This document shows positions 1 to 64,000 of a stretch of DNA of 64,000 bases, one piece after another. The notes beneath the pieces are model-generated. The model was not told where the DNA came from. It ran no database searches and saw only the letters and a program-made list of their open reading frames with translations. The DNA comes from Larkinella humicola (GTDB taxonomy: Bacteria > Bacteroidota > Bacteroidia > Cytophagales > Spirosomataceae): NCBI RefSeq assembly GCF_008727875.1, contig NZ_VTWS01000006.1, positions 186,001 to 250,000 on the forward strand, written 5' to 3'. A program made the translations under genes and the position numbers. Within the stretch, counting starts at the first letter, position 1. The number at the start of each line of letters is the position of its first letter.

Positions 1-3000
1 CAAAAATTTCACCGTGGTGAATCTCCACGATTTTCTTGCTGAGCGATAGACCGATCCCGGTTCCGTGGTAGTGACCGGGTTGGTTGAGCCGCTGAAAAAG
101 AACGAAAACCTGCTGCCCGTATTTCTGCTCGAAACCAATGCCATTGTCTTTAAAAATCAATTCACAGTAGGTCGTCGACGGGTTCAAAGCCGGGTATTGG
201 CTGACGGCCTCCCGGGCCAGAAAGTGCGACGAAATCGCCAGAACCGGAGGGGTACCCTCCCGGGAAAATTTGAGGGCATTGCTGATCAGGTTGTAAAAAA
301 GCTGGTTCATCTGCAACGGAATCGCTTCAATGCTGGGGAGCAATTCGCTGGTGATGACAGCCTGTTTCTGTTCGATCAGCAGTTCAAAATCACTCAGCAC
401 ATTTTCCAGCGTTACCCCCAGATCCGTCGGCGCAAACAGTTTTCCGTGGTTGAGGAGGTGGGAGTAATTGAGCAAATCCTGGATGAGTTTGCTCATCCGC
501 ACCGAGGCCCCGGCAATTTTGCTCAGGTAGGTTTTGGCTTCCAGGGAAAACTCATCTTCGTGTTTTTCCTGCAACCGGTTCGAGAACGTAACGATCTTGC
601 GCAGCGGTTCCTGCAAATCGTGGCTGGCGGCATGGGCAAACTGCTGCAATTTTTCATTCGTTAGCTGCAAATCGGCCGTTCGTTCCTTGACCTTGATTTC
701 CAGGGCTTCCGAAAACGTCTTCAGTTTTTGTTCCGCCACTTTTCGTTCGGTAATGTCTTCAATAGCAAGCAGAATCAGGGGTTCCACGGCATTTTCGTTA
801 GCCACCTGGCGGGCATTCAGCAGCATGGTCCGCTCACCGAGAACCGGGAAGGGCAGGGTGATTTCGAAATCTTCCAGTTTGGCCCGTTGCGGGATGATTT
901 TTTCAAGCTGTGCCTGCAACACCGGATCATCCCACTGGCGGTTTTGCAATTCATAAAACAGTTTGTCTTCCGTTTCGAGCTCCGTAAAATTAAATTTTTT
1001 GTAGAATGCCAGATTGGCGGTTTTAATGCGCAAGGCTTTATCAAGTATTACCAGCGGTTCGCGGATGGAGGTAACGATGGCTTCGGAATACAGGCGGGCA
1101 ACGTTGAGTTGCTCCTGTTTGTCGAGCAGTTCCTGATTCAGGATCACCAGTTCTTCGTTGCTTGACTGCAGTTCTTCCTTCGACGTTTCCAGTTCTTCAT
1201 TCAGGCTCTGCATTTCTTCACTGCTGCTCTCCAGTTCTTCGCTCGTGCTTTGCAGTTCTTCGTTGGCCGCTTCCTGGTCTTCGATAATGCTGCGCATGTC
1301 TTCGCGGGTTTGTGCCAGCTCGTTTTCCAACTGCTGAATCCGTAACTGGGCTTCGTTCGTGATCACCGCTGTCAGGTTATCGCCATTCAGAACCGGTGCG
1401 GTTTCGGTTTCCGCTTTAGTAAACAGAATCAGAAAATGGGGTTCAACGTTGTTGGTGAGCAACACAATCTCGATGGTCACCAGGTGCTGCACCCCGTGGA
1501 TCCGAACCGGAATGCCGGTTTTGATCACCGCGCCCGGGCTGGTTTTGGCTTTGTGCAAGGCGTTTCGCAGTTCGAAGCCCAGGCCCTCGCGTGCCATTTT
1601 GAACAGATTGAAGGTCGGTTTGCCGGGTGGTGGTTCCAGAAACGGCGCAATGGCCCCGTGGATGTGCACCACATCCATCAGTTCATTCACGATCACACTG
1701 GCCGGGGTGTATTTGGCCAGTAGAATAGCCTCCGCCGTTTTGCGGAAGTCGGTTTGCTGGGTATCGGGTTTGGTCGTTTTTTTATCTTTTTTGACGAGGG
1801 CCTCCTCCCGGCGACCGGCGGCCACGGGCAGAAAACGGCCGGGAACCGACTTGCGGGTATATATCTTTTCGGTTCGAATAAAAGACGCGAACAAATCGGA
1901 CACCACGCTGGTCGTTTCGGATTTGCCGAGCAGCAGAAAACCGTTTTTCCGGAGGGCGTAATGAAAGGTCGACAAGGCTTTTTTCTGCAAAAAGCTGTCC
2001 ATGTAAATCAGCACATTACGGCAACTGATTAAATCGATTTTGGAAAACGGCGGGTCTTTCAAAAAATTCTGCACCGCAAAAACGCACAGATCCCGGATGG
2101 TTTTTATTACCTGGTAGTTGCCGCTGGTTTTCGTAAAATACGTACTGAGCTGCTCATCCGAAAGCGTATGCACTTCAGCTTTGGTGTAAATTCCCGCCCG
2201 CGCTTTTTTGATGGCTATTTCGGAGATATCAGACGCAAAAATCTGAATCTGCCGGTCGGGCGACTGATCACCCAGAAACTCGTGCAGGCAAATGGCCATC
2301 GAAAACGCTTCTTCGCCGGTGGAGCAGCCGGCAATCCAGATTCGGACAGGTTCTTCGGCCGCTTTGTTTTTAAACAAAGCCGGAAAAACCGTTTCCCGCA
2401 GGGTTTCAAACGTGTTCGGATCGCGGAAAAAAGACGTCACCGGAATGAGAAGGTCCTGAAACAACGCCTGTTGCTCGGCTTTATCACCCACCAGGATGTT
2501 CAGGTAGTCGGTCAGCTTGCCCACCTTGCCAATCGCCATTCGGCGGGCAATCCGCCGGCGAATCGTGTTCTGTTTGTAATACGTAAAATCAACGCCACTC
2601 CGCTCCTGAAGCAGAACGATCAAGGCTTTATAGGCGGTTTCGTCTTCTTTGGGAATCTCCTCCTGCGTATTGCCGATGTCACTCTCCTGGTATGCACGCG
2701 CAAATTCCCGGAGTTTTTCCGGCATTTCTTCGGGCGTCAACACGAAATCCACCACACCCGCATTCACGGCATTTTGCGGCATATCGCCGTAAGCCGCCGT
2801 TTCCTGATCCTGCGCAAACGAGACCCCGCCGTTCTCTTTAATGGCTTTCAAACCCAGCGTGCCATCGTCGCCTTTACCGGACAACACAATGCCCACTGCC
2901 AGTTCCTTGTGTACGGCAGCCAGGGAGGTAAAAAAAACGTCGATGGCCAGATTGGTTTTTATTTTATCCCGGGGCGTCAGCTTCAGCACCCCATCGAAGG

Positions 3001-3295
3001 CCGTCAGGATTTTATTGGCGGGTATAACGTAAATATGATTGGGCGTCAGGTGAATATCGTCCGTAATTTCCGAAACCGGAATGGCCGTGGTCCGGGAAAG
3101 AATTTCGGGCAAAATGCTTTCATGCAACGGGTCCAGATGCTGCACCAGCACGAACGCCATACCCGAATCGTCCGGAATGGCCTTGAGCAGTCGCCGGAAC
3201 GCATCCAGCCCGCCCGCTGACGCACCAATGCCGACCACCGGAAAGTCCTGCGGGGTAGCAACGGGCGGGACTTCGGTCTTTTTGTCGGAGGACAT
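1..3295 (-). CDS. CheB-CheR-PAS sensor histidine kinase fusion, 3' end cut by window edge
   Basis: From an ATG at 3295 the minus strand is open for about 1098 codons and leaves the window at base 1, so the C-terminus is missing. Domains in order: CheB methylesterase (about 17-200; GIGASAGG, QHLDP and GKGDDGTLG hold the Ser, His and Asp of the site), CheR methyltransferase (about 215-470; SFFRDP, GCSTGEEAFS, SCRNVLIY), a PAS-like segment, a Glu/Ser-rich coiled coil with repeated NEEL units (about 655-735), a second PAS, HisKA (AASHDLQEPLRKI) and HATPase_c (DNGIGF, GTGIGLSLSKK). The last ATPase box is just inside the edge, so few residues should be lost. No membrane segment is seen, so it should be cytoplasmic. 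Ligand and output are unknown; other genes between 3.4 and 14.5 kb could supply receivers. The family is known for fusing chemotaxis-type modification enzymes to a kinase. Confidence 0.93.
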   Translation of the reverse strand, partial: MSSDKKTEVPPVATPQDFPVVGIGASAGGLDAFRRLLKAIPDDSGMAFVLVQHLDPLHESILPEILSRTTAIPVSEITDDIHLTPNHIYVIPANKILTAFDGVLKLTPRDKIKTNLAIDVFFTSLAAVHKELAVGIVLSGKGDDGTLGLKAIKENGGVSFAQDQETAAYGDMPQNAVNAGVVDFVLTPEEMPEKLREFARAYQESDIGNTQEEIPKEDETAYKALIVLLQERSGVDFTYYKQNTIRRRIARRMAIGKVGKLTDYLNILVGDKAEQQALFQDLLIPVTSFFRDPNTFETLRETVFPALFKNKAAEEPVRIWIAGCSTGEEAFSMAICLHEFLGDQSPDRQIQIFASDISEIAIKKARAGIYTKAEVHTLSDEQLSTYFTKTSGNYQVIKTIRDLCVFAVQNFLKDPPFSKIDLISCRNVLIYMDSFLQKKALSTFHYALRKNGFLLLGKSETTSVVSDLFASFIRTEKIYTRKSVPGRFLPVAAGRREEALVKKDKKTTKPDTQQTDFRKTAEAILLAKYTPASVIVNELMDVVHIHGAIAPFLEPPPGKPTFNLFKMAREGLGFELRNALHKAKTSPGAVIKTGIPVRIHGVQHLVTIEIVLLTNNVEPHFLILFTKAETETAPVLNGDNLTAVITNEAQLRIQQLENELAQTREDMRSIIEDQEAANEELQSTSEELESSSEEMQSLNEELETSKEELQSSNEELVILNQELLDKQEQLNVARLYSEAIVTSIREPLVILDKALRIKTANLAFYKKFNFTELETEDKLFYELQNRQWDDPVLQAQLEKIIPQRAKLEDFEITLPFPVLGERTMLLNARQVANENAVEPLILLAIEDITERKVAEQKLKTFSEALEIKVKERTADLQLTNEKLQQFAHAASHDLQEPLRKIVTFSNRLQEKHEDEFSLEAKTYLSKIAGASVRMSKLIQDLLNYSHLLNHGKLFAPTDLGVTLENVLSDFELLIEQKQAVITSELLPSIEAIPLQMNQLFYNLISNALKFSREGTPPVLAISSHFLAREAVSQYPALNPSTTYCELIFKDNGIGFEQKYGQQVFVLFQRLNQPGHYHGTGIGLSLSKKIVEIHHGEIF

Positions 3296-3312
3296 TGTTT
3301 TTTTGGGGTAGC

Positions 3313-3320
3313 TAAAGGTA
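3313..3320 (-). promoter_or_regulatory. Candidate -7 box for the CheB-CheR-PAS kinase
   Basis: The minus strand reads TACCTTTA, one mismatch from the Bacteroidota -7 consensus TAnnTTTG. It would start transcription near 3306, about 11 bases before the ATG at 3295. No convincing -33 TTTG was found, so this is a weak call. Confidence 0.35.
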
Positions 3321-3422
3321 CGCAAAAGGTTTACAAAACCGGGTGGATTTGTTTTTAGTTTGCCTTTGTCGTACATCTACCCGCGAAGTTGTTTACCTTG
3401 CTTGCCACTATCACCGATAACC

Positions 3423-3845
3423 ATGAACCCTACTGTGACCTTTCTACTCGTAGACGACGATCCCGACGATTGTGATTTTTTTCGGGAAGCAGTACGGGAA
3501 GTTGATGCAACATCCGTTTGCTTCACGGCCGAAAACGGCGAAGACGCCCTGATGAAACTGCGGAAAGGACTTAAAAAACTGCCTGATTTCATTTTTCTGG
3601 ATTTAAACATGCCCCGCATGGACGGCAAACGTTGCCTGGCCGAGCTGAAGAAAGATCCCAAACTGAAAGCCATTCCGGTGATTATTTATACCACCTCCTC
3701 CGCGCCGGAAGACATGGAGGAAACCCGTCTGCTGGGCGCGTCATACTTCCTGACCAAACCCTCCGACTACCAGAAGCTCCTGAAAGATCTTGTTTTTGTG
3801 ATGGGCCGGGATTGGTCACAACATCCCCAAACGCTTCGTTTTTAA
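3423..3845 (+). CDS. Single-domain response regulator (CheY/Rcp1-like)
   Basis: A 140-residue receiver domain with no output domain. The acidic pocket is LLVDDDPDDCDFF, the phospho-acceptor lies in FIFLDLNMPRMDG, the switch Thr/Ser in IIYTTSS and the conserved Lys in FLTKPSDY. I chose the ATG at 3423 because an in-frame ATG at 3360 would add 21 residues before the first strand that receiver domains lack. DDDPDD and the -LNMPR- loop are typical of the Rcp1-like receivers that pair with phytochrome-like or PAS kinases. It lies back to back with the CheB-CheR-PAS kinase, which has no receiver of its own in the visible part; partnership is inference. It would pass phosphate or bind a target protein rather than DNA. 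Confidence 0.93.
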   Translation: MNPTVTFLLVDDDPDDCDFFREAVREVDATSVCFTAENGEDALMKLRKGLKKLPDFIFLDLNMPRMDGKRCLAELKKDPKLKAIPVIIYTTSSAPEDMEETRLLGASYFLTKPSDYQKLLKDLVFVMGRDWSQHPQTLRF

Positions 3846-3857
3846 TTTCGGACCAAG

Positions 3858-3887
3858 TTTTAAAATAGCGGCTTTCGGCTATATTTG
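3858..3887 (+). promoter_or_regulatory. Bacteroidota-type promoter of the beta-propeller gene
   Basis: A perfect -7 box TATATTTG at 3880-3887 is preceded by TTTT at 3858-3861 (18-bp spacer), close to TTTG-N19-TAnnTTTG. Transcription would begin near 3894, which supports the ATG at 3924 over any start upstream of it. Confidence 0.6.
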
Positions 3888-3923
3888 CGTAATATCCAAA
3901 GCTATAACCCTTCTATTCGCAGC

Positions 3924-5195
3924 ATGAAAAAACAGAGTTTGGTTGCCCTTGCTTCCTTGTTGACAACGGGTGTCTTCGCCCAGCAGGAACCCATTCAGTT
4001 TACCGCCAAAGGAATTGTCGTTTTGTCTGATGCCGACATGGCTGCTTCCGCCCTGGTTGACGGTAATTTGTACAAGAGTAAAACCAGTCGCGACGCGCTG
4101 ACGGTTGTAAAATTCCCACTCGACCGCACTGGTCAGAACATTACCACCGCCCCCATTTCCAACTCCTCGGCGCTGTATGACAAAGCCGCTGTCGTAACGC
4201 CCAACGGACGCTTTGCGTTTGTACTGGAAGGCCGCGGCCAACTGGGCGACAGCGTATCCACGCTGAAAGGCGGTGTGAAAGAGTTGCCAGTCGCAGCCCG
4301 GATGTTTATTGTCGACCTGGCACCGGCCAAACCGACCGCCAAAGTGGTTAGCGTTGGCAACCTGCCGACGGCCATTACCATCAATCCGCAAGGCAACACC
4401 CTTGCTGTGGCTTCGGGGGATGCCGGGAAAGAAATGCGGTTGGTTGAAATCGATAATACCGGTACGCCCAAGCGGGTGATTACGGCCCCCTCCCCGGTTC
4501 CGGGTGCGCGCATCACGGATCTGGTCTGGAGCCCCGCTGGTGATTTTATTGCCTACGTGATTGAAGACACGCAGGAAGTCGGCGTGATGAAGTATTCACT
4601 CGATGCCGCCAAAAAACCAAACATCATCCCCCACGGCAAGCCGATCAAAGTAGGCGGTTTACCGGCCACCGGCAAATTCTCGCCAGACGGAAAATTCTTT
4701 ATTGTATCCGACATTAAGAAGGGAGCCAACGCGCAGGGCGCCGGGAAAGGCGAATTGTTCGTGGTCCAGTTCAGCACCGAAGACACGCCGGGCGAGCACA
4801 AGGTCGTTTCGCAAACCGCTTCGGGCGAAGGTGCCGAAGCCCTGACCGTCAGCCCCGATGGCTCCATGGTGATTGTCGCCAACTCCGGGCAGTCATACCA
4901 GCCGTTCAGCAATGCGGGGGCAGGCAAAAGCTCCCTGTCGGTGTTTGCGCTCGACAAAGAAGGCAAACTGACTCTGGCGAATGAATATCCGTTCGAGGGC
5001 ATCCTGCCCCAGAGCGTCGAGTTCGACAAGAGTGGCAATGCCATTGCGGTTGCGGTTTCCGAATACCTCGATTACGGCGACCGTTCAGGCGGTATTGAGT
5101 TCTGGAAAGTGACCAAAGGCGACAAACCGTCGCTGGAAAAAATGCCGGGTAAAATCAGCGTTGCCCGCGGTAGTCACACGGTACGGGTTTATTAG
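3924..5195 (+). CDS. Secreted beta-propeller (lactonase/YncE-like) protein
   Basis: 423 residues with a signal peptide (basic MKKQ, then a hydrophobic run ending GVFAQQ), so export to the periplasm is expected. The mature part has repeated blades of the type '-VTPNGRFAFV-', '-INPQGNTLAVAS-', '-FSPDGKFFIVS-', '-VSPDGSMVIVANS-', typical of seven-bladed propellers of the lactonase/YncE superfamily. I see no catalytic set that would fix an enzyme activity; a binding or scaffold role is equally possible. The start at 3924 is preferred because the promoter at 3880-3887 would begin the transcript near 3894 and because it starts directly at the signal peptide. The gene ends at an inverted repeat (5207-5244) shared with the convergent lipoprotein gene. 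Confidence 0.8.
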   Translation: MKKQSLVALASLLTTGVFAQQEPIQFTAKGIVVLSDADMAASALVDGNLYKSKTSRDALTVVKFPLDRTGQNITTAPISNSSALYDKAAVVTPNGRFAFVLEGRGQLGDSVSTLKGGVKELPVAARMFIVDLAPAKPTAKVVSVGNLPTAITINPQGNTLAVASGDAGKEMRLVEIDNTGTPKRVITAPSPVPGARITDLVWSPAGDFIAYVIEDTQEVGVMKYSLDAAKKPNIIPHGKPIKVGGLPATGKFSPDGKFFIVSDIKKGANAQGAGKGELFVVQFSTEDTPGEHKVVSQTASGEGAEALTVSPDGSMVIVANSGQSYQPFSNAGAGKSSLSVFALDKEGKLTLANEYPFEGILPQSVEFDKSGNAIAVAVSEYLDYGDRSGGIEFWKVTKGDKPSLEKMPGKISVARGSHTVRVY

Positions 5196-5206
5196 TTAAG
5201 AATGAA

Positions 5207-5244
5207 GAGTTAAGAGTTGGCTGACCCACGCTAACTCTTAACTC
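5207..5244. repeat. Perfect 12-bp inverted repeat between convergent genes
   Basis: Arms GAGTTAAGAGTT (5207-5218) and AACTCTTAACTC (5233-5244) pair perfectly across a 14-base loop. It sits between two convergent stop codons, where a bidirectional terminator is expected, but there is no U-run. It belongs to the set of gene-end palindromes also seen near 9.9, 28.1, 44.4 and 47.0 kb. Confidence 0.7.
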
Positions 5245-5245
5245 G

Positions 5246-5542
5246 TTATACCCTCTCCCAGCGGAATTGCTTTTTGACTTTCTTCTGTTTTCCGTTGCCT
5301 TTGTCTTTTTTCAGCCCTTTGCGGTCGCTGGCCATGGAGGAGGACGCTCCGGCCCCTTTGCGGTTGGAGAGCCACCAGGTCGGGCTGTGCATCGTGCCAA
5401 AAACCGTTCCTCGATACACGCGTCCGCCATGCTGGTGTTCCAGTTTTACGTGGCAACTTTTGATCGGACAGTTGGATGCCATACATCCCGTCAGGAGCCA
5501 ACTACTCACTAAGCTTACCCACAATCCCTTGCTTGGTTTCAT
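5246..5542 (-). CDS. Small Cys- and Lys-rich lipoprotein, unknown function
   Basis: 98 residues with a lipoprotein signal peptide (hydrophobic LVSSWLLTGC; lipobox LTGC at about residue 17-20). The mature part begins with a second Cys pair in NCPIKSCHVKLEHQHGG, followed by a strongly basic, low-complexity tail. From memory, short lipoproteins with the CPIKSCHV core recur across Cytophagales as unnamed proteins; I know no function for them. The conserved Cys/His core (three Cys after the lipid anchor if the anchor is counted, plus three His) could bind a metal, but that is inference. It is convergent with the beta-propeller gene. Confidence 0.7.
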   Translation of the reverse strand: MKPSKGLWVSLVSSWLLTGCMASNCPIKSCHVKLEHQHGGRVYRGTVFGTMHSPTWWLSNRKGAGASSSMASDRKGLKKDKGNGKQKKVKKQFRWERV

Positions 5543-5629
5543 TTCGGTATCCGTATAAAGCAGAAGGGATGAAAGTAGAAAAAGTTTCGCTCTTTTTCCA
5601 GTTTCATCCCTTCTGCTTTGCGTAATCTC

Positions 5630-5887
5630 TTATCTTCCGAAAGCTAACTCATACCCGGCATTTACCAGATATTCGGCCACACGTGGCCGAACAACCCAAT
5701 AAACTCCGTTATCTCCGCGCAAAATCCAGTGATCACTTCCCTTTACATAGCGATTATTCGCGCAATCAATTGCCTGCATTAATGTCTTAAATTCTGATTG
5801 CCGTGCTTCTTTCAACATCTCGGCAAGGCGCGGAAAAGCCACGCTCCGCCGTAACCGTAACGTAATTGTTGAATCTCGAGAGTACAT
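5630..5887 (-). CDS. Unrecognised small protein
   Basis: 85 residues from the ATG at 5887. An in-frame start at 5929 would add 14 Cys/Asn-rich residues and would run through the palindrome at 5896-5924, so I prefer the shorter form. The sequence is mixed alpha/beta with a basic N-terminal region (TLRLRRSVAF) and a C-terminal stretch WILRGDNGVYWVVRPRVAEY. No family is recognised and no membrane segment or signal peptide is seen. It stands alone, with an AT-rich gap upstream. Confidence 0.55.
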   Translation of the reverse strand: MYSRDSTITLRLRRSVAFPRLAEMLKEARQSEFKTLMQAIDCANNRYVKGSDHWILRGDNGVYWVVRPRVAEYLVNAGYELAFGR

Positions 5888-5895
5888 ACACGTAG

Positions 5896-5924
5896 AGTAA
5901 ACAGTACAATTTTGGTTGTTTACT
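5896..5924. promoter_or_regulatory. Candidate operator palindrome AGTAAACA-N13-TGTTTACT
   Basis: Two perfect 8-bp inverted half-sites (5896-5903 and 5917-5924) lie just upstream of the preferred start of the small protein gene at 5887. Size and symmetry fit a dimeric repressor site, but no regulator is adjacent. Confidence 0.35.
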
Positions 5925-6308
5925 TGCACAAATCAGGCCAATTATTTTCCTTTTGTAACCGTTTAGTAAAATAAGACAATATTACTGAAATATTTGAATT
6001 GGCAATCTACCAAAAACTAACATTTTATTTTGATCACTTTGAGTAATTTTTCCTTTCATTGAAATATGATTATAGTACTATTTATACTCATCTCCTTGGG
6101 TGTAGAAAGACTTCCCCAGCACCCGGCCTTTGTAGCTCCCTTTCCCCACTAACAATCCGCATCAACGTTCATTGAATGCTTAACACCAGGATAATACAAA
6201 GACCTGTCTATCAATATATTAAACGACAAAAAAGCACCATAACCGACCTGTTTCAGCAACTGGTACGGCTTTTGGCTCTTCTACGGTGAACCAATGTTTT
6301 ATTTTACC
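5925..6308. other. AT-rich gap with a possible sigma-54-like element
   Basis: No coding sequence is seen. Near its right end, 6261-6276 reads TGGTACGGCTTTTGGC, close to the sigma-54 consensus TGGCACG-N4-TTGC but with the essential -12 GC shifted by one base. A sigma-54 activator gene lies at 15.5-16.9 kb. Nothing else is recognised. Confidence 0.3.
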
Positions 6309-7040
6309 ATGATCAAGCACAGCCATTCTTTACAATTGCGTACAATGAGAGCGGTGGCACTGGTAGTAGCCGGAAGTATTCTTGCGGCTGGTACAATGAC
6401 AGGATGTAAATCAATTCGAAAAAACACGAATAATACCCAGCGAGGTGCCATCATCGGAGCCGGGGCGGGGGCAGTTGCGGGTGGCCTCATTGGCCGCAAA
6501 TCAGGCAACACCGCCGTGGGTGCTATCCTGGGCGCTACCGTGGGTGGCGCAGGGGGCGCATTAATCGGTCGTCAAATGGATAAACAGGCGGAAGAACTTC
6601 GCCGGAGACTCGAAAATGCTCGCATCGAACGCGTTGGTGAGGGGATCAAAATCACGTTTGATTCCGACTTCCTGTTTGATGTGGATCAATATAATTTAAA
6701 ATCTGCGAATCGGGACAACATGACCAAACTGGCCGAAACCCTGAAAAAATACAACGATACGGAAGTGTTGATTGAAGGGCATGCCGACAATACCGGTTCC
6801 GATCAGCACAACCTGAAACTGTCGGAACGGCGGGCCAAAACCGTGGCCAAGCTACTACAGTCCGAAGGGATCAAAGGCAATCGTTTGACGGAGAAAGGCT
6901 ATGGCGAAAGCCAGCCGCTGGCCGACAACAGCAGTGTTTCGGGCCGTCAGCAAAACCGCCGGGTTGAAGTCGCCATCTTTGCGAACGAAAAATTACGAAA
7001 AGCCGCCGAACGCGGAACAATCGGAAATATAAACAGTTAA
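6309..7040 (+). CDS. Glycine-zipper OmpA-family outer-membrane lipoprotein
   Basis: 243 residues: a lipoprotein signal (hydrophobic ALVVAGSILAAGTMTGC; lipobox TMTGC), then a glycine-zipper segment (GAIIGAGAGAVAGGLIG and a second copy, GAILGATVGGAGGALIG) and a C-terminal OmpA domain that binds peptidoglycan (LIEGHADNTGSDQHNLKLS, RAKTVAKLL, GYGESQPLADN, NRRVEV). The protein should anchor in the outer membrane and tether it to the wall. In-frame starts exist at 6294 and 6345; 6309 gives a normal-length signal peptide, but the choice is uncertain. A hairpin terminator follows, then DUF2383. The family is a common member of envelope-stress gene sets. Confidence 0.9.
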   Translation: MIKHSHSLQLRTMRAVALVVAGSILAAGTMTGCKSIRKNTNNTQRGAIIGAGAGAVAGGLIGRKSGNTAVGAILGATVGGAGGALIGRQMDKQAEELRRRLENARIERVGEGIKITFDSDFLFDVDQYNLKSANRDNMTKLAETLKKYNDTEVLIEGHADNTGSDQHNLKLSERRAKTVAKLLQSEGIKGNRLTEKGYGESQPLADNSSVSGRQQNRRVEVAIFANEKLRKAAERGTIGNINS

Positions 7041-7045
7041 ACCTA

Positions 7046-7078
7046 TACGCCCGCTCCGTCAGGGAGCGGGCGTATTCT
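7046..7078 (+). terminator. Hairpin terminator after the OmpA gene
   Basis: A perfect 12-bp GC-rich stem (TACGCCCGCTCC at 7046-7057 with GGAGCGGGCGTA at 7063-7074) starts 6 bases after the stop codon. The U-tract is weak. Confidence 0.7.
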
Positions 7079-7100
7079 AATCACTTTTCTTTTTAACGTT

Positions 7101-7556
7101 ATGGAAGTAGGAAACACAAACAGCGAAATTCTAGACCGGTTGAACACGCTATTGACGCGTACACGTGACGGAGAACGAGGCTACCAGGAAGCCGCTGAAA
7201 ATGTAAAGGATACGGAACTGAAGAGTTTATTCTTAGCCCAGTCGCGGCAGCGGAACGAATACGCTACGGAGATCGACCGCGAAATCCGGACCCTTGGCGG
7301 AGATCCGGAAAACAGCACCAGCCTCACCGCTGATCTGCACCGCGCCTGGATCAATATCAAAACCACCTTTACCGGAAACGACGACAAAGCCGTGGTGGAA
7401 GAATGCAAACGCGGAGATGGTCAGGCTCTGGAAGACTACCAGGAAATTCTGCAAAGCACCAGCCTGGCTGCCAGCACCCGCGAGCTGCTGCTTCGTCAGA
7501 AAGAACGGATCGAATCGGCCCATGCGTCGATGGCCCGTCTGGCCAATGTTGTATAA
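7101..7556 (+). CDS. PA2169-family four-helix-bundle protein (DUF2383)
   Basis: 151 residues, all helical, with ferritin-like spacing: LDRLNTLLTRTRDGERGYQEA, ETEL-like DTELKSLFLAQSRQRNEYA, LHRAWINIKTTF, VVEECKRGDGQALEDYQEIL and a last helix RQKERIESAHASM. This is the pattern of the DUF2383/PA2169 family, which is frequently found among stress-induced genes; its biochemical role is not established. Glu and Asp residues sit at ferritin-like positions, but a full di-iron set is not evident by eye. It lies between two terminators and so is probably its own short transcript, beside the OmpA lipoprotein gene. Confidence 0.88.
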   Translation: MEVGNTNSEILDRLNTLLTRTRDGERGYQEAAENVKDTELKSLFLAQSRQRNEYATEIDREIRTLGGDPENSTSLTADLHRAWINIKTTFTGNDDKAVVEECKRGDGQALEDYQEILQSTSLAASTRELLLRQKERIESAHASMARLANVV

Positions 7557-7577
7557 CCTTTCCAGGTGAAAGGTAAG

Positions 7578-7618
7578 AAGTCCCGGATCCGGTGGATTCG
7601 GGACTTTTTTTTGTATCC
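7578..7618 (+). terminator. Rho-independent terminator after DUF2383
   Basis: Stem AAGTCCCG (7578-7585) with CGGGACTT (7599-7606) runs directly into eight T. It is one of the clearest terminators in the window. Confidence 0.85.
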
Positions 7619-7753
7619 AGAAACATTCTAAATCCACGAATAGTTGATCAATAGGCCGGCCAGCCCTTGCCAGGATTGACTTAAAAACCGCAGAAGCACG
7701 TTAAAAACCGCAGCGGAACCTGATTCAATGGCCCCGGAAACTGAATTATTATT

Positions 7754-9856
7754 ATGGAAACCACCAATACTGTAGAAAACCCGGATGAGATCCGCTCCAG
7801 ACCGGGAAAGCCCTATCCACTGGGCGCCACATGGGATGGCGAAGGTGTTAACTTCGCTCTGTTTAGTGAACACGCAACCGGCGTTATCCTGTGTCTGTTC
7901 GACGCGGAAGACCCTACCAAAGAAACCCAGCGGATTCCGCTGACGGAACGCACCGAACAAATCTGGCACATTTACCTCGACGCCATCCAGCCCGGGCAAT
8001 TGTACGGATACCGCGTAGAAGGGCCGTTTGAACCCACGCAGGGCCTCGTATTCAATCCGAATAAGCTGCTGCTGGACCCGTACGCCAAAGCCATCAGCGG
8101 GCCTATTGAAAGCAATCTCGCTCAACTGGGCTTCGATCCGGACAACCAGGACGAAGACCGGTTTTCGAAACCGCAGGAAGATGACAGCGCCCCCTACGTA
8201 CCGAAGTCGGTGGTGATTGACTCCACGTTTGATTGGGAAGATGACCAGCGACCCGACATCCCGCTCAATCGCTCGGTGATGTACGAATTGCACGTCAAAG
8301 GGTTCACAAAACTGCACCCCGAACTGCCAAAGAAAATCCGGGGAACCTACGCCGGCCTGGGCCGTCCCGAAGTTACAGACTACCTGAAATCGCTGGGAAT
8401 CACGACGGTGGAACTGATGCCGGTTCACCAGTTTACAGGCGAAAGCTATTGGGGTTATAACTCGATCGGTTATTTTGCCCCCCACAGTGAATATGCCTCG
8501 AAAGACAAGATCGGCCATGCCGTCAACGAGTTCAAGGAAATGGTGAAAGCCCTGCACAAGGCCGGTATCGAAGTCGTTCTGGATGTGGTTTATAACCACA
8601 CTGCTGAGGGAAACCAGCACGGGCCGACGCTGTCGTTCCGGGGCATCGACAACCCGTCTTACTACTGGCTCGTGGAAGGCAATGAAACGTACTACATGGA
8701 TTATACGGGTACGGGTAATACGTTGAACATGAACCATCCGCGCACGCTGCAACTCGTAATGGACAGCCTGCGCTACTGGGTAAACGAAATGCACGTCGAC
8801 GGTTTCCGGTTCGACCTGGCTACGGCCCTGGCCCATAGCCTGACGGCGGCCGGTCAGTTGTCGTCATTTCTGGAAACCATTCAGCAGGACCCGGTTCTGT
8901 CGCAGGTCAAACTAATTGCCGAACCCTGGGATGTGCAGTCGTATCACGTCGGCAACTTTCCGGTCAACTGGTCGGAATGGAATGGCAAATACCGGGATTG
9001 CGTTCGCGGATTCTGGAAAGGTGACACCGGACTGGCTGGCGAACTGGCCGCGCGGGTTTTGGGAAGCCCCGATCTCTATAACGACGGTCGCCAGCCCGCC
9101 AACAGCATCAACCTGATTACGGCCCATGACGGTTATACGCTCAATGACCTGGTGAGCTACAACGACAAGCACAACGAGGCTAATGGAGAAGATAACAAGG
9201 ACGGCGCCAACGATAACCTGAGCTGGAACATGGGCGTGGAAGGTCCGACCGACGACGAGGGCATTGTGCGGGCGCGTGAACAGCAAAAACGAGCCTTTTT
9301 AGCGACCCTCCTTCTGAGCCAGGGAACACCAATGCTGGTAATGGGCGACGAATGTGGCCGGACCCAACAGGGCAACAACAACGCCTATTGCCAGGATAAT
9401 GAAATTAGCTGGTTCAATTGGGAATGGACCGCCGATCAACAGGCGCTGTTCGATTTTACCCGCCAGCTTACGGCCCTGCGCCGGGAACTGCCGTTGCTGC
9501 GTCGCCGGAAATTCTACCGCACGGAGGAAATTGTCTGGCTCCGCAATGACGGAAAACCGATGACCGACCAAAACTGGAACGACGGGATTACCCGCTGTCT
9601 CGGCCTGCTGCTGGACGGAACCAAGGTGGATGAACAAGACGAAAACGGCGATGCGATTGGCGAAGGCCGGTTGCTGATCCTGTTCAACGCGTTCTGGGAA
9701 CCCTTATCGTTCCAACTACCGAAACCCGGCCGGAAATACAAATGGCAGGTGCTGGTCAATACCGCAACGGATGCGACTGTTCCGCAGGAAGTTACCGCCC
9801 GTGAACCCTTCGAAATCAAGGAGCGGTCGGTGGTGCTTTTGAAGTTGAAGGAATGA
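7754..9856 (+). CDS. glgX: Glycogen debranching enzyme GlgX
   Basis: 700 residues, the usual GlgX/isoamylase length. An N-terminal CBM48 domain (PLGATWDGEGVNFALFSEHA) precedes the GH13 barrel: ELHVKGFTK, ELMPVHQF, DVVYNHTAEG, the nucleophile in DGFRFDLATAL, the acid in LIAEPWDV and the third acid in TAHDGYTLNDL. It cleaves alpha-1,6 branches of glycogen, preferring short stubs left by phosphorylase, and acts in the cytoplasm. The rest of the glycogen set (glgB, maltokinase, glgE) lies 40-55 kb away on the other strand, so this copy sits apart, inside the stress region. The ATG at 7754 starts just before the CBM48 domain. The stop codon lies inside the left arm of a long palindrome. Confidence 0.96.
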   Translation: METTNTVENPDEIRSRPGKPYPLGATWDGEGVNFALFSEHATGVILCLFDAEDPTKETQRIPLTERTEQIWHIYLDAIQPGQLYGYRVEGPFEPTQGLVFNPNKLLLDPYAKAISGPIESNLAQLGFDPDNQDEDRFSKPQEDDSAPYVPKSVVIDSTFDWEDDQRPDIPLNRSVMYELHVKGFTKLHPELPKKIRGTYAGLGRPEVTDYLKSLGITTVELMPVHQFTGESYWGYNSIGYFAPHSEYASKDKIGHAVNEFKEMVKALHKAGIEVVLDVVYNHTAEGNQHGPTLSFRGIDNPSYYWLVEGNETYYMDYTGTGNTLNMNHPRTLQLVMDSLRYWVNEMHVDGFRFDLATALAHSLTAAGQLSSFLETIQQDPVLSQVKLIAEPWDVQSYHVGNFPVNWSEWNGKYRDCVRGFWKGDTGLAGELAARVLGSPDLYNDGRQPANSINLITAHDGYTLNDLVSYNDKHNEANGEDNKDGANDNLSWNMGVEGPTDDEGIVRAREQQKRAFLATLLLSQGTPMLVMGDECGRTQQGNNNAYCQDNEISWFNWEWTADQQALFDFTRQLTALRRELPLLRRRKFYRTEEIVWLRNDGKPMTDQNWNDGITRCLGLLLDGTKVDEQDENGDAIGEGRLLILFNAFWEPLSFQLPKPGRKYKWQVLVNTATDATVPQEVTAREPFEIKERSVVLLKLKE

Positions 9857-9953
9857 TGAGTTGTTGAATGATGAGTGATGAACGATGAATGGGCTTCGCC
9901 GACTATCATTCATCGTTCATCGTTCATCGCTCATCATTCAACAACTCATCATT
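9852..9953. repeat. Long gene-end palindrome containing both stop codons
   Basis: The left arm (9852-9891) and right arm (9907-9953) match except for one substitution and one extra 7-base unit (GATGAAC) on the right. Each arm is built from short GATGA/GAATGATGA units. The TGA stops of glgX and of the convergent DUF3891 gene both fall inside the arms. It could act as a bidirectional terminator and resembles the palindrome at 28085-28192. Confidence 0.75.
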
Positions 9954-10677
9954 CGCTTTTAAAATGCCATTCCTTCTCTTCAATCGGTGCTTTCTGAATG
10001 CAGTCGTACAACTCGGCATCGTCTTTGTAACTAAGTTGTTGCAACTGGTAGGCTTCGATTTGCAGTGAAAATCCGGGACTCTCGAAGGGCCAGGGATCAA
10101 CGCCTACGGTTTGGTCGGGCCGTTGAAAAATGTAGTAGATTCTTCCGTCGGGGCCGGGACTGATTTCCAGTCGGCGGCCATACTCCGGAATCAGACCCTG
10201 GCAGAGAATGAGCGACAGGGCGTCGCACCATTGAATAAAGGCATATGCATAATCAACCTCTTTTTTAGAGCACTTCATCTGCCGGAGCCAACTCTTCTGG
10301 TTTTGTTTCTGCTGTTCCAGAAACGCCTTCAGCTCAGCACTTTGGTCGACCAATGACTCATAGAGAAAGGTAGCGTGTTTCGATACCATCAGGGCATTCC
10401 AGCGGCTTTTTTCCAGCGCGATCTCAACCATACGCCGGGCCTGTCCCACGGCGTATTCTTCAATCCGAAAATCCATCGGTGCACCCGCTGCCGTGAGGTG
10501 ATTTTTGCCTTCCCAGGGTTCCTGTCCGTCGTCGTGTTCGGTCAGTGCCACGAGTGTTTCCACCCAGCGCTCCGGTCTCTTTGCTGCATTCCAATGCATT
10601 GCAACTTTGACCGCCAGCAATCCATGCGCTTGCTGATGAATTAATTCCCAACCAAAATCAGTGTTTTTAACAATCAT
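9949..10677 (-). CDS. DUF3891 family protein
   Basis: 242 residues beginning MIVKNTDFGWELIHQQAHGLLA, which matches the DUF3891 opening (a Gly-Trp step followed by a Gln-x-x-His helix). Further family features are the EHDDGQEPW acid cluster, a long helical middle and a C-terminal part with WPFESPGFSLQIEAYQL. Function is unknown; the His and Asp residues (QQAH, EHDD) suggest a metal-dependent enzyme of HD-like character, but that is inference. It is soluble, with no signal peptide. It follows the PNPOx-like gene on the minus strand with a terminator between them. Confidence 0.82.
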   Translation of the reverse strand: MIVKNTDFGWELIHQQAHGLLAVKVAMHWNAAKRPERWVETLVALTEHDDGQEPWEGKNHLTAAGAPMDFRIEEYAVGQARRMVEIALEKSRWNALMVSKHATFLYESLVDQSAELKAFLEQQKQNQKSWLRQMKCSKKEVDYAYAFIQWCDALSLILCQGLIPEYGRRLEISPGPDGRIYYIFQRPDQTVGVDPWPFESPGFSLQIEAYQLQQLSYKDDAELYDCIQKAPIEEKEWHFKSE

Positions 10678-10704
10678 ACCGGATTTATTTTCAGCCTGAT
10701 AAGC

Positions 10705-10734
10705 AAAAAAATGCCGGTCTTTTCAGACCGGCAT
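10705..10734 (-). terminator. Terminator after the PNPOx-like gene
   Basis: On the minus strand ATGCCGGTC pairs with GACCGGCAT and is followed by seven T. It lies 24 bases past the stop of the gene at 10758. Confidence 0.85.
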
Positions 10735-10757
10735 CCCGCTTTATTTAGTGGAAGATA

Positions 10758-11261
10758 CTACCGGTTTTCAACCAGTTTGTTTTCACCTTCTTGGTAGGTG
10801 TCACCGGTCAAAGCCGCCCGCGCCATTTCAAAAAGCCGTACCATCCGGCTTGAACTGGAATCCCAGTACTCAGCGGTTTCGGTATGCACTTTCAGGAGGG
10901 ACAACGACGGATCGTCCTTGCCATCCGGAAACCACGGTTTGGCCATGGGCGACCACAGTTCCTCAATTTTTGCGCGATCCTGCAATGCCTGCGCCGTTCC
11001 GCTCACGGATACATACGAGGCATCCGACACATTGGCAAAAGCAACATTGACCTGGTAGTTCTGATCAATCTGATCGGTTTTCGGGGAATGCTCTTTCGTT
11101 AGAAACCACAAATCACCGTTTTCATCCACCTGCATCACAGCCATTGGACGGCTCACCAGCTTCCCGTTTTCGTCCCGGGTGGTCAACATGCCAATTCGAA
11201 TGTCGTTGATCAGTTTGCTAACCTTTTCCATCCCCGCACTCCGTTCTTCTATAGTTTCCAT
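10758..11261 (-). CDS. Pyridoxamine 5'-phosphate oxidase-like, general stress protein 26 family
   Basis: 167 residues with the split-barrel flavin-binding pattern: IRIGMLTTRDENGKLVSRPMAV, DLWFLTKEHSPKTDQI, NVAFANVSDASYVSVSGTA, then LWSPMAKPWFPDGKDDPSLSLL-type helices and a VHTETAEYWDSSSS strand. These residues match the general stress protein 26 branch, which binds FMN or FAD and whose substrate is unknown; it is not expected to make PLP. The gene lies in a run of minus-strand stress genes (DUF326, DUF3891) and is bracketed by terminators. Confidence 0.9.
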   Translation of the reverse strand: METIEERSAGMEKVSKLINDIRIGMLTTRDENGKLVSRPMAVMQVDENGDLWFLTKEHSPKTDQIDQNYQVNVAFANVSDASYVSVSGTAQALQDRAKIEELWSPMAKPWFPDGKDDPSLSLLKVHTETAEYWDSSSSRMVRLFEMARAALTGDTYQEGENKLVENR

Positions 11262-11283
11262 ACTGTTGTTGATTTAACGAAGA

Positions 11284-11325
11284 ATAAAAGCCGGTTGCGA
11301 TTTAGCTTTCGCTAAAACAACCGGC
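11284..11325 (-). terminator. Hairpin terminator upstream of the PNPOx-like gene
   Basis: Minus-strand arms GCCGGTTG and CAACCGGC enclose an inner stem TTTAGC/GCTAAA, followed by TTTTATT. It lies 18 bases after the stop of the small frame at 11343 and supports a minus-strand transcript ending there. Confidence 0.65.
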
Positions 11326-11342
11326 CCATCACTTTTAAATAT

Positions 11343-11522
11343 CTATAACGGTGTTGATGACCAGTCCAGGGTCTTCATCGGAACACACATTTCAGAAGGG
11401 CTGGCGCAGCTTTCGTATAACCAGTTTCTGCTTGTTTCCTGCACCGGGGATTCACAATCCGTTTTAACGCGTCTGTTACCGTTACCCACCTGAACGTATG
11501 CTGTCTCTTTCGCCACTACCAT
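11343..11522 (-). CDS. Possible small protein, unrecognised
   Basis: 59 residues from the ATG at 11522 (a GTG three codons upstream is also possible). The sequence is polar, with three Cys (TDCES, ESCAS, EMCVP) and no membrane segment. I recognise no family. Support is mainly positional: a terminator follows the stop immediately and the flanking genes run the same way. It could equally be untranslated leader. Confidence 0.3.
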   Translation of the reverse strand: MVVAKETAYVQVGNGNRRVKTDCESPVQETSRNWLYESCASPSEMCVPMKTLDWSSTPL

Positions 11523-11631
11523 ACTGCTCACAACGACCCGTTTACCGACAGAATTTCCCGATGACCGATGGCCCGGCTGGTTGAAATACCAGCACCGTTT
11601 TTGTTACCAGTTTCGTCAGTTCCCTGACCGA

Positions 11632-12036
11632 CTAGTTATAGAGCATTTCCTGACGGCCGAGCGCAACAAACAGTGTGCGTGACGTCTCGGTTTCTGTATC
11701 GGGCCGGAGGGTCATCTCCAGAATGGTCATGCACACGCGGATGCACTGGCGGCAAGTCGTTGCGATCTGGCAGGCGCGTTCAGCGCTCATCCGTTCGCAT
11801 TCCTCAGCGCACTTTTCGCATACTTCGATGCAGGTTCGGGCCAGAAGACGCGTGTTTTCGGAACCCCGGACGTATAAAACCGCCACCTGACGACAGAGAT
11901 CGGAACAGTCCAAACTCAAAAAAATGCAACGATACAACTCCTCAATGTCCTGCTGACGCGACAATTCCGTGGCGTATTCGTCGCAGGCCGTAGCGCAGCC
12001 TACCAACGTGTCGTAAATGTTTTTCTTCCAGATCAT
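11632..12036 (-). CDS. Four-helix-bundle Cys-rich protein (DUF326, copper-binding type)
   Basis: 134 residues, all helical, with paired Cys spaced as in the DUF326/Csp-like family: VGCATACDEYA, SLDCSDLCRQ, CIEVCEKCAEECERM, CQIATTCRQCIRVC. In characterised relatives such Cys line the core of a four-helix bundle and bind Cu(I). There is no signal peptide, so a cytosolic copper store or buffer is the likely role; copper specificity here is inference. The start at 12036 gives MIWKKNIYDT just before the first Cys helix. It lies among other stress-type genes. Confidence 0.87.
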   Translation of the reverse strand: MIWKKNIYDTLVGCATACDEYATELSRQQDIEELYRCIFLSLDCSDLCRQVAVLYVRGSENTRLLARTCIEVCEKCAEECERMSAERACQIATTCRQCIRVCMTILEMTLRPDTETETSRTLFVALGRQEMLYN

Positions 12037-12130
12037 AACGTTTCAATTTTCCTGGGTTAGACTCTTTGCAAAAAAGGACTGAGATAAATAAGAGTGAAAG
12101 GAATGGTGTGGAGTACGAATCGCTACTGCC

Positions 12131-12325
12131 TTAAGCCACCTGACGGGATTCTACAAACCGTTGGCGTGCCCAGGCGCGGGCTTCGTAAATACTGGTCGAA
12201 ATCGCTTCTTTCTTGTCAGGCACTTCCTGTTCCAGAAGCGAGTTGGCAATCTCAATCGCCTTGGCGCGGACGCTGGGCGGTAGCGAGCGCATTGCTGCGG
12301 GGAAATGGGTTTGATTCCAGACCAT
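12131..12325 (-). CDS. Small conserved helical protein (ChaB-like region)
   Basis: 64 residues: MVWNQTHFPAAMRSLPPSVRAKAIEIANSLLEQ-type opening followed by an amphipathic helix ending EARAWARQRFVESRQ. From memory, short proteins with 'FP-MKNLPP-VR-KAIEIAN-LL' recur in many bacteria and resemble the start of ChaB; no activity is known to me. It lies 94 bases downstream of the DUF326 start on the same strand and may be transcribed with it. Confidence 0.65.
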   Translation of the reverse strand: MVWNQTHFPAAMRSLPPSVRAKAIEIANSLLEQEVPDKKEAISTSIYEARAWARQRFVESRQVA

Positions 12326-12540
12326 GTTCTTTATCGCTTGTTGATGCCAGGTATATTGAGATAATTATGCCAGACTAAATGCCACACCAGATGATCAATT
12401 TCAATATTCATAATCATCTGTCTATCAACAACATTACTTGAAAATCCCTCAATAAAATACAAAATTTTGCTGGACCATTTTCGGCGGTTTGTAGAAAATG
12501 GTTTCCTCACTGTGTATGAAACTCCACAGCTAAATCCATA

Positions 12541-12571
12541 AAAAATGGCCTCCGAATTTCTCAGAGGCCAC
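12541..12571 (-). terminator. Terminator of the receiver/histidine-kinase operon
   Basis: On the minus strand TGGCCTC pairs with GAGGCCA and is followed by TTTTTT. It starts 30 bases past the kinase stop codon at 12601. Confidence 0.8.
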
Positions 12572-12600
12572 GAGTTACTTTTCAGTGCCGATCGATGGAT

Positions 12601-14067
12601 TCATATCTTGGGAAAAATGAGTCGGAACGTCGTCCCCTGCCCTTCCTGGCTTTCGACCTCGATCGACCCCCGGTGGCTATTGATGATGTTTTGAGTGGTG
12701 GTTAACCCCAGCCCCATACCACCCTGTTTCCCGGTAAAAAACGGATCGAAAAGCCGCTGGCGATTAGCTTCCGAAATTCCCGAGCCGTTGTCTTCCACAC
12801 AGACCATGATGGCCCGCTCATTGATGGGAATGGTTTTCACCGTCAACACTCCCGTCATTTCTTTCATGGCTTCGACGGCGTTGATCAGAATGTTGAGCAA
12901 GGCGGTTTTAAACTGTTCCTTATCGAGTGGAACCGCACAGTCGTCGGTGGTGAAATCGGTCACCAGTTTCATCCCTTTCAACTGCAGCCGGTCATGAACC
13001 AGATACAGCGTATCCCGCACGGCGTCGTTGAGGTTGTGGGATGTCAACTCCAGATCACGGGGTTTCGATGAATTGAGCATCTCGGTGATCAACTGGCCAA
13101 TGCGCTCGGCATTTCGGCGAATGATGTTGATGTAGAGTGACAAGCCCGGATCTTCGGGAGGCAAATCTTCTTTGAGTTGCTCGAGGGCCAGGTGCAGGTT
13201 GGTCAGCGGATTCCGCACCTCGTGGGCAATGCTGCGGGCAATCTGGCCGGTCATGCTCAGTTTTTCGGCAATCAACAGATCACGCTGGGCTTTCTTTTGC
13301 TGGGTAACATCCCGCACGATGGCCTGATACCAATTGGTAACGCCCCCCTTGTCGGGTATGGCAACGACCGAAAGCAGGCAATCGATCCGTTTGCGGTCTT
13401 TGCTAACCAGCACAATCTCGGTATCTTTCACCTGCTCCGACTCATCAATTTGCCGGCGCAACTGCTCGTAAACGTCTGCTTTATCAAACAGTTCACTAAC
13501 GTTCATTTTTCGCAGTTCTTCGTCCGCATACCCCGTCAGTTTTTCGAGGGAAGGATTGATTTCCTGAAACTCAAAGTTGCGGTCGGTAACGAAAATAGCA
13601 TCGATTGAACGTTCGAACAGCGAACGATATTTATTTTCCTTTTCGGCCAGTTCTCCCACCACATTGGCCTGCCGGAGGGCATAGCGAATGCTTCGTCCAA
13701 GCAGTTGGGCATCAATCCTGCCTTTCACCAGGTAATCGGCAGCACCCAGTTTCAGGGCCGAATAATCCACTTCCAGGTCGTCTTGTCCCGTTAGCAAAAT
13801 CATCGGCGTCTGGCATCCGGCTTTAAACGCTTCGTGAATCAGCTCGATGCCGGTCCGCTCGCCCAGGCGATAGTCAACCAGGTACACATCGTAGGCGTTT
13901 TGATAAATGTGATCCAGGGCTGAATTAAAATCACTGACCCAATCGAGGTGAATGTTGGCATTGTCGCGGGTAGAAACCAGCGATTTCGTCAGGACAAAAT
14001 CGTCTTCATCATCCTCAACCAGCAGCACCCGGATGGGTTTTTCCGAGAGTTCATCGGGTTGAGTCAT
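12601..14067 (-). CDS. Receiver-PAS histidine kinase
   Basis: 488 residues. An N-terminal receiver domain (RVLLVEDDEDDFVLT, phospho-acceptor in VYLVDYRLGERTG, switch in MILLTGQDD, Lys in YLVKGRID) is followed by PAS (about 150-265), HisKA with the His in IARSIAHEVRNPLTNL, and HATPase_c (NILINAVEAM, VEDNGSGI, GGMGLGLTTT). No membrane segments, so it is a cytoplasmic kinase that itself receives phosphate. An in-frame ATG at 14088 would add seven residues; from 14067 the gene still overlaps the stop of the upstream receiver by 17 bases, which argues for translational coupling. The EVRNPL H-box places it in the NtrB-like group, so the sigma-54 activator at 15.5 kb is a possible partner (inference). 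Confidence 0.93.
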   Translation of the reverse strand: MTQPDELSEKPIRVLLVEDDEDDFVLTKSLVSTRDNANIHLDWVSDFNSALDHIYQNAYDVYLVDYRLGERTGIELIHEAFKAGCQTPMILLTGQDDLEVDYSALKLGAADYLVKGRIDAQLLGRSIRYALRQANVVGELAEKENKYRSLFERSIDAIFVTDRNFEFQEINPSLEKLTGYADEELRKMNVSELFDKADVYEQLRRQIDESEQVKDTEIVLVSKDRKRIDCLLSVVAIPDKGGVTNWYQAIVRDVTQQKKAQRDLLIAEKLSMTGQIARSIAHEVRNPLTNLHLALEQLKEDLPPEDPGLSLYINIIRRNAERIGQLITEMLNSSKPRDLELTSHNLNDAVRDTLYLVHDRLQLKGMKLVTDFTTDDCAVPLDKEQFKTALLNILINAVEAMKEMTGVLTVKTIPINERAIMVCVEDNGSGISEANRQRLFDPFFTGKQGGMGLGLTTTQNIINSHRGSIEVESQEGQGTTFRLIFPKI

Positions 14068-14500
14068 CAGGTAGGGAAACGGTGTCAATCCAGTATTTTT
14101 TTATGGTGGTTGTGATGTCGAGTAACGTACTAAAGTCAAACGGTTTGGAGATGTACGAACTTACCCCCAAATCGTAGGTGCGCAGAATATCTTCTTCGGC
14201 GGTCGAGGTCGTTAATACAACGACGGGGATTTGCCGGAATTGCTCGTTGGCTTTGATTTCACGCAGGGCCTGAATCCCGTTTTTTCGGGGCATATTCAGA
14301 TCGAGCAGTATCAGGCTGGGTCGCATGGCCGATTCATACGGCGTCCGCTGGTACAGAAAATCCATGAGTTCCTCTCCATCTTCCACAAAATATAAATCCG
14401 ATGTCAGGTTACATTCCCGAAACGCCTGTTCGATCAACAGGCGATCATCGGCATCGTCGTCAGCAATCAGAATGCTGGTAGTTAATTGTTTATTCGTCAT
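14051..14500 (-). CDS. Single-domain response regulator (Rcp1-like)
   Basis: 149-residue receiver with DDDADD pocket, phospho-acceptor in LILLDLNMPRKNG, switch in VVLTTST and Lys in YISKPFDFS. It has no output domain. The gene overlaps the downstream kinase and shares its transcript, so it most likely exchanges phosphate with that kinase. The CAAAAGTA at 14547-14554 gives a good -7 box. Confidence 0.94.
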   Translation of the reverse strand: MTNKQLTTSILIADDDADDRLLIEQAFRECNLTSDLYFVEDGEELMDFLYQRTPYESAMRPSLILLDLNMPRKNGIQALREIKANEQFRQIPVVVLTTSTAEEDILRTYDLGVSSYISKPFDFSTLLDITTTIKKYWIDTVSLPDDSTR

Positions 14501-14546
14501 TCGAGTGGATATAAAAGAAAACCATCGGGTTTTGCCTCACTAAAGA

Positions 14547-14554
14547 CAAAAGTA
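14547..14554 (-). promoter_or_regulatory. -7 box of the receiver/kinase operon
   Basis: The minus strand reads TACTTTTG, a perfect TAnnTTTG, with transcription expected near 14540 and the ATG at 14500. Confidence 0.55.
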
Positions 14555-14768
14555 CGTCTGCTATCCTCGTTTAGAGGAACAAGTTTCTATTTCAGGTGTT
14601 TTGCGAAACCATTAAATCTTACTTCCTGACTTCTACAGTTTGAGTAGGATCTTCCACAGAAACTGTTTTCCGTGAACCCAAAAACCGGTCGAAGCAACCT
14701 ACCGCAGCAAACACAAAAAGCCTGACTATCAACGTAATACACCTAACCACCTGTTCACTTGTACGGTT

Positions 14769-14784
14769 TGGCACAGAATTGTCA
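14769..14784 (+). promoter_or_regulatory. Possible sigma-54-like element before the porin gene
   Basis: TGGCAC, a perfect -24 half-site, is followed at the correct distance by TGTCA where TTGCA is expected (the -12 G is missing). A sigma-54 activator gene lies just downstream at 15497-16945. Weak on its own. Confidence 0.25.
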
Positions 14785-14818
14785 GGAACTGTTGCGTATA
14801 ACAAACCTATTTTACTCC

Positions 14819-15445
14819 ATGAAAAGCTCGATTGTTAGATTGCTTGTTGCCTCTGTTCTGATTAGCAGCCTACCGGTTTTAGAAGTCTCGGCCCAGACCA
14901 CTCCCCGGACCGGTATCAAAGGCGGATTGAATGCCAGCACACTTTATCTGAACAACGTCGATGATCGCAACGAACGGATTGGTTTTCACGTTGGTCTTTT
15001 CACCCAGATTCCGGTGACGTCTTTCTTTGTCATTCAGCCTGAACTTCAATACACTACCAAAGGCGTTTCGGCCAACTATAACCTACTGGGTAACACCGGC
15101 AAAAATAATTTTAACCTGAATTATGTGGAACTCCCGGTTCTGGCCACGTTCAAACTGGGCAATTCCGTCGATCTGCAGGCCGGACCTTACGCATCCTATC
15201 TTGTAAGTTCGAAGGTAACGACAGACGGTGACTTCGGTTCTGATTACCGCAACATTAACCGGGATAATTTCAACACCTTCGACTATGGCATTGCCGGCGG
15301 TTTGAACATTTACTTCGGAAAAGCCCTGTTGGGATTGCGCTACGGACAGGGTCTGCAGCCGGTGGCGAAAGATGGTGCCGCCCGTTTGCTCATGGGAAAA
15401 GCGAAAAACGCCGTTGGTCAGGTTTCGCTGGGATTTGCGTTTTAA
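14819..15445 (+). CDS. Outer-membrane beta-barrel (PorT/OMP_b-brl family)
   Basis: 208 residues with a signal peptide (MKSSIVRLLVASVLISS to VSAQ). The mature protein starts RTGIKGGLNASTLYL, typical of the outer_membrane_beta-barrel family, and continues in alternating strands (GFHVGLFTQIPV, FVIQPELQYTTKGV, YVELPVLATFKLG, QAGPYASYLVS, DYGIAGGLNIYF) to an aromatic C-terminus FAF. It is a small outer-membrane barrel of unknown cargo. I chose the ATG at 14819 because it opens the signal peptide directly. It converges on the sigma-54 activator gene. Confidence 0.88.
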   Translation: MKSSIVRLLVASVLISSLPVLEVSAQTTPRTGIKGGLNASTLYLNNVDDRNERIGFHVGLFTQIPVTSFFVIQPELQYTTKGVSANYNLLGNTGKNNFNLNYVELPVLATFKLGNSVDLQAGPYASYLVSSKVTTDGDFGSDYRNINRDNFNTFDYGIAGGLNIYFGKALLGLRYGQGLQPVAKDGAARLLMGKAKNAVGQVSLGFAF

Positions 15446-15450
15446 TGCTC

Positions 15451-15491
15451 CGTTTGCCCTTACACCTCCTGAAAAAGTGTAAGGGCAAACG
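15451..15491. terminator. Perfect 15-bp hairpin between convergent genes
   Basis: CGTTTGCCCTTACAC (15451-15465) pairs perfectly with GTGTAAGGGCAAACG (15477-15491). It lies between the porin stop and the activator stop and probably serves both, although neither side has a U-run. Confidence 0.65.
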
Positions 15492-15496
15492 AACTG

Positions 15497-16945
15497 TCAA
15501 AGATGAATATCGTATGCTTTCAGCTTATTATACAGCGTCTTACGGTCTATGTTCAGGACTTCAGCGGCTTTGGTTTTGTTATAACCGGTTTTCTCAAGAA
15601 CTTTAATGATAGCCGCCCGCTCAGCGTTTTCCGACACGGATTTGAGGTTGTTGGCGGGGGCTGCCGTGGAAACTGCCGAGCCGTTCTCCTCCATCACATA
15701 AGTCGGTGAAATAATCTCGTAGGGCAGACAATCCAGCGTAATAAAATCACCCTGCGACAGCAGAACAGCGCGCTTCACAACGTTCTGAATTTCACGCAAA
15801 TTACCGTGCCAATAGTAATCCTTTAGTCGATCCTTCACCTCATCGTCGAATCCGAGAACGTTTTTCTCTAGCTGGTCGTTGGCGATTTCCAGAAAATGTT
15901 CGGCAAAGAGCAGAATGTCGGCCTTGCGATCGCGCAGGGGAGCCAGTTCAATGCGAAACTCATCCAGGCGGTGAAAAATATCTTCCCGGAAACGACCCTG
16001 TCGAACCGCTTCGCGCAAATCCTCATTGGTGGCCACCAGAATTCGGACATCGACAACGATGTCGGTATTACTGCCAATCCGGCGTATTTTTCGCTCCTGC
16101 AAAACGCGCAGGAGTTTGATCTGATTTTCATACGAGAGGTTACCAATCTCATCCAGGAACAACGTACCGCCGTTAGCGTACTCAAAGCTGCCCATCTTAT
16201 CGGACATAGCCCCCGTGAAAGCGCCTTTGGTGTGTCCAAACAGTTCGCTGCCCGCCAGTTCTTTCGACAACGCCCCGCAATCAATGGCGACGAACGGTTT
16301 GCCGGCCCGTTTGCTTTTTTGATGGATGGCATTCGCAACAAACTCCTTGCCTGTTCCGGTTTCGCCGGTAATGATTACCGACATGTTGGTGGGCGCAATG
16401 AGGTCGATGTGTTTCTGAAGCATTTCGGCCGACCGGCTTTTTCCGAAGATAAACCGTTTGCCACCACTGACCATTGTGGCAGATTTGGCCGCCCGGGCCA
16501 CGGGTTTTACCGGACTGGTTTCGGGCGCGTCCTCTCCATCATCTGAAAAAGACCCACTCAGCGACCGCACATCGGTCTTCTGGTTGCGTCGTTCCAGGGC
16601 ACTTTTGATGGTATACAGGATTTCGTCTGGGTACAGGGGTTTGGTTACGTAGTCATACGCACCGTGTTTCACCGTTTGCACCGCCATTCGAACATCAGAA
16701 TACCCGGTGATAATGATAACGGCCGTGGAGGGATCAAGGATCTTTATCCGGCGCAGCATTTCAAGGCCGTCGACATCGGGTAGCTTGAAATCGCAGATAA
16801 CCAGCTCAAACGGTTCTTTTCGCAGCAAGGCCAAGCCGTCATCTCCTCGTTGAACAGAAGCCGTCTTATACCCTTGTTTTGACAAAAATCGTTCTAAAAG
16901 CAGGCATATATCCGTATTATCGTCAACGATTAAGATCCTTTCCAT
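15497..16945 (-). CDS. Sigma-54-dependent response regulator (NtrC family)
   Basis: 482 residues in three parts: receiver (ILIVDDNTDICLLL, phospho-acceptor in LVICDFKLPDVDG, Lys in TKPLYPDE), AAA+ domain (Walker A GETGTGKEFVANAIH, the sigma-54 contact loop GAFTGA, Walker B GGTLFLDEIGNLS) and a C-terminal Fis-type HTH (NKTKAAEVLNIDRKTLYNKL). It should open sigma-54 promoters after phosphorylation. The neighbouring receiver at 16994 runs the same way and the receiver-PAS kinase at 12.6 kb is of the NtrB type; either could feed it, which is inference. Its presence is the reason to look for TGGCAC-type promoters nearby. Confidence 0.96.
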   Translation of the reverse strand: MERILIVDDNTDICLLLERFLSKQGYKTASVQRGDDGLALLRKEPFELVICDFKLPDVDGLEMLRRIKILDPSTAVIIITGYSDVRMAVQTVKHGAYDYVTKPLYPDEILYTIKSALERRNQKTDVRSLSGSFSDDGEDAPETSPVKPVARAAKSATMVSGGKRFIFGKSRSAEMLQKHIDLIAPTNMSVIITGETGTGKEFVANAIHQKSKRAGKPFVAIDCGALSKELAGSELFGHTKGAFTGAMSDKMGSFEYANGGTLFLDEIGNLSYENQIKLLRVLQERKIRRIGSNTDIVVDVRILVATNEDLREAVRQGRFREDIFHRLDEFRIELAPLRDRKADILLFAEHFLEIANDQLEKNVLGFDDEVKDRLKDYYWHGNLREIQNVVKRAVLLSQGDFITLDCLPYEIISPTYVMEENGSAVSTAAPANNLKSVSENAERAAIIKVLEKTGYNKTKAAEVLNIDRKTLYNKLKAYDIHL

Positions 16946-16993
16946 AGAGGGACAGTTACAGTGCCCAGTTACTTAATGAGGGGATAAAGTTAA

Positions 16994-17359
16994 CTAAACT
17001 TGGATATATTGTAAAGCTTGTTCGATGGTCTTGCGATTAAAAGGTTTGCCGATAAAGTAATCGGCTCCCTCCTGCGAAGCACGTTTGCGTTCCGCAATTC
17101 CATCAAAAGCACTGATCATGATCACTTTCGTGTTGGTGGTGCTCGTTCGGATGTGAGACAACAATTCAAAGCCAACGCCATCGGGTAGGCTCAAATCCAG
17201 AAACACGGCATCATAAGCCTGCTGGGCCAGTCGTTGACGGCCCTCTTCCAGAAAGTTGGCACAGGTCGGCTGATAACCCATTCGCTTTAATAAACCGGAA
17301 AGCAATAGACAAATATCTGCTTCGTCATCGACGATAAGTACCCGTTTCGTATTTGTCAT
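16994..17359 (-). CDS. Single-domain response regulator
   Basis: 121-residue receiver: RVLIVDDEADICLLL, phospho-acceptor in AVFLDLSLPDGVG, switch Ser in IMISAFDG, Lys in FIGKPFNRK. The ATG at 17359 starts four residues before the first strand; an upstream in-frame start at 17416 would add 19 non-receiver residues. It lies 48 bases upstream of the sigma-54 activator on the same strand and both share the DDxADICLLL-type opening, so the two probably form an operon and may be related by duplication. Confidence 0.92.
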   Translation of the reverse strand: MTNTKRVLIVDDEADICLLLSGLLKRMGYQPTCANFLEEGRQRLAQQAYDAVFLDLSLPDGVGFELLSHIRTSTTNTKVIMISAFDGIAERKRASQEGADYFIGKPFNRKTIEQALQYIQV

Positions 17360-17845
17360 GTTCGATAATACCGGCTTATATTGACTCCCGGTTTGCCAGC
17401 CCCTCATGCTCTCCACAGTTTTATCACGTTTTTCATCTTACAAATGTTACGTCGGATACACTATAGATAATAATGTGCCTAAATTTGTCCATTTTATCAA
17501 ATACCGCTTAATAACCCGATTTAACACAAAATTAATGCTTAAGTAATTAAAAAAAGCAAACCATTCTCCGGCAAAGCCAGAATAAGGGCGTTTCGGTTTT
17601 GCAATCAGACGTTTTTTTTCTACACTAATTTCTACACCTGTAGATTTTTCTCCACATTCCTCTTTTCATCATTTAAGACACACAAATCAACAGATAGTCA
17701 TTTTCATGGGAATACTTCTATTAATCAATTAATTTTTGCATTTTTTAACGATAGTACATTTGCTTTAAAGCCTTTGGCATAAGATTTTCATATAAAGGAG
17801 ACAGAAGCATCGATTACTTAACATTTTGACTCTGAACCGAACGCT
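17360..17845. other. AT-rich divergent intergenic region
   Basis: No coding sequence is seen. It separates the minus-strand receiver from the plus-strand lmo0937 gene. A -7 box TACATTTG lies at 17755-17762 with TTTG at 17735-17738; the 16-bp spacer is shorter than usual. A TGGCAT sequence at 17774 is a weak sigma-54-like half-site. Single TTTAAC at 17520 is not part of an 11-bp array. Confidence 0.4.
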
Positions 17846-18013
17846 ATGGGAAACTTACTTTACACAGTCGCAGTAATACTAATCATTATCTGGGCTTTGG
17901 GTTTTTTTGGCATACTCGGTGCTGGCATTGCCGGCAGTAATTTAATCCACATCTTATTAGTAATAGCAATCGTTGCCATTCTTCTCCGTGTCATCCGTGG
18001 CAGGGGAGTCTGA
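17846..18013 (+). CDS. lmo0937 family small membrane protein
   Basis: 55 residues, almost entirely two membrane helices: LLYTVAVILIIIWALGFFG and IHILLVIAIVAILLRVI, with a short basic tail RGRGV. The motif HILLVIAIV and the length are characteristic of the lmo0937 family, which is widespread in Bacteroidota and often stress-induced; its function is not known. Start ATG at 17846. It lies upstream of two YtxH genes on the same strand. Confidence 0.88.
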   Translation: MGNLLYTVAVILIIIWALGFFGILGAGIAGSNLIHILLVIAIVAILLRVIRGRGV

Positions 18014-18496
18014 TATTCTCACATCATTTAAAAACGCCGTTGACCCTGTGGTCAATCCAACAAGACACAATTGCTTCGTACAGTACGGAAAGCAATGCGT
18101 TTAGGTTTAGGTGGTTTCATTTTAGGTTAAGTACAAGTTACGGTGGGTACGGAATCCCTGCATCAGATTTGAGTGCAGGGATTTTTTGTTATTTCCATCT
18201 CCGGCCAGGCACTTTCCTGCCGGATAAGCCAACCTGCTTCAGTTTACCTTGCCAGCCATCATCTGCCAGTCGGGGTCAACCAGCAATTGGTTTCTACAGT
18301 TTGTAGAAATTATTCCTCATTGTTCCGAAAAACCGTTGTTTTGAGCAAGCTCAAAAATAAATTAAAATCCTTCTGGTAATCAATCGTTTAGCTCTTCATT
18401 ATGGGGTTAGCAATCGAGTATGGTACGAATTTTTCTATAAGTGCAGTGTTATCCGCCGTGAGCGGTAGTTTTTTCACTTAAACCGTTTGAAAGGTT
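18014..18496. other. Gap holding a terminator and a possible 11-codon frame
   Basis: Frame ATG to TAA at 18095-18130 would encode MRLGLGGFILG, reminiscent of the first residues of YtxH-type proteins, and a strong terminator follows at 18153-18187. TGGTACG at 18421 is a weak sigma-54-like half-site before the YtxH gene. No other coding sequence is seen. Confidence 0.3.
18153..18187 (+). terminator. Rho-independent terminator after the lmo0937 unit
   Basis: AATCCCTGCA (18153-18162) pairs with TGCAGGGATT (18174-18183) and is followed by TTTTG. Confidence 0.85.
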
Positions 18497-18784
18497 ATGA
18501 AACCGAACTTCAGTGGACTGGTCGTTGCGATATTGACAGGTGCAGCCTTGGGTCTTTTATTAGCACCGCGCAGTGGGAAAGATACCCGCAAAAAAATTAC
18601 AAATGACTCTGATAAGTTTCTGAAAGATTTGCAGGACACCATTTCGAATGGCTTCAACAGCATCCGGAATCAATATGACGATGCGCGGGAAAACCTGTCT
18701 TCCAAATACAATGACGCGGTTGATACCGTAGCGTCTCGCACGAAGGGGGCGGTTGAACGCGTTGAACGCAATTCTAAACATTAA
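18497..18784 (+). CDS. YtxH domain protein
   Basis: 95 residues: one N-terminal membrane helix LVVAILTGAALGLLLAP followed by the YtxH signature RSGKDTRKKI and a charged helical tail (DKFLKDLQDTISNGFNSI and beyond). YtxH proteins are general-stress membrane proteins without known activity. It is followed 50 bases later by a second YtxH gene and probably shares its transcript, since no terminator is seen between them. Confidence 0.9.
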   Translation: MKPNFSGLVVAILTGAALGLLLAPRSGKDTRKKITNDSDKFLKDLQDTISNGFNSIRNQYDDARENLSSKYNDAVDTVASRTKGAVERVERNSKH

Positions 18785-18834
18785 TTAATTAATTTGCTAC
18801 CTTCATACGTCGCAAACATAAATAAGGAAACACC

Positions 18835-19164
18835 ATGAAAAGTTCAAGAGATTTTCTGTTAGGATTTATTACAGGCGTAGTAGCAGGCATTTTGACGGCG
18901 CCCAAGAGCGGGCAGGAAAGCCGCCAATGGATTCAGGACGAAGCCGACAAACGCACAAAAGATCTTCAGGATCAATGGAGTAAGGGTGTTGAGCAGGTTA
19001 AATCCCAGGTCGAGCAGGTTAAGTCACAGGTAAACCAGTGGACTGGTAAACTGCAGGACGAGAGCGAAACCAAAAAAGAGAAGTTTAACGACAACGTTGA
19101 CAATCTGGCCAACAAGGCACACAGTGGCGTAGATTCTGCCAAACAATCGATCAAAATCGACTGA
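18835..19164 (+). CDS. YtxH domain protein, second copy
   Basis: 109 residues with the same plan as its neighbour: helix LLGFITGVVAGILTAP, signature KSGQESRQWI, then a helical coiled-coil-like tail that contains the direct repeat VEQVKSQ-VEQVKSQ and LANKAHSGVDSAKQSIK. The pair is best explained by tandem duplication, although the two have diverged strongly outside the membrane helix. A clear terminator follows at 19239. Confidence 0.9.
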   Translation: MKSSRDFLLGFITGVVAGILTAPKSGQESRQWIQDEADKRTKDLQDQWSKGVEQVKSQVEQVKSQVNQWTGKLQDESETKKEKFNDNVDNLANKAHSGVDSAKQSIKID

Positions 19165-19238
19165 TCGGCCCGTTGCCCTCCGGCTCAAACCGGGGCTTCA
19201 ATCTCACTCAATTGATTTACTCAACGATATGATCAGTG

Positions 19239-19275
19239 GCGAAACGTCGGGATTACCCGGCGTTTCGCTTTTTTG
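19239..19275 (+). terminator. Terminator of the YtxH pair
   Basis: GCGAAACG (19239-19246) pairs with CGTTTCGC (19261-19268), with a GC-rich upper stem, followed by TTTTTTG. Confidence 0.85.
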
Positions 19276-19486
19276 TTACTCAATTTATCTGCAACTTGTG
19301 CCTGCCAAACCAACAGTAGATTTTGGCAAATGGGCAAAAAACGGCATTTCCACAAGCAGAATGGCGGTTTTTCAACAGAATCAAACTGAATTCTGCTTAG
19401 GCCAGAAAATAACTAAGTAGTTTTCTTTGATTTTTTGGAGAAATTTTAATGTCTATGCTGTAAACAACTATTATATTTGCATACTA
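19276..19486. other. Non-coding gap upstream of the RNA candidates
   Basis: I see no convincing gene here. A -7 box TATATTTG at 19472-19479 is the likely promoter of the first RNA candidate. Confidence 0.4.
19472..19479 (+). promoter_or_regulatory. -7 box of the first RNA candidate
   Basis: TATATTTG matches TAnnTTTG exactly; the -33 element is not clear. Transcription would start near 19487. Confidence 0.45.
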
Positions 19487-19637
19487 ATTGTAGAAACAAC
19501 ATATTAAAGATAAAGATCCGGTTTATGATCGGGTCACAAACAAAAACAGCCTAAGCCTGAACGGGCGGCTGTTTTTAAATGGTGTGGATATAGTCGGAAA
19601 GCTATTCGGGCAGTCTCGGATAGCTTTTTTGTTTTAC
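19487..19637 (+). ncRNA. Candidate structured small RNA, copy 1
   Basis: About 150 nt from a -7 box to a terminator, without a plausible reading frame. Structure read by eye: hairpin A, GATCCG (19515-19520) with CGGGTC (19530-19535); hairpin B, AAAAACAGCC (19542-19551) with GGCTGTTTTT (19567-19576); the box AATGGTGTGGATA (19578-19590); then a terminator stem AAAGCTAT (19598-19605) with ATAGCTTT (19620-19627) and a T-run. The same order, with the box identical over 13 nt, recurs about 210 bases downstream. I do not recognise a known RNA family. Alternatives: two unrelated terminators with a chance match, or a cis-acting leader. Confidence 0.5.
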
Positions 19638-19660
19638 AGGCGTCCGGGTTTTCACCTGAT

Positions 19661-19706
19661 TTTAACCTGTCTTTAACATCGGTTTAATCTACTCCGTCTA
19701 CTTTTG
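19661..19706 (+). promoter_or_regulatory. Response-regulator operator (TTTAAC repeats, 11-bp step) and promoter
   Basis: TTTAAC at 19661 and 19672 and TTTAAT at 19683 recur at exactly 11-bp spacing, one helical turn apart, as in OmpR/PhoB-type binding sites. The last repeat ends 10 bases before a perfect -7 box TACTTTTG (19699-19706). The same arrangement, with the same 10-base gap, precedes the proton-channel gene at 22.1 kb. The OmpR-type regulator encoded at 19914 is the obvious candidate, implying autoregulation. Confidence 0.65.
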
Positions 19707-19713
19707 TTTATCA

Positions 19714-19847
19714 AAATTCCGCTGTAAGTCAGCTAGTTTCTTACATCAGGGAGGTTGAACATCAAAGCTGATGCAAATTAGCTTTGAATGGTGTGGATAG
19801 GATGAAAAAAGCTACCTGAAGATATATTTCGGGTAGCTTTTTTGTTT
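19714..19847 (+). ncRNA. Candidate structured small RNA or leader, copy 2
   Basis: About 133 nt from the TTTAAC promoter to a strong terminator, 66 bases upstream of the response-regulator start. Structure: TGTAAG (19723-19728) with CTTACA (19740-19745); TCAAAGCT (19762-19769) with AGCTTTGA (19780-19787); the box AATGGTGTGGATA (19787-19799); terminator AAAAAAGCTACC (19805-19816) with GGTAGCTTTTTT (19832-19843). The stems differ in sequence from copy 1 while the order is kept. Because the terminator lies inside the regulator's leader, it could be an attenuator as well as a separate RNA. Confidence 0.5.
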
Positions 19848-19913
19848 TATTGCGTTATATATGGTATTTCGACCTTGATTCATTCACATCGGGGTACGCT
19901 ATTCTTGGCAAGT

Positions 19914-20591
19914 ATGAAAATTCTGGTAGTAGAAGACGAACCTAAACTCGCTTCATTCGTGAAGAAGGGCCTGGAAGAACAGTCGTTCGAGGTTGATGTG
20001 GCGTTTGATGGACAAATCGGACGAACGATGGCTCTGAGCAATAGTTACGACGTGATTGTACTTGATGTGAACGTTCCGAAAATGAACGGCTACGATCTGG
20101 CGAAATCGCTGCGCTCCGAGAACATTAAAACACCCATTCTGATGCTGACAGCCATGGGTTCGCTCGATAACAAAGTGGCCGGTTTTGAAGCGGGGGCCGA
20201 CGATTATCTGGTTAAGCCCTTCGAGTTTCGCGAACTGCTGGCCCGGCTGCGGGCATTGAGCAAACGGACGATCGACACAAGTCAGCAGTCGAACCTACTG
20301 AAAGTAGCCGATCTGGAACTGGATCTGAACGAAAAAATCGCCCGGCGGGGTGGCAAACGAATCGAACTCACCGCTAAAGAATTTGCCTTGCTGGAATACC
20401 TGATGCGCAACCGGAGCCGGGTCGTTTCCCGGATCGACATCGCCGAAAAAGTGTGGGACATTCACTTCGACACCGGTACGAACGTCATCGATGTGTATGT
20501 CAATTTCCTGCGCAAAAAAGTAGACAAAGATTTCCCGGTCAAATTGATTCATACCGTCATCGGGATGGGATACATGTTAAAAGAGGAATAG
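19914..20591 (+). CDS. OmpR-family response regulator
   Basis: 225 residues: receiver (MKILVVEDEPKLASFV, phospho-acceptor in VIVLDVNVPKMNG, switch in LMLTAMG, Lys in YLVKPFEF) and a winged-helix DNA-binding domain (RGGKRIELTAKEFALLEYLM, recognition helix in SRIDIAEKVWD, wing VIHTVIGMGYML-like end). The sequence is nearest the CusR/CopR branch. The ATG at 19914 starts exactly at the first receiver strand; an upstream frame from 19842 would begin inside the terminator of the RNA candidate. It is followed 30 bases later by its kinase. The TTTAAC operator at 19661 suggests that it controls itself and the gene at 22134. Confidence 0.95.
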   Translation: MKILVVEDEPKLASFVKKGLEEQSFEVDVAFDGQIGRTMALSNSYDVIVLDVNVPKMNGYDLAKSLRSENIKTPILMLTAMGSLDNKVAGFEAGADDYLVKPFEFRELLARLRALSKRTIDTSQQSNLLKVADLELDLNEKIARRGGKRIELTAKEFALLEYLMRNRSRVVSRIDIAEKVWDIHFDTGTNVIDVYVNFLRKKVDKDFPVKLIHTVIGMGYMLKEE

Positions 20592-20621
20592 CGCTTCGCA
20601 GCCTCCTTTCACCTTACTGCC

Positions 20622-22037
20622 ATGAACATCAGAACCCGGCTCACGGTCCTTTTTGCGCTGCTGGTTGGTTCAATCATCCTGCTGTTTTCCCTCACCATCT
20701 ACTATTTGTTCGATCAGTATCGCGAGCGGGAGTTCTATGACCGTCTCCGCCAGAATGCGCTGGCAACCGCCCAATTGCTGGAGAATGTGGAGGTGAGCGG
20801 GATTACGGACAAAATGCTGCAGCAGATCGAACTGAATTACATGTCGCTCTACAAAGGACATGTAACCATCTTTTTGCCCAACAACCGGATTCTGCATTCG
20901 ACCGATTCCAAACGGGAGGTGATTTCCCTTCAGTTTCTGGAACAGGTTCGGAATGGCAAGGAAATTTTCAGGCGCAACGGCATGGTGGAAACCCTCGGTG
21001 TCCGGTTTACCGACCGCCATAACCGCATCCTGGTAATCGTGGCAACGGCTATCGACCGTTACGGTTTTACCAAGATCGAATGGTTGCGGGATATTCTGGT
21101 GATTAGCTGGATCGTCAGCATGGGCATTGTTCTGCTGGCGGGGTGGTTTTTTGCCGGCGATGCCCTCAAACCCGTTTCCGACATCATCGATCAGGTTAAC
21201 GACATTTCGGCTACCAACATCTACGCCCGGCTGCGCATCGGACGACCCAAGGACGAGCTGGCCAAGCTGGCGGCTACATTCAACGAAATGCTCGAACGGC
21301 TGGAGCAGGCGTTTATTCTTCAGAAAAACTTCGTTTCCCATGCCTCGCATGAACTGCTGACCCCGCTGACGGTGATGATGGGTCAGGTCGATGTAACCCT
21401 GATGCAGCCCCGCAAAGAATATGAATACAAACAGGCCCTGGAAAGTGTGCTGGAAGAAGGCAAAAAAATGAACAGCCTGGTCAACGGTCTGCTCGAACTG
21501 GCGCGGGTGAATGCCGACGCTGCCACGCTATCCTTTAAACCGGTGCGAATCGACGAGTTGCTCTGGCAGGGGCGCAGTCGGTTGCTGCAAAAGAATGAAG
21601 AATACCGGATCGATATCGAATACGAAAAACTCCCCGGCAACGAAGAAGAACTGATTGTGATGGGCGAAGAATCGCTCCTGCAAATGGCTTTTCAGAACCT
21701 GATCGAAAACGGCTGCAAGTATTCGAAAGACCGGCACATCGTGGTGACACTAAACGCAGGGGATGACGACATCAAACTGACGTTTACCGACCATGGATAC
21801 GGTATTCCACCGGAAGACATTCCCCATCTGTTCGAGCCCTTTTTTCGGTCCGAAACCACCTCCGGAATCATCGGGCATGGCATCGGGCTGGCCCTCACCT
21901 ACCGCATCATCACCATCCACAAGGGCCAGATCCGGGTGGAATCGGAAATCGGAAAAGGCACTTCCGTGGAAGTAACCGTACCGGTTCGCAAGGTTGTTTC
22001 AACCGAAAAACCGGTGGCTTTTGAACTGGACGAGTAA
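20622..22037 (+). CDS. Membrane sensor histidine kinase (HAMP, CusS-like)
   Basis: 471 residues: membrane helix 1 (TVLFALLVGSIILLFSLTIYY), a periplasmic sensor of about 130 residues, helix 2 (ILVISWIVSMGIVLLAGWFF), HAMP, HisKA with the His in SHASHELLTPLTVM, and HATPase_c (FQNLIENGCKYS, FTDHGYGIP, GHGIGLALTY). The H-box reads HELLTPL where HELRTPL is usual. Overall arrangement and the FFRSETTSG-like lid resemble metal-responsive CusS kinases, but the periplasmic part shows no clear metal site, so the signal is unknown. It is in an operon with the regulator at 19914. Confidence 0.94.
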   Translation: MNIRTRLTVLFALLVGSIILLFSLTIYYLFDQYREREFYDRLRQNALATAQLLENVEVSGITDKMLQQIELNYMSLYKGHVTIFLPNNRILHSTDSKREVISLQFLEQVRNGKEIFRRNGMVETLGVRFTDRHNRILVIVATAIDRYGFTKIEWLRDILVISWIVSMGIVLLAGWFFAGDALKPVSDIIDQVNDISATNIYARLRIGRPKDELAKLAATFNEMLERLEQAFILQKNFVSHASHELLTPLTVMMGQVDVTLMQPRKEYEYKQALESVLEEGKKMNSLVNGLLELARVNADAATLSFKPVRIDELLWQGRSRLLQKNEEYRIDIEYEKLPGNEEELIVMGEESLLQMAFQNLIENGCKYSKDRHIVVTLNAGDDDIKLTFTDHGYGIPPEDIPHLFEPFFRSETTSGIIGHGIGLALTYRIITIHKGQIRVESEIGKGTSVEVTVPVRKVVSTEKPVAFELDE

Positions 22038-22050
22038 GGCCAAATACCGA

Positions 22051-22107
22051 TTTAACCGGTTTTTAACTTGCCCTTAATTCTCTTTTAACAGCATTCCTTC
22101 ACCTTTG
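22051..22107 (+). promoter_or_regulatory. Four TTTAAC-type repeats at 11-bp steps plus promoter
   Basis: TTTAAC (22051), TTTAAC (22062), CTTAAT (22073) and TTTAAC (22084) are spaced exactly 11 bp. The last ends 10 bases before CACCTTTG (22100-22107), one mismatch from TAnnTTTG; transcription near 22114 fits the ATG at 22134. Spacing is identical to that at 19661-19706, so the same regulator should bind both. Confidence 0.65.
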
Positions 22108-22133
22108 ACTTCATAGCTACAAGCCACTTGTAC

Positions 22134-23819
22134 ATGGAGTCTGCTGTTTTCATCTTTACTGCTGGTTGTAGCCTGGGCGTGTTTTTGTTCCGGGGGCAGA
22201 CGAAGTATTATTTCAGCCTTTTCCTCCACATTCTCCTTATCGTTACTGCATCTTCCTGGGCTTTCCGCGCGCTGTCGGCCGGTGGGCTGATGCAATTCAA
22301 TCTGCTGGAACAGGCCGGTTTTCTTTTACCCGTCAACATCGACAGTCTGTCGGCCTTTTTTTTGGGTGTCATCAGTCTGACCATGCTGACGGGCGTGCTG
22401 TTTGCTAATGGATATTTAAAGCGGTATCGCCAAACCCAATCGGATCGCCAACTGTCGTTTCACCACCTGGCGCTCCTGTGGCTCCACTTGTCCATGATTC
22501 TGGTTTGTACGCTGCGCGGAGGAGTCGCGTTTATGATTTCGTGGGAGCTGATGGCTCTGGCGGCATTTGGGCTGGTAATTTTCGAAGGCGAACGAAAAGA
22601 TATCCTCAGAACCGGTTATACGTACCTGCTCCAGATTCAAATTGGGTTTGCGTTTATCCTCGTGGCCTTTCTGATTGCCGGTTCGCAAGGACATTCTTTT
22701 GGTTTCGATAGCTTCGGTGCCTACTTTGTGACCCACAAACCGTTACCGGTTTTCCTGCTGCTGTTCATCGGATTCGGCAGTTATGCGGGATTCGTTCCTT
22801 TGCATAGCTGGCTCCCTCAAACGCAGCTAACGGCTCCATCGCACGTCTCTGCCATCATGTCGGGCGTACTGATTCAACTGGGCCTGTACGGCATTCTGCG
22901 GGTGCTGACCTATATCCATACCGACCTGGTTCCCATTGCCTTCCTCATCCTTGTTTTCTCGCTCCTGTCGGGGCTGGTTGGGATCCGGAACACCTTTTTC
23001 CAACACGATGGCAAGAAATGGCTGGCCTACAGCAGCATTGCCAACACCGGAGTTATTGGCATCGGGGTCGGGGTCGGATTACTGGGAATTGCTTTTAACG
23101 TTCCCGCTCTGGCCGCACTGGGGTTTACGGGGGGTATTTTACACATCGCCAACCATGCCTTGTCCAAGTCGCTGCTGTTTTTTGGCATTGGTTCCATTTA
23201 CCGGGCTACAAACACCCGGAACATCGACCAGTTGGGCGGTTTGATCCGAACCATGCCGAGAACCTCGTTTTTGTTCCTCCTCGGTGCGCTGGCCCTTTGC
23301 GGGTTGCCTCCCTTCAACGGCTTTGTGTCTGAATTTCTGATTTATCGTGGGCTTATCAAGGGCCTTTCCCTGCCTGTCGGCATTCTGAATCTGGCGATCT
23401 GGGCGGTTTTTTTGGGCCTCATCCTGATCAGCGGCTTCACGATAGTGGGTTTCACGAAAATCTTTGAAACGGCGTTCCTGGGAACTCCCCGCTCCGAATC
23501 CGCAGCACACGCTAAAGAAGTGACCGATGACCTGCTGGTGCCCCAGTTGCTGGCGAGCCTTTTCATACTGACGATCAGTATCTGGCCCACGTTTTTCCTG
23601 AGACTAACCGGCAAGGTGTCGGCTTTATACGTCACTGACCTGCATCCAATCGACGCGGCTGGCCCCACGCTGGCGTATGTCGGCAGTATTGGAGCCACAC
23701 TGGTTGGAGTTACACTTTTTGTCCTGTGGGTTCGGCATAAACCGCCTAAGCCTATTCGTTTCGACTATCATCCGCCCAATTCGTTTCGTAAGCCCAAAAA
23801 AGAACACGGGTTTGGGTAA
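22134..23819 (+). CDS. Orphan proton-conducting membrane subunit (HyfB/NuoL-like)
   Basis: 561 residues with about 14 membrane helices. It carries the antiporter-family core: MISWELMALAAF (the Glu of the proton path), HSWLPQTQLTAPSHVSAIMS, KKWLAYSSIANTG and HIANHALSKSLLFF (the Lys and His of the channel), DQLGGLIRTMPRT and GLPPFNGFVSEF. These place it with HyfB/NuoL/MrpA-like subunits of proton-pumping complexes. No other complex subunit and no DabA-type partner is nearby: downstream lies an unrelated convergent operon. It may work alone as a cation/proton transporter or join a complex encoded elsewhere. The ATG at 22134 is preferred to one at 22128, two codons upstream. The TTTAAC operator links it to the two-component system. 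Confidence 0.88.
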   Translation: MESAVFIFTAGCSLGVFLFRGQTKYYFSLFLHILLIVTASSWAFRALSAGGLMQFNLLEQAGFLLPVNIDSLSAFFLGVISLTMLTGVLFANGYLKRYRQTQSDRQLSFHHLALLWLHLSMILVCTLRGGVAFMISWELMALAAFGLVIFEGERKDILRTGYTYLLQIQIGFAFILVAFLIAGSQGHSFGFDSFGAYFVTHKPLPVFLLLFIGFGSYAGFVPLHSWLPQTQLTAPSHVSAIMSGVLIQLGLYGILRVLTYIHTDLVPIAFLILVFSLLSGLVGIRNTFFQHDGKKWLAYSSIANTGVIGIGVGVGLLGIAFNVPALAALGFTGGILHIANHALSKSLLFFGIGSIYRATNTRNIDQLGGLIRTMPRTSFLFLLGALALCGLPPFNGFVSEFLIYRGLIKGLSLPVGILNLAIWAVFLGLILISGFTIVGFTKIFETAFLGTPRSESAAHAKEVTDDLLVPQLLASLFILTISIWPTFFLRLTGKVSALYVTDLHPIDAAGPTLAYVGSIGATLVGVTLFVLWVRHKPPKPIRFDYHPPNSFRKPKKEHGFG

Positions 23820-23858
23820 CCCTCAATTATCTGTAATTTATTTAGGTTATTTCAGGCT

Positions 23859-23888
23859 CAGGCCGGTCGATCGACCGGCCTGACTTTT
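23859..23888. terminator. Perfect palindromic terminator between convergent units
   Basis: A 24-base perfect palindrome (CAGGCCGGTC, GATC centre, GACCGGCCTG) is followed by ACTTTTT on the plus strand. It ends the proton-channel gene and may also stop the minus-strand operon whose stop lies at 23893. Confidence 0.8.
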
Positions 23889-23892
23889 TAGT

Positions 23893-24357
23893 CTATGTCA
23901 GAAACCCTTCCAGAGAGGCTGGCGAATAATTGACGTTTTTCAGCGTTTTGTTGTCGGCTGTGCGATACACCAGGTATTTCCCATCGGACTCCACGTAATG
24001 GCATTCTACGCCTTTTGCCTGGTAATGGCGAACGGTTGCTTCGGCTTCTTCCACCGTCAGACAGGCTTTGCTGAGGTTCGAACGCTGGACTTCGTCAAAT
24101 AAGGCTTTGAACCGGTCGCCCAGCCCGAATTCCAGAATGGCGCCAGCCAGCACATACTGCAAATCGCAGAGCGCGTCGGCTACTTCCACCAGGTCTTTTT
24201 CCAGAATGGCGACTTCCAGTTCTTTCAATTCCTCGGCCAGCAGCGCAACGCGGAGCTGACAGCGGGTTTCGGACGGAATCTGAGGGGTTTCTAAAACCGG
24301 GTGGTGAAAAGTCCGGTGAAATTCGGCAACAGCGTTTAATGAATCGGGCGTTTGCAT
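23893..24357 (-). CDS. MazG-like nucleotide pyrophosphohydrolase
   Basis: 154 residues with the all-alpha NTP-pyrophosphatase core: the metal-binding ExxEL pattern in LLAEELKELEVA and the matching EVADALCDLQYV helix, in which Glu and Asp bind Mg. Such enzymes hydrolyse nucleoside triphosphates to monophosphate and pyrophosphate, often for house-cleaning; the substrate here is not evident. A C-terminal part of about 50 residues (GVECHYVESDGKYLVYRTAD) extends beyond the core. It is the last gene of the aroQ-aminotransferase-marC-mazG operon. Confidence 0.85.
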   Translation of the reverse strand: MQTPDSLNAVAEFHRTFHHPVLETPQIPSETRCQLRVALLAEELKELEVAILEKDLVEVADALCDLQYVLAGAILEFGLGDRFKALFDEVQRSNLSKACLTVEEAEATVRHYQAKGVECHYVESDGKYLVYRTADNKTLKNVNYSPASLEGFLT

Positions 24358-24375
24358 TGACCTGGATGACAGTGA

Positions 24376-24939
24376 TTAAAAATTATTCTTAATGAGTTTG
24401 ATCGAAATCGCCAGCAAAATAATGCCGAAAACCTTCCGCAGAATATTGATTCCGCCCGGTCCCAGCCGGTTTTCAATCCAGGCTGACGACTTCAGGACGG
24501 CGTAAATCAGCACCAGATTAATCAGAATTCCGATCAGAATATTGGCCGTTGCATACTCCGCTTTCAGCGACAGAATGGTCGTCATGGTTCCGGCACCCGC
24601 AATGAGCGGAAAAGCAATCGGAACGATATGGGTGGCCCCAGCCCCGTGATCATCGGCCTTGAAGATGTTCCGGCCCAGAATCATTTCCAGCCCCAGCAAA
24701 AAGATGATCAGCGCACCCGCCACGGCAAATGACGATACATCGACGCCGAACAGCTTCAGGATAGACTCCCCCACAAACAGGAACGCCACCATGAGCAAAG
24801 CCGACGCCAGCGTCGCCTTCTCCGACTCGATCTTGCCGGTTTTCTTGCGAAGATCGATGATGACCGGCAGCGAACCGACCACATCGATGACCGAAAACAG
24901 AATGAGCGTAACGGAAATGATTTCTTTAAAATTCAGCAT
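24376..24939 (-). CDS. MarC family membrane protein
   Basis: 187 residues with six predicted membrane helices; family signatures are VIDVVGSLPVIIDLRKKTG near the start, GALIIFLLGLEMILG in the middle and HIVPIAFPLIAGAGTMTTI, with a final helix GGINILRKVFGIILLAISI. MarC proteins are inner-membrane proteins of unknown transport role; the old link to antibiotic resistance is not supported. The ATG at 24939 lies within the last codons of the aminotransferase gene (7-base overlap), pointing to coupled translation; an in-frame start further upstream would only add residues from the overlapping gene. Confidence 0.92.
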   Translation of the reverse strand: MLNFKEIISVTLILFSVIDVVGSLPVIIDLRKKTGKIESEKATLASALLMVAFLFVGESILKLFGVDVSSFAVAGALIIFLLGLEMILGRNIFKADDHGAGATHIVPIAFPLIAGAGTMTTILSLKAEYATANILIGILINLVLIYAVLKSSAWIENRLGPGGINILRKVFGIILLAISIKLIKNNF

Positions 24940-25940
24940 AGGTATCCACGCAAAAACCGTTTCAATGTATCCATTTCCCATTCCTCAATAGCCGGAAAAT
25001 TAGCAATCCGGAAGGTGTTCGATTTCCAGTCGCCATACCCGTTACCGAGGGTAATCCCGGCATTTTGCGCAGCGGTTTTCACGGCCCGGATGGCTTCTTC
25101 GCTCCCCTGAACAGCAATCACCGTGTCCGACCGCTGTTCGGGATTCCCGATCAGCAATTCCCAGGCGGTTTCTTTTTCGATAAACTCGTACCAGTCTGCT
25201 GCCCGGCTGCGCAATAGGGCATCGATTTCCGAAATAGGCCCAACCTGCTGCAACACCCTCATTAACAGATAAATACCCAACCCGTTTGGCGTAAATTGCG
25301 TCTGGTATTTCGTGATGTTTTCGTGAAGGAACAACAGGCTGTTGTAATACTGACGGTCGGCGATGATCTCCGCCTGTTTGAGCGCATCGGGCGAATATAT
25401 CAATACTGCCAGACCCGCCGGCAAACCCAGGCACTTCTGAACCGAGGCAAACCAGACATCGGCCAGCGACCAGTCGAACACCAAACCGCCCAGCGACGAA
25501 ACCGCATCGACGGCAATCAAACCGCTGAATTCCCGCCGAAACTGCGCCAGGGTGTCCATTCGAACCTGCGTTCCATTGGACGTCTCGTTCTGCACCACGC
25601 ACAACACATCGGCTTCACCCGGCAAAATCATCGGTTTGATCCGGTGGGCATATTCCATCCATTTCTTCCCGAAAGCGCCCCCGTATGGATGCAGGCTCGT
25701 GGTCACCGTCAGTGATTGGGCGACAATTTCCCAGCACTCCGTGGCCGAGGAGACGAACGCAATGTGATAGTCCGCCGGAATTGCCAGTTTTTCGTGCAGC
25801 AACCGAAGCGTTTCCTTCACAATGTCCATAAAACCGGCAGACCGGTGATTCAGGCTCACTACGCCCGACCGGATGGCTTCCTGCGCATAGTCGGCCACTT
25901 GTGGATAGACTTTTGACGGACCGGGATAAAAGGTGATCAT
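24933..25940 (-). CDS. Class V aminotransferase (serine/alanine-glyoxylate type)
   Basis: 335 residues, fold type I PLP enzyme. It starts with MITFYPGPSKVYPQV, the substrate-phosphate or carboxylate loop seen in SerC and serine-pyruvate aminotransferases. Later landmarks are HRSAGFMDIV, the PLP-binding LIAVDAVSSLGG with its Asp, and the Schiff-base Lys in ASVQKCLGLPAG. The protein could make phosphoserine or use serine/alanine with glyoxylate; sequence alone does not decide, and it is shorter than classical SerC (about 360). It lies between aroQ and marC in one operon, 25 bases after aroQ. Confidence 0.88.
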   Translation of the reverse strand: MITFYPGPSKVYPQVADYAQEAIRSGVVSLNHRSAGFMDIVKETLRLLHEKLAIPADYHIAFVSSATECWEIVAQSLTVTTSLHPYGGAFGKKWMEYAHRIKPMILPGEADVLCVVQNETSNGTQVRMDTLAQFRREFSGLIAVDAVSSLGGLVFDWSLADVWFASVQKCLGLPAGLAVLIYSPDALKQAEIIADRQYYNSLLFLHENITKYQTQFTPNGLGIYLLMRVLQQVGPISEIDALLRSRAADWYEFIEKETAWELLIGNPEQRSDTVIAVQGSEEAIRAVKTAAQNAGITLGNGYGDWKSNTFRIANFPAIEEWEMDTLKRFLRGYLC

Positions 25941-25965
25941 TGCTACTCTACTGAATGACAGATCG

Positions 25966-26394
25966 TTATTTTTCCAGACTCAGCAAATACCGCACCGCCA
26001 GATCGTAACCCAACAACCCCAGTCCAAGAATAACACCCTTGCATTTCGCGGACAAATAGCTATGGTGCCGAAACGATTCGCGGGCGTGCACATTGGAAAT
26101 GTGCACTTCGACCGCCGGGGCCGGAACCGCCGACAGCGCATCGGCCAGGGCGATGGAGGTGTGCGTATACGCCCCGGCATTGATCACGATGCCGTCGATG
26201 GTGAAGCCCAGTTCGTGAATTTTATCGATCAGTTCACCCTCGTGGTTGGATTGAAAATACCGGATTTGCACGTCGGGAAACGCCTGTTCGATGGTTTCCA
26301 GGTAGTCGACAAACGTGCGGCTGCCGTAAATTTCGGGTTCACGTTTCCCCAGCAGGTTGAGGTTAGGTCCGTTTAGAATCAGAATCTGTTTCAT
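25966..26394 (-). CDS. aroQ: Type II 3-dehydroquinate dehydratase
   Basis: 142 residues, standard length. It removes water from 3-dehydroquinate to give 3-dehydroshikimate in the shikimate pathway. Motifs: [19 protein letters not shown] (active-site Arg and Tyr loop), [24 protein letters not shown] (substrate-binding Asn) and [17 protein letters not shown] (catalytic His region). First gene of the minus-strand operon; 109 bases separate it from the divergent xerD gene. Confidence 0.97.
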
Positions 26395-26503
26395 GGGTAA
26401 AAGAGTTGAGCCGCCGGGCGACCCTTTACAAATTACGGACGCCGATGATTGCGGTTCCGGGAATTAAGCCGTACTTCGCAATCTGTACTCCGTCGATGAT
26501 ACT

Positions 26504-27400
26504 GTGTGGCAAAGTTACATTAACGCTTTTAAAAACTACCTGAAACTGGAACGTTCGCTGGCCGAAAATTCCGTTGAAGCGTATTTGCATGATATCAGCA
26601 AATTGCACGAATTTCTGGCGTTAACCGGTGATCCGGTGGCGCCGACGCAGGTCACGGAAGACCTGATTTTCGATTTTCTGGCCTACCTGACCGACTTGGG
26701 CTTGTCGGCCCAGTCACAGGCCCGGATTCTTTCCGGGTTGAAAGCCTTCTACAAATTTCTGCTGCTGGAAAACGAGATTCAAACCGACCCGACGCAACTC
26801 ATCGACGGCCCCAAACTGAGCCGAAAACTTCCTGACACCCTGAGTTTTCCCGAAATCGAAGCCCTTCTGAGTGCCATTGACCTATCTACCCCCGCAGGTA
26901 CCCGCGACCGCGCCATGATCGAAGTGCTGTATAGCTCCGGGCTGCGGGTGTCCGAACTCCTGGATTTGCGGCTGACCAGTTGTTATTTCGAAGTCGGTTT
27001 TATCCGCATCAGAGGGAAAGGCAACAAGATGCGGCTGGTGCCGATTGGAAAAGACGCCATCAAATACACCACGCTCTACGTCGACCACGTTCGGAGTCAA
27101 CTGGAGATTCAAAAGGGGGCCGAAGATACGGTTTTCCTGAACCTGCGGGGGAGTTCGCTGTCGCGGGTGTCGGTATTCAAAACCATCAAAAAACTGGCCC
27201 TTGCAGCCGGTATTCAAAAGGAGATCAGTCCGCACACGTTCCGGCATTCGTTCGCGACGCATCTGATCGAAGGCGGGGCCGATTTACGGGCAGTGCAGCA
27301 GATGCTCGGCCACGAATCCATCACGACCACCGAGATTTACACCCACCTCGACCGCGATTATTTGAAGCAGATCATTACGGATTTTCACCCCCGATCCTAA
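26504..27400 (+). CDS. xerD: Tyrosine recombinase XerC/XerD type
   Basis: 298 residues starting with GTG at 26504; the frame is closed just upstream and no ATG precedes the conserved YINAFKNYLKLERSLAENSV start. An N-terminal SAM-like DNA-binding domain precedes the catalytic domain with Arg (SSGLRVSELLDL), Lys (RIRGKGNKMRLVP), HxxR (HTFRHSFATHL), His (LGHESI) and the Tyr nucleophile (TTEIYTHLDRDYLK). The full catalytic set and absence of integrase arms or mobile-element context argue for the chromosome dimer-resolution recombinase rather than a phage integrase. XerC versus XerD cannot be settled by eye; length and terminal motif favour XerD. Confidence 0.92.
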   Translation: MWQSYINAFKNYLKLERSLAENSVEAYLHDISKLHEFLALTGDPVAPTQVTEDLIFDFLAYLTDLGLSAQSQARILSGLKAFYKFLLLENEIQTDPTQLIDGPKLSRKLPDTLSFPEIEALLSAIDLSTPAGTRDRAMIEVLYSSGLRVSELLDLRLTSCYFEVGFIRIRGKGNKMRLVPIGKDAIKYTTLYVDHVRSQLEIQKGAEDTVFLNLRGSSLSRVSVFKTIKKLALAAGIQKEISPHTFRHSFATHLIEGGADLRAVQQMLGHESITTTEIYTHLDRDYLKQIITDFHPRS

Positions 27401-27425
27401 AAAATTCCAAAGCCTGGAAAACAAA

Positions 27426-27453
27426 AGTACCCGCCATCAAAAATAGCGGGTAC
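27426..27453. terminator. Hairpin between xerD and the convergent gene
   Basis: AGTACCCGC (27426-27434) pairs with GCGGGTACT (27445-27453). On the minus strand it is followed by TTTTGTTTT, so it best serves the gene ending at 27501, and may act on both. Confidence 0.7.
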
Positions 27454-27500
27454 TAATCTCGTCGGTTAACCCTAACCCAAATCACATTAGCTTTTAGTAG

Positions 27501-28037
27501 TTAAGAATCTCCGGTGTTTTTTTCGCCGGAGAAATACTGTTCAGGTTGTTTGAACAATACGTTAAATGACGTCATACTGCCGTATATCCGGGTAATGTAT
27601 TGTTGTATGTTGACTTTTTCTTCATCATCGATCGAACTGGCGTTGACGCGTTGTTCCAATACCCGCAACCGGTCGCGCATCATCACGATTTTGTGAAAGA
27701 ACGCATCAATCGGTATTTCCTTCGACGCCAGATCCGTCCGACCCGGTTTTAAAATCATCTTTCCCCCTTTCCACTTATCGCCCAGCGGCACAACTTCCGA
27801 AACATCCGCCCATTTTTGCAGAATTCGGGAAAGGGACTGCTCCACATCGAAAAGGCTCACCAGATCGCTATCCGGTTCCACCAGCTCGATGATCTCCAGT
27901 GGGGTGGTCAGCTTTACTATTTTGACGCCAGTTTCGATAAAAGTCACAACATACCCATTCGATTTTACATTAATAAGCACCCCAACACCGAATTCGGCGT
28001 GTCGCACCCGCGACCCAATTCCTAAAATAATATCCAT
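27501..28037 (-). CDS. Unrecognised protein with UvrD-C-like beta-barrel start
   Basis: 178 residues from ATG 28037. The N-terminal 55 residues (LGIGSRVRHAEFGVGVLINV and following strands ending EIIELVEP) have the GxxVxHxxFGxGxV pattern of the tudor-like domain at the C-terminus of UvrD/PcrA helicases, which contacts RNA polymerase or nucleic acid. The rest is mostly helical (VEQSLSRILQKWADV, IPIDAFFHKIVMMRDRLRVLEQ). I know no name for it; it looks like a lineage-specific protein that may bind RNA polymerase or nucleic acid. An in-frame upstream ATG at 28067 would add ten residues. Confidence 0.75.
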   Translation of the reverse strand: MDIILGIGSRVRHAEFGVGVLINVKSNGYVVTFIETGVKIVKLTTPLEIIELVEPDSDLVSLFDVEQSLSRILQKWADVSEVVPLGDKWKGGKMILKPGRTDLASKEIPIDAFFHKIVMMRDRLRVLEQRVNASSIDDEEKVNIQQYITRIYGSMTSFNVLFKQPEQYFSGEKNTGDS

Positions 28038-28084
28038 AGAAAGTCTTTTTTGCATGGCTATACACAAACCGTGTACCAGAAAAA

Positions 28085-28192
28085 AATGATGGGTTATGAA
28101 TGATGCACGATGAATTAAAAAGACCGATGTGCTGCAGATCGTGATAGCTCCACCCTGATTGATTCATCGTTCATCATTCATAACCCATCATT
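28085..28192. repeat. Long palindrome, relative of the one at 9.9 kb
   Basis: 31-base arms (28085-28115 and 28162-28192) match at 30 positions. Arm sequence (AATGATGGGTTATGAATGAT...) closely resembles that of the 9852-9953 palindrome. The right arm supplies the last codons and the TGA of the methyltransferase gene at 28178. Confidence 0.75.
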
Positions 28193-28774
28193 CCTCTTCG
28201 GTAGCAACACCTTACAGACGCAGGTGGATTTTGAGGTTACGGTTTTGGCTTCATCCAGGAGTTCGAAACCGTCTTTGATGCCCTGCCAAAGCGCGTCACT
28301 GTGCTTGTGGTCGTTGATGGTAACCAGGAGTAAACCGTTCGCCTTAAGGTGCGTGGCAAAGCGCTGGAGGGTCTTGAGGGGATGTTTGCTGTAATAAATC
28401 GACTCGTTGAAAACAATCATGTCGAACTGGCCGGTTGGCGCGTATTTATCCATATCGGCCACCAGATACGTACACTTTTCATCGGCCTGGGCCTGCGCAT
28501 TTTTGATGGCGCTGTCGGAAATGTCGAAAGCCACAAACCGGCCATAATTCTGGGTTTGCAGCCGCTGTTGCAAAAAACCTTCCCCACACCCAATTTCCAG
28601 AATCTCCGGCTGACCGGGTTTCAGAAATTTAATGTAGCCCACAATGACACTGAACCGCGCCAGTTCGTCGAGTCCTTTCAGCCCATCCCACAAGCCTTTG
28701 TCATACTGGTAATTCCAGCGGTCGCGATCGATACGGAGTATTTTACGTTTGAAAAATGAAGTGAGGGCTTGCAT
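28178..28774 (-). CDS. Class I SAM-dependent methyltransferase
   Basis: 198 residues with the Rossmann SAM-binding loop EILEIGCGEGFLQQRL, acidic residue in GRFVAFDISDSAI, ADMDKYAPTGQFDMIVFNESIYY and a LKANGLLLVTIND strand. Substrate unknown. The N-terminal 60 residues (RDRWNYQYDKGLWDGL) resemble methyltransferases found in polysaccharide or surface-glycan clusters, but no such cluster is here. Its final residues and stop codon lie inside the palindrome arm (28162-28192), suggesting that its original C-terminus was changed by the repeat. Confidence 0.88.
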   Translation of the reverse strand: MQALTSFFKRKILRIDRDRWNYQYDKGLWDGLKGLDELARFSVIVGYIKFLKPGQPEILEIGCGEGFLQQRLQTQNYGRFVAFDISDSAIKNAQAQADEKCTYLVADMDKYAPTGQFDMIVFNESIYYSKHPLKTLQRFATHLKANGLLLVTINDHKHSDALWQGIKDGFELLDEAKTVTSKSTCVCKVLLPKRNDGL

Positions 28775-28828
28775 ACGGTTTTGGATGGGTTCGGCAAAAA
28801 AGAGAAAACTTAGGCAAAAAAGGCGGCC

Positions 28829-29047
28829 CTAGCGACTTGTGCTGTCCTCAACGAACAGCGTATCGGCTACATCCAGCGCGGCCGAATCCAGGGCCGTTCC
28901 GTCGAGCTCGGTGGGCAAAGCGCGTTCGAGCTGGCGTTTTTTGTTCCAGGGTGCTGTCGTTCGTCGTCCCATGTCGACAGCGATGAAAATAACAATGAGG
29001 GTAAAGATGAGGGCAGCGATAAACAGGATGCGCCGGTTTTTATTCAT
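28829..29047 (-). CDS. Small single-span membrane protein
   Basis: 72 residues: basic start MNKNRR, one membrane helix ILFIAALIFTLIVIFIAVDMG, then a polar acidic tail ending DTLFVEDSTSR. No family recognised. The start overlaps the stop of sixA as ATGA, so the two are translationally coupled and probably made together. Confidence 0.72.
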   Translation of the reverse strand: MNKNRRILFIAALIFTLIVIFIAVDMGRRTTAPWNKKRQLERALPTELDGTALDSAALDVADTLFVEDSTSR

Positions 29048-29547
29048 GATTCTTTCAATTTTTTGGGCGAAACCAGTTCCACCAGATGACCCGTCCGGCC
29101 GGAGATAGCCGCCCAGTCGAGGTCCTCAAATTCGATGATGGCAACGGCTCCCTTGCTCATCGAACCCACATCCGCGTGCGTCAGGTATTCCGCGAAATAG
29201 GAGATGTCGGGGTTGTGACCGAACAACATCACGGATTGGCAGTTTTTATCCATGCCATTTATGGCCGCAATATACGCCTTTGGCCCGCCATCGAACAATT
29301 TTGGCTCCAATACCATCCGGTCCGGGTCGAGGTGTAATTGTTCGGCCATCACTTTTCCGGTATCCCGGGCACGGTTGGCGGTGCTACTGATGAGACAATC
29401 CGGTTTTATGCCCTGCTCGGCGAGATGATGTCCGACGCGGGCGGCTGCCATAATGCCTTCCGGAACCAGATCGCGGTCGTGGTCACGCTGGAAACTCGCC
29501 CGATCTTCCGCTTTGGCGTGCCGGACGAGGTATACTGTTTTCTTCAT
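29044..29547 (-). CDS. sixA: SixA-type phosphohistidine phosphatase
   Basis: 167 residues of the histidine-phosphatase superfamily. The catalytic RHG-like motif is VYLVRHAKAED, the second Arg lies in SSTANRARDTGKV and the second His in MLFGHNPDISYF. SixA removes phosphate from phosphohistidine, for example on the nitrogen-related phosphotransfer system or hybrid kinases, which are abundant in this organism. Target is inference. A good promoter (29578-29606) precedes it. Confidence 0.9.
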   Translation of the reverse strand: MKKTVYLVRHAKAEDRASFQRDHDRDLVPEGIMAAARVGHHLAEQGIKPDCLISSTANRARDTGKVMAEQLHLDPDRMVLEPKLFDGGPKAYIAAINGMDKNCQSVMLFGHNPDISYFAEYLTHADVGSMSKGAVAIIEFEDLDWAAISGRTGHLVELVSPKKLKES

Positions 29548-29577
29548 GTGCTTAGGTTAAGCTAAGTCGTTTTTTTC

Positions 29578-29606
29578 CAAAACTACTAATTCTGTCGAAA
29601 AGACAA
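29578..29606 (-). promoter_or_regulatory. Promoter of sixA
   Basis: Minus strand: TTG (29604-29606), 18-bp spacer, perfect -7 box TAGTTTTG (29578-29585); transcription near 29571 and ATG at 29547. Confidence 0.6.
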
Positions 29607-29661
29607 TCAGTCAACTCACCGAGTCTTTGGATTGTTGCTTAACCCGCCCCTGAAAATTTCG

Positions 29662-29669
29662 TATCTTTG
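29662..29669 (+). promoter_or_regulatory. -7 box of prfC
   Basis: TATCTTTG, the commonest form of TAnnTTTG. Transcription near 29676 would place the palindromic repeat at 29675-29804 within a leader of about 200 nt. Confidence 0.55.
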
Positions 29670-29674
29670 TGTTT

Positions 29675-29804
29675 AGCCCTTTCGCTTTCGCCCCTAAATC
29701 CCCTAAAGGGGACTCGGACGCAGCTTAATCCGGATGCTATAAGTCCGGCAGCGGCCGACCGGCCTTTAGGGGATTTAAGGGCGAAAGGGCTAAGAATTAT
29801 CAGA
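29675..29804. repeat. Palindromic dispersed repeat in the prfC leader
   Basis: The left arm from 29675 (AGCCCTTTCGC, then CCTAAATCCCCTAAAGG) pairs with the right arm at 29763-29792, differing by one 6-base insertion and one base. The unit CCCCTAAATCCCCTAAAGG is, from memory, a recurrent intergenic repeat of Bacteroidota. The last 13 bases AAGAATTATCAGA (29792-29804) also follow the smaller palindrome at 56626-56689. Confidence 0.75.
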
Positions 29805-29876
29805 TATAAATCCAGGTTTTTTAACGCCAAATTAAGAACCATACATGGCTCGCTGCTGCGGCCATTCCGATCCATA

Positions 29877-31472
29877 ATGAGTACGACACAGGAAATCAGC
29901 CGTCGCCGAACGTTTGCGATTATCAGTCACCCGGATGCCGGAAAGACGACATTGACCGAAAAACTGCTGCTTTTCGGGGGCGCCATCCAAACCGCTGGCG
30001 CCGTTAAGTCGAATAAAATCAAGAAGTCGGCCACCTCCGACTTTATGGAAATTGAAAAGCAACGCGGAATTTCGGTCGCCACGTCGGTGATGACGTTTGA
30101 GTATAAAGACCTCAAAATCAACATTCTCGACACACCGGGCCACAAGGATTTCGCGGAAGATACCTACCGCACACTGACAGCGGTCGATAGTGTTATCCTC
30201 GTCATCGACTGCGTGAAAGGCGTGGAAGAACAAACCGAGCGGCTGATGGAAGTGTGCCGGATGCGCGATACGCCGGTGATCATTTTCATCAATAAACTTG
30301 ACCGCGAAGGCCAGGATCCGTTCGATTTGCTGGACGAACTGGAATCCAAACTCAACCTTCGCGTCCGCCCGCTGACGTGGCCGGTCAACATGGGATCGGA
30401 TTTCAAAGGTGTTTACAGCCTGTATGATAAAACGATGAATTTCTTCCGCGTCAACAAAACGAAAGTGGAAGAGGATATTCTCGAAATTGACATCAATACG
30501 CCGGTTCTGGAACAAAAAGTGGGCGAACGCGATGCCGAACAACTGCGCGAAGACGCCGAACTGATCGAAGGAATTTATGATCCGTTCGACCGGCAAACCT
30601 ACCTGGAAGGCAAAGTAGCCCCGGTATTTTTCGGGTCGGCAGTCAACAACTTCGGCGTCAAAGAGCTGCTCGACACGTTCTGCAGCATTTCGCCCGAACC
30701 CATCGCCCGCGCCACCGACAAACGCGTTGTGTTTCCCGATGAACCGAAATTCACCGGTTTTGTCTTTAAAATTCACGCCAACCTCGACCCGCGCCACCGC
30801 GACCGGATCGCGTTTCTACGCATCTGCTCGGGGGTTTTTGAACGGGGGAAGTTTTATCACCACACCCGCCTGGACAAAGATGTGCGATTTTCGAGCCCGT
30901 TCAGTTTCATGGCCGACAGCAAAAGCATTGTGGATGAAGGCTTCCCGGGCGACGTTGTCGGTCTGTACGACACCGGCTCGTTCAAAATCGGGGACACGCT
31001 GACTGAGGGCGAAGACATGCGCTACGTCGGCATTCCGAGTTTCTCGCCCGAGATTTTTAAGGAGCTGATCAATTCGGACCCGATGAAATCCAAGCAACTG
31101 GAAAAGGGAATTCAGCAGTTGACCGACGAGGGAGTAGCCCAGTTGTTTACGATGATGAGCGGAAACCGGAAAATTGTCGGCACCGTTGGGGAGCTTCAGT
31201 TCGATGTGATTCAGTACCGGCTCGAGCACGAATACGGGGCCAAATGCCGCTGGACGACCATGCCGGTTTCCAAAGCCTGCTGGCTGACGTCGGACGATAA
31301 GAAAAAACTGGACGAATTTATCCGCCTGAAAGGACTGGCCATTGCCTACGACAAAGACACTAACCCGGTTTTTCTGGCCGAATCCGACTGGATTCTGCGG
31401 ATGAACATGCAGAACAACCCCGACATCAAGTTTCACTTTACTTCGGAATTTAAGACGGCAGTGGAAGCCTAA
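29877..31472 (+). CDS. prfC: Peptide chain release factor 3
   Basis: 531 residues, the normal RF3 length. It is a GTPase that removes RF1/RF2 from the ribosome after termination. G1 loop [14 protein letters not shown], the RF3 linker region AGAVKSNK and [14 protein letters not shown] (G2), G3 [15 protein letters not shown]4 [12 protein letters not shown] and the RF3-specific VPAFxP-like [13 protein letters not shown] end. I start at ATG 29877; the frame is open further upstream but only through the palindromic repeat. Downstream pepT follows by 32 bases and may be co-transcribed. Confidence 0.96.
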
Positions 31473-31504
31473 CGTTCTCCGAATTCAAATTTCGCCTTAA
31501 AATC

Positions 31505-32752
31505 ATGTTCCAAAATACATCCGTTACCAGTCGCTTTCTTCGTTACGTCCAAATTGATACTCAGTCCGATCCACGGTCAACGACCAATCCGTCGACTGAA
31601 AAACAGAAAGATCTGGGCCGGATTCTGGTTGAAGAACTGCACGAAATTGGTATTGCGGATGCTGAACTGGACGAGTATGGCTACGTGTATGCGACCATTC
31701 CGGCCAACACGGAGAAAACCAATGTCCCGATTTTGTGTCTTTGCGCCCATATGGATACGTCGCCCGATGTAACGGGCGAAGGCGTAAAACCGCTGACGCA
31801 CCACGGCTGGGACGGCTCCGACATGGTTTTACCCGACGACCCGACGCAAATCATCCGCCTGGCCGATCACCCTGATTTACACGATCAGATTGGCAACGAC
31901 ATCATCACCGCCAGCGGAACGACCCTGCTCGGTGCGGACAACAAAGCCGGTGTGGCCGAAATCATGACGGCTGCGGAGTTGATTATTAATCAGCCGATTA
32001 TCAAACACGGAACCATTCGCTTGCTGTTTACGCCGGATGAAGAAGTAGGGCGTGGAACGGAAAAAGTGGACATGGAAAAGCTCGGTGCGGACTTTGGCTA
32101 CACCATCGACGGCGAACAGCTCGGCACGCTGGAAGATGAAACGTTTTCGGCCGATGCGGTCAAAATCGTGATTCAGGGTGTGAGCACGCACCCCGGTTTT
32201 GCGAAAGGCAAGCTCGAAAATGCGCTGAAAGTTGCCGCCGATTTGTTGGCCGCTCTGCCCAAAGATTCGCTTTCACCCGAAACCACCGAAGGACACGAAG
32301 GCTTCATTCATCCGGGCCATCTCGAAGGCAATCAGGACCAGGCGGTGGTCGAGTTCATCATCCGGGATTTTAGCGTGAGCGGTTTACACGAAAAGGAACA
32401 GTATCTTCAAAATCTTCTCAATGCTGTTCTGGCGAATTACCCCAACTCCAGCGCCACCTTTGAGGTGCGGGAACAATACCGGAACATGAAAGAGGTATTG
32501 GATCAGCACCCGGCGGTCGTCGAAAATGCCCTCGAAGCCATCCGCCGGAGCGAACTGTCGCCCGAACGGCGAAGCATCCGGGGCGGCACAGACGGTTCGC
32601 GGTTGTCGTTCATGGGTCTCCCCTGCCCCAATATCTTCGCCGGTGAACACGCGTTTCACTCCCGTCTGGAGTGGGTCTCGGTTCAGGACATGGAAAAAGC
32701 CGTCGAGGTGATTGTGAATTTGTGCCAGGTTTGGGAGGAAAAAGCAGACTAG
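31505..32752 (+). CDS. pepT: Peptidase T (tripeptide aminopeptidase)
   Basis: 415 residues, M20 metallopeptidase. It removes N-terminal residues from tripeptides in the cytoplasm. Zinc ligands and catalysis: CLCAHMDTSPDV (His, Asp), LLGADNKAGVAEI (bridging Asp), FTPDEEVGRGTEKVD (catalytic Glu), DGEQLG and the C-terminal FAGEHAFHSRLEWV (His). RGGTDGSRLSFMGLP matches PepT. It is close behind prfC and ends at a strong terminator. Confidence 0.95.
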   Translation: MFQNTSVTSRFLRYVQIDTQSDPRSTTNPSTEKQKDLGRILVEELHEIGIADAELDEYGYVYATIPANTEKTNVPILCLCAHMDTSPDVTGEGVKPLTHHGWDGSDMVLPDDPTQIIRLADHPDLHDQIGNDIITASGTTLLGADNKAGVAEIMTAAELIINQPIIKHGTIRLLFTPDEEVGRGTEKVDMEKLGADFGYTIDGEQLGTLEDETFSADAVKIVIQGVSTHPGFAKGKLENALKVAADLLAALPKDSLSPETTEGHEGFIHPGHLEGNQDQAVVEFIIRDFSVSGLHEKEQYLQNLLNAVLANYPNSSATFEVREQYRNMKEVLDQHPAVVENALEAIRRSELSPERRSIRGGTDGSRLSFMGLPCPNIFAGEHAFHSRLEWVSVQDMEKAVEVIVNLCQVWEEKAD

Positions 32753-32767
32753 ACGCCTAACAAGTAA

Positions 32768-32815
32768 TAGAGGGTTTCGGAAAGATTAGATGTCCTTTCG
32801 AAACCCTCTTTTTAT
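32768..32815 (+). terminator. Rho-independent terminator of pepT
   Basis: AGAGGGTTTCG (32769-32779) pairs with CGAAACCCTCT (32799-32809), followed by a T-run. Confidence 0.87.
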
Positions 32816-32831
32816 GCTTTATAATCTGGAA

Positions 32832-33626
32832 TCAGGCAATCGTCTTCGTCACGCCCCCGTCGACCCGAATGGCTGCGCCGTTGGTCGCCGATGCCAGCGG
32901 GCTGGACAGGTAAGCCACCATATTGGCAATTTCCTGCGTGGTCGCAAACCGCTGAATAATGGACGTCGGGCGGGCATTCTTGAAGAAATCCTTTTCCATA
33001 TCTTCCACCGAAACCTGGTTCATCGTTGCCATATTTCCGATAAAATCGCCGACGCCTTCGGAGAAGGTTGGCCCCGGCAAAATGGAGTTGACGGTTACGT
33101 TCGTTCCTTTCGTCAACTCGGCCAAGCCCCGTGAAATCGCTAGCTGAGCGGTTTTGGTGGTGCCGTAGTGAATCATTTCGGTGGGAATTTGTAGTGCCGA
33201 TTCACTGGAAACGAAGAGGATGCGACCCCAGTTTTTGGCCAGCATTTTCGGAAAATAATGACGGGAAAGCCGGACGCCACTCAGCACATTGACTTCGAAA
33301 AACCGCATCCAGTCCTCATCCGGAATGTCCGCGAAATCTTTCGGCTCAAAAATACCGACGTTGTTGATCAATATATCGACTTCGGGCAACTCCGCCAGCA
33401 AGGCGTTTACCTCCTCAACTTTACTAAAATCAGCCGCGATGCCCCGAAACCGGGTGCCGGGCAGTTCGTCCGATACCTGCTGAACCAGGGCAGCGACGCG
33501 CGCCCGGTTGCGACCATTGATGATCACTTCGACTCCTTCCTGCGCCAGTGTTCGGGCAACAGCCAGACCAATACCTGCCGTTGAACCCGTTACGAGGGCG
33601 GTTTTTCCGCTCAATTGCAAATCCAT
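32832..33626 (-). CDS. Short-chain dehydrogenase/reductase
   Basis: 264 residues. Cofactor loop TGSTAGIGLAVA, Arg in NGRNRARV (NADP preference likely), NNVGIFEP (NNAG motif with Val), catalytic Ser in LFVSSESAL, Tyr and Lys in YGTTKTA and the C-terminal ATNGAAIRVDGGVTKT. All four catalytic residues are present. Substrate unknown; the family covers 3-oxoacyl and sugar or steroid alcohol oxidation. It follows the Ddl-like gene by 15 bases on the same strand, so the two form an operon. Confidence 0.92.
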   Translation of the reverse strand: MDLQLSGKTALVTGSTAGIGLAVARTLAQEGVEVIINGRNRARVAALVQQVSDELPGTRFRGIAADFSKVEEVNALLAELPEVDILINNVGIFEPKDFADIPDEDWMRFFEVNVLSGVRLSRHYFPKMLAKNWGRILFVSSESALQIPTEMIHYGTTKTAQLAISRGLAELTKGTNVTVNSILPGPTFSEGVGDFIGNMATMNQVSVEDMEKDFFKNARPTSIIQRFATTQEIANMVAYLSSPLASATNGAAIRVDGGVTKTIA

Positions 33627-33641
33627 ATCCGTCCGTTGTTT

Positions 33642-35327
33642 TTAAGAATACCGCTCCGTAATCGTTCTGGCCCGCTCCCGGGTTTCGGCGATCAACGGAT
33701 GCACCGGTTTGGCAAGCGCTTCCAACGCTTCGGAAACCGTGTCCTTGAACAACAAATTAACCGGCAATTCGTGCCGATCCTGAGCGGTTTTTAGCACCAC
33801 CACCGGTTTGGTTTGCCCCTGCGCACCGTGGAAACCATACCAGGCTTTCGCTTCCAGCCAGGCCGCATCAACGGCTTCGGCGGTGGTGTCTACCAGAAAC
33901 TCCTCCGTCGGCAGATGCAGGTTTTTGCGTTCCGCCATCCGACCATCCAGATCGGCCAGTTGCTGGCGAAGGCGAATCGTGTCCTTGCCCGTCCGGATGC
34001 GTTCACGCAACGACTGGCGGATGAAATACGTGATAGCCTGCGTGACGTTCAGCCCGATCTCAGCCATTTGCTTGAAAATGAGCGAGGTCGGCGACATGCC
34101 GGGAATGGTGTTCGGATCATGCAGCAGCACTCGCCCCGGTTCGTTGGCCTGATCGGGCGTCAAAAAACCGTCGATCCGGGCGCAGACGTTCATGCCCAGG
34201 CGTGTAAACACCTCGGCGACACTCAACTGAATTTCCCGGTTGTGTTCCAGACTGGTTTCGACCGGAATCCGTTTTTTGGTCGTATTGGACTGGTATTTTG
34301 ATTTAAAGTCGAAGCTGGTAACATTGTAAATTTCGGTCGGGGGCAGGGCAACCGCCGTTCCGTCGTCGTCCTGAATCACCCCACACGAAAATTCCTGACC
34401 GCTGACGAATTCCTCAAACAGCACATCGTCTTCGGAGTTCGCCGATCCGATAACCAACGTTCGATACCCCGAAGCCGCCCAGGAATCCGCTTTTTCGAGC
34501 AGGTCTTTGGGATGGTCAATAAACTCGCCGGTTTCTTCGATCACAACCGGATAACCAATGCCGGAATCCAGTTCGGTCACTTCCTGCACAAAAGTGGTTT
34601 TCTCGTCTTCCGAAAACTGCTTCCAGCTTTCCAGGTCAATTTCCTGCCGGAAGAAACACTGATCAACCGCTTTGGTGAACTGGCTCAGGTCGTTTTCCCG
34701 AACAATCACTACGCCGATCGACGAGCCCTGATGCGGAGCTTTCACCACAATGGGTAAACCCAGCAACCCCTGAAGCGACTCAAACACCCCGGCCTTATCC
34801 GCCTGATCCCAGTCGGGTCGGCTGATGACCGACGTTTTTTTCTGCTGCCCATTGACCAGCGCAATCAATTCATTTTGCAGAATCTTATTGATTCCCACCG
34901 CCGAACCCATCAGGCCCGGCCCGGTATAGGGTATTCTATACCATTCGAGCAAGCCCTGAATACCGCCGTCTTCACAGTCGGGGCCGTGCATGGCCAGAAA
35001 GGCCAGATCAAAGTGCTGGCTGAAGTGCTGCGGCTGGATACGCTGACCGATCGCACTAATTTGCTGTTCCCGTTCCTCATCGGATAAACCGGCTAACGAT
35101 TCGATGTAAACGCTGAACGCGGGGTCGGTTTGCTGCGGATAAAACGCCCGGATCGAGCCTTTGCCGAGAAACTCTTCCCGAATTAAAATAAAATTACCAA
35201 GCCCATCCACAAAAACCATGACGGGCTGAAACAGCGATTTGTCAATATGGGCCAGGGCAGTCCGACCACCCGCAAACGAGACTTCCCGCTCACGCGACGG
35301 GCCACCGAAGAAGATTCCTATTTTCAT
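33642..35327 (-). CDS. Long D-alanine--D-alanine ligase-like ATP-grasp protein
   Basis: 561 residues, about 200 longer than typical Ddl (300-360). The Ddl signature is present: IFFGGPSREREVSF (N-domain), IQGLLEWYRIPYTGPG, VVKAPHQGSSIGVV, LFEEFVSGQEFSCGVI, LPPTEIYNV, RIDGFLT and DPNTIPGMSPTSLI. Two regions are extra: an insert of about 75 residues before the EEFVSG strand and a C-terminal extension of about 140 residues after the ligase core (from RIRTGKD on). Where Ddl has MDK (in SAxxMDK) this protein has GINK, and the EVNTxPG glutamate reads DPNT. It may be the essential Ddl of this lineage or a second peptide ligase. Operon with the SDR downstream. Confidence 0.85.
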   Translation of the reverse strand: MKIGIFFGGPSREREVSFAGGRTALAHIDKSLFQPVMVFVDGLGNFILIREEFLGKGSIRAFYPQQTDPAFSVYIESLAGLSDEEREQQISAIGQRIQPQHFSQHFDLAFLAMHGPDCEDGGIQGLLEWYRIPYTGPGLMGSAVGINKILQNELIALVNGQQKKTSVISRPDWDQADKAGVFESLQGLLGLPIVVKAPHQGSSIGVVIVRENDLSQFTKAVDQCFFRQEIDLESWKQFSEDEKTTFVQEVTELDSGIGYPVVIEETGEFIDHPKDLLEKADSWAASGYRTLVIGSANSEDDVLFEEFVSGQEFSCGVIQDDDGTAVALPPTEIYNVTSFDFKSKYQSNTTKKRIPVETSLEHNREIQLSVAEVFTRLGMNVCARIDGFLTPDQANEPGRVLLHDPNTIPGMSPTSLIFKQMAEIGLNVTQAITYFIRQSLRERIRTGKDTIRLRQQLADLDGRMAERKNLHLPTEEFLVDTTAEAVDAAWLEAKAWYGFHGAQGQTKPVVVLKTAQDRHELPVNLLFKDTVSEALEALAKPVHPLIAETRERARTITERYS

Positions 35328-35374
35328 TGTATATAGCTACGAACGAATGCCTGTGGGCATGGGGTGCAAAATAA

Positions 35375-35409
35375 CAAAAAAGGCCGCTCTTCCGATGGAA
35401 GAACGGCCA
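35375..35409 (-). terminator. Terminator of the GSCFA-mrp-nifU operon
   Basis: Minus strand: GGCCGTTCTTCC pairs with GGAAGAGCGGCC (one mismatch) and is followed by TTTTTTG. It lies between nifU and the ddl-like gene. Confidence 0.85.
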
Positions 35410-35445
35410 AAAGTCTTAAAAGAGATCAATGGCAATCAGTATAAT

Positions 35446-35712
35446 TTAAAACGCCGGGGTCAGGTTGACGGCTTCGACCCGCGTAATTTCCGGAACGGCT
35501 TTCAGAATGGCTTCTTCCAACCCGGCTTTGAAGGTCATGGTTGACATGGGGCAGGAGCCACAGGCGCCGACCAGTTCCAGCCGGACTACTTTATCGCTCG
35601 TCACTTCCAGCACCTTCACGTTACCCCCATCTGCTTCCAGATACGGCCGGATGCTATTCAGCGCCTTTTCGATACGATCTATTAAAATTTCGTTGTCCAG
35701 TACAGTTTCCAT
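35446..35712 (-). CDS. NifU C-terminal domain Fe-S scaffold protein
   Basis: 88 residues from ATG 35712, a single NifU-like domain: IEKALNSIRPYLEADGGNVKV and the cluster-binding pair in VGACGSCPMSTMT (CxxC). Such proteins (Nfu) carry [4Fe-4S] clusters to target enzymes. It lies directly after the Mrp-type ATPase, another cluster carrier, in the same operon, which strengthens the assignment. Confidence 0.93.
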   Translation of the reverse strand: METVLDNEILIDRIEKALNSIRPYLEADGGNVKVLEVTSDKVVRLELVGACGSCPMSTMTFKAGLEEAILKAVPEITRVEAVNLTPAF

Positions 35713-35789
35713 GCGAACAGTAAACAAAGGTGGTCAAATGACTGATGGTAAAAATACGTTTTTTCCCTCTTAAATCCAATCAAACCGGC

Positions 35790-36899
35790 TTATTGACGAA
35801 CAATTTCAACCGGACGGGTTTTGTCAAGTGTGGCATTGCGTACCGAAATCTGTTGCGCCAGGGCTTCAGCCGCCGACCGGAAAGCCCCCGAGGTCACCGG
35901 ATCATTTTCGGTCACAACGGGTTTGCCGTCATCGCCCGCTTCCCGGATGCTCTGCACCAGCGGAATCTGACCCAGCAACGGCACGTCGAACTTATCAGCC
36001 AGCAACTGCCCACCGCCTTTGCCAAAGATATAGTATTTCGAGTCAGGCAGCTCGGCGGGGGTAAAATAGGCCATGTTTTCGATGACGCCCAACACCGGCA
36101 CGTTGATCTGCGGTTGCCGGAACATCGCCAGCCCCTTCGTCGCATCGGCCAGCGCCACTTTTTGAGGAGTGGTTACAATAACCGCGCCGGTCACGGGAAC
36201 GGTTTGCACCAGCGTCAGGTGAATGTCGCTCGTTCCGGGCGGCAGGTCGATCAGCAGGTAGTCCAGTTCGCCCCAGTTCGTATCGGCAAAAAACTGGCGC
36301 AATGCCTGGCTCGCCATGGGCCCCCGCCAAACGATGGCGTTGTCCTTCGGTGTCAGAAAACCGATCGACATCAGCTTAACGCCAAACTGTTGAATCGGTT
36401 GCAACATGTTCTTTCCATCTACCTGCCCCACCGCCGGTTGAAGTTCTTCCGCCCCAAACATGACCGGAATCGACGGGCCAAAAATATCAGCGTCGATAAT
36501 CCCGACTTTCGCACCGGATTTGTGTAAAGCCACCGCCAGATTGGCCGTGACGGTCGATTTGCCAACTCCGCCTTTCCCCGACGCAATCGCAATAATATTC
36601 TTCACACCCGGCAAAACCGGGGCGTTGAAACGCGTTGAACTCACATCCGCCGTAAGATTGACAAGTACTTCAATGTCGGGGCCAATGTAGGTATGAATGG
36701 CGTCGACACACCGTTTACGAATCAGCTCTTTCAGGGGGCAGGCGGGGGTGGTCAGCACCACCGTAAAACGCACCTGATCAACACCTAACTCAATGTCTTT
36801 CACCATATTGAGCGTAACCAAATCACGCTTCAAATCCGGTTCTTCGACGTGCCCGAGGGCATTTAAAACACTTTCTTTGGTAAGTTTATACGTTGACAT
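35790..36899 (-). CDS. Mrp/NBP35-type Fe-S cluster carrier ATPase
   Basis: 369 residues from ATG 36899 (a TTG at 36932 would add 11 residues overlapping the GSCFA stop region). An N-terminal MIP18-like domain (LTKESVLNALGHVEEPDLKRD) precedes the deviant Walker A GKGGVGKST, IDADIFGPSIPVMF, LIDLPPGTSDIHLTL and the later region with CPL/CF elements; the MrpA-type CxxC is not evident (PDSKYYIFGKGGGQ occupies the usual place). It binds ATP as a dimer and hands Fe-S clusters to apoproteins. Middle gene of GSCFA-mrp-nifU. Confidence 0.93.
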   Translation of the reverse strand: MSTYKLTKESVLNALGHVEEPDLKRDLVTLNMVKDIELGVDQVRFTVVLTTPACPLKELIRKRCVDAIHTYIGPDIEVLVNLTADVSSTRFNAPVLPGVKNIIAIASGKGGVGKSTVTANLAVALHKSGAKVGIIDADIFGPSIPVMFGAEELQPAVGQVDGKNMLQPIQQFGVKLMSIGFLTPKDNAIVWRGPMASQALRQFFADTNWGELDYLLIDLPPGTSDIHLTLVQTVPVTGAVIVTTPQKVALADATKGLAMFRQPQINVPVLGVIENMAYFTPAELPDSKYYIFGKGGGQLLADKFDVPLLGQIPLVQSIREAGDDGKPVVTENDPVTSGAFRSAAEALAQQISVRNATLDKTRPVEIVRQ

Positions 36900-36928
36900 A
36901 AGTACAGGTCTGTTGGGTAAACAGCGAA

Positions 36929-37942
36929 TCAAGCGGCCTGGTTCGCGCCCGGGTCAATCGTTTTGAAGGCCCGCAACCGGCTTTCTATTTCCTGTTTCTC
37001 CCGAGTAACATCGGCTTTTTTGGAAACCGCATCCAGTTGTTGAAGCAATTTCTCCAGAAACCGCCGGTGTGATTCCGTTCCTTCGTGAAAAGGCCGGTGC
37101 GCCATCGACTTCCGCAGGGTTTGCCACTCGGTTATAAAGCTGCGAAGTTCGTCATCAAATGCGCATTCGGCAAACTTTTCAAAAATATAGGTTTCGGCTA
37201 CTGCATTGGGATGTATCAGATCGGCTTCGTAAAACCGGTAATCACGCAAATCATCCAGCATGATCTCGTAAGCCGGAAAATAATGAACCTGCTCGTTCCA
37301 GACCGTCAATTCGTGGCTAACGGCCCTCAGAATGGATTTGCTGGCCTGATTGAGCGGCAAGGTGTCTTTGGTATGCCGTACCGGACTAACGGTCAGCAGG
37401 ATCTGCAAACCCGGATTGGCGCGCTTCAGCTTTTTCACCAGATCGGTCAGCGTCTGCTGAACATGTTCGTAGGCATACAGGTATTTTTCAAACAGAAAAC
37501 CGGGCATTTTCTGGCAGTTGGCCACCACCTTCCCGGTTTCGAGATGCCGATACACCGTAGCCGTTCCCAGCGTCAGCACAAGCCAGTCAGCAGTTCGAAG
37601 GGCTTCGCCAGTTTGGGTCAGCAAGTCTGTGAGTTTTCCCCGTAGTTCATCTTGGCTGCGGCCCCAGAAGATAGAATGAAAGTCGTAATGAAACCACAAG
37701 CCGTCGCGTTCTACATACAAATCCGGATCGGGTTCGGCACTTTGCAGGGAGGCCAGCTGGAGTTTGGCAATGGAAACCGGGTTGAACAAGGTTCCGAACG
37801 GATTGCTCCGTACAGCCACTTTGTTGTCGGTCAGCTGACGGCCCAGCACGTCAGCAAAACAGGAGCCAATGGTTACTACCCGGGCGTCGGGCCGGATCAA
37901 AGCCGGTAGTTTTTCCGGCGATAGTTCAGTACGAAAGTCCAT
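36929..37942 (-). CDS. GSCFA domain protein
   Basis: 337 residues. It contains the name-giving motif in VVTIGSCFADVLGR and further signatures NPFGTLFNPVSI, HYDFHSIFWG, LVLTLGTATVYRH, PGFLFEKYLY and LTVSPVRHTKD, plus DLIHPNAVAETYI near the end; these recall SGNH hydrolase blocks (GSC, N, H). The family is frequent in Bacteroidota and plausibly an esterase or acyltransferase, but activity is unproven. First gene of the operon with mrp and nifU, 29 bases upstream of mrp; a functional link to Fe-S biogenesis is not known. Confidence 0.92.
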   Translation of the reverse strand: MDFRTELSPEKLPALIRPDARVVTIGSCFADVLGRQLTDNKVAVRSNPFGTLFNPVSIAKLQLASLQSAEPDPDLYVERDGLWFHYDFHSIFWGRSQDELRGKLTDLLTQTGEALRTADWLVLTLGTATVYRHLETGKVVANCQKMPGFLFEKYLYAYEHVQQTLTDLVKKLKRANPGLQILLTVSPVRHTKDTLPLNQASKSILRAVSHELTVWNEQVHYFPAYEIMLDDLRDYRFYEADLIHPNAVAETYIFEKFAECAFDDELRSFITEWQTLRKSMAHRPFHEGTESHRRFLEKLLQQLDAVSKKADVTREKQEIESRLRAFKTIDPGANQAA

Positions 37943-37952
37943 ACCATACTAA

Positions 37953-37985
37953 CAAAAAAGCGGTTCGAAAAGCTCCGAACCGCCT
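37953..37985 (-). terminator. Terminator of the rpsF-rpsR-rplI operon
   Basis: Minus strand: GGCGGTTCGGAGC pairs with GCTTTTCGAACCGC in a stem of at least nine pairs and is followed by TTTTTTG. Confidence 0.83.
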
Positions 37986-38022
37986 TAAAAAATTCACACG
38001 ATAACGTGCTGATTATCATTGA

Positions 38023-38466
38023 TTATTCAGCCGCGATAACGTCAAACTTGATCGTTTGTTTTACGTCTTTGTGCAGGTTGACGATGGCGTTGTAGGAACC
38101 CAGAACTTTGGCTTCGTCGATCGTGATTTTCTTCCGGTCGATGTCGTATCCCTTTTCTTTCAGAGCATCGGCCACCTGCGTATTGGTAACCCGGCCGAAG
38201 ATTTTACCACTTTCGCCCGCTTTTGCCAGAATCTTCAATTCCAGTTGTCCGATTGCTTCGGCAATGGCCAGCGCATCGTTTTTGGTTTTTTCGGCTTTGT
38301 GAGCGGCCTGGCGAATGTTTTCGGCCACCACTTTCTTGTTCGAATCCGTTGCCATCACGGCATATCCCTGCGGAATCAGGTAATTACGGCCATAGCCGGG
38401 TTTAACTTCAACAGTGTCGTTCTTAAAACCCAGTCCGGCGATGTCGGTTTTCAGTATGATTTGCAT
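38023..38466 (-). CDS. rplI: 50S ribosomal protein L9
   Basis: 147 residues, standard L9 length. The N-terminal RNA-binding domain carries the signature KTDIAGLGFKNDTVEVKPG and GRNYLIPQGYAVMA, joined by a long helix to the C-domain (GKIFGRVTNTQVADALKEKG). Last of the rpsF-rpsR-rplI genes; an unusual 109-base spacer with repeated CCGTAAAC units separates it from rpsR. Confidence 0.97.
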   Translation of the reverse strand: MQIILKTDIAGLGFKNDTVEVKPGYGRNYLIPQGYAVMATDSNKKVVAENIRQAAHKAEKTKNDALAIAEAIGQLELKILAKAGESGKIFGRVTNTQVADALKEKGYDIDRKKITIDEAKVLGSYNAIVNLHKDVKQTIKFDVIAAE

Positions 38467-38483
38467 AATATGAATGAGTTTTC

Positions 38484-38573
38484 AGTTTATGGAATACGGT
38501 TTTCAGTAAACGGTTCACGGTTTTCAGACAAGCAGAACACCGTAAACTGTATACCGTAAACCGAACACCGTAA
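38484..38573. repeat. Inverted short repeats in the rpsR-rplI spacer
   Basis: Three ACGGTT-type units (one is ACGGTTTTCAG twice) on the left face three ACCGTAAAC units on the right, able to pair in several registers. It lies inside a ribosomal-protein transcript and could affect rplI expression or RNA processing. Confidence 0.55.
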
Positions 38574-38575
38574 AC

Positions 38576-38827
38576 TTATTTCAGTGAATCGCCTACGTAA
38601 GGTAATAAGGCAAGGTGACGAGCGCGTTTAACGGCCTGACCCACTTTGCGTTGGTATTTCAAGCTCGTTCCGGTGATCCGGCGGGGCAGAATTTTGCCTT
38701 GCTCGTTCAACAACTTCAGCAGGAAGTTGGGATCCTTGTAATCGATGTATTTGATACCGGATTTTTTGAAACGACAGTATTTCTTCCGGTTTTCGTTTTT
38801 GCTAACGGGTTCGTTCTGCAGACTCAT
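38576..38827 (-). CDS. rpsR: 30S ribosomal protein S18
   Basis: 83 residues. Motifs [37 protein letters not shown] and [19 protein letters not shown] are those of S18. It begins 2 bases after the rpsF stop, and S6 and S18 bind as a pair on the small subunit. Confidence 0.97.
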
Positions 38828-38829
38828 GA

Positions 38830-39213
38830 TTATTTGGCCTCCTCTCCTGCTTTTTCGGTTTGTTGTTTGCTTTTACCCAGTTGTCCTTTGCGACGACGTT
38901 CGTTGTACGCCAGTGCGTGCTTATCGAGAACCGTGGTCAGGTTGCGAATGATGCGCTCATCCCGACGGAATTCGATGTCCAGTGCTTCGGGAACCTTCGT
39001 TTCAGCCGAAAACTCAAACAGGAAATAATAACCTGTATTCTTGTGTTGGATCGGGTACGCCAGTTTGCGCAGGCCCATACTCTCTTCGTTAACAATTTCC
39101 GCACCGTTATCGGTTAAAATCTTGCGGAACTTGTCGACGGTGTCCTTTATCTGAACTTCAGATAAAACGGGAGTTAAAATGAACACCGTCTCATAGTTCT
39201 TTGTGAACTGCAT
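38830..39213 (-). CDS. rpsF: 30S ribosomal protein S6
   Basis: 127 residues: [40 protein letters not shown] and [17 protein letters not shown] are typical of S6, followed by a Lys/Glu-rich tail ending EKAGEEAK. First gene of the operon, with a good -7 box at 39255-39262. No ssb gene lies between rpsF and rpsR, as usual for Bacteroidota. Confidence 0.97.
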
Positions 39214-39254
39214 GACAATTGTGTTAAATGGATAATGATTTCAAAATGAGGACG

Positions 39255-39262
39255 CAAAGGTA
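39255..39262 (-). promoter_or_regulatory. -7 box of the rpsF operon
   Basis: The minus strand reads TACCTTTG, a perfect TAnnTTTG; transcription near 39248 gives a leader of about 35 bases. Its upstream part runs into the terminator stem of the next gene. Confidence 0.6.
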
Positions 39263-39270
39263 GTAAGAAT

Positions 39271-39331
39271 GCCGGAAAAGAGAAAGGGACGAACGGTTTT
39301 TTTTATCCCGCGTCCCTTTCTCTTTTCCGGC
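39271..39331 (-). terminator. 21-bp perfect hairpin after the coiled-coil gene
   Basis: GCCGGAAAAGAGAAAGGGAC plus one G (39271-39291) pairs perfectly with 39311-39331. It lies just past the stop of the gene at 39350 and before the rpsF promoter. No U-run follows on the minus strand, so it may also mark RNA processing. Confidence 0.65.
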
Positions 39332-39349
39332 TGATTTTCAGTCCGTTCG

Positions 39350-40294
39350 TTATTTTACCGTAAACTCGCCCTGCCCGATTTTAAACCCTTCCGAATAGAG
39401 TTCAATCTGGTGCGTGCCTTCTTTGAACGGGATGTTGCCCCGACCATAAATGAAAGCCACCTGCTGTCCGGTATTATCGTAGGCAATGGTTTGTTTGGCC
39501 GTATAGACCATCTCCTGCCCGCTGAAAATAAACTGCCCGGAACCGGTGGCCATGTCCGCAATCACCGACCCGCTGGGGTCCAGAATCCGGAGAAAAATCT
39601 CTTTTTCGTTCTCCTGCGCCAGTGGGTTGGTCGAAAGCCGGAACGAAATCTTTATTTTTTCAATGCGCCGGGCGCGGTATTCACCCCCATCGCTTTCTTT
39701 ACCGCGCCGGTTGATGGCATTCACCGCCAGGTTCTCCGCTTTCAGGGCCGAAGCCAGGGTAACTTTTTCGGCCAGTTCCCGGTTTTTTTCAGAAATCGTC
39801 GTCACCGTGTCATTCAGGGCCTGCCGCTCGTTTTTCAAACTGGTGTTCTCTTCCGTCAGGGTCTGGTTCTGCGACGTCAGGATGCTGTTTTCTTCCTTGA
39901 GCTGGCCAATTTCCTTGTCTTTTTCATCCAGGATAGCCAGGTATTCTTTAATCTTGACCTCGTATTTTTTGATGTCGAAAGCTGCTACATTCCGCAGGTT
40001 CCGTTTGTCGGCTTCCAGTTGTTCTTTCACTTTCAACAACGAATCGACCCGGCCACCAAGCGACTGAATCTCGGAAATTTTCGCATCCAGTTGGGTGGAA
40101 ATGGAATCCAGACGGGTCTTGGTCACCAGCATTTCCTGGGTTTTATCAGTCAGCGTAGTTTGCTGGCTTTTATTGGTTTGTCTCTCCTGATAATAGAAAT
40201 AGAGTAGCAGCAAATTCAGGGCGGCCAGAATCCCTAAGGCCACTAATAAGTAATTTTTACGGTTATTACGTCGGTCCTGGTTATACGACTCCAT
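39350..40294 (-). CDS. Membrane-anchored coiled-coil protein, unknown
   Basis: 314 residues: a short basic N-terminus (RRNNRKN), one membrane helix YLLVALGILAALNLLLLYFYY, a coiled coil of about 150 residues (heptads such as IGQLKEENSILTSQNQTL) and a C-terminal beta domain of about 110 residues (IKISFRLSTNPLAQENEKEIFL, FIYGRGNIPFKEGTHQIEL). The layout resembles envelope or division-linked proteins in Bacteroidota but I recognise no named family. The beta domain may be a ligand-binding sandwich. Confidence 0.78.
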   Translation of the reverse strand: MESYNQDRRNNRKNYLLVALGILAALNLLLLYFYYQERQTNKSQQTTLTDKTQEMLVTKTRLDSISTQLDAKISEIQSLGGRVDSLLKVKEQLEADKRNLRNVAAFDIKKYEVKIKEYLAILDEKDKEIGQLKEENSILTSQNQTLTEENTSLKNERQALNDTVTTISEKNRELAEKVTLASALKAENLAVNAINRRGKESDGGEYRARRIEKIKISFRLSTNPLAQENEKEIFLRILDPSGSVIADMATGSGQFIFSGQEMVYTAKQTIAYDNTGQQVAFIYGRGNIPFKEGTHQIELYSEGFKIGQGEFTVK

Positions 40295-40431
40295 CGATGA
40301 GTATTACTTAATTTGTTTCGCGTTATTTGGCGTAAAGTAAGGGTTTCCTGTACTTTTTTCAATAAAACCGCTCATTATTTTCCGGCAACAGTTCCTTAAA
40401 TCAACTTCGGATGGATTCAACTTGCATCCGC

Positions 40432-40439
40432 TATCTTTG
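40432..40439 (+). promoter_or_regulatory. -7 box of the YggS-DUF423 unit
   Basis: TATCTTTG, the preferred Bacteroidota -7 box; transcription near 40446 supports the ATG at 40462 and excludes an upstream ATG at 40411. Confidence 0.65.
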
Positions 40440-40461
40440 CCCCAAATTGAGTAATCAGACA

Positions 40462-41124
40462 ATGACCATCGCCACGAACATTCAGCAGATTGAACAGCAA
40501 TTGCCCGAACAGACCAAGCTGATCGCCGTTACCAAAACCAAGCCCGTTGCCCTGCTTCAGGAAGCCTACGACGCGGGGTGCCGGCGTTTTGGCGAAAACA
40601 AAGTGCAGGAAATGGTCGAGAAACAACCGCAGTTGCCCGCCGACATCCAGTGGCACCTCATCGGCCACCTGCAAACCAACAAGGTGAAATACATGGCGCC
40701 TTTTGTGAGCCTGATCCATTCGGTCGATAGCCTGAAAGTGCTGGAAGAAATCAACAAACAGGCCGCCCGGCACACCCGCGTCATCGACTGCCTGCTCCAG
40801 ATTCACATTGCGCAGGAAGAAACCAAATTTGGCTTTGACGAAGCGGAAGCCGACGCCCTGCTGAATTCCCCGGAACTCGACCAACTGGCGAATGTCCGGA
40901 TTGTGGGGCTGATGGGCATGGCGACCAACACCGACGACGACGCCCAAATCCGGCAGGAATTTCGAACGCTCAAGCAGTTCTTCGACCGGCTCAGTACCCT
41001 TCAGAAACCGAATGTGGCTTTTCAGGAGCTTTCGATGGGCATGAGCAGCGATTATTTGATCGCAATTGAAGAAGGCAGCACAATGGTACGGGTTGGAAGT
41101 GCGATATTTGGAACACGAAACTGA
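40462..41124 (+). CDS. YggS/PLPBP family pyridoxal-phosphate homeostasis protein
   Basis: 220 residues, alanine-racemase-like barrel without racemase activity. PLP Lys in LIAVTKTKPV, RFGENKVQEMVEK, WHLIGHLQTNKVKY, LIHSVDSLKVL, and the phosphate-binding LSMGMSSDYLIAIEEGSTMVRVGSAIFG are all family motifs. It buffers PLP and affects amino-acid pools. Start at 40462 fits the promoter. DUF423 follows in the same transcript 15 bases later. Confidence 0.95.
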   Translation: MTIATNIQQIEQQLPEQTKLIAVTKTKPVALLQEAYDAGCRRFGENKVQEMVEKQPQLPADIQWHLIGHLQTNKVKYMAPFVSLIHSVDSLKVLEEINKQAARHTRVIDCLLQIHIAQEETKFGFDEAEADALLNSPELDQLANVRIVGLMGMATNTDDDAQIRQEFRTLKQFFDRLSTLQKPNVAFQELSMGMSSDYLIAIEEGSTMVRVGSAIFGTRN

Positions 41125-41138
41125 CACAACCCCTTATC

Positions 41139-41525
41139 ATGCCTAAATTCTTTCTGCAATCCGGTGCCATTCTGGGCTTCCTGGGCGTCGCCCTGGGTGC
41201 TTTCGGAGCCCACGCTTTCCGGGCCATGCTCGAGCTTTCGAAGCGCAGCGACACCTTTGAAACCGCCGTAAAATACCAGTTTTACCACGCGCTGGCGCTG
41301 GTTGCCATTGGAATTCTGCTGCAACTACCGGCCACTTCGGCGGTTTCGGCAAAATATTATTCGTGGGCAGGCTATGCGTATCTTTCCGGCGTTCTGATTT
41401 TCAGTGGCTCGCTGTATACCATTTGTTTCACCGGGATCACCAAATTCGGGGCCGTTGCCCCCATCGGCGGGTTGCTGATGCTGGCGGGCTGGGCGTTGCT
41501 GCTGGTCGGTGGTTTGAAAAGTTAA
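41139..41525 (+). CDS. DUF423 family membrane protein
   Basis: 128 residues with four membrane helices; the start GAILGFLGVALGAFGAHAF and YQFYHALALVAIGIL with LIFSGSLY and APIGGLLMLAGWALLLVG are DUF423 (YgdD/TMEM256) signatures. Function is unknown. It is co-transcribed with YggS. Confidence 0.93.
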   Translation: MPKFFLQSGAILGFLGVALGAFGAHAFRAMLELSKRSDTFETAVKYQFYHALALVAIGILLQLPATSAVSAKYYSWAGYAYLSGVLIFSGSLYTICFTGITKFGAVAPIGGLLMLAGWALLLVGGLKS

Positions 41526-41859
41526 GTTTCGGTTTTAGTTGGTAATTCAATTGATTAAGGAGGGTTCCGAATCGATTTTAGTACCCAAACTACCCTACGT
41601 TTTGTTATCCCGTAGGGATTTAACAGCGTAGCGTCGGTAGACGTGGAGGTTCTCTCGAGCGCCCTTCGTGCCGTCAGGTACGAGACAGGTTGCCAGGATA
41701 GGTTTCGTACCTGACGGCACGAACAGGTTAGAATGGAGCGTCTTTTGCTACCGACGCCACGCTGCTGAGCCCCGAAGGGGCTAAAACCGTTCGAACTGTT
41801 AATAAAAAATGTGATTCTGAGGAACGACCCGAATCAAACATTTAACATCTGATGTGTCT
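41526..41859. other. Gap dominated by a nested palindrome
   Basis: No gene is seen. The middle is the cruciform-like element at 41626-41762; flanking it are a short CCCGTAGGGATTTAA sequence and a GAGCCCCGAAGGGGCT hairpin. The next gene starts at 41860. Confidence 0.5.
41626..41762. repeat. Nested palindromic element (cruciform-like)
   Basis: Outer arms GCGTAGCGTCGGTAG (41626-41640) and CTACCGACGCCACGC (41748-41762) match at 14 of 15 positions. Inner arms at 41665-41686 and 41702-41723 contain GTGCCGTCAGGTACGA and its complement and match with one difference. The stretch between arms is not conserved. Size, nesting and intergenic place resemble small REP/MITE-like elements; no target-site duplication was found. 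Confidence 0.75.
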
Positions 41860-42258
41860 ATGAAAAACGTGACGATCATTACGGGACTGGCGGTGCTGCT
41901 GGCGGGCTGGTTGACGTTATCGGCTTTACGCCCGGCGACTTCCCTACCATCGGCTGTGATCATGACCGATTCGGTCAAACACGATCCCGCGACCGGTCTG
42001 GTGGTGGATGAACGACTGACGCTGGTGGTCGCCCAATGCACGGCCTGCCATTCGAGCAAACTGATTTTGCAAAACCGCTTCACCCGCGACGGCTGGAAGG
42101 AGAAAATCCGGTGGATGCAACGCACGCAGAAACTCTGGGACCTGGGCGAAACGGAGCCGGTGGTGCTGGATTATCTGGTGAAGTATTACGGCCCGGAACA
42201 CAAAGCGTTCGATGGTCGCCGGAAACCGATGACGGCGGTACAGTGGTATAAATTGTAA
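41860..42258 (+). CDS. Small monoheme cytochrome-like protein
   Basis: 132 residues from ATG 41860. A hydrophobic N-terminal segment (IITGLAVLLAGWLTLSAL) acts as signal or anchor, followed by one heme-c motif in VAQCTACHSSKLI (CxxCH) and a Trp-rich helix region (GWKEKIRWMQRTQKLWDLG) ending TAVQWYKL. The layout resembles the cytochrome partner of sulfite-oxidising enzymes; a distal Met is plausible in the KIRWMQ segment. No oxidase gene is adjacent. It lies 9 bases before the next gene, so they share a transcript. Confidence 0.78.
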   Translation: MKNVTIITGLAVLLAGWLTLSALRPATSLPSAVIMTDSVKHDPATGLVVDERLTLVVAQCTACHSSKLILQNRFTRDGWKEKIRWMQRTQKLWDLGETEPVVLDYLVKYYGPEHKAFDGRRKPMTAVQWYKL

Positions 42259-42267
42259 GTTCGCAAC

Positions 42268-42924
42268 ATGAAAAAAAACGCTTATCACTATCTTTTTGGG
42301 CAGGACACCCTGTATCAGGTCGACGAACCGGAGCCGATTGTGCGGGCGCCAGTGCAACCCGAACCGCCGGTTGCTCAACCCGAAATCATAGTTGAACAAG
42401 CCGTTGCGGAACTGAAAACCGTCGTTGACTTGGAACCCAAACCGGTTCAACCGGAAATCATTCAGTCGGTACAATTGGTTGAACCGGAAATGCCGCTGGT
42501 GGCTTCGATTGAACCGGAATCTGCTCCTGTCCCCATCATCGAATCGCCGGTGCCACTGCCTGCGGCACCAAAGCCCAAAGTGTTGCTCCTGTTCGATGAA
42601 GAGCTGACGCCCGGCGAACTGATTTTCCTGGAAAACATCCTGAAAGCCATCCATCTGAGCCTCAGCGACATCGATATACTGAACCTGGCCGGCTCGGGAC
42701 TGGTCGATTTTCACGCGGTTTTGGAGAACAAAACCCTGCACCACTTCATCTCCTTCGGCGTCCCCTTCAAAACCATTCACTTGAACATTCAGATGGATCG
42801 GTACCAGCCCATCCGGATTTTTGGCATTACGTTCCTGCTGGCCGACCCGCTTTCGGCCATCGAAGCCGACTCGAAATTGAAACGAAAATTGTGGGAAGTA
42901 CTGAAAAAAGTATTTTTGGATTAA
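42268..42924 (+). CDS. Pro/Glu-rich linker protein with small C-terminal domain
   Basis: 218 residues. After MKKNAYHYLFGQDTLYQ comes a 100-residue disordered stretch of VEPE, QPEI and PEPIV repeats, then a compact domain (KVLLLFDEELTPGELIFLENIL to KRKLWEVLKKVFLD). The C-domain is reminiscent by eye of the DNA polymerase III psi fold, and a psi-like role has been proposed for no such protein I know; this is speculation. A tether that hands a small domain to a partner is the simplest reading. It sits between the cytochrome-like gene and the permease. Confidence 0.65.
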   Translation: MKKNAYHYLFGQDTLYQVDEPEPIVRAPVQPEPPVAQPEIIVEQAVAELKTVVDLEPKPVQPEIIQSVQLVEPEMPLVASIEPESAPVPIIESPVPLPAAPKPKVLLLFDEELTPGELIFLENILKAIHLSLSDIDILNLAGSGLVDFHAVLENKTLHHFISFGVPFKTIHLNIQMDRYQPIRIFGITFLLADPLSAIEADSKLKRKLWEVLKKVFLD

Positions 42925-43017
42925 TCCCGAAAATGACTTTTATTTAGATTGTAGTCCCGCATTTCGCTGATTCGGGGCACTGTCTTGTACTTTTCCCGTT
43001 TCTTTTTGACAGATCAG

Positions 43018-44364
43018 ATGGTCGAATCCTCTACTGATTCCGCGTCGACGCATGCCGACGAATCAACGAGCCAGCCCGGATTACGAAAAGTAATCACCAC
43101 CGCCCAATTGTGGTCGATTGCCGTGGGTATGGTCATTTCCGGCGAATACTTCGGCTGGAACTACGGCTGGGCCGTGGCCGGAACCATCGGTTTTCTGGTG
43201 GCCACCCTCGTGGTCACGGTCATGTACCTCGCCTTCATTTTTAGTTATACCGAACTCACGACTTCCATCCCGGACGCCGGTGGGCCGTTTAGCTATGCCA
43301 ACCGCGCCTTCGGTTCAACGGCGGCTTTTATTGCCGGTTTTGCCACGCTCGTCGACTTTCTGATGGCCCCTCCCGCCATTGCTGCGGCTTTGGGTGCTTA
43401 TGCCAATTTCCTGCACCCGGAACTGCCCGTCCTGGGCGTGGCCATGGCCACTTACGTCGTCTTTATTACCATCAACATTCTGGGCATCAAGGAATCGGCC
43501 AATTTTTCGATGATCATTACCGTCCTGGCGGTGGTGGAATTGCTGGTTTTCATGGCGCTGGTGGCTCCCTCCTACCAAACCCGGAACTTCGTTGCTCACA
43601 ATGAATCCTACGGTGCAGGCGGGGTATTTGCCGCCCTCCCGTTTGCAATCTGGTTCTACCTTGCGATTGAAGGCGTAGCGATGGTAGCCGAAGAAGTAAA
43701 AAATCCGAAGAAAACGATTCCGCGCGGGTATCTGCTCAGCATCGGCACGCTGGTTTTCCTGGCCCTGGGCACCATGATTCTCACGGCGGGCGTTGGCGAC
43801 TGGCGACTGTTGAGCAAAATCGACTACCCGCTGCCCGAAACGCTGGCGATGGTCTGGGGTCGCAACAGCCCGTGGTCGAAAGTCTTCGCCAGTCTGGGGT
43901 TGTTTGGACTCATTGCATCCTTTCACTGCAACACCATTGGCTATTCCCGCCAGATTTTTGCCCTGGCCCGGAGCGGTTATCTGCCCGGTTTTCTGGCGAA
44001 GGTCAACCGGCGGTTCCAGACGCCCCACTGGGCACTGATCTGGGGCGGTATTATCGGCTTTATCGCCCTGTTTTCCGGTACTACCGGCGACATCATCATC
44101 CTGTCGGCTCTTGGCGCGGTGGTCATGTACATCAGCAGCATGGTGAGCCTGTTCAAACTCCGCCAGAAAGAACCGGATCTCGAACGTCCGTTTATCGCGC
44201 CCTTTTATCCCTACATTCCGGCCATTGCGCTTCTGCTATCCTGCGTCTGTCTGGTTGCCATTGTGTATTACAACGTTTGGCTGAGTGTGATTTTTGCCGG
44301 ATTGCTGGCGGTTTCGCTGGCGCTGTTCCGGGTTATTGGCATTCGATTGCCGGATTCGCGTTAG
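43018..44364 (+). CDS. Amino-acid/ethanolamine-type permease (APC family)
   Basis: 448 residues with 12 membrane helices. The N-terminal motif GMVISGEYFGWNYGW is characteristic of the ethanolamine permease branch of the APC superfamily, followed by AGGPFSYANRAFGS, GIKESANFSMIITV, FAIWFYLAIEGVAMVAEEVKNP and FHCNTIGYSRQIFALARSGYLP. It should import ethanolamine or a small amino acid with protons. No ethanolamine ammonia-lyase genes lie next to it. The ATG at 43018 is preferred over one at 42985, which precedes a run of non-conserved residues. Confidence 0.88.
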   Translation: MVESSTDSASTHADESTSQPGLRKVITTAQLWSIAVGMVISGEYFGWNYGWAVAGTIGFLVATLVVTVMYLAFIFSYTELTTSIPDAGGPFSYANRAFGSTAAFIAGFATLVDFLMAPPAIAAALGAYANFLHPELPVLGVAMATYVVFITINILGIKESANFSMIITVLAVVELLVFMALVAPSYQTRNFVAHNESYGAGGVFAALPFAIWFYLAIEGVAMVAEEVKNPKKTIPRGYLLSIGTLVFLALGTMILTAGVGDWRLLSKIDYPLPETLAMVWGRNSPWSKVFASLGLFGLIASFHCNTIGYSRQIFALARSGYLPGFLAKVNRRFQTPHWALIWGGIIGFIALFSGTTGDIIILSALGAVVMYISSMVSLFKLRQKEPDLERPFIAPFYPYIPAIALLLSCVCLVAIVYYNVWLSVIFAGLLAVSLALFRVIGIRLPDSR

Positions 44365-44377
44365 ACCGATCAAAGAG

Positions 44378-44473
44378 GTTCGACAAGAGAGAAGAGACAA
44401 GAGAAAAAAGATCCAGTCCGTCATTTATTGAGGTTATTTTCTTTTTTCTCTTGTCTATCTTCTCTTGTCGAAC
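44378..44473. repeat. Long gene-end palindrome
   Basis: 33-base arms beginning GTTCGACAAGAGA (44378-44410) and ending TCTCTTGTCGAAC (44441-44473) pair with only a three-base bulge. It follows the permease stop and may be its terminator; the right arm has a T-rich 5' end (CTTTTTTCTC). Confidence 0.75.
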
Positions 44474-44577
44474 ACAAAACCTCCCGAACCTTTCAGAAAA
44501 ACCGGTTGTTAGACAATATTATGTCGGTCAGGCCGGTTTTTATACAACACCTTTTGCCCGGTAGTTAACGTTTTGAT

Positions 44578-45558
44578 ATGACGTTCGAAGAGCAGCTAAA
44601 CAACAACTCAACCGTACCGGATTTCCCAACCTTTTCGCCAGAACCCCTGCCGGACTGGTTGAGCGATGACAATCTGCTGCGTGACGAAGCCGCTCTTCTC
44701 GGCTTATCCCATGCTCCGCTGGAAGAAAAAACAAGCCTGATCCGTCTGTATTTTAAACAGCAAACGATTCAATTGGAACGGGAACGGGAAGAATTAGGCG
44801 AAAAAATCGGCGAGTTGAATTTAGGGATCGAACACATGACCAACCGCATTGAGGAATTGCGGCAAAAAATCACGCGCCTTGAAGCAGCCAAACCCGATGG
44901 TGAACCGCATTTTCTCAAAACCGTCACGGGTTTGATCGCTTGCCTGGGTTTGCTGATCGGGACTTACTTCCTGATTCTGGAAACCCTGAAACTGCATTTC
45001 GGAGAAAACCGCTTGATCTCCCTCGGTGTCGCTTTAGCCGGTTTTCTGGGTTTGTACCACCGCACAACGATGGCAACGGCCCCCACTACTCCTTTTTCCG
45101 TCCGGCAACTCCTGACCGACGCCGGTTTGCCCTTTGCAACCTCTTTTTTCGTCTTTATCTACGCTTACCAAACCCAATCAGCCCTATCGGCACTGGGCAT
45201 TTTTCTATTTCTTTTCTTCCTGTTTCTGTCCGTCGGGAAGCTGATTCCCGGACTTTTAACGGCTTTGCAGAACGATTTTCGGTATCGAAATCAGGAAAAA
45301 AATCTAAAAAATGAGCAAAAACCGAAAACAGTAGCGTGGGAAAATGAGATTAACCTATTAACAATCAGGGTCGACGCGATCCGCGTACAGAAGTGGCAAC
45401 TCTTGACTCCTCTGAATCGGGTCGAGTCGGAACTGTCTCATACCAACACCCGACGGGACTTGTTGATCCAGTTGTTTGAAAACGAATTTAACCTGGCCCG
45501 CAGCCTGCGCGACCGGCTTTCGGAGCACCAAATACGGGCCATTGTGGCGAGTGAATAA
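44578..45558 (+). CDS. Coiled-coil membrane protein A, unrecognised
   Basis: 326 residues. The N-terminal third is polar with a long coiled coil (QTIQLEREREELGEKIGEL through LRQKITRLEA). Two pairs of membrane helices follow (TVTGLIACLGLLIGTYFLIL; LISLGVALAGFLGLY; FATSFFVFIYAYQT; LGIFLFLFFLFLSVGKLI), then a second coiled coil (VRVQKWQLL and NRVESELSHTNTRRDLLIQ). No signal peptide, heme or nucleotide motif is seen. It is followed 45 bases later by protein B, which has the same plan, so they likely act together. Confidence 0.72.
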   Translation: MTFEEQLNNNSTVPDFPTFSPEPLPDWLSDDNLLRDEAALLGLSHAPLEEKTSLIRLYFKQQTIQLEREREELGEKIGELNLGIEHMTNRIEELRQKITRLEAAKPDGEPHFLKTVTGLIACLGLLIGTYFLILETLKLHFGENRLISLGVALAGFLGLYHRTTMATAPTTPFSVRQLLTDAGLPFATSFFVFIYAYQTQSALSALGIFLFLFFLFLSVGKLIPGLLTALQNDFRYRNQEKNLKNEQKPKTVAWENEINLLTIRVDAIRVQKWQLLTPLNRVESELSHTNTRRDLLIQLFENEFNLARSLRDRLSEHQIRAIVASE

Positions 45559-45603
45559 GCTGTCGGCATCCCTGACGCCCACAACTTCTAAACGGAAAAC
45601 GAT

Positions 45604-47022
45604 ATGAACGAGCAGCAGCCAAAAGATAGCCAGGATTTTCAGCACGGATATACGAGCGGAGTCGAAGGAACCGACCGCCAGAATTATGAAGGCTATTTAT
45701 CGAGTCAGGTCAGTGACGAGTGGATTGAGGAGCGCGTGGAGAGCAAGCGTGACGAAATCCGGCAAATCGACCAGAAACTAGCGGATACGACGGCCCAGCG
45801 CCGGGCCGCCTTCGACCGGCTTCAGGACCACATCATGCAGACGACGCTGGCCGGAAAAGGAGCCGAGCATCTGGAAGCCGAAATCAAAACCGTGGAGGAC
45901 GAACGCGAGCAACTGAAAGAACGCCGGCAAAACACGGCGTCGGAATATTCGCTGCTGGCCGGCCTGATCTTTGTGGCCGCCGGTATTTCGTTCGTTGCCG
46001 GTGATTTGATCATCTCCCACGAAATTGTGGCCTATGCGCTCAACATCCGCAATAATGTGGAAGCCTGGATGTTTGCGGTAGGGCTGGCGATGGTTTCCAT
46101 TCTGCTGAAACCAGCCTATGACCGGCTGATCGAGGAACCGTACCTCACCAACTCATCCCCCGAAGCATCCCGACGATACGGCTGGTTCAAAATGGGGCTG
46201 GCCATTCTGTCGATTGTTACGCTGGTGATTCTGGGCTGGTTTCGGTATGATGCCTACCGGACCGATAAACTGAAGGAAGCCATCAACAAAAGCATCAAAA
46301 ACATTCAGTTGAATGCGACGCCCCTGGACCCGGCCAACCCCAATCCGGTGGCCGATCAGCGGGTTTTGCAGAAAATCGAGCGTCAGCTTCAACAGTCCGA
46401 CGAGTTGAACCTTCAGTTGGTCAACAGTCCGTGGGCGTTGCTGTCGTTTGTGTTGAGTGGTGTTCTGTTTGCCCTGGCCGGAGCGGTCTGTCTGGGAATC
46501 GGCTTGCCGGTTTTGCAGAAGTTCTGGTTTCGCTGGCTCCAGGTCGACCCGCGGTTGTGGCGGCTGCGTCGCCGTCGCCGGAAGCTGGAAAAACTGTACC
46601 AGGCCGTTCAGCAGGAGGTGGCGAAACACCTGACGCAGAAGAACATCATGGACCATGAGCTGAAGATTCTGGCTTCGCTGGACGAACTGCGGCAACGTAA
46701 GCAGCAACTGACGAATGAGATTGACCAATTGATTGACGACCGCAAACTGGCCCGTACCGACAGCCGGATTGCCTCTTTCAATGATGGCTATGAGAAAGGT
46801 CAGGCGGCTCGTCAGGCCATGACCGAAGAAGAATTTAACCAGTATCGGAACGGTTTTTTCTCCGTTTCCAATCTGGCAACGAAAGCCCGCTCCTCGTCCG
46901 ACCAGGAACGCTTGCCTGCCGACAAAACAACGTATGCCAACCAACGCCCCGTCAACGGCCTTCGTCCCCACCAGGCCGTCCGCCAGCACCTCGCCGATGG
47001 CTTGGATAATGATATTGAGTGA
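45604..47022 (+). CDS. Coiled-coil membrane protein B, unrecognised
   Basis: 472 residues. Start with a Gln/Asp-rich head (NEQQPKDSQDFQHGYTSGVEG), a coiled coil (ERVESKRDEIRQIDQKLADT, KTVEDEREQLKERRQN), helix pairs (LLAGLIFVAAGISFVAGDLI; WMFAVGLAMVSILL), a further helix LAILSIVTLVILGWF, a soluble loop, another helix WALLSFVLSGVLFALAGAVCLG and a C-terminal basic/coiled region (RLRRRRRKLEKLYQAVQQEV) with a second GYEKGQAAR-type head-like motif. The head motif HGYTSG and FNDGYEKG near the end are similar in shape. No known family. Its last codons overlap the left arm of a perfect palindrome. Confidence 0.72.
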   Translation: MNEQQPKDSQDFQHGYTSGVEGTDRQNYEGYLSSQVSDEWIEERVESKRDEIRQIDQKLADTTAQRRAAFDRLQDHIMQTTLAGKGAEHLEAEIKTVEDEREQLKERRQNTASEYSLLAGLIFVAAGISFVAGDLIISHEIVAYALNIRNNVEAWMFAVGLAMVSILLKPAYDRLIEEPYLTNSSPEASRRYGWFKMGLAILSIVTLVILGWFRYDAYRTDKLKEAINKSIKNIQLNATPLDPANPNPVADQRVLQKIERQLQQSDELNLQLVNSPWALLSFVLSGVLFALAGAVCLGIGLPVLQKFWFRWLQVDPRLWRLRRRRRKLEKLYQAVQQEVAKHLTQKNIMDHELKILASLDELRQRKQQLTNEIDQLIDDRKLARTDSRIASFNDGYEKGQAARQAMTEEEFNQYRNGFFSVSNLATKARSSSDQERLPADKTTYANQRPVNGLRPHQAVRQHLADGLDNDIE

Positions 47023-47094
47023 ATTGTGATTGAGCGATTGAGAGAACGGCCTGTCGGTTTTTTCACTCAATCGCTCAATCACAATTCACTCAAT
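47014..47094. repeat. Perfect 29-bp gene-end palindrome
   Basis: The arms 47014-47042 and 47066-47094 are exact complements, beginning ATTGAGTGAATTG. The left arm contains the stop codon of protein B and the right arm ends 4 bases before the stop of the convergent NIPSNAP gene. Confidence 0.8.
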
Positions 47095-47098
47095 AAAA

Positions 47099-47872
47099 TC
47101 ATTGAATCGGTGAATAGTCCGTTGCCTTCATGTAAACCGACTCGACTTTGGTGGTCAGTGGGCCATTTTTCTCAGATTCGGCTTTGGCTTTTACCCATTT
47201 CGGATCGGCCCGGAACTCATCGAAATGCTTCTTGCCTTCGGCTTCACTTGGATGCGCCAGAATGTACACCAGTTTCGACTGACCGCTTTCGTCGGGCTGC
47301 GTCGTCAGCCAGTAGCCGATGTTGGTCATTCCGTGTTGCTTAAACAGCTTGAGGGTATGGTTTTTAAAACGGGCCACCAGATCGTTCAGTTTACCGGGAG
47401 CCGGTGAATAGGTACGCAGTTCAAAAACCCGTCCCGGTTTTTTCGACGCTTTGATTTTGGGCGAAATTTCGGCCTCGGTCATGAAAATCTGGTCGACTTT
47501 GGCGACAATTTTGCCTTTCGCTTCCGTTTTTGCTACGACTTCCTTCCATTCGGGATCGCTGCTGAAGGCTTTCCACGACGCATCCCGGGCTTCGCGGTTC
47601 GGGTACGACAGGATGTAAATCAGCCTTTCCGGCGAAGCATCGGTCGGGGTCCAGTAGCCGACGTTGGTCATCCCGTGCTTTTCAAAAATTTTGGTGGTGT
47701 ATTTTCGGAAACGGTCGATAATATTCTCGTAATTACCGGGCGTCGGATAATAAATCCGGACTTCGTACAAGCGCGATGGATCGGCCGGTTTGGTGGATTT
47801 CGGGTCCGAATTAGCTACCGAAAAACTTAGTGCAGTTACAACAAGGCTACAGGTTAATAGGAAATTTCTCAT
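47099..47872 (-). CDS. Secreted NIPSNAP domain protein (two repeats)
   Basis: 257 residues with a signal peptide (MRNFLLTCSLVVTALSFSVANS). Two NIPSNAP repeats follow, each opening with YEVRIYYPTPGNYENII or FELRTYSPAPGKLNDLV and containing FEKHGMTNVGYWTPT or FKQHGMTNIGYWLTT. The family is a dimeric alpha/beta-barrel fold of unknown activity, here exported. The stop lies beside a perfect palindrome. Confidence 0.9.
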   Translation of the reverse strand: MRNFLLTCSLVVTALSFSVANSDPKSTKPADPSRLYEVRIYYPTPGNYENIIDRFRKYTTKIFEKHGMTNVGYWTPTDASPERLIYILSYPNREARDASWKAFSSDPEWKEVVAKTEAKGKIVAKVDQIFMTEAEISPKIKASKKPGRVFELRTYSPAPGKLNDLVARFKNHTLKLFKQHGMTNIGYWLTTQPDESGQSKLVYILAHPSEAEGKKHFDEFRADPKWVKAKAESEKNGPLTTKVESVYMKATDYSPIQ

Positions 47873-47897
47873 TGGTACGCGGCTGTTAGTTGAAGTA

Positions 47898-47905
47898 CAA
47901 ATGTA
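47898..47905 (-). promoter_or_regulatory. -7 box of the NIPSNAP gene
   Basis: The minus strand reads TACATTTG (perfect TAnnTTTG); transcription near 47891, ATG at 47872. Confidence 0.6.
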
Positions 47906-48014
47906 GACAGAGAAGCGACAGGATTAATTGATTAATCATAATTTCGATAAAGGCACTTTTTTCAGATAAAAAACTATCTTTACAAATCAAATATCCCTAT
48001 AAAATTTTGATTTT

Positions 48015-48977
48015 ATGCTGAGTCGCGTTGCAAACTCTATCTATTGGATGAACCGCTACATTGAACGGGCCGACAATTATTCCCGTTTTATGAGTGTTAA
48101 TTTTAATCTGGCGTTGGATTTACCGCCCAATGTCGACGAACAATGGGAACCGCTTTTAATTGCCACCGCTGATAATTACCTGTTTTACAACTACTACCAG
48201 GAACCAACCCGCGAGAATGTCATCGATTTTATGACCTTCGACAAGCGGAATCCCAACTCCATTGTGAGCTGCCTGAACAACGCCCGGGAGAACGCCCGGA
48301 CAATCCGGGAAAGCATTTCGAAGGAAATGTGGGAAAACATCAACGACCTGTATCTGCGCGTTCGGGACACGACCACGAAAGGAGAATCAAACCTGAACCG
48401 GTTGCAGGATTTTTTAAATAACGTCAAAAATGGTTGTCAGCATTTTTACGGCGTCATCGACTGCACCATTACGCGCAACGAAGCCTGGCATTTCGGGCGG
48501 GTGGGCCGGTTTCTGGAGCGTGCCGACAAAACCTCCCGGTTCCTGGATGTGAAGTATTTTACGCTCCTCCCCGATGCCGACGCCGTGGGTTCTACGCTCG
48601 ATTTGATGATCTGGACGGCCGTTCTGAAATCGGGCAGTGCCTACAACATGTATCGCCAGCAATACAAAATGATCAGTTCATCAACCATTGTTGAATTCCT
48701 GATCCTGGACAAACTTTTCCCCCGTTCGGTTGCGCACTGCATCCGCCAGGCCGAACTGTCGCTCTACGAAATATCGGGAAATCTGATTACCAATGGGTTT
48801 AAAAACGAGGCCGAAAAAGCGCTCAGCAAACTTCGGTCAGAGATTGAGTTTACCGAAACCTCCGAGCTTTTCAAAACCGGCCTGCATCAATACCTGGATC
48901 GTTTTCAGATTCGTACCAACGAAGCCGCCAAAGCCGTTTATGAAACGTATTTCAGCTTGAAACCAGTCGAAGCCTGA
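48015..48977 (+). CDS. Alpha-E domain protein
   Basis: 320 residues, all helical. The start MLSRVANSIYWMNRYIERADNYSR is the alpha-E signature; later NARENARTIRESISKEMWENIN, HFGRVGRFLERADKTSRFLD and FPRSVAHCIRQAE fit. These proteins normally occur with a circularly permuted ATP-grasp protein and a transglutaminase-like protein, proposed to modify a peptide. No such partner is next to it here. A possible -7 box TATCTTTA lies at 47975. Confidence 0.92.
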   Translation: MLSRVANSIYWMNRYIERADNYSRFMSVNFNLALDLPPNVDEQWEPLLIATADNYLFYNYYQEPTRENVIDFMTFDKRNPNSIVSCLNNARENARTIRESISKEMWENINDLYLRVRDTTTKGESNLNRLQDFLNNVKNGCQHFYGVIDCTITRNEAWHFGRVGRFLERADKTSRFLDVKYFTLLPDADAVGSTLDLMIWTAVLKSGSAYNMYRQQYKMISSSTIVEFLILDKLFPRSVAHCIRQAELSLYEISGNLITNGFKNEAEKALSKLRSEIEFTETSELFKTGLHQYLDRFQIRTNEAAKAVYETYFSLKPVEA

Positions 48978-49043
48978 CAAACGCTCAACGGCTTGGGGGA
49001 ATTTTCATTGACACAGAAGTTCACTCAAGCCGTTGAACTGTCG

Positions 49044-49811
49044 TTATTTATAAAACGGAAACGTCAGGGCGACGTACCCCATGGCGGCCCGGTTGCGGAA
49101 ACGCCGGTTATCATCCTCAATATTCAAATTGCTGGCCCGCATTTCGGTGGTAATCCAGTGGTAACCGACTTTCACGCCCATCCGTCGCAACACATTCAGC
49201 CTCACATAGACTTCGCTGGAGAGTGATCCCAGATCATTATCGCCCAGCAATCGCAGATTCAGGCGCTGAGGCTGAGCGTATTGCAGGGGTGAAACCCGAA
49301 AACTCACGGTATCGATTTCTGAATCGGCATTGGTGTGTTCAAAACGACCGGTTGTCGACCGGTAGCGTCCTTCCCGGCTTTTGCCGAATCCCAGGCCGAT
49401 CAGATCGGCACCAGCTCCTACTTCCACCGGTCCCAGCCGAATCTGCGCCCTCAAACCAAAATTGACGGTTGAAACCGTTACCCAATCGAACCGCATGGTA
49501 TCGATGTTGGCCGCTACTTCGGGAGCAGATAAGGCCCCGAAGCCGGTTTTTTCACGGGTGAGCCGGGCGGGGGCCGTCGTATAATTCAGGTTATCTCCGT
49601 AAAAAGTCCCCCCTTTGATCGTCCAGCCAATCGAAAAAATCTTATTGGCGTCCAGATTTAACAATTCGTAGTACGTAAAAGACGGAGCCAGGTAATCTTT
49701 TTTAAATGCGGCCCCCACATCCACCCCGCTGCTGATCCGGCTGGCGGTGGGCGTTTGTGAGAAGGCGACGGCAGACGTAAAGACAAGTGCTAATGTTACT
49801 ATTTTTTTCAT
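49044..49811 (-). CDS. Outer-membrane beta-barrel, unrecognised
   Basis: 255 residues with a signal peptide (MKKIVTLALVFTSAVAFSQ). The mature part has alternating strands with aromatic ends (FGLRAQIRLGPVEVGAGADLIGLGFG; EVYVRLNVLRRMGVKVGYHWI) and finishes MGYVALTFPFYK, with the C-terminal aromatic pattern needed for barrel insertion. It lacks any larger domain. The -7 box at 49834-49841 is good and the ATG at 49811 begins the signal peptide. Confidence 0.75.
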   Translation of the reverse strand: MKKIVTLALVFTSAVAFSQTPTASRISSGVDVGAAFKKDYLAPSFTYYELLNLDANKIFSIGWTIKGGTFYGDNLNYTTAPARLTREKTGFGALSAPEVAANIDTMRFDWVTVSTVNFGLRAQIRLGPVEVGAGADLIGLGFGKSREGRYRSTTGRFEHTNADSEIDTVSFRVSPLQYAQPQRLNLRLLGDNDLGSLSSEVYVRLNVLRRMGVKVGYHWITTEMRASNLNIEDDNRRFRNRAAMGYVALTFPFYK

Positions 49812-49833
49812 ATAGGAAACTTACTTTGTAAAG

Positions 49834-49841
49834 CAAAGTTA
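49834..49841 (-). promoter_or_regulatory. -7 box of the beta-barrel gene, within a palindrome
   Basis: The minus strand reads TAACTTTG, a perfect TAnnTTTG. It overlaps ACTTTG-N4-CAAAGT (a 6-bp inverted repeat at 49823-49839), which may be an operator. Confidence 0.55.
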
Positions 49842-50052
49842 ATGGGATTAACTGAAAGCTGGTGGTTTTGTTTCGCGCCGACCGCATCGTTTTTTTGCCA
49901 AAAATTCGTTCTACGGCCAATCCGATAACATTCAGGCAAGTAAATGGTTTAGAAAACTTACATGTATAGGTCACAACTGACGGTTCGTGAATCCTGCTTT
50001 GAAACCGGTGTCAAAGGCCTTGAAATCCATGATTGCCCAAACAATAATTTTC
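49842..50052. other. Intergenic, nothing recognised
   Basis: No gene or structured element is seen between the beta-barrel promoter and the glgB terminator. Confidence 0.4.
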
Positions 50053-50081
50053 ATAAAAAGTATGCCCGCGCGGGGCATACC
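50053..50081 (-). terminator. Terminator of glgB
   Basis: Minus strand: GTATGCCCC pairs with GGGCATAC (50060-50080) and is followed by TTTTTATG, 8 bases past the stop codon. Confidence 0.83.
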
Positions 50082-50087
50082 TGAACT

Positions 50088-52100
50088 TTATGCTTCATTA
50101 TTCTGATACTTCAGCACCACCGCTCCCAACGGCGGCACGGTGAGGATGATGGAAGCCTGACGCCCTTGCCACTCCTGCGGTTGCGAGACAAGCGGCTGGC
50201 TATTCAGCAGACCACTCCCAAAAAACGCCCGGTCATCGCTGTTGAACAACTCGACCCAGGTGCCTGCCGCCGGAACACCAATGCGGTAGTCGGTGCGGGG
50301 AATGGGCGTCATGTTCAGCACAATCACCACCTGCTCTTTGGTACGGGTGCCTTTCCGGGCGTAGACAATCATGCTATTTTCGCGGTCCGTCGTGTCGATC
50401 CACTCGAAGCCCTCGGCCACAAAGCTCTGCTCATACAGCGCCGGTTCGCTGCGATACAGCCGGTTTAAGGCTTTCATACACTCCTTCATGCCCTGATGAG
50501 GTGTATAATCGAGGAGGTGCCAGTCGAGGCTCCCATCGAATTTCCACTCCGAGGTTTGCCCAAATTCACAGCCCATGAACAGCAGCTTGGTGCCGGGATG
50601 TGTGAACATATACGTAAACAACAGCCGCAGGTTGGCAAATCGTTGCCACTCGTCACCCGGCATTTTGCTGATCAGGGCCTTTTTGCCGTAGACTACCTCA
50701 TCGTGCGAAAATGGCAGCATGAAGTTTTCCGAAAACGCATACACTGTGCTGAACGTCAGCTCGTCCTGGTGCCAGCGACGGTAATACGAATCGCGCTGAA
50801 AATACCGCAGGGTGTCGTTCATCCAGCCCATCATCCACTTCATGCCGAAACCCAAACCGCCCGTGTAGGTGGGTCGGGTCACGCCCGGGAAGGCCGTCGA
50901 CTCCTCGGCAATCATCTGGACTTCCGGAAAGTCCTTGTAAACCGCTTCGTTCAGTTCCTTGAAGAGCGAAATGGCTTCCAGGTTTTCCCGGCCACCGAAT
51001 ACGTTTGGTTCCCATTCGCCGTGGTTACGGGAATAATCGAGGTAGAGCATCGACGCGACGGCATCAACCCGCAGTCCGTCGGCATGAAACCGGTCCAGCC
51101 AGAACAGGGCATTGCTAAGCAAAAACGCCCGCACCTCGTTGCGACCGTAATTAAAAATATAGCTTTTCCAGTCGGGATGGTAGCCCTTCCGCATGTCGGG
51201 GTGTTCATACAGGTGCGAACCGTCGAACTCATACAAGCCGTGGGCATCACCCGGAAAGTGCGAAGGTACCCAGTCGAGGTACACGCCGATGTTTTCCTGG
51301 TGCAGCCGTTCGATCATGTTCATGAAATCCTGTGGCGTACCAAACCGGCTGGTCGGCGCAAAATACCCGGTAATCTGATAGCCCCACGACGGGTCATACG
51401 GATGCTCCATAACGGGCATAAACTCGACGTGCGTAAAGCCCAGTTCCTTGATGTAGGGCACCAGTGCATCGGCCACTTCGTTGTACGACAACTGCCGCGT
51501 GGGTTCCGACGGATCACGACGCCACGAATTTAGGTGAAGTTCATAGACGGAAATGGGTTTGTTGAGGGCATTGAATTTGCCCCGGTTCCGCATCCAGTAA
51601 TCATCTTTCCATTCGTACCAGTTGTCCCAGACAACCGAGCCGGTTTTGGGCGGGGTTTCCCACCAGAGCGCAAACGGATCGCCTTTTTCAAGTTCCCGGC
51701 CGCTATCGTGCGTGATGGCATATTTATAAATCTCACCCCGGCCAATGTGGGGTACAAAAGCTTCCCAGATGCCCGAACTATCCCAGCGAACTTTCAGCGG
51801 GTGGCTTCCTTTGTTCCAGCCGTTGAAATTGCCGATGACGGCGACATACCGGGCCGACGGTGCCCAGACGGCAAAATACGTACCGACAACCCCGTCGACT
51901 TCGACGACGTGTGAGCCCAGCTTTTCATACAGACGGGTGTGTTTTCCGGCCCGGAAAAGATAGATGTCAAATTCGCTCAATCGACTGTAATTTCCTGAAC
52001 CGGTTGAAGGCGACGGCGATTCCGGTGTTTGGTCGACAGTCTCCGTTTCCGGTTTTAGGTCAGTGGTAACAGGACTTTGTTTGGTCGTACGTTTCGCCAT
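50088..52100 (-). CDS. glgB: 1,4-alpha-glucan branching enzyme GlgB
   Basis: 670 residues. It builds alpha-1,6 branches in glycogen. An N-terminal CBM48 domain (GTYFAVWAPSARYVAVIGNFNGW) precedes the GH13 barrel: SVYELHLNSWRR, FMPVMEHPYDPSWGYQ, the nucleophile in DGLRVDAVASML, the acid in MIAEESTAFPGVT and FSHDEVVYGKKAL. The C-domain ends with VPPLGAVVLKYQ. The N-terminus has an extra disordered, TPESPSPSTGSG-containing segment. Part of the minus-strand glycogen group with maltokinase and glgE. Confidence 0.97.
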   Translation of the reverse strand: MAKRTTKQSPVTTDLKPETETVDQTPESPSPSTGSGNYSRLSEFDIYLFRAGKHTRLYEKLGSHVVEVDGVVGTYFAVWAPSARYVAVIGNFNGWNKGSHPLKVRWDSSGIWEAFVPHIGRGEIYKYAITHDSGRELEKGDPFALWWETPPKTGSVVWDNWYEWKDDYWMRNRGKFNALNKPISVYELHLNSWRRDPSEPTRQLSYNEVADALVPYIKELGFTHVEFMPVMEHPYDPSWGYQITGYFAPTSRFGTPQDFMNMIERLHQENIGVYLDWVPSHFPGDAHGLYEFDGSHLYEHPDMRKGYHPDWKSYIFNYGRNEVRAFLLSNALFWLDRFHADGLRVDAVASMLYLDYSRNHGEWEPNVFGGRENLEAISLFKELNEAVYKDFPEVQMIAEESTAFPGVTRPTYTGGLGFGMKWMMGWMNDTLRYFQRDSYYRRWHQDELTFSTVYAFSENFMLPFSHDEVVYGKKALISKMPGDEWQRFANLRLLFTYMFTHPGTKLLFMGCEFGQTSEWKFDGSLDWHLLDYTPHQGMKECMKALNRLYRSEPALYEQSFVAEGFEWIDTTDRENSMIVYARKGTRTKEQVVIVLNMTPIPRTDYRIGVPAAGTWVELFNSDDRAFFGSGLLNSQPLVSQPQEWQGRQASIILTVPPLGAVVLKYQNNEA

Positions 52101-52173
52101 AAGAAAGCTATATCGTTTAGCTCGTGAAATATAGACAAATTTTCACCGATGAATCCAATGAATTCAACCGGTT

Positions 52174-52767
52174 TTATTCTTCGAAGACTTCGTGGAGATC
52201 GATTTGGAGGTTCGGAAAGATCAGCGGAGACAAGGTATCGCTCTCGTCGTACGGGTGTTGCCCGATAAACTGCCCCTGTTCGTTGAGCGTATAGACCAGG
52301 ACGTTATCGTATTCGGGCTGAACAATCCAGTATTCCCGGACACCGGCTTCCTGATACGCATCAAACTTCTCCTTCATTTCTTTCTTCGTATTGCCTTTCG
52401 ACAATACTTCGATCACCAGGTCCGGTGCGCCAATGCAACCCGCATCGTCCAGTTTGGCCACATCGCAAACGATGCACAGATCCGGCTGAACCACGGTGGT
52501 AATCGTTTCATTCGTCAGTTTATTCTTGCGGGGCAGTCGAACATCGAACGGCGCCATAAAGACCTGACAGGGTTTACCCTTCATGTAATTGCCAAACGGC
52601 AAATAGAACTTACCAACCAACTGCTGGTGTCGGCGACTGGGTGCGGGCAACATTTTCCAGATGTAGCCGCGTATCAATTCAAGCCGCTCCTGAACCCGCC
52701 ACGTCAGGTAGTCGGCATAAGTGTATTGCCGGGTTAAATCCAACTGATCCAAACTGGTTATTTCCAT
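52174..52767 (-). CDS. Uma2 family endonuclease-like protein
   Basis: 197 residues of the PD-(D/E)XK-type Uma2 family (DUF820). Signatures: YTYADYLTWRVQERLELIRGYIWKM (E/D of the fold), VVQPDLCIVCD, APDLVIEVLSKGNTKKEM (the D...EVxSxxN core), KFDAYQEAGVREYWIV. Activity is not established. From memory, genes of this family are very numerous and scattered in cyanobacteria and Bacteroidota. It lies between glgB and maltokinase, and its promoter overlaps the end of the maltokinase gene. Confidence 0.93.
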   Translation of the reverse strand: MEITSLDQLDLTRQYTYADYLTWRVQERLELIRGYIWKMLPAPSRRHQQLVGKFYLPFGNYMKGKPCQVFMAPFDVRLPRKNKLTNETITTVVQPDLCIVCDVAKLDDAGCIGAPDLVIEVLSKGNTKKEMKEKFDAYQEAGVREYWIVQPEYDNVLVYTLNEQGQFIGQHPYDESDTLSPLIFPNLQIDLHEVFEE

Positions 52768-52785
52768 AGAAATGCGCGTTTAGCA

Positions 52786-52793
52786 CAAACTTA
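52786..52793 (-). promoter_or_regulatory. -7 box of the Uma2 gene
   Basis: Minus strand TAAGTTTG, a perfect TAnnTTTG, overlapping the stop codon of the upstream gene; transcription near 52779 and ATG at 52767. It allows expression separate from maltokinase. Confidence 0.5.
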
Positions 52794-54476
52794 CTCTTTT
52801 TTCGTCTGCAACAACCCCATTTGCAGCAGCGGGAGTTCCGAATTTCGGCTCGGGTCGGCAATCCGTATTTTTTCAATTTCCCGGATCACATCCATGATTC
52901 CCTTCAGCGGAATTTTGACCCAGGCCGGTCGATAACTGATCTCGTACCCCAGTTCATACACGGCTTTTTCCAGCAAATACACCAGCAGCAGGAAGTTCAC
53001 TTCGTTGCTGTTCTTAAACAGCGGATGCGGGCTGCCAATCGTGTCCAGATAAGCATCCATGTACGTATCCCGAATGAGTTTGAACCAGCGTTCGGAAACG
53101 CGCTGCAGGTGATCAGGCTCGATACCGGCGGTTTCTGTGCTACCAAAGAGTTTGGCCGAAACCGCATAATGATACGACCGGATCATCCCGGCGACGTCTT
53201 TCAGGGGTGAATGTTTGATCTTTCGCTCGCTGATGCTGCTTTCCGGCTCGCCTTCAAAGTCAATGATAATGAAATCGTTACCCGTTGCCAGCACCTGTCC
53301 CAGGTGGTAATCGCCGTGAATCCGGATGCGCAGCGAGTCGAGCGGGCGGGTGCGAAAATCGTCGACAAATTCGTCGATCATCTCCTTAGCTTCCATGAAC
53401 ACCCACGCCAGGCTTTGCGCCAGCGGATCAAGTTTCGTGTAATTGTCGATGAGCAGGTTATACCGCCGTTCGAGCAGACTTTCAAACCGCCGGATGATGA
53501 ACTCCCGGTAGTCGTCAGTGAAGGGTTCAGCAGCAAACGCCGGATCGCCCGATTCCGGACCGTACAACGCCAGGTGCATTTGACCCGTCCGTCGGCCCAG
53601 CAATTCTACCCGGTCGAACACGTCTTCCCGGATCGTAAATAACCGGTGCGGAACGGCATACAGAAAATCGTTGAGGTAATCCCCGGTCTGGTTCCAGCTA
53701 TCCTGCTGATTTTCGACCATTCGCTGCATCATTCCGAGTGTAATGTCCGGCACCCCTTCCTGCTCCCAGATCATGCTTCCGGCGTAGGCCGGGATGTGGG
53801 CAAAGTTGCTTTTTTCGGTCAGAAAACTGACCAGATCCACTTCCGGATTGGTTTCCTGAAAAAGCTTGCGGTAAAGTTTCAGGAAGTATTTCTCACCCTG
53901 AGCCGGAACGCCAAAAACCAATGCAGAATTACTCGAGTCAACGGGCAATACGCGACTGGTAACCAGCACACTGACGTCTTCAATGGCCAATCCCTTTCCC
54001 CGGTGGAAGGTCAGTTGTCCGTCTTTTTGAGTCAGTGTTTTCTGGTTCACGAGGTTACCATACAGGGCCTGCCGGAACCGCTCGTCGTAAATGGCATCGA
54101 CTACCAAACCACGTTTTTTATCAAAAACCGCAATTGTCAGAATCCCTTTCGGCACAATGGCCGGTGCGTCGGGCTGATCAACTTCAACAAATGATAAAGG
54201 AAGTAAATAACGCTCCGTTTCACCGTCGGCATAGCCCACTTCAACGATTAGCAGAAACGCTTTTTCGAGGGAAAAGGCATCGGTCTGAAACGCGATTTCG
54301 TGTATAAAACGAATACGGAATCCCTCCTGTTGGCGGGCTTTACCGGCAAACCACCGGCACGAGTTCACATAGGGAGGTAGAATCGCCGTTTCCAGGAACC
54401 GGATAGCATCCTGATCCCGGATCAGATTACTCCAGGCATGCGGGCTGGTCAGGTTGGTGGCGGTTGAGTCGAACAT
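52791..54476 (-). CDS. Maltokinase (Mak/Pep2 type)
   Basis: 561 residues. It phosphorylates maltose to maltose 1-phosphate with ATP. The kinase-like fold is visible in RWFAGKARQQEGF (N-cap region), GEKYFLKLYRKL (ATP-binding Lys), IHGDYHLGQVLATG (catalytic loop HGDYHLGQ) and IIDFEGEPE (metal Asp). In many bacteria this domain is fused to trehalose synthase (TreS); here it stands alone and TreS is absent from the window. It feeds GlgE at 61.7 kb. I leave the symbol empty because names differ (mak, pep2). Confidence 0.93.
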   Translation of the reverse strand: MFDSTATNLTSPHAWSNLIRDQDAIRFLETAILPPYVNSCRWFAGKARQQEGFRIRFIHEIAFQTDAFSLEKAFLLIVEVGYADGETERYLLPLSFVEVDQPDAPAIVPKGILTIAVFDKKRGLVVDAIYDERFRQALYGNLVNQKTLTQKDGQLTFHRGKGLAIEDVSVLVTSRVLPVDSSNSALVFGVPAQGEKYFLKLYRKLFQETNPEVDLVSFLTEKSNFAHIPAYAGSMIWEQEGVPDITLGMMQRMVENQQDSWNQTGDYLNDFLYAVPHRLFTIREDVFDRVELLGRRTGQMHLALYGPESGDPAFAAEPFTDDYREFIIRRFESLLERRYNLLIDNYTKLDPLAQSLAWVFMEAKEMIDEFVDDFRTRPLDSLRIRIHGDYHLGQVLATGNDFIIIDFEGEPESSISERKIKHSPLKDVAGMIRSYHYAVSAKLFGSTETAGIEPDHLQRVSERWFKLIRDTYMDAYLDTIGSPHPLFKNSNEVNFLLLVYLLEKAVYELGYEISYRPAWVKIPLKGIMDVIREIEKIRIADPSRNSELPLLQMGLLQTKKE

Positions 54477-54578
54477 GGAGACAGATCGGTGGTACAGGCA
54501 AAGCGATTCTGCCCGTAATAATACAAAGTGATTCCGTAAATAAGCCTGTTTGATAAGTATAAATTGCGAATCAAAATC

Positions 54579-55178
54579 TCATTCCAGCAGATAATCCATG
54601 AGGATTTTCCACTGAATTTTCTGGTAGAAAAGCCAGCCTGCCGTGGCAATGACGGTATTGACCACTGCACGGCCCCCGGCTTCCGGATTCTGGTTGTTGA
54701 TTCGCTCGTTCTCACCAATCTGACAAGCCGTAAGGGTATTTCCCACCCATTCCACGCGAAATGTACTGGTCGATTCATCCGTAAAAAAATGTTCAGTCCG
54801 GTTTTCGTTTTCGTGTGGATCCGCACAGGGACGGGCGGTAAAACCGGCTTTTCTTTCCTCATCAACGACCTGCGTAACCGTTACCCAGTTTTCGGGCGTT
54901 GGGCCGGGGAGTTCCAGGCGAATGAAATCGTTAACCGCAGGCCGACCCGACGGTTTTGGATGACCGGCAGCATCGTGCAACACAAACCCGGCGGTAAGAC
55001 TGGATACGTCAGACCAGCGGTTGACGTCAAAAACTTTCTCTCTCGCGCGGGCGAAGGCCTGCTGGGCCGTCTGATGGTCCGGAAGATTTTTCTGACTGCA
55101 ATACGTCTTGTCAACTGAATCATCCCCTTTCAAAAGATCGACACCGTGCTGAATGGTCTCTTTGATGCTGGTTTTCAT
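54579..55178 (-). CDS. Unrecognised protein
   Basis: 199 residues: helical start (KETIQHGVDLLKGDDSVDKTY), a middle with SSLTAGFVLHDAAGHPKPSGRP, IRLELPGPTPENWVTVTQVVDE, and a C-terminal part AVVNTVIATAGWLFYQKIQWKILM that may be a membrane or hydrophobic helix. No signal peptide and no motif I can place. Tandem PEP-type phrases are absent. It lies between the maltokinase gene and a secreted Lys/Ser-rich protein. Confidence 0.6.
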   Translation of the reverse strand: MKTSIKETIQHGVDLLKGDDSVDKTYCSQKNLPDHQTAQQAFARAREKVFDVNRWSDVSSLTAGFVLHDAAGHPKPSGRPAVNDFIRLELPGPTPENWVTVTQVVDEERKAGFTARPCADPHENENRTEHFFTDESTSTFRVEWVGNTLTACQIGENERINNQNPEAGGRAVVNTVIATAGWLFYQKIQWKILMDYLLE

Positions 55179-55213
55179 ACGGTTAAAGAGAAATGGTTTA
55201 CCGGATAGGTATC

Positions 55214-55250
55214 AAAAACCCATTCCAATCAACCGATCGAAATGGGTTTT
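55214..55250 (-). terminator. Terminator of the secreted Lys-rich gene
   Basis: Minus strand: AAAACCCATT pairs with AATGGGTTTT and runs on as TTTGAT. Confidence 0.7.
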
Positions 55251-55276
55251 GTTAGCAAATAATCAAAAACCGTCCG

Positions 55277-55651
55277 CTAGTTTTCAGAACCTGCGTCACC
55301 GAACGTACGGCCTTTGCTCCGTTCTTTTTTCGTTTTAGGACTGGCTTTCGCTTTTTCTTTCACCGAGACCTTGCCGTCGGCAGTTGACGGCGACCGCGCT
55401 TCCCGACTTGCCTGCTTGCCCGAACGTCCGAATTTATTGGAGGTGCTGTTGCTATCCGGGCGAACGCCGGTTACGTTGCGGCTGATGCCCGCCCGGGTTT
55501 TGCCGGACTCCGTTTTCTGTTCTTTCACATTCGTACTCTTACCCTGAGACGGATTGGCCGCATTGCCTTCCGAGCTGGTCGTCTGAGCCTGGGTCGGCAA
55601 GGTGCTGAACAACCCGGCCACTACCGCTGCGATTAAGATTCCTTTTTTCAT
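55277..55651 (-). CDS. Small secreted Lys/Ser-rich low-complexity protein
   Basis: 124 residues with a signal peptide (MKKGILIAAVVAGLFSTLPTQAQ). The mature part is disordered and rich in Lys, Ser, Asn and Gly (KSTNVKEQKTESGKTRAG, KVSVKEKAKASPKTKKERSKG). No globular domain. It may bind polyanions or be a spacer; function unknown. Confidence 0.6.
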   Translation of the reverse strand: MKKGILIAAVVAGLFSTLPTQAQTTSSEGNAANPSQGKSTNVKEQKTESGKTRAGISRNVTGVRPDSNSTSNKFGRSGKQASREARSPSTADGKVSVKEKAKASPKTKKERSKGRTFGDAGSEN

Positions 55652-55953
55652 TCGTTGAGTTGATTAAATGACGTATTCCCGTCCACAAAAAGTCGGGTTC
55701 AGCGCATGACCCGGGGTTGAGACGGATTCAATTCACCCCAAACCCGGCATCAATGGTTGCAAAACCTACCTCGTTAACACCATTCGTTTCTGCATTGTTA
55801 TCGAAAATAAGCCACGGCCCCCAACTTTATAGTCTAAAAAACCGCATCCTTCCGGCGCAGGAATGGGAATTCCGAAACGGTTCATTCTCTGATCCGGTTT
55901 CTGTATTTTGGTCCTGCTGGCAGATAGATTCGTGGAGTTGCAGGTCAGGGGCG
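55652..55953. other. Intergenic, no gene
   Basis: No coding sequence or clear hairpin is seen. GGGGCGTTAGCTCAG at 55948 resembles a tRNA 5' end but continues as the cheB-like reading frame and lacks the other arms. Confidence 0.45.
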
Positions 55954-56571
55954 TTAGCTCAGCCAGTTCAATGATTCCCATGTCGAAGGCGTTTTCTCCG
56001 GCACGTCCTCCTGCGTCAGGCGTTTGAGCAATTCCGCCATATCGGCCATCCGGACGCGGTGATCGACATCGACGAATTCCAGCACACTATCCGGCATACT
56101 GGGATACAGCGCATCGTCCGGTTCCTGAATAATGGTCAGACCGCCGAGCCGTTTGATGGACCACATACCCGATGTGCCGTCGTTCAGCATTCCTGTCAGC
56201 ACAATGCCAATCACGCGGGGACCGTAGGTATAAGCGGCCGATCGAAACAGTGCGTCGATGGATGGACGGAAGCGGTTTTCTTTCGGACCTTTTTTGACAA
56301 TGATCCGATCGTGTTCAACCAGCAGGTGATGGTCGGGAGGAGCCACATAAATCTGACCCGGTCGAACGCTTTCTCCATCCCGGGGATGAACGGCCTTCAA
56401 GGGTCCCGCGTGGGTCAGAATGTCGGGTAAAAAACTGGGCGAGTGGGGCGAAAGATGCTGTACGATAAAAATAGAAGCCCCAAAATCGGAGGAAAGAGTC
56501 GGCATCAGTCTTTTCAGAGCCGTTATGCCCCCTGCCGACGAGCCAATGACCACAATATCGCGCTTTGCCAC
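55954..56571 (-). CDS. Stand-alone CheB-type methylesterase domain
   Basis: 205 residues. It removes methyl groups from, or deamidates, chemoreceptor-type glutamyl residues. Active-site elements are GSSAGGITALKRL (Ser), VQHLSPHSP (His) and TGMLNDGTSGMW (Asp). The regulatory receiver domain of canonical CheB is missing. It lies divergent from a CheB-CheR-PAS fusion that carries a CheB domain of its own, so the pair may act in a non-flagellar signalling module; no methyl-accepting receptor is nearby. Confidence 0.92.
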   Translation of the reverse strand: MAKRDIVVIGSSAGGITALKRLMPTLSSDFGASIFIVQHLSPHSPSFLPDILTHAGPLKAVHPRDGESVRPGQIYVAPPDHHLLVEHDRIIVKKGPKENRFRPSIDALFRSAAYTYGPRVIGIVLTGMLNDGTSGMWSIKRLGGLTIIQEPDDALYPSMPDSVLEFVDVDHRVRMADMAELLKRLTQEDVPEKTPSTWESLNWLS

Positions 56572-56625
56572 AACCGTTTATCCGTGAACTCCTGGTAATT
56601 AGTTTCTATAGTATTCTCTTTAGAC

Positions 56626-56689
56626 CTTTCGCTTTTTGCCCCAAAAGTGGATTTAGGAGCAAAAGCGAAAGTGCAAAGAATTATCAGAC
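56626..56689. repeat. Small palindrome related to the 29.7 kb repeat
   Basis: CTTTCGCTTTT (56626-56636) pairs with AAAAGCGAAAG (56661-56671). It is followed by AAGAATTATCAGA (56677-56689), the same 13 bases as at 29792-29804. Both lie in the gap upstream of a plus-strand gene. Confidence 0.6.
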
Positions 56690-56817
56690 AAAAGTCCTGC
56701 TTTCATTAAAATACGGTAACAATCCTGGAAGGTCTGGAAATTCCTCACCTTCCAAACGCGCGCTCTTCCCGTTTCAAAGTAAACCAGTAACTTGCACGAT
56801 AGTTTTTGGAAACTGGT

Positions 56818-59800
56818 ATGGCAAAACGAACCGCATCGACCCATCAGCCTGCAGAGGAATTTACGCCCGTTGTTGCCATTGGGGCTTCGGCAGGGGGGCT
56901 GGAAGCGCTGACGCAACTATTCGAAAATCTGTCGTCTACCACCGGTTTTGCCTACGTATACATCCAGCACCTCGACCCTACTCAGGAAAGTCATATTTCC
57001 ACAATTATTGGCCGCACAACGCCCATGCCGGTTAAAGAGGCCGAGCAGGGCATGCGGATCGAGCCGGATTATGTCTACATCATTCCACCCGACAAGGCGA
57101 TCGAACTAGCCGATGGAGTCCTGATGCTTTCGCCCCGCCAGCCCCGACCCCACCTGCACATGCCGATCGACCAGTTCTTTGTCTCGCTGGCCAACCGCCA
57201 GAAAGAGGGAGCGATCGCCATTCTGCTTTCCGGCGCAGCCTCCGACGGCACCCTGGGCCTGAAAGCGATTAAAGCGGCCGGTGGCATCACCATCGTGCAG
57301 GACGAAACCGCTCAATTTCAGAGCATGCCCAAAACGGCCATTCACGAGGGCGTGGTCGATCTGGTGCTCTCCCCGAAAGAAATCGCCAAAGAACTAGAGC
57401 GGTTAAGCCACCAAAGTTACCTGTTCCGGTTAACGGCGCTGGTGGAAGGGCCGTCGGAGGTGGAAACGCCGGATGAAGACCTGAAAGCGGTGATCCAGTT
57501 TATCAAAAAGTCGACCGGTGTGGATTTCACCCACTACAAAGTGTCGACCATCCGTCGGCGCATCATTCGGCGGATGCTGCTTTACAAACTGGAAAGGTTG
57601 CAGGATTACATTCAGTATATGAAGCAGCACACCAACGAGGTCAACGCCCTGTATAGCGACCTGTTGATCAACGTGACGCATTTTTTTCGGGACGAAGAGA
57701 CCATGGATTACCTGAAGAAAATCCTGCTGCCTCAGATCATTAAAAACAAGCTCCCCCGCGAACCGCTCCGCATCTGGATTCCGGCCTGCTCTACCGGCCA
57801 GGAAGCCTATTCGCTGGCGATGCTGATTCTGGAAGTTCTCGACGACCGCGTCCCCGGCCTGTCGATCCATATTTTTGCAACCGACCTGAGCGAGTCCGCC
57901 ATTGCCAAAGCCCGGCACGGCAGCTACACCCGCAGTGAAGTAATGGACGTTTCACCCCAGCGGCTGCACCGGTTTTTTACAAAAGTAGACGATCACTACC
58001 GCATCAGCCGAACCATTCGTGACCTGTGCGTTTTTGCACCCCATAATATTTTCAAAGACCCGCCTTTCTCCCGGCTCGACCTCATCAGTTGCCGTAATCT
58101 GCTGATTTACCTGGACCAGGTATTGCAGAAAAAAGCCATCGCGACCTTCCATTATGCGCTGAATCCGACCGGTTATCTGTTACTCGGAAAGTCCGAAACC
58201 ATCGGTTCTTCCGCGTCGTTTTTTGCTCAGTTGGAAAAGAACTACAAAATCTACGTGCGTAAAAACGACGTTACCAGCCGTCCTACGTTTGAAATGAATC
58301 CGCGGATGCCGGAAACAGAGCCTATGGAAGAACCGAATCGAAATCCTAAAAATCCCAAAACCGGCACACCCTCAACCGACCTGGACACCGTTGTCGACAC
58401 GCTCCTGATGACGCAGTATGTCCCGGCCAGTGTGGTGGTCAATCAGGACCTCGACATTCTTCAGTTTCGGGGTTCTACGGGTTTATTTCTGGAGCCTCTG
58501 CCGGGAAAAGCCAGTCTCAACCTCCTCAAGATGGCCCGCCCGTCTCTGCTTTTCGAGTTGCGCAATACCGTCCACAAGGCCCATAAATCGGGGGAGACAA
58601 GCCGAAAAACCGGCCTGGAAATCAAGGTGAAAAACAAAACGCACCAGGTTGCCATCGAGGCTGTTCCGCTCAAAACCGCCACGGAAGAACGGCTTTTTCT
58701 GGTTGTCTTCGAAGAAATCAGTACCCCGGTTATTGCCGAAAGCGGATCGGCGGGTGTGCGCTCCCGCCGAATCAAGCAATTGGAAGAAGAACTGTCGACG
58801 CTGCGGGAAGACCTGCATTCGATTATTGAGGAGCAGGAAGCCAACAACGAAGAACTGCAGTCGGCCAACGAGGAGATCATCAGCAGCAATGAAGAACTGC
58901 AGAGCATCAACGAAGAACTGGAAACGAGCAAAGAAGAAATCGAATCGTCGAACGAAGAGTTGCAAACCATCAATCAGGAGTTGCAGCAGCGCAACGACCA
59001 GTTGACGGAGGCTTACGCCTTTGCCGAGGATATTTTTTCGACCATTCGGGAAGCTACGCTGGTTCTCAACAAAGACCTGCGGGTGATGAGTGCCAACCGG
59101 GCTTTCTACACCATTTTCCAGGTGCAGCCCGAAGCAACGGAAGGCCGGTTGATCTATGAACTCGGAAACCGCCAGTGGGACATTCCCCAACTCCGAAACA
59201 TGCTCGATGCCGTTGTGCAGGAAGATGCCGAGTTTCAGGGCTTTGAGGTCATTCACAGCTTTCCGAAGATTGGTGAAAAAGTGATGTACCTCAACGCCAG
59301 AAAGGTGGTTCGGCAACACAGTCAGGAAGCCATTCTGATGGCCATAGAGGACATTACCGAACACCGGCAGGTGCAACGGATGCTGTCGGAACAGGAAGCG
59401 TGGTTTCATACCATTGTCGACAGCGCACCGACCCTGATCTGGGTTGCCGGCCCCGACGGCCACTACAAATACCTCAACACGGCCTGGCTGTCCTACACGG
59501 GTCATTATCTGAAGGAGGAATTGCTGCAAGGCTGGACGTCCGATATTCATTCCGATGACCAGGAATCCTATCGGCTGATGTATCAGACCTGTTTTCAAAA
59601 ACGGAAGCCCTTTTCCTATGAATACCGCCTGCGCCGACAGGACGGCAACTACGGCTGGATTCAGGAAAAAGCCCGCCCTCTTTTCAAACCGGATGGCACG
59701 TTCAATGGCTATCTGGGCACTTGCACCGATGTTGATCCCGAAAAAAATCCGACGCAGGAGCTGGATTTGCGCGTTCAGGAGCGTAGCGGGGAAGTCCGGA

Positions 59801-59967
59801 AAACGGCCGAAAATTTACAGGCCATGCTGAACAGTTCGCTGGGAGCAGCCTCATTGATGGATCTGATGGAAACGGAGGAAGAACGGTCGCAGATGATTGG
59901 GATGATGCAGCGCAATCTGAACCAAGTAACGGCGATGCTAACCGAGTTGCAGAACTTCACGCCGTAG
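56818..59967 (+). CDS. CheB-CheR-PAS fusion without kinase domain
   Basis: 1049 residues from ATG 56818 (a TTG at 56806 would add four residues). Domains: CheB (about 15-195; IGASAGGLEAL, QHLDPTQESH, LLSGAASDGTLGL), CheR (about 215-460; NVTHFFRDEETM, CSTGQEAYSLAM, SCRNLLIYLD), a PAS-like segment, a coiled coil with NEELQ/SNEEL repeats (about 655-735), a PAS-PAC segment (about 740-860) and a second PAS-PAC (about 875-995; WLSYTGHYLKEELLQ). It ends after a helical stretch (about 1000-1049), where the kinase domains would follow in the homologous gene at 1-3295. Frame after the stop resembles a kinase end, so a truncated kinase is likely. Its tandem coiled-coil and PAS pattern matches the first gene. 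Confidence 0.93.
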   Translation: MAKRTASTHQPAEEFTPVVAIGASAGGLEALTQLFENLSSTTGFAYVYIQHLDPTQESHISTIIGRTTPMPVKEAEQGMRIEPDYVYIIPPDKAIELADGVLMLSPRQPRPHLHMPIDQFFVSLANRQKEGAIAILLSGAASDGTLGLKAIKAAGGITIVQDETAQFQSMPKTAIHEGVVDLVLSPKEIAKELERLSHQSYLFRLTALVEGPSEVETPDEDLKAVIQFIKKSTGVDFTHYKVSTIRRRIIRRMLLYKLERLQDYIQYMKQHTNEVNALYSDLLINVTHFFRDEETMDYLKKILLPQIIKNKLPREPLRIWIPACSTGQEAYSLAMLILEVLDDRVPGLSIHIFATDLSESAIAKARHGSYTRSEVMDVSPQRLHRFFTKVDDHYRISRTIRDLCVFAPHNIFKDPPFSRLDLISCRNLLIYLDQVLQKKAIATFHYALNPTGYLLLGKSETIGSSASFFAQLEKNYKIYVRKNDVTSRPTFEMNPRMPETEPMEEPNRNPKNPKTGTPSTDLDTVVDTLLMTQYVPASVVVNQDLDILQFRGSTGLFLEPLPGKASLNLLKMARPSLLFELRNTVHKAHKSGETSRKTGLEIKVKNKTHQVAIEAVPLKTATEERLFLVVFEEISTPVIAESGSAGVRSRRIKQLEEELSTLREDLHSIIEEQEANNEELQSANEEIISSNEELQSINEELETSKEEIESSNEELQTINQELQQRNDQLTEAYAFAEDIFSTIREATLVLNKDLRVMSANRAFYTIFQVQPEATEGRLIYELGNRQWDIPQLRNMLDAVVQEDAEFQGFEVIHSFPKIGEKVMYLNARKVVRQHSQEAILMAIEDITEHRQVQRMLSEQEAWFHTIVDSAPTLIWVAGPDGHYKYLNTAWLSYTGHYLKEELLQGWTSDIHSDDQESYRLMYQTCFQKRKPFSYEYRLRRQDGNYGWIQEKARPLFKPDGTFNGYLGTCTDVDPEKNPTQELDLRVQERSGEVRKTAENLQAMLNSSLGAASLMDLMETEEERSQMIGMMQRNLNQVTAMLTELQNFTP

Positions 59968-60096
59968 GAAGCGGGTCAGGTGGAGTCCGAATCAATCCCG
60001 TCAGTTGAAACAACGATCGGCGAAGGCACGGTTTTCAAACAGGTTTGCCCGGAAACGTATAAGCGGAGCGGTAGATGCACCCTCCTGGAATGCTGA
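59968..60096 (+). pseudogene. Possible relic of a histidine-kinase ATPase end, in frame with the upstream gene
   Basis: The 42 codons after the stop at 59965 stay in frame and include VETTIGEGTVFKQVCPE, which resembles the final strand of HATPase_c ('-GxGTxF-'), then a TGA at 60094. No complete ATPase is present. It fits loss of most of the kinase domain with one remnant, or a chance resemblance over about 12 residues. Confidence 0.4.
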
Positions 60097-60232
60097 TGCC
60101 GATTCGTACCTGTTCCGAAAGTTCTGCAAGGGAACAAAAAAAATCGCCCCGGCTGAACACCTTCGGTGATTGGGTGTTATCATTTGTAGAATGTACTCGT
60201 TTCGCAATCCATCGGAAACATGACCTGAAACT

Positions 60233-60712
60233 ATGACCGTCTTAAAAACATCAGCAAGCCCGAACCGACATCGCAAAGCCCGAATCCTGGTCGTTGAAGA
60301 CAACGAGGATCACACGTTGCTCATCAAAAATGCCCTCCAGCATAGTTTTACTGACGTTGAAGCCGTGATGATGTCCGATGAACACACCGCGATTCATTAC
60401 CTGGAGGAATGCGCTCAAACCGGACTGCGCCTTCCCCAGTTGATACTGCTGGATCTGTATCTGCCCAACCGGGAGAATGGTTGGGCTTTTCTGGAACTGG
60501 TTAAAAAACTGAGTCCGGAAATGGGGCAAATCCCCGTTGTGGTTTTCAGCAGTTCGAGCAACGACGAAGACATCGCCGAATCCTATGACCGCGGAGTGGC
60601 CTCCTACGTCGTCAAGCCTATGAATTTTGCGGAATGGACTGATTACTTTCTGACCCTGAAGGAGTACTGGTGGGAAACCGTGTCGTTGCCCAATACGCAT
60701 TCAATGTACTAG
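60233..60712 (+). CDS. Single-domain response regulator (Rcp1-like)
   Basis: 159-residue receiver: RILVVEDNEDHTLLI, phospho-acceptor in LILLDLYLPNRENG, switch in VVFSSSS and Lys in YVVKPMNFAEW. The N-terminus is 15 basic residues long. It follows the CheB-CheR-PAS fusion on the same strand after 265 bases, so it is the likely partner, as at 1-3845 where the two genes are divergent. Confidence 0.92.
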   Translation: MTVLKTSASPNRHRKARILVVEDNEDHTLLIKNALQHSFTDVEAVMMSDEHTAIHYLEECAQTGLRLPQLILLDLYLPNRENGWAFLELVKKLSPEMGQIPVVVFSSSSNDEDIAESYDRGVASYVVKPMNFAEWTDYFLTLKEYWWETVSLPNTHSMY

Positions 60713-60739
60713 CCCTCACTCCGGTATCGGCCAGTTCGG

Positions 60740-61576
60740 CTAGACCGGAGCTACCCGGCCATTGCCGCCTTGTGGGGCTGAAGCGACCGACAGCCAATAC
60801 CGGAATAGCTTCTCCAGCACCTGAATAAACCGGGCCAGATCGGTGGGGTAAACAATGACCGAATTGGCTCCCGATGCGTACCCTTGCTGCGCCTGATCAT
60901 AATTACCGGCCGACGACAGCAGGATGGTGGGAATAAATCGGAAACGGGAACTGTTCTTGAGCGTTTGCAACGTGAGCATACTGCCCGGCTGGCCCCCATC
61001 CAGCACAATGACGGCGGGCATATCGGCCTCCCCGGTGCCGGAGAGTACTTTCTGAAGTCCGTTGCCGGTGTCGAATAGTTTCAGCCCCCACTGCGACCAT
61101 TTTTCACCCATCAACTGCTGCACCAAACTTCCTTTCAGCTCATCAGCCATCACCACCCACATCCGCCGGGATGCCAAAGACGGTTGCTTTTTTTCGATAC
61201 ACGCCGGTTCTGAAAAAGAAGGATTGGCCGACCCGGGTGTCCCGTTTGCCGGAAAGGAAAGGGGTAACATCGTAACCAGGAGCGGGTCAATGATCAGACT
61301 CCAGCGCCGACGGCTAACGGGCAGTGTTTCACCATCCCGAAGGCTGACCGAACCCGCCATTTTATGACCCGGAGGAGCTTGAAAATCAGCAATATAATGA
61401 GGATTTACCAGCGCGGTTTTGTGAACCCGAAGAAAACCGGAGAGTTGTTTTTCAAAGAAAACCAGTGATTTCGCTAACAGAACCTTGCGCCCGTCACAAT
61501 AATGGACCCACGAATAATTGCTGAACCCTTTCAGGTATTTAATCAATGCGGGGTATTGAATCGCTTCCTGAATCAT
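60740..61576 (-). CDS. LytTR DNA-binding protein with C-terminal receiver-like domain
   Basis: 278 residues in reversed order: an N-terminal LytTR domain (YCDGRKVLLAKSLVFFEKQL, FLRVHKTALVNPHYIADF, LPVSRRRWSLI) and, after a linker, a receiver-like domain (about 140-260). The latter keeps the acidic start VVMADE, a candidate phospho-acceptor in VIVLDGGQPG and the switch LLSSAG, but the conserved Lys-Pro reads Tyr-Pro (VIVYPTD), so phospho-control is doubtful. Normal LytTR regulators have the receiver first. It probably binds DNA and may control the adjacent glycogen or signalling genes (inference). Confidence 0.82.
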   Translation of the reverse strand: MIQEAIQYPALIKYLKGFSNYSWVHYCDGRKVLLAKSLVFFEKQLSGFLRVHKTALVNPHYIADFQAPPGHKMAGSVSLRDGETLPVSRRRWSLIIDPLLVTMLPLSFPANGTPGSANPSFSEPACIEKKQPSLASRRMWVVMADELKGSLVQQLMGEKWSQWGLKLFDTGNGLQKVLSGTGEADMPAVIVLDGGQPGSMLTLQTLKNSSRFRFIPTILLSSAGNYDQAQQGYASGANSVIVYPTDLARFIQVLEKLFRYWLSVASAPQGGNGRVAPV

Positions 61577-61706
61577 GTTGTTTACCGATAAAAAGTGTTT
61601 GTGCTATACACTCTATAAAGTAACCAGATTCAGGGTAATTGTAGCCGCATTTCTTAGGCAATGGCACTTCTTTTTTACGTTTTGGCGACGTCGAAACCCA
61701 GGACGT
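61577..61706. other. Intergenic between LytTR gene and glgE
   Basis: No gene is seen. No clear terminator hairpin was found for glgE. Confidence 0.4.
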
Positions 61707-63725
61707 TCAGGCTTCGATTTTCAGCAAGTGCATGGGCAACAGATAGGGGTCGAGTTCAACGTAGTTCCATTGCCCTTTCCAGGTGTATTGAGCCCCGGTC
61801 AGCAAATCGTGCACCACATATTCCTGTCCTTCGGCGATGCCCAACTGCCAGATTGGCACCTGCACCATACCCGCCCGCCGGTTGTAGGCGTCCGTGTTGA
61901 TCACCATCAGCAGCCGGTTGGTGCCCGTCACTTTCAGATACGCCATCAGCGCGTCGTCGTCGATGCGGCAGAACGTCAGGTTGTTGGTGGTTTGCAAGGC
62001 CGGATTTTCCCGCCGGATGCGGTTGACCAGCCCGATCAGGTACGTCAGCCGGTTGGTGCGGTTCCAGTCCCAATACCGGATCTCGTATTTTTCTGAGTCG
62101 ATGTATTCTTCCTTGCCCGGAAACGGCAGATGTTCCATCAACTCGAACGACGGTCCGTAGATACCGTAGTTGGACGAAAGCGTAGCCGCCAGCAAATACC
62201 GGATCAGAAACTGCGGCTCGTGGCCCGATTGCAGGATATACGGGTTGATATCGTGCGTGGTTGGCCAGAAATTCGGACGATAATAACTTTTCATCTCCCC
62301 CTGCGTCAGCTCGGTCAGGTATTCCTCCAGTTCCTGCTTGTTGTTGCGCCAGGTGAAATAGGTGTAGGATTGGGCAAAACCGCGCTTCGCCAGTTGCTGC
62401 ATCACCTTGGGTTTGGTGAAGGCTTCGGCCAGAAAAAGCAGATCAGGGTACTGCTTTTTTACTTCCGTAATCAGCCACTCCCAGAACTGAAACGGTTTGG
62501 TATGCGGATTGTCGACCCGGATGATCCGGACGCCCCACGACGCCCAGGTCAGCATCGTCTCCTTCATTTCGATCCAGAGACTTTGCCAGTCGTCGGTTTC
62601 AAAATAAACCGGATAAATATCCTGGTACTTTTTCGGCGGATTTTCGGCGTATTGAATGGTGCCGTCGGGCCGTTTTTTAAACCATTCAGGATGGTCTTTG
62701 GCCCAGGGATGATCGGGCGAAACCTGAATGGCCAGGTCCATAGCCACCTCCATACCGTGATTTCGGGCAATGGCAATCAGGTGTTTGAAGTCGTCGAGAG
62801 ATCCTAATTCGGGGTGGATGGCCGTGTGGCCGCCCAGTTCCGAGCCAATGCCATACGGAACCCCAGGTTCGCCGGGTTCCGAGACCACGTTATTATTTTT
62901 CCCCTTCCGAAACGCCTGTCCTATGGGGTGAATCGGTGGCAGATAGAGCACGTCGAAGCCCATCGCTTCAATGCGCGGCAACAGCTTTTCCACATCCCGG
63001 AATGTACCGTGCCGACCCGGCTCCTGCGAAGCGGATCGCGGGAAAAGGCAATACCACGTACTGAAACCTGCTTTGGGCCGATCGACGTCGATTATGAGTT
63101 CACGGCCATACCGGGCCGGATGTTTCCGCTCGGGATACCGGTGGATTAATTCGGTAAATGATTCGCTTTCCACAAACTGAAAAGCCTCCTGGTAAGCCGC
63201 ATCATTGTATTCATCGGACCCGGCTTCCAGCAAAGCGGCCAGCCCTTCCAGCCTCGCTTTGTCGTCCCCTCCGGCCCGGTGAGCCATGCCTTCGACGTAC
63301 ACCGCCCCGGCTTTGAGTTCACTCGTCAGGCGCTGACCAGCCGCCCTTTTCAGCTCGACTTCGTGTTTCCAGGAAGCGATGTGATCCACCCACCCTTCGA
63401 TCGTGTAGGCATACAGGCCCGGTTTTTCGACCGAAAACGACGCCCCCCAGCGGTCGTTGTTGACAAAAACCATCGGCACCTCGGTCCAGGCCGAATCATC
63501 CGGATGTTTATAGAGGAGTCGGGCGGCCAGTTTATCATGACCATCCAGAAAAATATCGGCTTCAACGGCAATGACATCACCGGGAACGGCCTTGATCGGA
63601 AACCGACCGCCATCGAGTTCGGGCGAAACCCGCTCGATCACGACGCGAATCTGACCATCAGAAGGCAGGTTTGCCAGTTTATAGGCCGCAGCGGCCGAAC
63701 GGGAAGTTTTGATACGGGTGGCCAT
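61707..63725 (-). CDS. glgE: Alpha-1,4-glucan:maltose-1-phosphate maltosyltransferase GlgE
   Basis: 672 residues. It transfers maltosyl units from maltose 1-phosphate to alpha-1,4-glucan. GlgE landmarks: VLYLPPIHPIGQAFR, IQVSPDHPWAKDHPEWF, the nucleophile in RIIRVDNPHTKPFQFW, the acid in FLAEAFTKPKVM and WPTTHDINPYILQ. N-terminal domain N (RVVIERVSPELDGGRFPIKA) and the C-terminal beta domain are complete. Start at ATG 63725 (an earlier in-frame start at 63743 is possible). Follows a receiver gene by 22 bases and may share its transcript. Confidence 0.96.
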   Translation of the reverse strand: MATRIKTSRSAAAAYKLANLPSDGQIRVVIERVSPELDGGRFPIKAVPGDVIAVEADIFLDGHDKLAARLLYKHPDDSAWTEVPMVFVNNDRWGASFSVEKPGLYAYTIEGWVDHIASWKHEVELKRAAGQRLTSELKAGAVYVEGMAHRAGGDDKARLEGLAALLEAGSDEYNDAAYQEAFQFVESESFTELIHRYPERKHPARYGRELIIDVDRPKAGFSTWYCLFPRSASQEPGRHGTFRDVEKLLPRIEAMGFDVLYLPPIHPIGQAFRKGKNNNVVSEPGEPGVPYGIGSELGGHTAIHPELGSLDDFKHLIAIARNHGMEVAMDLAIQVSPDHPWAKDHPEWFKKRPDGTIQYAENPPKKYQDIYPVYFETDDWQSLWIEMKETMLTWASWGVRIIRVDNPHTKPFQFWEWLITEVKKQYPDLLFLAEAFTKPKVMQQLAKRGFAQSYTYFTWRNNKQELEEYLTELTQGEMKSYYRPNFWPTTHDINPYILQSGHEPQFLIRYLLAATLSSNYGIYGPSFELMEHLPFPGKEEYIDSEKYEIRYWDWNRTNRLTYLIGLVNRIRRENPALQTTNNLTFCRIDDDALMAYLKVTGTNRLLMVINTDAYNRRAGMVQVPIWQLGIAEGQEYVVHDLLTGAQYTWKGQWNYVELDPYLLPMHLLKIEA

Positions 63726-63747
63726 AGTCAACCTGATTAGCAAGAGT

Positions 63748-64000
63748 TTAGCTAACGGACACGCGTTTGCAGGCCGCCAGAATTTCGTTCATCATCTCGT
63801 TGTAACCGTCCTTCGAAACGGGCTTGGATTTCACCGAAATAGCCCCCAGTTTCAGGCACTCGTCGATCAACTCCCGACCCACGTACGTTGAGTAAATGAC
63901 AACGGCAATTTGCGCCAGCCGATCGGTGTCTTTGATGGCTTTCAGCGTTTCTTTTCCCGTTAACTTAGGCATGTTCTGATCCAGAATGACAATATCCGGC
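63748..64000 (-). CDS. Response-regulator receiver, N-terminus cut by window edge
   Basis: Only the last 83 residues are inside; the frame remains open to base 64000. Visible parts of the receiver: DIVILDQNMPKLTG (phospho-acceptor Asp), VVIYSTY (switch) and SVKSKPVSKDG (Lys, here preceded by SKS). The protein ends with an unusual ILAACKRVSVS. No output domain follows, so it is probably another single-domain regulator, upstream of glgE. Confidence 0.85.
   Translation of the reverse strand, partial: PDIVILDQNMPKLTGKETLKAIKDTDRLAQIAVVIYSTYVGRELIDECLKLGAISVKSKPVSKDGYNEMMNEILAACKRVSVS

Follow-up and report, generated by a model that had tools for sequence, protein, structure and literature searches.

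Arrays of direct repeats with promoter-type geometry at a CusR-like two-component locus of Larkinella humicola, and a candidate family of small RNAs associated with them

Introduction

In Larkinella humicola a two-component system and the stand-alone membrane-protein gene behind it are preceded by the same short direct repeats, which raises the question of what these repeats are and what they might control. The locus lies within a window of 64,000 nucleotides (the whole stretch of DNA that was analysed; contig NZ_VTWS01000006.1, positions 186,001 to 250,000). To our knowledge, little has been established about the operator rules that two-component systems follow in non-model Bacteroidota. An initial annotation of the window proposed that the regulator activates both its own gene and an orphan proton channel through an operator shared by these two promoters.

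Results and Discussion

Operator arrays and promoter geometry

Direct reading of the letters bore out the TTTAAC-type repeats at 11-bp steps. Array 1 contains TTTAAC (19661-19666), TTTAAC (19672-19677) and TTTAAT (19683-19688), and gains a degenerate unit, TTTCAC (19650-19655), that had been overlooked; array 2 contains TTTAAC (22051-22056), TTTAAC (22062-22067), CTTAAT (22073-22078) and TTTAAC (22084-22089), giving four units in each (Table 1). In both arrays ten bases separate the last unit from the -7 box (TACTTTTG and CACCTTTG, respectively), just as had been claimed; TAnnTTTG is given as the -7 consensus in an excerpt of PMC7366714. Direct repeats with helical spacing and a fixed distance from a promoter box are what an OmpR/PhoB-type operator looks like, and the adjoining genes are of the matching kind, a receiver with a winged-helix Trans_reg_C domain beside a HAMP-HisKA-HATPase kinase.

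Table 1. Positions of the features discussed, in window coordinates
Feature	Position	Strand	Basis
Candidate -7 box TATATTTG for RNA1	19472..19479	+	sequence, by inference only
RNA1: hairpin, 13-mer AAUGGUGUGGAUA (19578-19590), intrinsic terminator	19545..19637	+	fold z -3.8, conservation
Operator array 1, four half-sites, 11-bp steps, first degenerate	19650..19688	+	sequence, conservation
-7 box TACTTTTG, 10 bp downstream of array 1	19699..19706	+	sequence, conservation, gap survey
RNA2: GGUUGAAC stretch, stem P1, 13-mer, terminator	19712..19848	+	fold, conservation; ends inferred
Response regulator, Response_reg + Trans_reg_C, CusR/CopR-like, below family cut-off	19914..20591	+	domain/family profiles
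Sensor histidine kinase, HAMP-HisKA-HATPase	20622..22037	+	domain profiles
Operator array 2, four half-sites, 11-bp steps	22051..22089	+	sequence, conservation
-7 box CACCTTTG, 10 bp downstream of array 2	22100..22107	+	sequence, conservation, gap survey
NuoL/NuoM/HyfB-like membrane protein (Proton_antipo_M), standing alone	22134..23819	+	domain profiles, orthologues

We surveyed the gap across 718 kb in 60 long loci, orthologues among them; some of the loci had been fetched through a match to pattern plus box. The units alone found 37 distinct four-unit arrays, against 2 for the reversed control, and the full NANNTTTG box stood at a gap of 10 in 22 of these 37, with no other single gap accounting for more than 2; for a box with at least four of its five letters the corresponding counts were 32 and no more than 3. 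Judged by their sequences, the arrays keep promoter-type geometry.

The initial annotation had held that repeats missing upstream of orthologues would count against it, a check that it withstood. Among nine Larkinella genomes, both arrays are kept in all eight that have both genes, while the bases between the units vary; in one of them (G001) array 2 has an imperfect -7 box (GAATTTTA). The ninth (G007) is without the NuoL-like gene and array 2, and retains array 1, RNA1, RNA2, the regulator and the kinase.

A candidate structured RNA downstream of array 1

In all nine Larkinella genomes an RNA of about 135 nt, RNA2, which is structured and closes with an intrinsic terminator, falls within the interval from array 1 to the regulator gene. 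It has a conserved GGUUGAAC stretch, a stem P1 (19763-19769 with 19780-19786), the 13-mer AAUGGUGUGGAUA (19787-19799), which the predicted fold partly takes in, and a terminator at about 19805-19843. The fold has a z of -5.4, which none of 200 shuffles reached. The first six pairs of P1 form in 19/19 sequences and changes in the stem are compensated between genera; in a shuffle test the count of paired cells was significant (0/2000), while pair types (544/2000) and double changes (260/2000) were not.

A second element, RNA1, precedes array 1. With a model of it, R1, we found RNA1 in 9/9 Larkinella genomes and in six genomes of three further genera (G234, G235, G085, G010, G174, G175), all 15 with the order RNA1-array-RNA2-regulator. 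The candidate -7 box of RNA1 is also present in G007 and is absent in G234 and G235. R1 matches near E 0.001-0.01 were not counted as true; five of the seven in the L. humicola genome itself were weak (E 0.0033 to 0.39).

The RNA recurs in other genera of Spirosomataceae, with stand-alone copies away from the regulator in three of them (g5, g9, g46). Beyond the family we claim no presence: of six weak order-level genomes two were inspected, one without the motif and one with part of it (L275, L276). In genus g5, no array precedes the RNA in the two regulator-linked copies inspected (threshold 23) and, given also the stand-alone copies, the link between array and RNA is not universal.

None of 4227 Rfam models matched RNA1 or RNA2 at its gathering score, and the matches below it were at chance level, for which reason an Rfam identity was rejected. 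Neither arrays nor RNA were named in any title or abstract found among open-licence papers, which is weak evidence of absence. The terminated intergenic small RNAs of Bacteroides, such as GibS, which an excerpt of PMC7366714 describes with a candidate TAnnTTTG promoter and an intrinsic terminator, share these traits and their intergenic position with RNA1 and RNA2; our RNAs differ in having no Rfam match, in being paired in tandem and linked to a response regulator and in their invariant 13-mer. The same excerpt reports no obvious homologue of Hfq or ProQ for Bacteroides. The most likely reading of these sequences is that, through arrays set at a fixed distance from the transcription start, a regulator turns on a membrane-protein gene and a small RNA not described before.

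This bears directly on the proposal that the regulator activates itself. Because a conserved, structured and terminated RNA separates array 1 from the regulator gene, simple autoregulation is not supported, and array 1 as a direct promoter of the regulator was dropped as the sole reading; most likely array 1 serves a regulatory RNA, with the regulator gene reached by read-through or transcribed from its own promoter. Autoregulation itself still appears likely, since in G012, of another genus, a weaker array stands before the regulator, and in G234 and G235 the array stands before a short ORF that precedes it.

The 13-mer and its antisense sites in leaders

The 13-mer common to RNA1 and RNA2 would pair with its exact complement in mRNA leaders (UAUCCACACCAUU leaders). 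Outside the two RNAs there are 27 exact sites in the nine Larkinella genomes, of which 19 are antisense in apparent 5′ leaders (an ORF of at least 100 aa begins no more than 80 nt downstream) and none is sense there, where random positions fall in leaders in 234/4000 cases (5.9%). A single small secreted gene accounts, through its orthologues, for eight of the 19, and another site (L315) stands before a probably spurious ORF; when the sites were grouped by hand into families, 8 of 13 families were of the leader kind. Among 40 one-mismatch sites that were opened, five were antisense and three sense. Several of the antisense leader sites precede genes for envelope or secreted proteins, and in G004 a gene for an AcrB-type pump with such a site stands between two arrays of the kind found at a paralogous system. 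Duplex energies with the target were -41.2 kcal/mol for RNA1 and -37.0 for RNA2 (shuffled-target mean for RNA2, -28.1); with -43.2 as the best of 200 shuffles they are not outstanding and give no support alone. An RNA that has no Rfam match and recurs in the family offers a testable pairing rule of 13 nt.

Instead of acting in trans, RNA2 (and RNA1) might be cis-acting attenuators, in which a ligand or a leader peptide opens the terminator. RNA1-like elements do occur shortly before a regulator gene in five genomes (G089, G024, G233, G124, G116), and in both RNAs a tiny ORF, its stop close by, could be read from the 13-mer. However, the 13-mer is invariant even at wobble positions, the early stop is lost in L152 (G021) and L151 (G146, RNA2-type), no anti-terminator pairing was seen by eye, and neither the copies of the RNA that stand away from a regulator nor the enrichment of antisense leader sites fits an attenuator; we regard this as unlikely, at perhaps one chance in a handful. 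The putative leader peptide would be AUG GUG UGG AUA followed by a stop codon (MVWI-stop); it is disfavoured by the wobble invariance and by the missing early stop elsewhere.

Regulator clade and paralogous systems

Arrays lie near six of seven regulators of the CusR-like clade in this genome and near none of seven other OmpR-type regulators (reversed control 0), which supports, at the level of sequence, a tie between the arrays and the clade to which the regulator of the window belongs. Four of them (in the window and at C11, C13:368k and C17) stand within about 0.2 kb 3′ of a kinase match, with genes behind them for the NuoL-like protein, an outer membrane efflux protein (OEP), a small secreted protein and an HlyD-type protein. 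At C13:527k the array, its last unit degenerate, follows about 1.4 kb after the regulator gene and precedes a small ORF and a sulfate-permease-type protein; at C19 the array, whose box is poor, is divergent from its regulator and in front of another OEP gene; the C17 array scores just 25/29. The clade member at C13:1008k is without an array.

By these sequences the regulator encoded beside the two arrays of the window is nonetheless only their probable cognate. Other regulators of the clade, several of them cross-talking, or one of PhoB type, might occupy the arrays, the local system not being the main controller: a nearly identical stretch around the recognition helix is common to all seven clade members (by eye), and the same lattice occurs at many places in the family, including CTTAACATTGG-type arrays, which we take to resemble pho boxes. 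Against this, unit types vary from one system to another (TTTAAC in the window, mostly TCTAAY at C13:368k), and in four genera (g1, g50, g34, g3) the arrays cluster at the orthologue of the window system, with at most three per locus; we consider control by another regulator improbable, to about the same degree as attenuation. Since one genome has seven paralogues whose recognition stretches are near-identical, and similar operators at six of them, insulation against cross-talk is directly testable.

Comparison with known systems

The best of the listed NCBIfam matches of the regulator is CusR/CopR/CzcR (TIGR01387), which nevertheless misses its cut-off (258.6 against 279.2 bits). The paralogues resemble CusR systems in having OEP and HlyD-type efflux proteins among their targets; in E. 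coli, however, the cus box is an inverted repeat, whereas the repeats here are direct. The initial annotation had likened the repeats to the GTAAA-N5-GTAAA direct repeat of CpxR, which is of similar period; this model did not hold up, as the CpxR equivalog cut-off is missed by far (140.3 against 341 bits), and PmrA is the better fit for a TTAA core with T or C in front of it.

As described in part of PMC3973317, PmrA is an OmpR/PhoB-family regulator that binds head to tail with Thr187, Asn188, His193 and His195 as recognition residues, and its half-sites are CTTAAG/NTTAAT with a five-base spacer, CTTAAT/CCTAAG and TTTAAT/TTTAAG. TTTAAC, TTTAAT and CTTAAT at N5 spacing conform to the half-sites quoted there for Salmonella and Klebsiella PmrAB, and Thr187 and Asn188 match by spacing the T-N of T-N-V-I-D-V-Y-V-N in the regulator (register by eye). 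In contrast, that register puts Tyr and Asn in the places of His193 and His195, the last base of most units is C or T, not G, and four or more half-sites with a Bacteroidota -7 promoter stand here in place of two. By analogy, the regulator of the window may work like PmrA; it is not a member of PmrA, whose equivalog cut-off it misses (168.9 against 330 bits).

Pho box half-sites are of the TGTCA type, and both half-site and sigma factor differ from those here; the PhoB cut-off is likewise missed (177.1 against 296.2 bits). The placement is PhoB-like, an excerpt of PMC4971064 describing the Pho box as direct repeats near the -10 box that replace the -35 element. A search of open-licence papers for the B. 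subtilis PhoP site returned nothing. The arrays overlap the site where -33 contacts would be expected, and by this geometry the regulator might instead repress by blocking RNA polymerase; but a fixed 10-bp gap is expected of activation that replaces a -33 element, as at the E. coli pho boxes (excerpt of PMC4971064), and is not required of a repressor site, and repression seems to us quite improbable.

Proposed mechanism

We propose that each array binds four head-to-tail protomers of the adjoining CusR/PmrA-like response regulator, which, with the last half-site 10 bp upstream of the -7 box, would replace the -33 contact and activate as PhoB does at pho boxes. Array 2 would turn on the NuoL/HyfB-like gene and array 1 the terminated RNA2, the regulator and kinase genes being reached solely when transcription runs on beyond the terminator or starts at a separate promoter; pairing of RNA1 and RNA2 with leaders through the 13-mer would extend the regulon post-transcriptionally. 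Binding, activation, the existence and ends of the transcripts and their pairing are what we infer here from sequence, and we hold this explanation as a whole to be probable. A simple rule (four YYTAAY half-sites at 11 bp, then 10 bp and a -7 box) predicts targets from sequence and could serve regulon mapping.

More tentatively, and with somewhat less than even confidence, we suggest a dual regulon, in which one operator type activates membrane genes directly and also drives a small RNA of a new lineage-wide family, whose invariant 13-nt seed would link the paralogous systems, with their nearly identical operators and recognition stretches, through sites near the 5′ ends of other mRNAs, including that of the AcrB-type pump in G004.

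The NuoL/HyfB-like gene

The product of the gene behind array 2 matches Proton_antipo_M at 140.4 bits. A lysine in TM7 is essential in proton-pumping subunits of the antiporter type; the K of VVMKIG in HycC aligns here with the Q of VLIQLG, and the position is Gln in seven and Pro in one of eight Larkinella orthologues, which leaves the role of orphan proton channel unproven. Genes for partner subunits are absent beside it, the kinase lying upstream and the next gene-sized ORF downstream (23893-24357) being on the opposite strand.

Occurrence in the genome and family

The lattice had been called unlikely by chance, and the counts agree. In the window a two-unit pattern (at most one mismatch) matches 8 times against a shuffled mean of 1.38, and a three-unit pattern (at most three mismatches) 4 times against 0.09, with none of 100 shuffles reaching either count. 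Genome-wide, the three-unit pattern without the box shows no excess at up to two mismatches (14 + 15, reversed control 18 + 14); this loose pattern not being enriched, the box is needed. The scan that had been suggested, for units, 10-bp gap and box together, gave 13 placements where its reversed control gave 1; the 13 fall at 10 distinct places, overlapping placements within one array being counted apart. Across 121 genomes of the family the scan gave 234 against 8, with the pattern present in 93. By these sequences it is a promoter type at several paralogous systems of the genome and across the family, not one private to two promoters.

A coincidence of A+T-rich promoter sequence, to which the commonness of the boxless pattern in the control might be put down, was dropped as scarcely credible in view of the shuffles, the box-coupled excess in genome and family and the conservation in eight genomes. 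In the 7.86-Mb genome, zero-mismatch three-unit placements occur at the two arrays of the window only.

Two arrays coupled to a promoter element

The initial annotation described two arrays of TTTAAC-type half-sites at 11-bp steps, each ending 10 bp before a -7 box, and direct reading of the sequence bore out both arrays and both gaps; array 1 proved to include one more unit, a degenerate one, at 19650. The window lies at 186001-250000 of contig C17 in a 7.86-Mb genome. When up to two mismatches were allowed and no box was required, the three-unit pattern was not enriched in this genome (29 matches, versus 32 for the reversed pattern), while at zero mismatches only arrays 1 and 2 were found; the scan for units plus -7 box that had been proposed gave 13 placements, falling at 10 separate positions, compared with a single one in the reversed control. 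The array is distinctive by its exactness and its coupling to the -7 box, not by the frequency of the loose pattern.

Sixty long loci, 718 kb in all, were scanned with the units alone; orthologues were among them, and some had been fetched as matches to pattern plus box. This gave 37 distinct arrays versus 2 in the reversed control. A full box lay at a gap of 10 in 22 of these, any other single gap occurring at most twice; with four of five box letters the figure was 32, and at most three for any other gap. Allowing one mismatch, pattern plus box was present in 93/121 family genomes (234 placements versus 8 reversed, overlapping placements counted). A second type of lattice, of CTTAACATTGG-like repeats with the same 11-bp step and 10-bp gap, was also seen (e.g. 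in genomes G160, G170 and G165), and resembles a pho box.

The B. subtilis PhoP site, TTAACA-N5, is similar to the array half-site; a search of open-licence literature on that site turned up no paper. The half-site also resembles that of PmrA (excerpt of PMC3973317), and the array position resembles that of the E. coli pho box, which is usually near the -10 region, replacing the -35 element (excerpt of PMC4971064). TAnnTTTG is the -7 consensus of the Bacteroides primary sigma factor, confirmed in Flavobacterium (excerpt of PMC7366714). PmrA, PhoB and CpxR were ruled out as identities of the regulator by NCBIfam cut-offs, and it falls below the TIGR01387 cut-off. The coupled RNA described below is the most novel part, beyond an operator that varies on a known kind.

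Features of the window, of fetched loci (L) and of paralogous or other arrays on own contigs (C)
Feature	Location	Content or neighbour
Two tandem YtxH-domain genes	18497-19164	upstream of RNA1
RNA1	19545-19637	predicted terminated RNA with 13-mer
Array 1	19650-19688	before RNA2
RNA2	19712-19848	predicted terminated RNA with 13-mer
Regulator	19914-20591	CusR-like, OmpR-type
Kinase	20622-22037	
Array 2	22051-22089	before NuoL-like gene
NuoL-like gene	22134-23819	stands alone
Extra array upstream of RNA1	L121 ~6653-6751; L148 ~4929-5027; L149 ~4583-4678	before ~32-residue peptide ending ...AYSCGA, AYSCSN or AYSCG
Array after RNA2	L148 ~5679-5732; L149 ~5265-5401	before short ORF with shared GGATTCCGTACC stretch, then regulator
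Array target	C11, C19	outer membrane efflux proteins
Array target	C13:368k	129-aa secreted-looking protein, no Pfam match
Array target	C17	HlyD-type protein; 116-aa ORF starts directly after last unit
Array target	C13:527k	small ORF and sulfate-permease-type protein
Array elsewhere	C19:91.8k	before DUF4136 protein
Array elsewhere	C13:1031k	before ClC channel; weaker match

Conservation within Larkinella

Nine Larkinella genomes (family Spirosomataceae), our own included, were in the searchable set. Regulator, kinase and NuoL-like orthologues occur together in 7/8 relatives (95.6-99.1%, 82.8-96.6% and 60-85% identity to the window proteins), and comparison of orthologous promoters, as had been suggested, found the arrays kept in all seven. 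In these seven genomes and the window, array 1 shows no change in units 2-4, its unit 1 reading TTTCAC six times and TTTTAG twice. Among the array 2 half-sites the only difference is at the first base of unit 3, units 1, 2 and 4 being the same throughout. The five-base spacers are variable. The array 2 box is imperfect in G001 (GAATTTTA). The eighth relative, G007 (regulator 93.8%, kinase 75%), keeps array 1 and has neither NuoL-like gene nor array 2. The arrays are real, conserved and functional-looking.

One additional array lies upstream of RNA1 in G007, G234 and G235, the last two having yet another after RNA2; by eye, no extra array was noticed at 19165-19545 of the window. ORFs similar to the YtxH-domain genes occupy the same place in these three genomes.

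Relatives of the NuoL-like gene were found at seven loci, six in Larkinella (L. punicea, Larkinella sp. C7, L. knui, L. rosea, L. terrae, L. arboricola) and one in a Flavobacteriales MAG (48% identity). HycC is the best solved-structure match of the protein (E 2e-53). Because the TM7 lysine of HycC is Gln or Pro in 8/8 NuoL-like proteins, and because no partner subunit gene adjoins, the protein is only a candidate 'proton channel'. The NGFVSE glutamate is Gly in G002, and the AWELM glutamate Gln in G001.

Which regulator, and what it may control

Our genome has 106 regulator matches, of which 14 cover almost its full length. One clade, at 53% identity or more, comprises seven of the 14, the window's included. 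Arrays scoring at least 24/29 lie within about 6 kb of 6/7 clade regulators versus 0/7 of the other full-length ones (reversed controls 0), three of the six being imperfect (poor box at C19:41k, degenerate last unit at C13:527k, score 25 at C17:552k). In G089, of another genus, an array whose box lacks the A (GTGTTTTG) follows the orthologous kinase and precedes a sulfate-permease-type protein. Judged by eye, the clade members hardly differ in their recognition stretches, so each array is tentatively assigned to its neighbour by position and unit type.

It had been proposed that the regulator activates both itself and the NuoL-like gene. For the latter, the simplest reading of the sequence is that the neighbouring regulator would activate from array 2. 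Self-activation directly from array 1 is not supported as the sole reading, as RNA2 intervenes and would be the first product of array 1; since the 65 bases from RNA2 to the regulator hold no array at threshold, regulator and kinase may be expressed by read-through past RNA2 or from another promoter. In G012 a weaker array (25/29) does precede the regulator, and autoregulation as such is still likely.

Two predicted terminated RNAs

The interval between array 1 and the regulator contains a conserved block of GGGAGGTTGAAC, a stem (P1), AATGGTGTGGATA and an intrinsic terminator; the predicted fold of this RNA2 block is 5.4 standard deviations more stable than that of shuffled sequences. RNA1, which precedes array 1, shares the 13-mer and carries a different terminator (fold z -3.8). 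Neither matched Rfam at gathering. The order RNA1-array-RNA2-regulator is found in 9/9 genus genomes and in G234, G235, G085, G010, G174 and G175 (three further genera); in G176, RNA1 is at a contig end, with no array at threshold. In G089, G024, G233, G124 and G116 an RNA1-like element closely precedes the regulator, and no array reaches a threshold of 23 in its neighbourhood.

A covariance model of the RNA1 3' part matched 148/222 family genomes at E ≤0.01, many weakly, and 39/291 order genomes at E ≤0.001, 33 of them in the family. Among 20 further RNA loci opened, the orthologous regulator was downstream in 5 (one at 1.3 kb) and not in the other 15. G148, G146 and G212 have 9, 6 and 8 matches respectively, and the copies inspected in G146 and G148 differ in terminator and in neighbouring genes.

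From a set excluding two Larkinella genomes (L060, L063), 21 RNA2-type candidates were extracted and 19 aligned, a near-duplicate (L172) and an RNA1-type sequence (L269:2702-2804) being dropped. The first six pairs of P1 form in 19/19 and the seventh in 17/19; the paired fraction over eight columns is 0.908 versus 0.807 for shuffled arms (0/2000). Pair types and double changes showed no excess over shuffles in these 19 sequences.

Sites for the 13-mer in apparent leaders

By hand sums, the nine genomes hold 156 13-mer matches with at most one mismatch versus 44 in the reversed control; outside RNA1/RNA2 (18 copies), 27 exact sites compare with about 2 expected from base counting and hand arithmetic. 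We opened 27/27 exact and 40/111 one-mismatch sites (10/10 own, 12/12 G004, 12/12 G001, 6/10 G005), and called leader sites those whose end lies within 80 nt of, or abuts, the start of a downstream ORF of 100 aa or longer, these ORFs being mechanical and not annotated genes. Antisense leader sites made up 19/27 of the exact and 5/40 of the one-mismatch sites, versus 234/4000 for positions drawn at random from those loci. In the sense orientation the counts were 0/27 and 3/40. Eight of the 19 precede orthologues of one 115-aa secreted-looking protein, the site being invariant in all eight leaders and beginning 17 nt after a -7-like box. Grouped by hand, 8/13 families of exact sites are antisense in a leader. 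Other leader-site ORFs encode a GH127-like enzyme, a helix-hairpin-helix protein, a methyltransferase, and SnoaL-like, DoxX-like (below cut-off), heparinase-like and AcrB-type pump proteins. Duplex energies by themselves are not decisive for 13-mer pairing.

The ORF that follows the L315 site, one of the 19, is probably spurious. In L085, L290, L314 and L315 the exact 13-mer complement sits in a leader-like block (CACCTTTG box, site, T-run) with no obvious gene close by, which is possibly another RNA.
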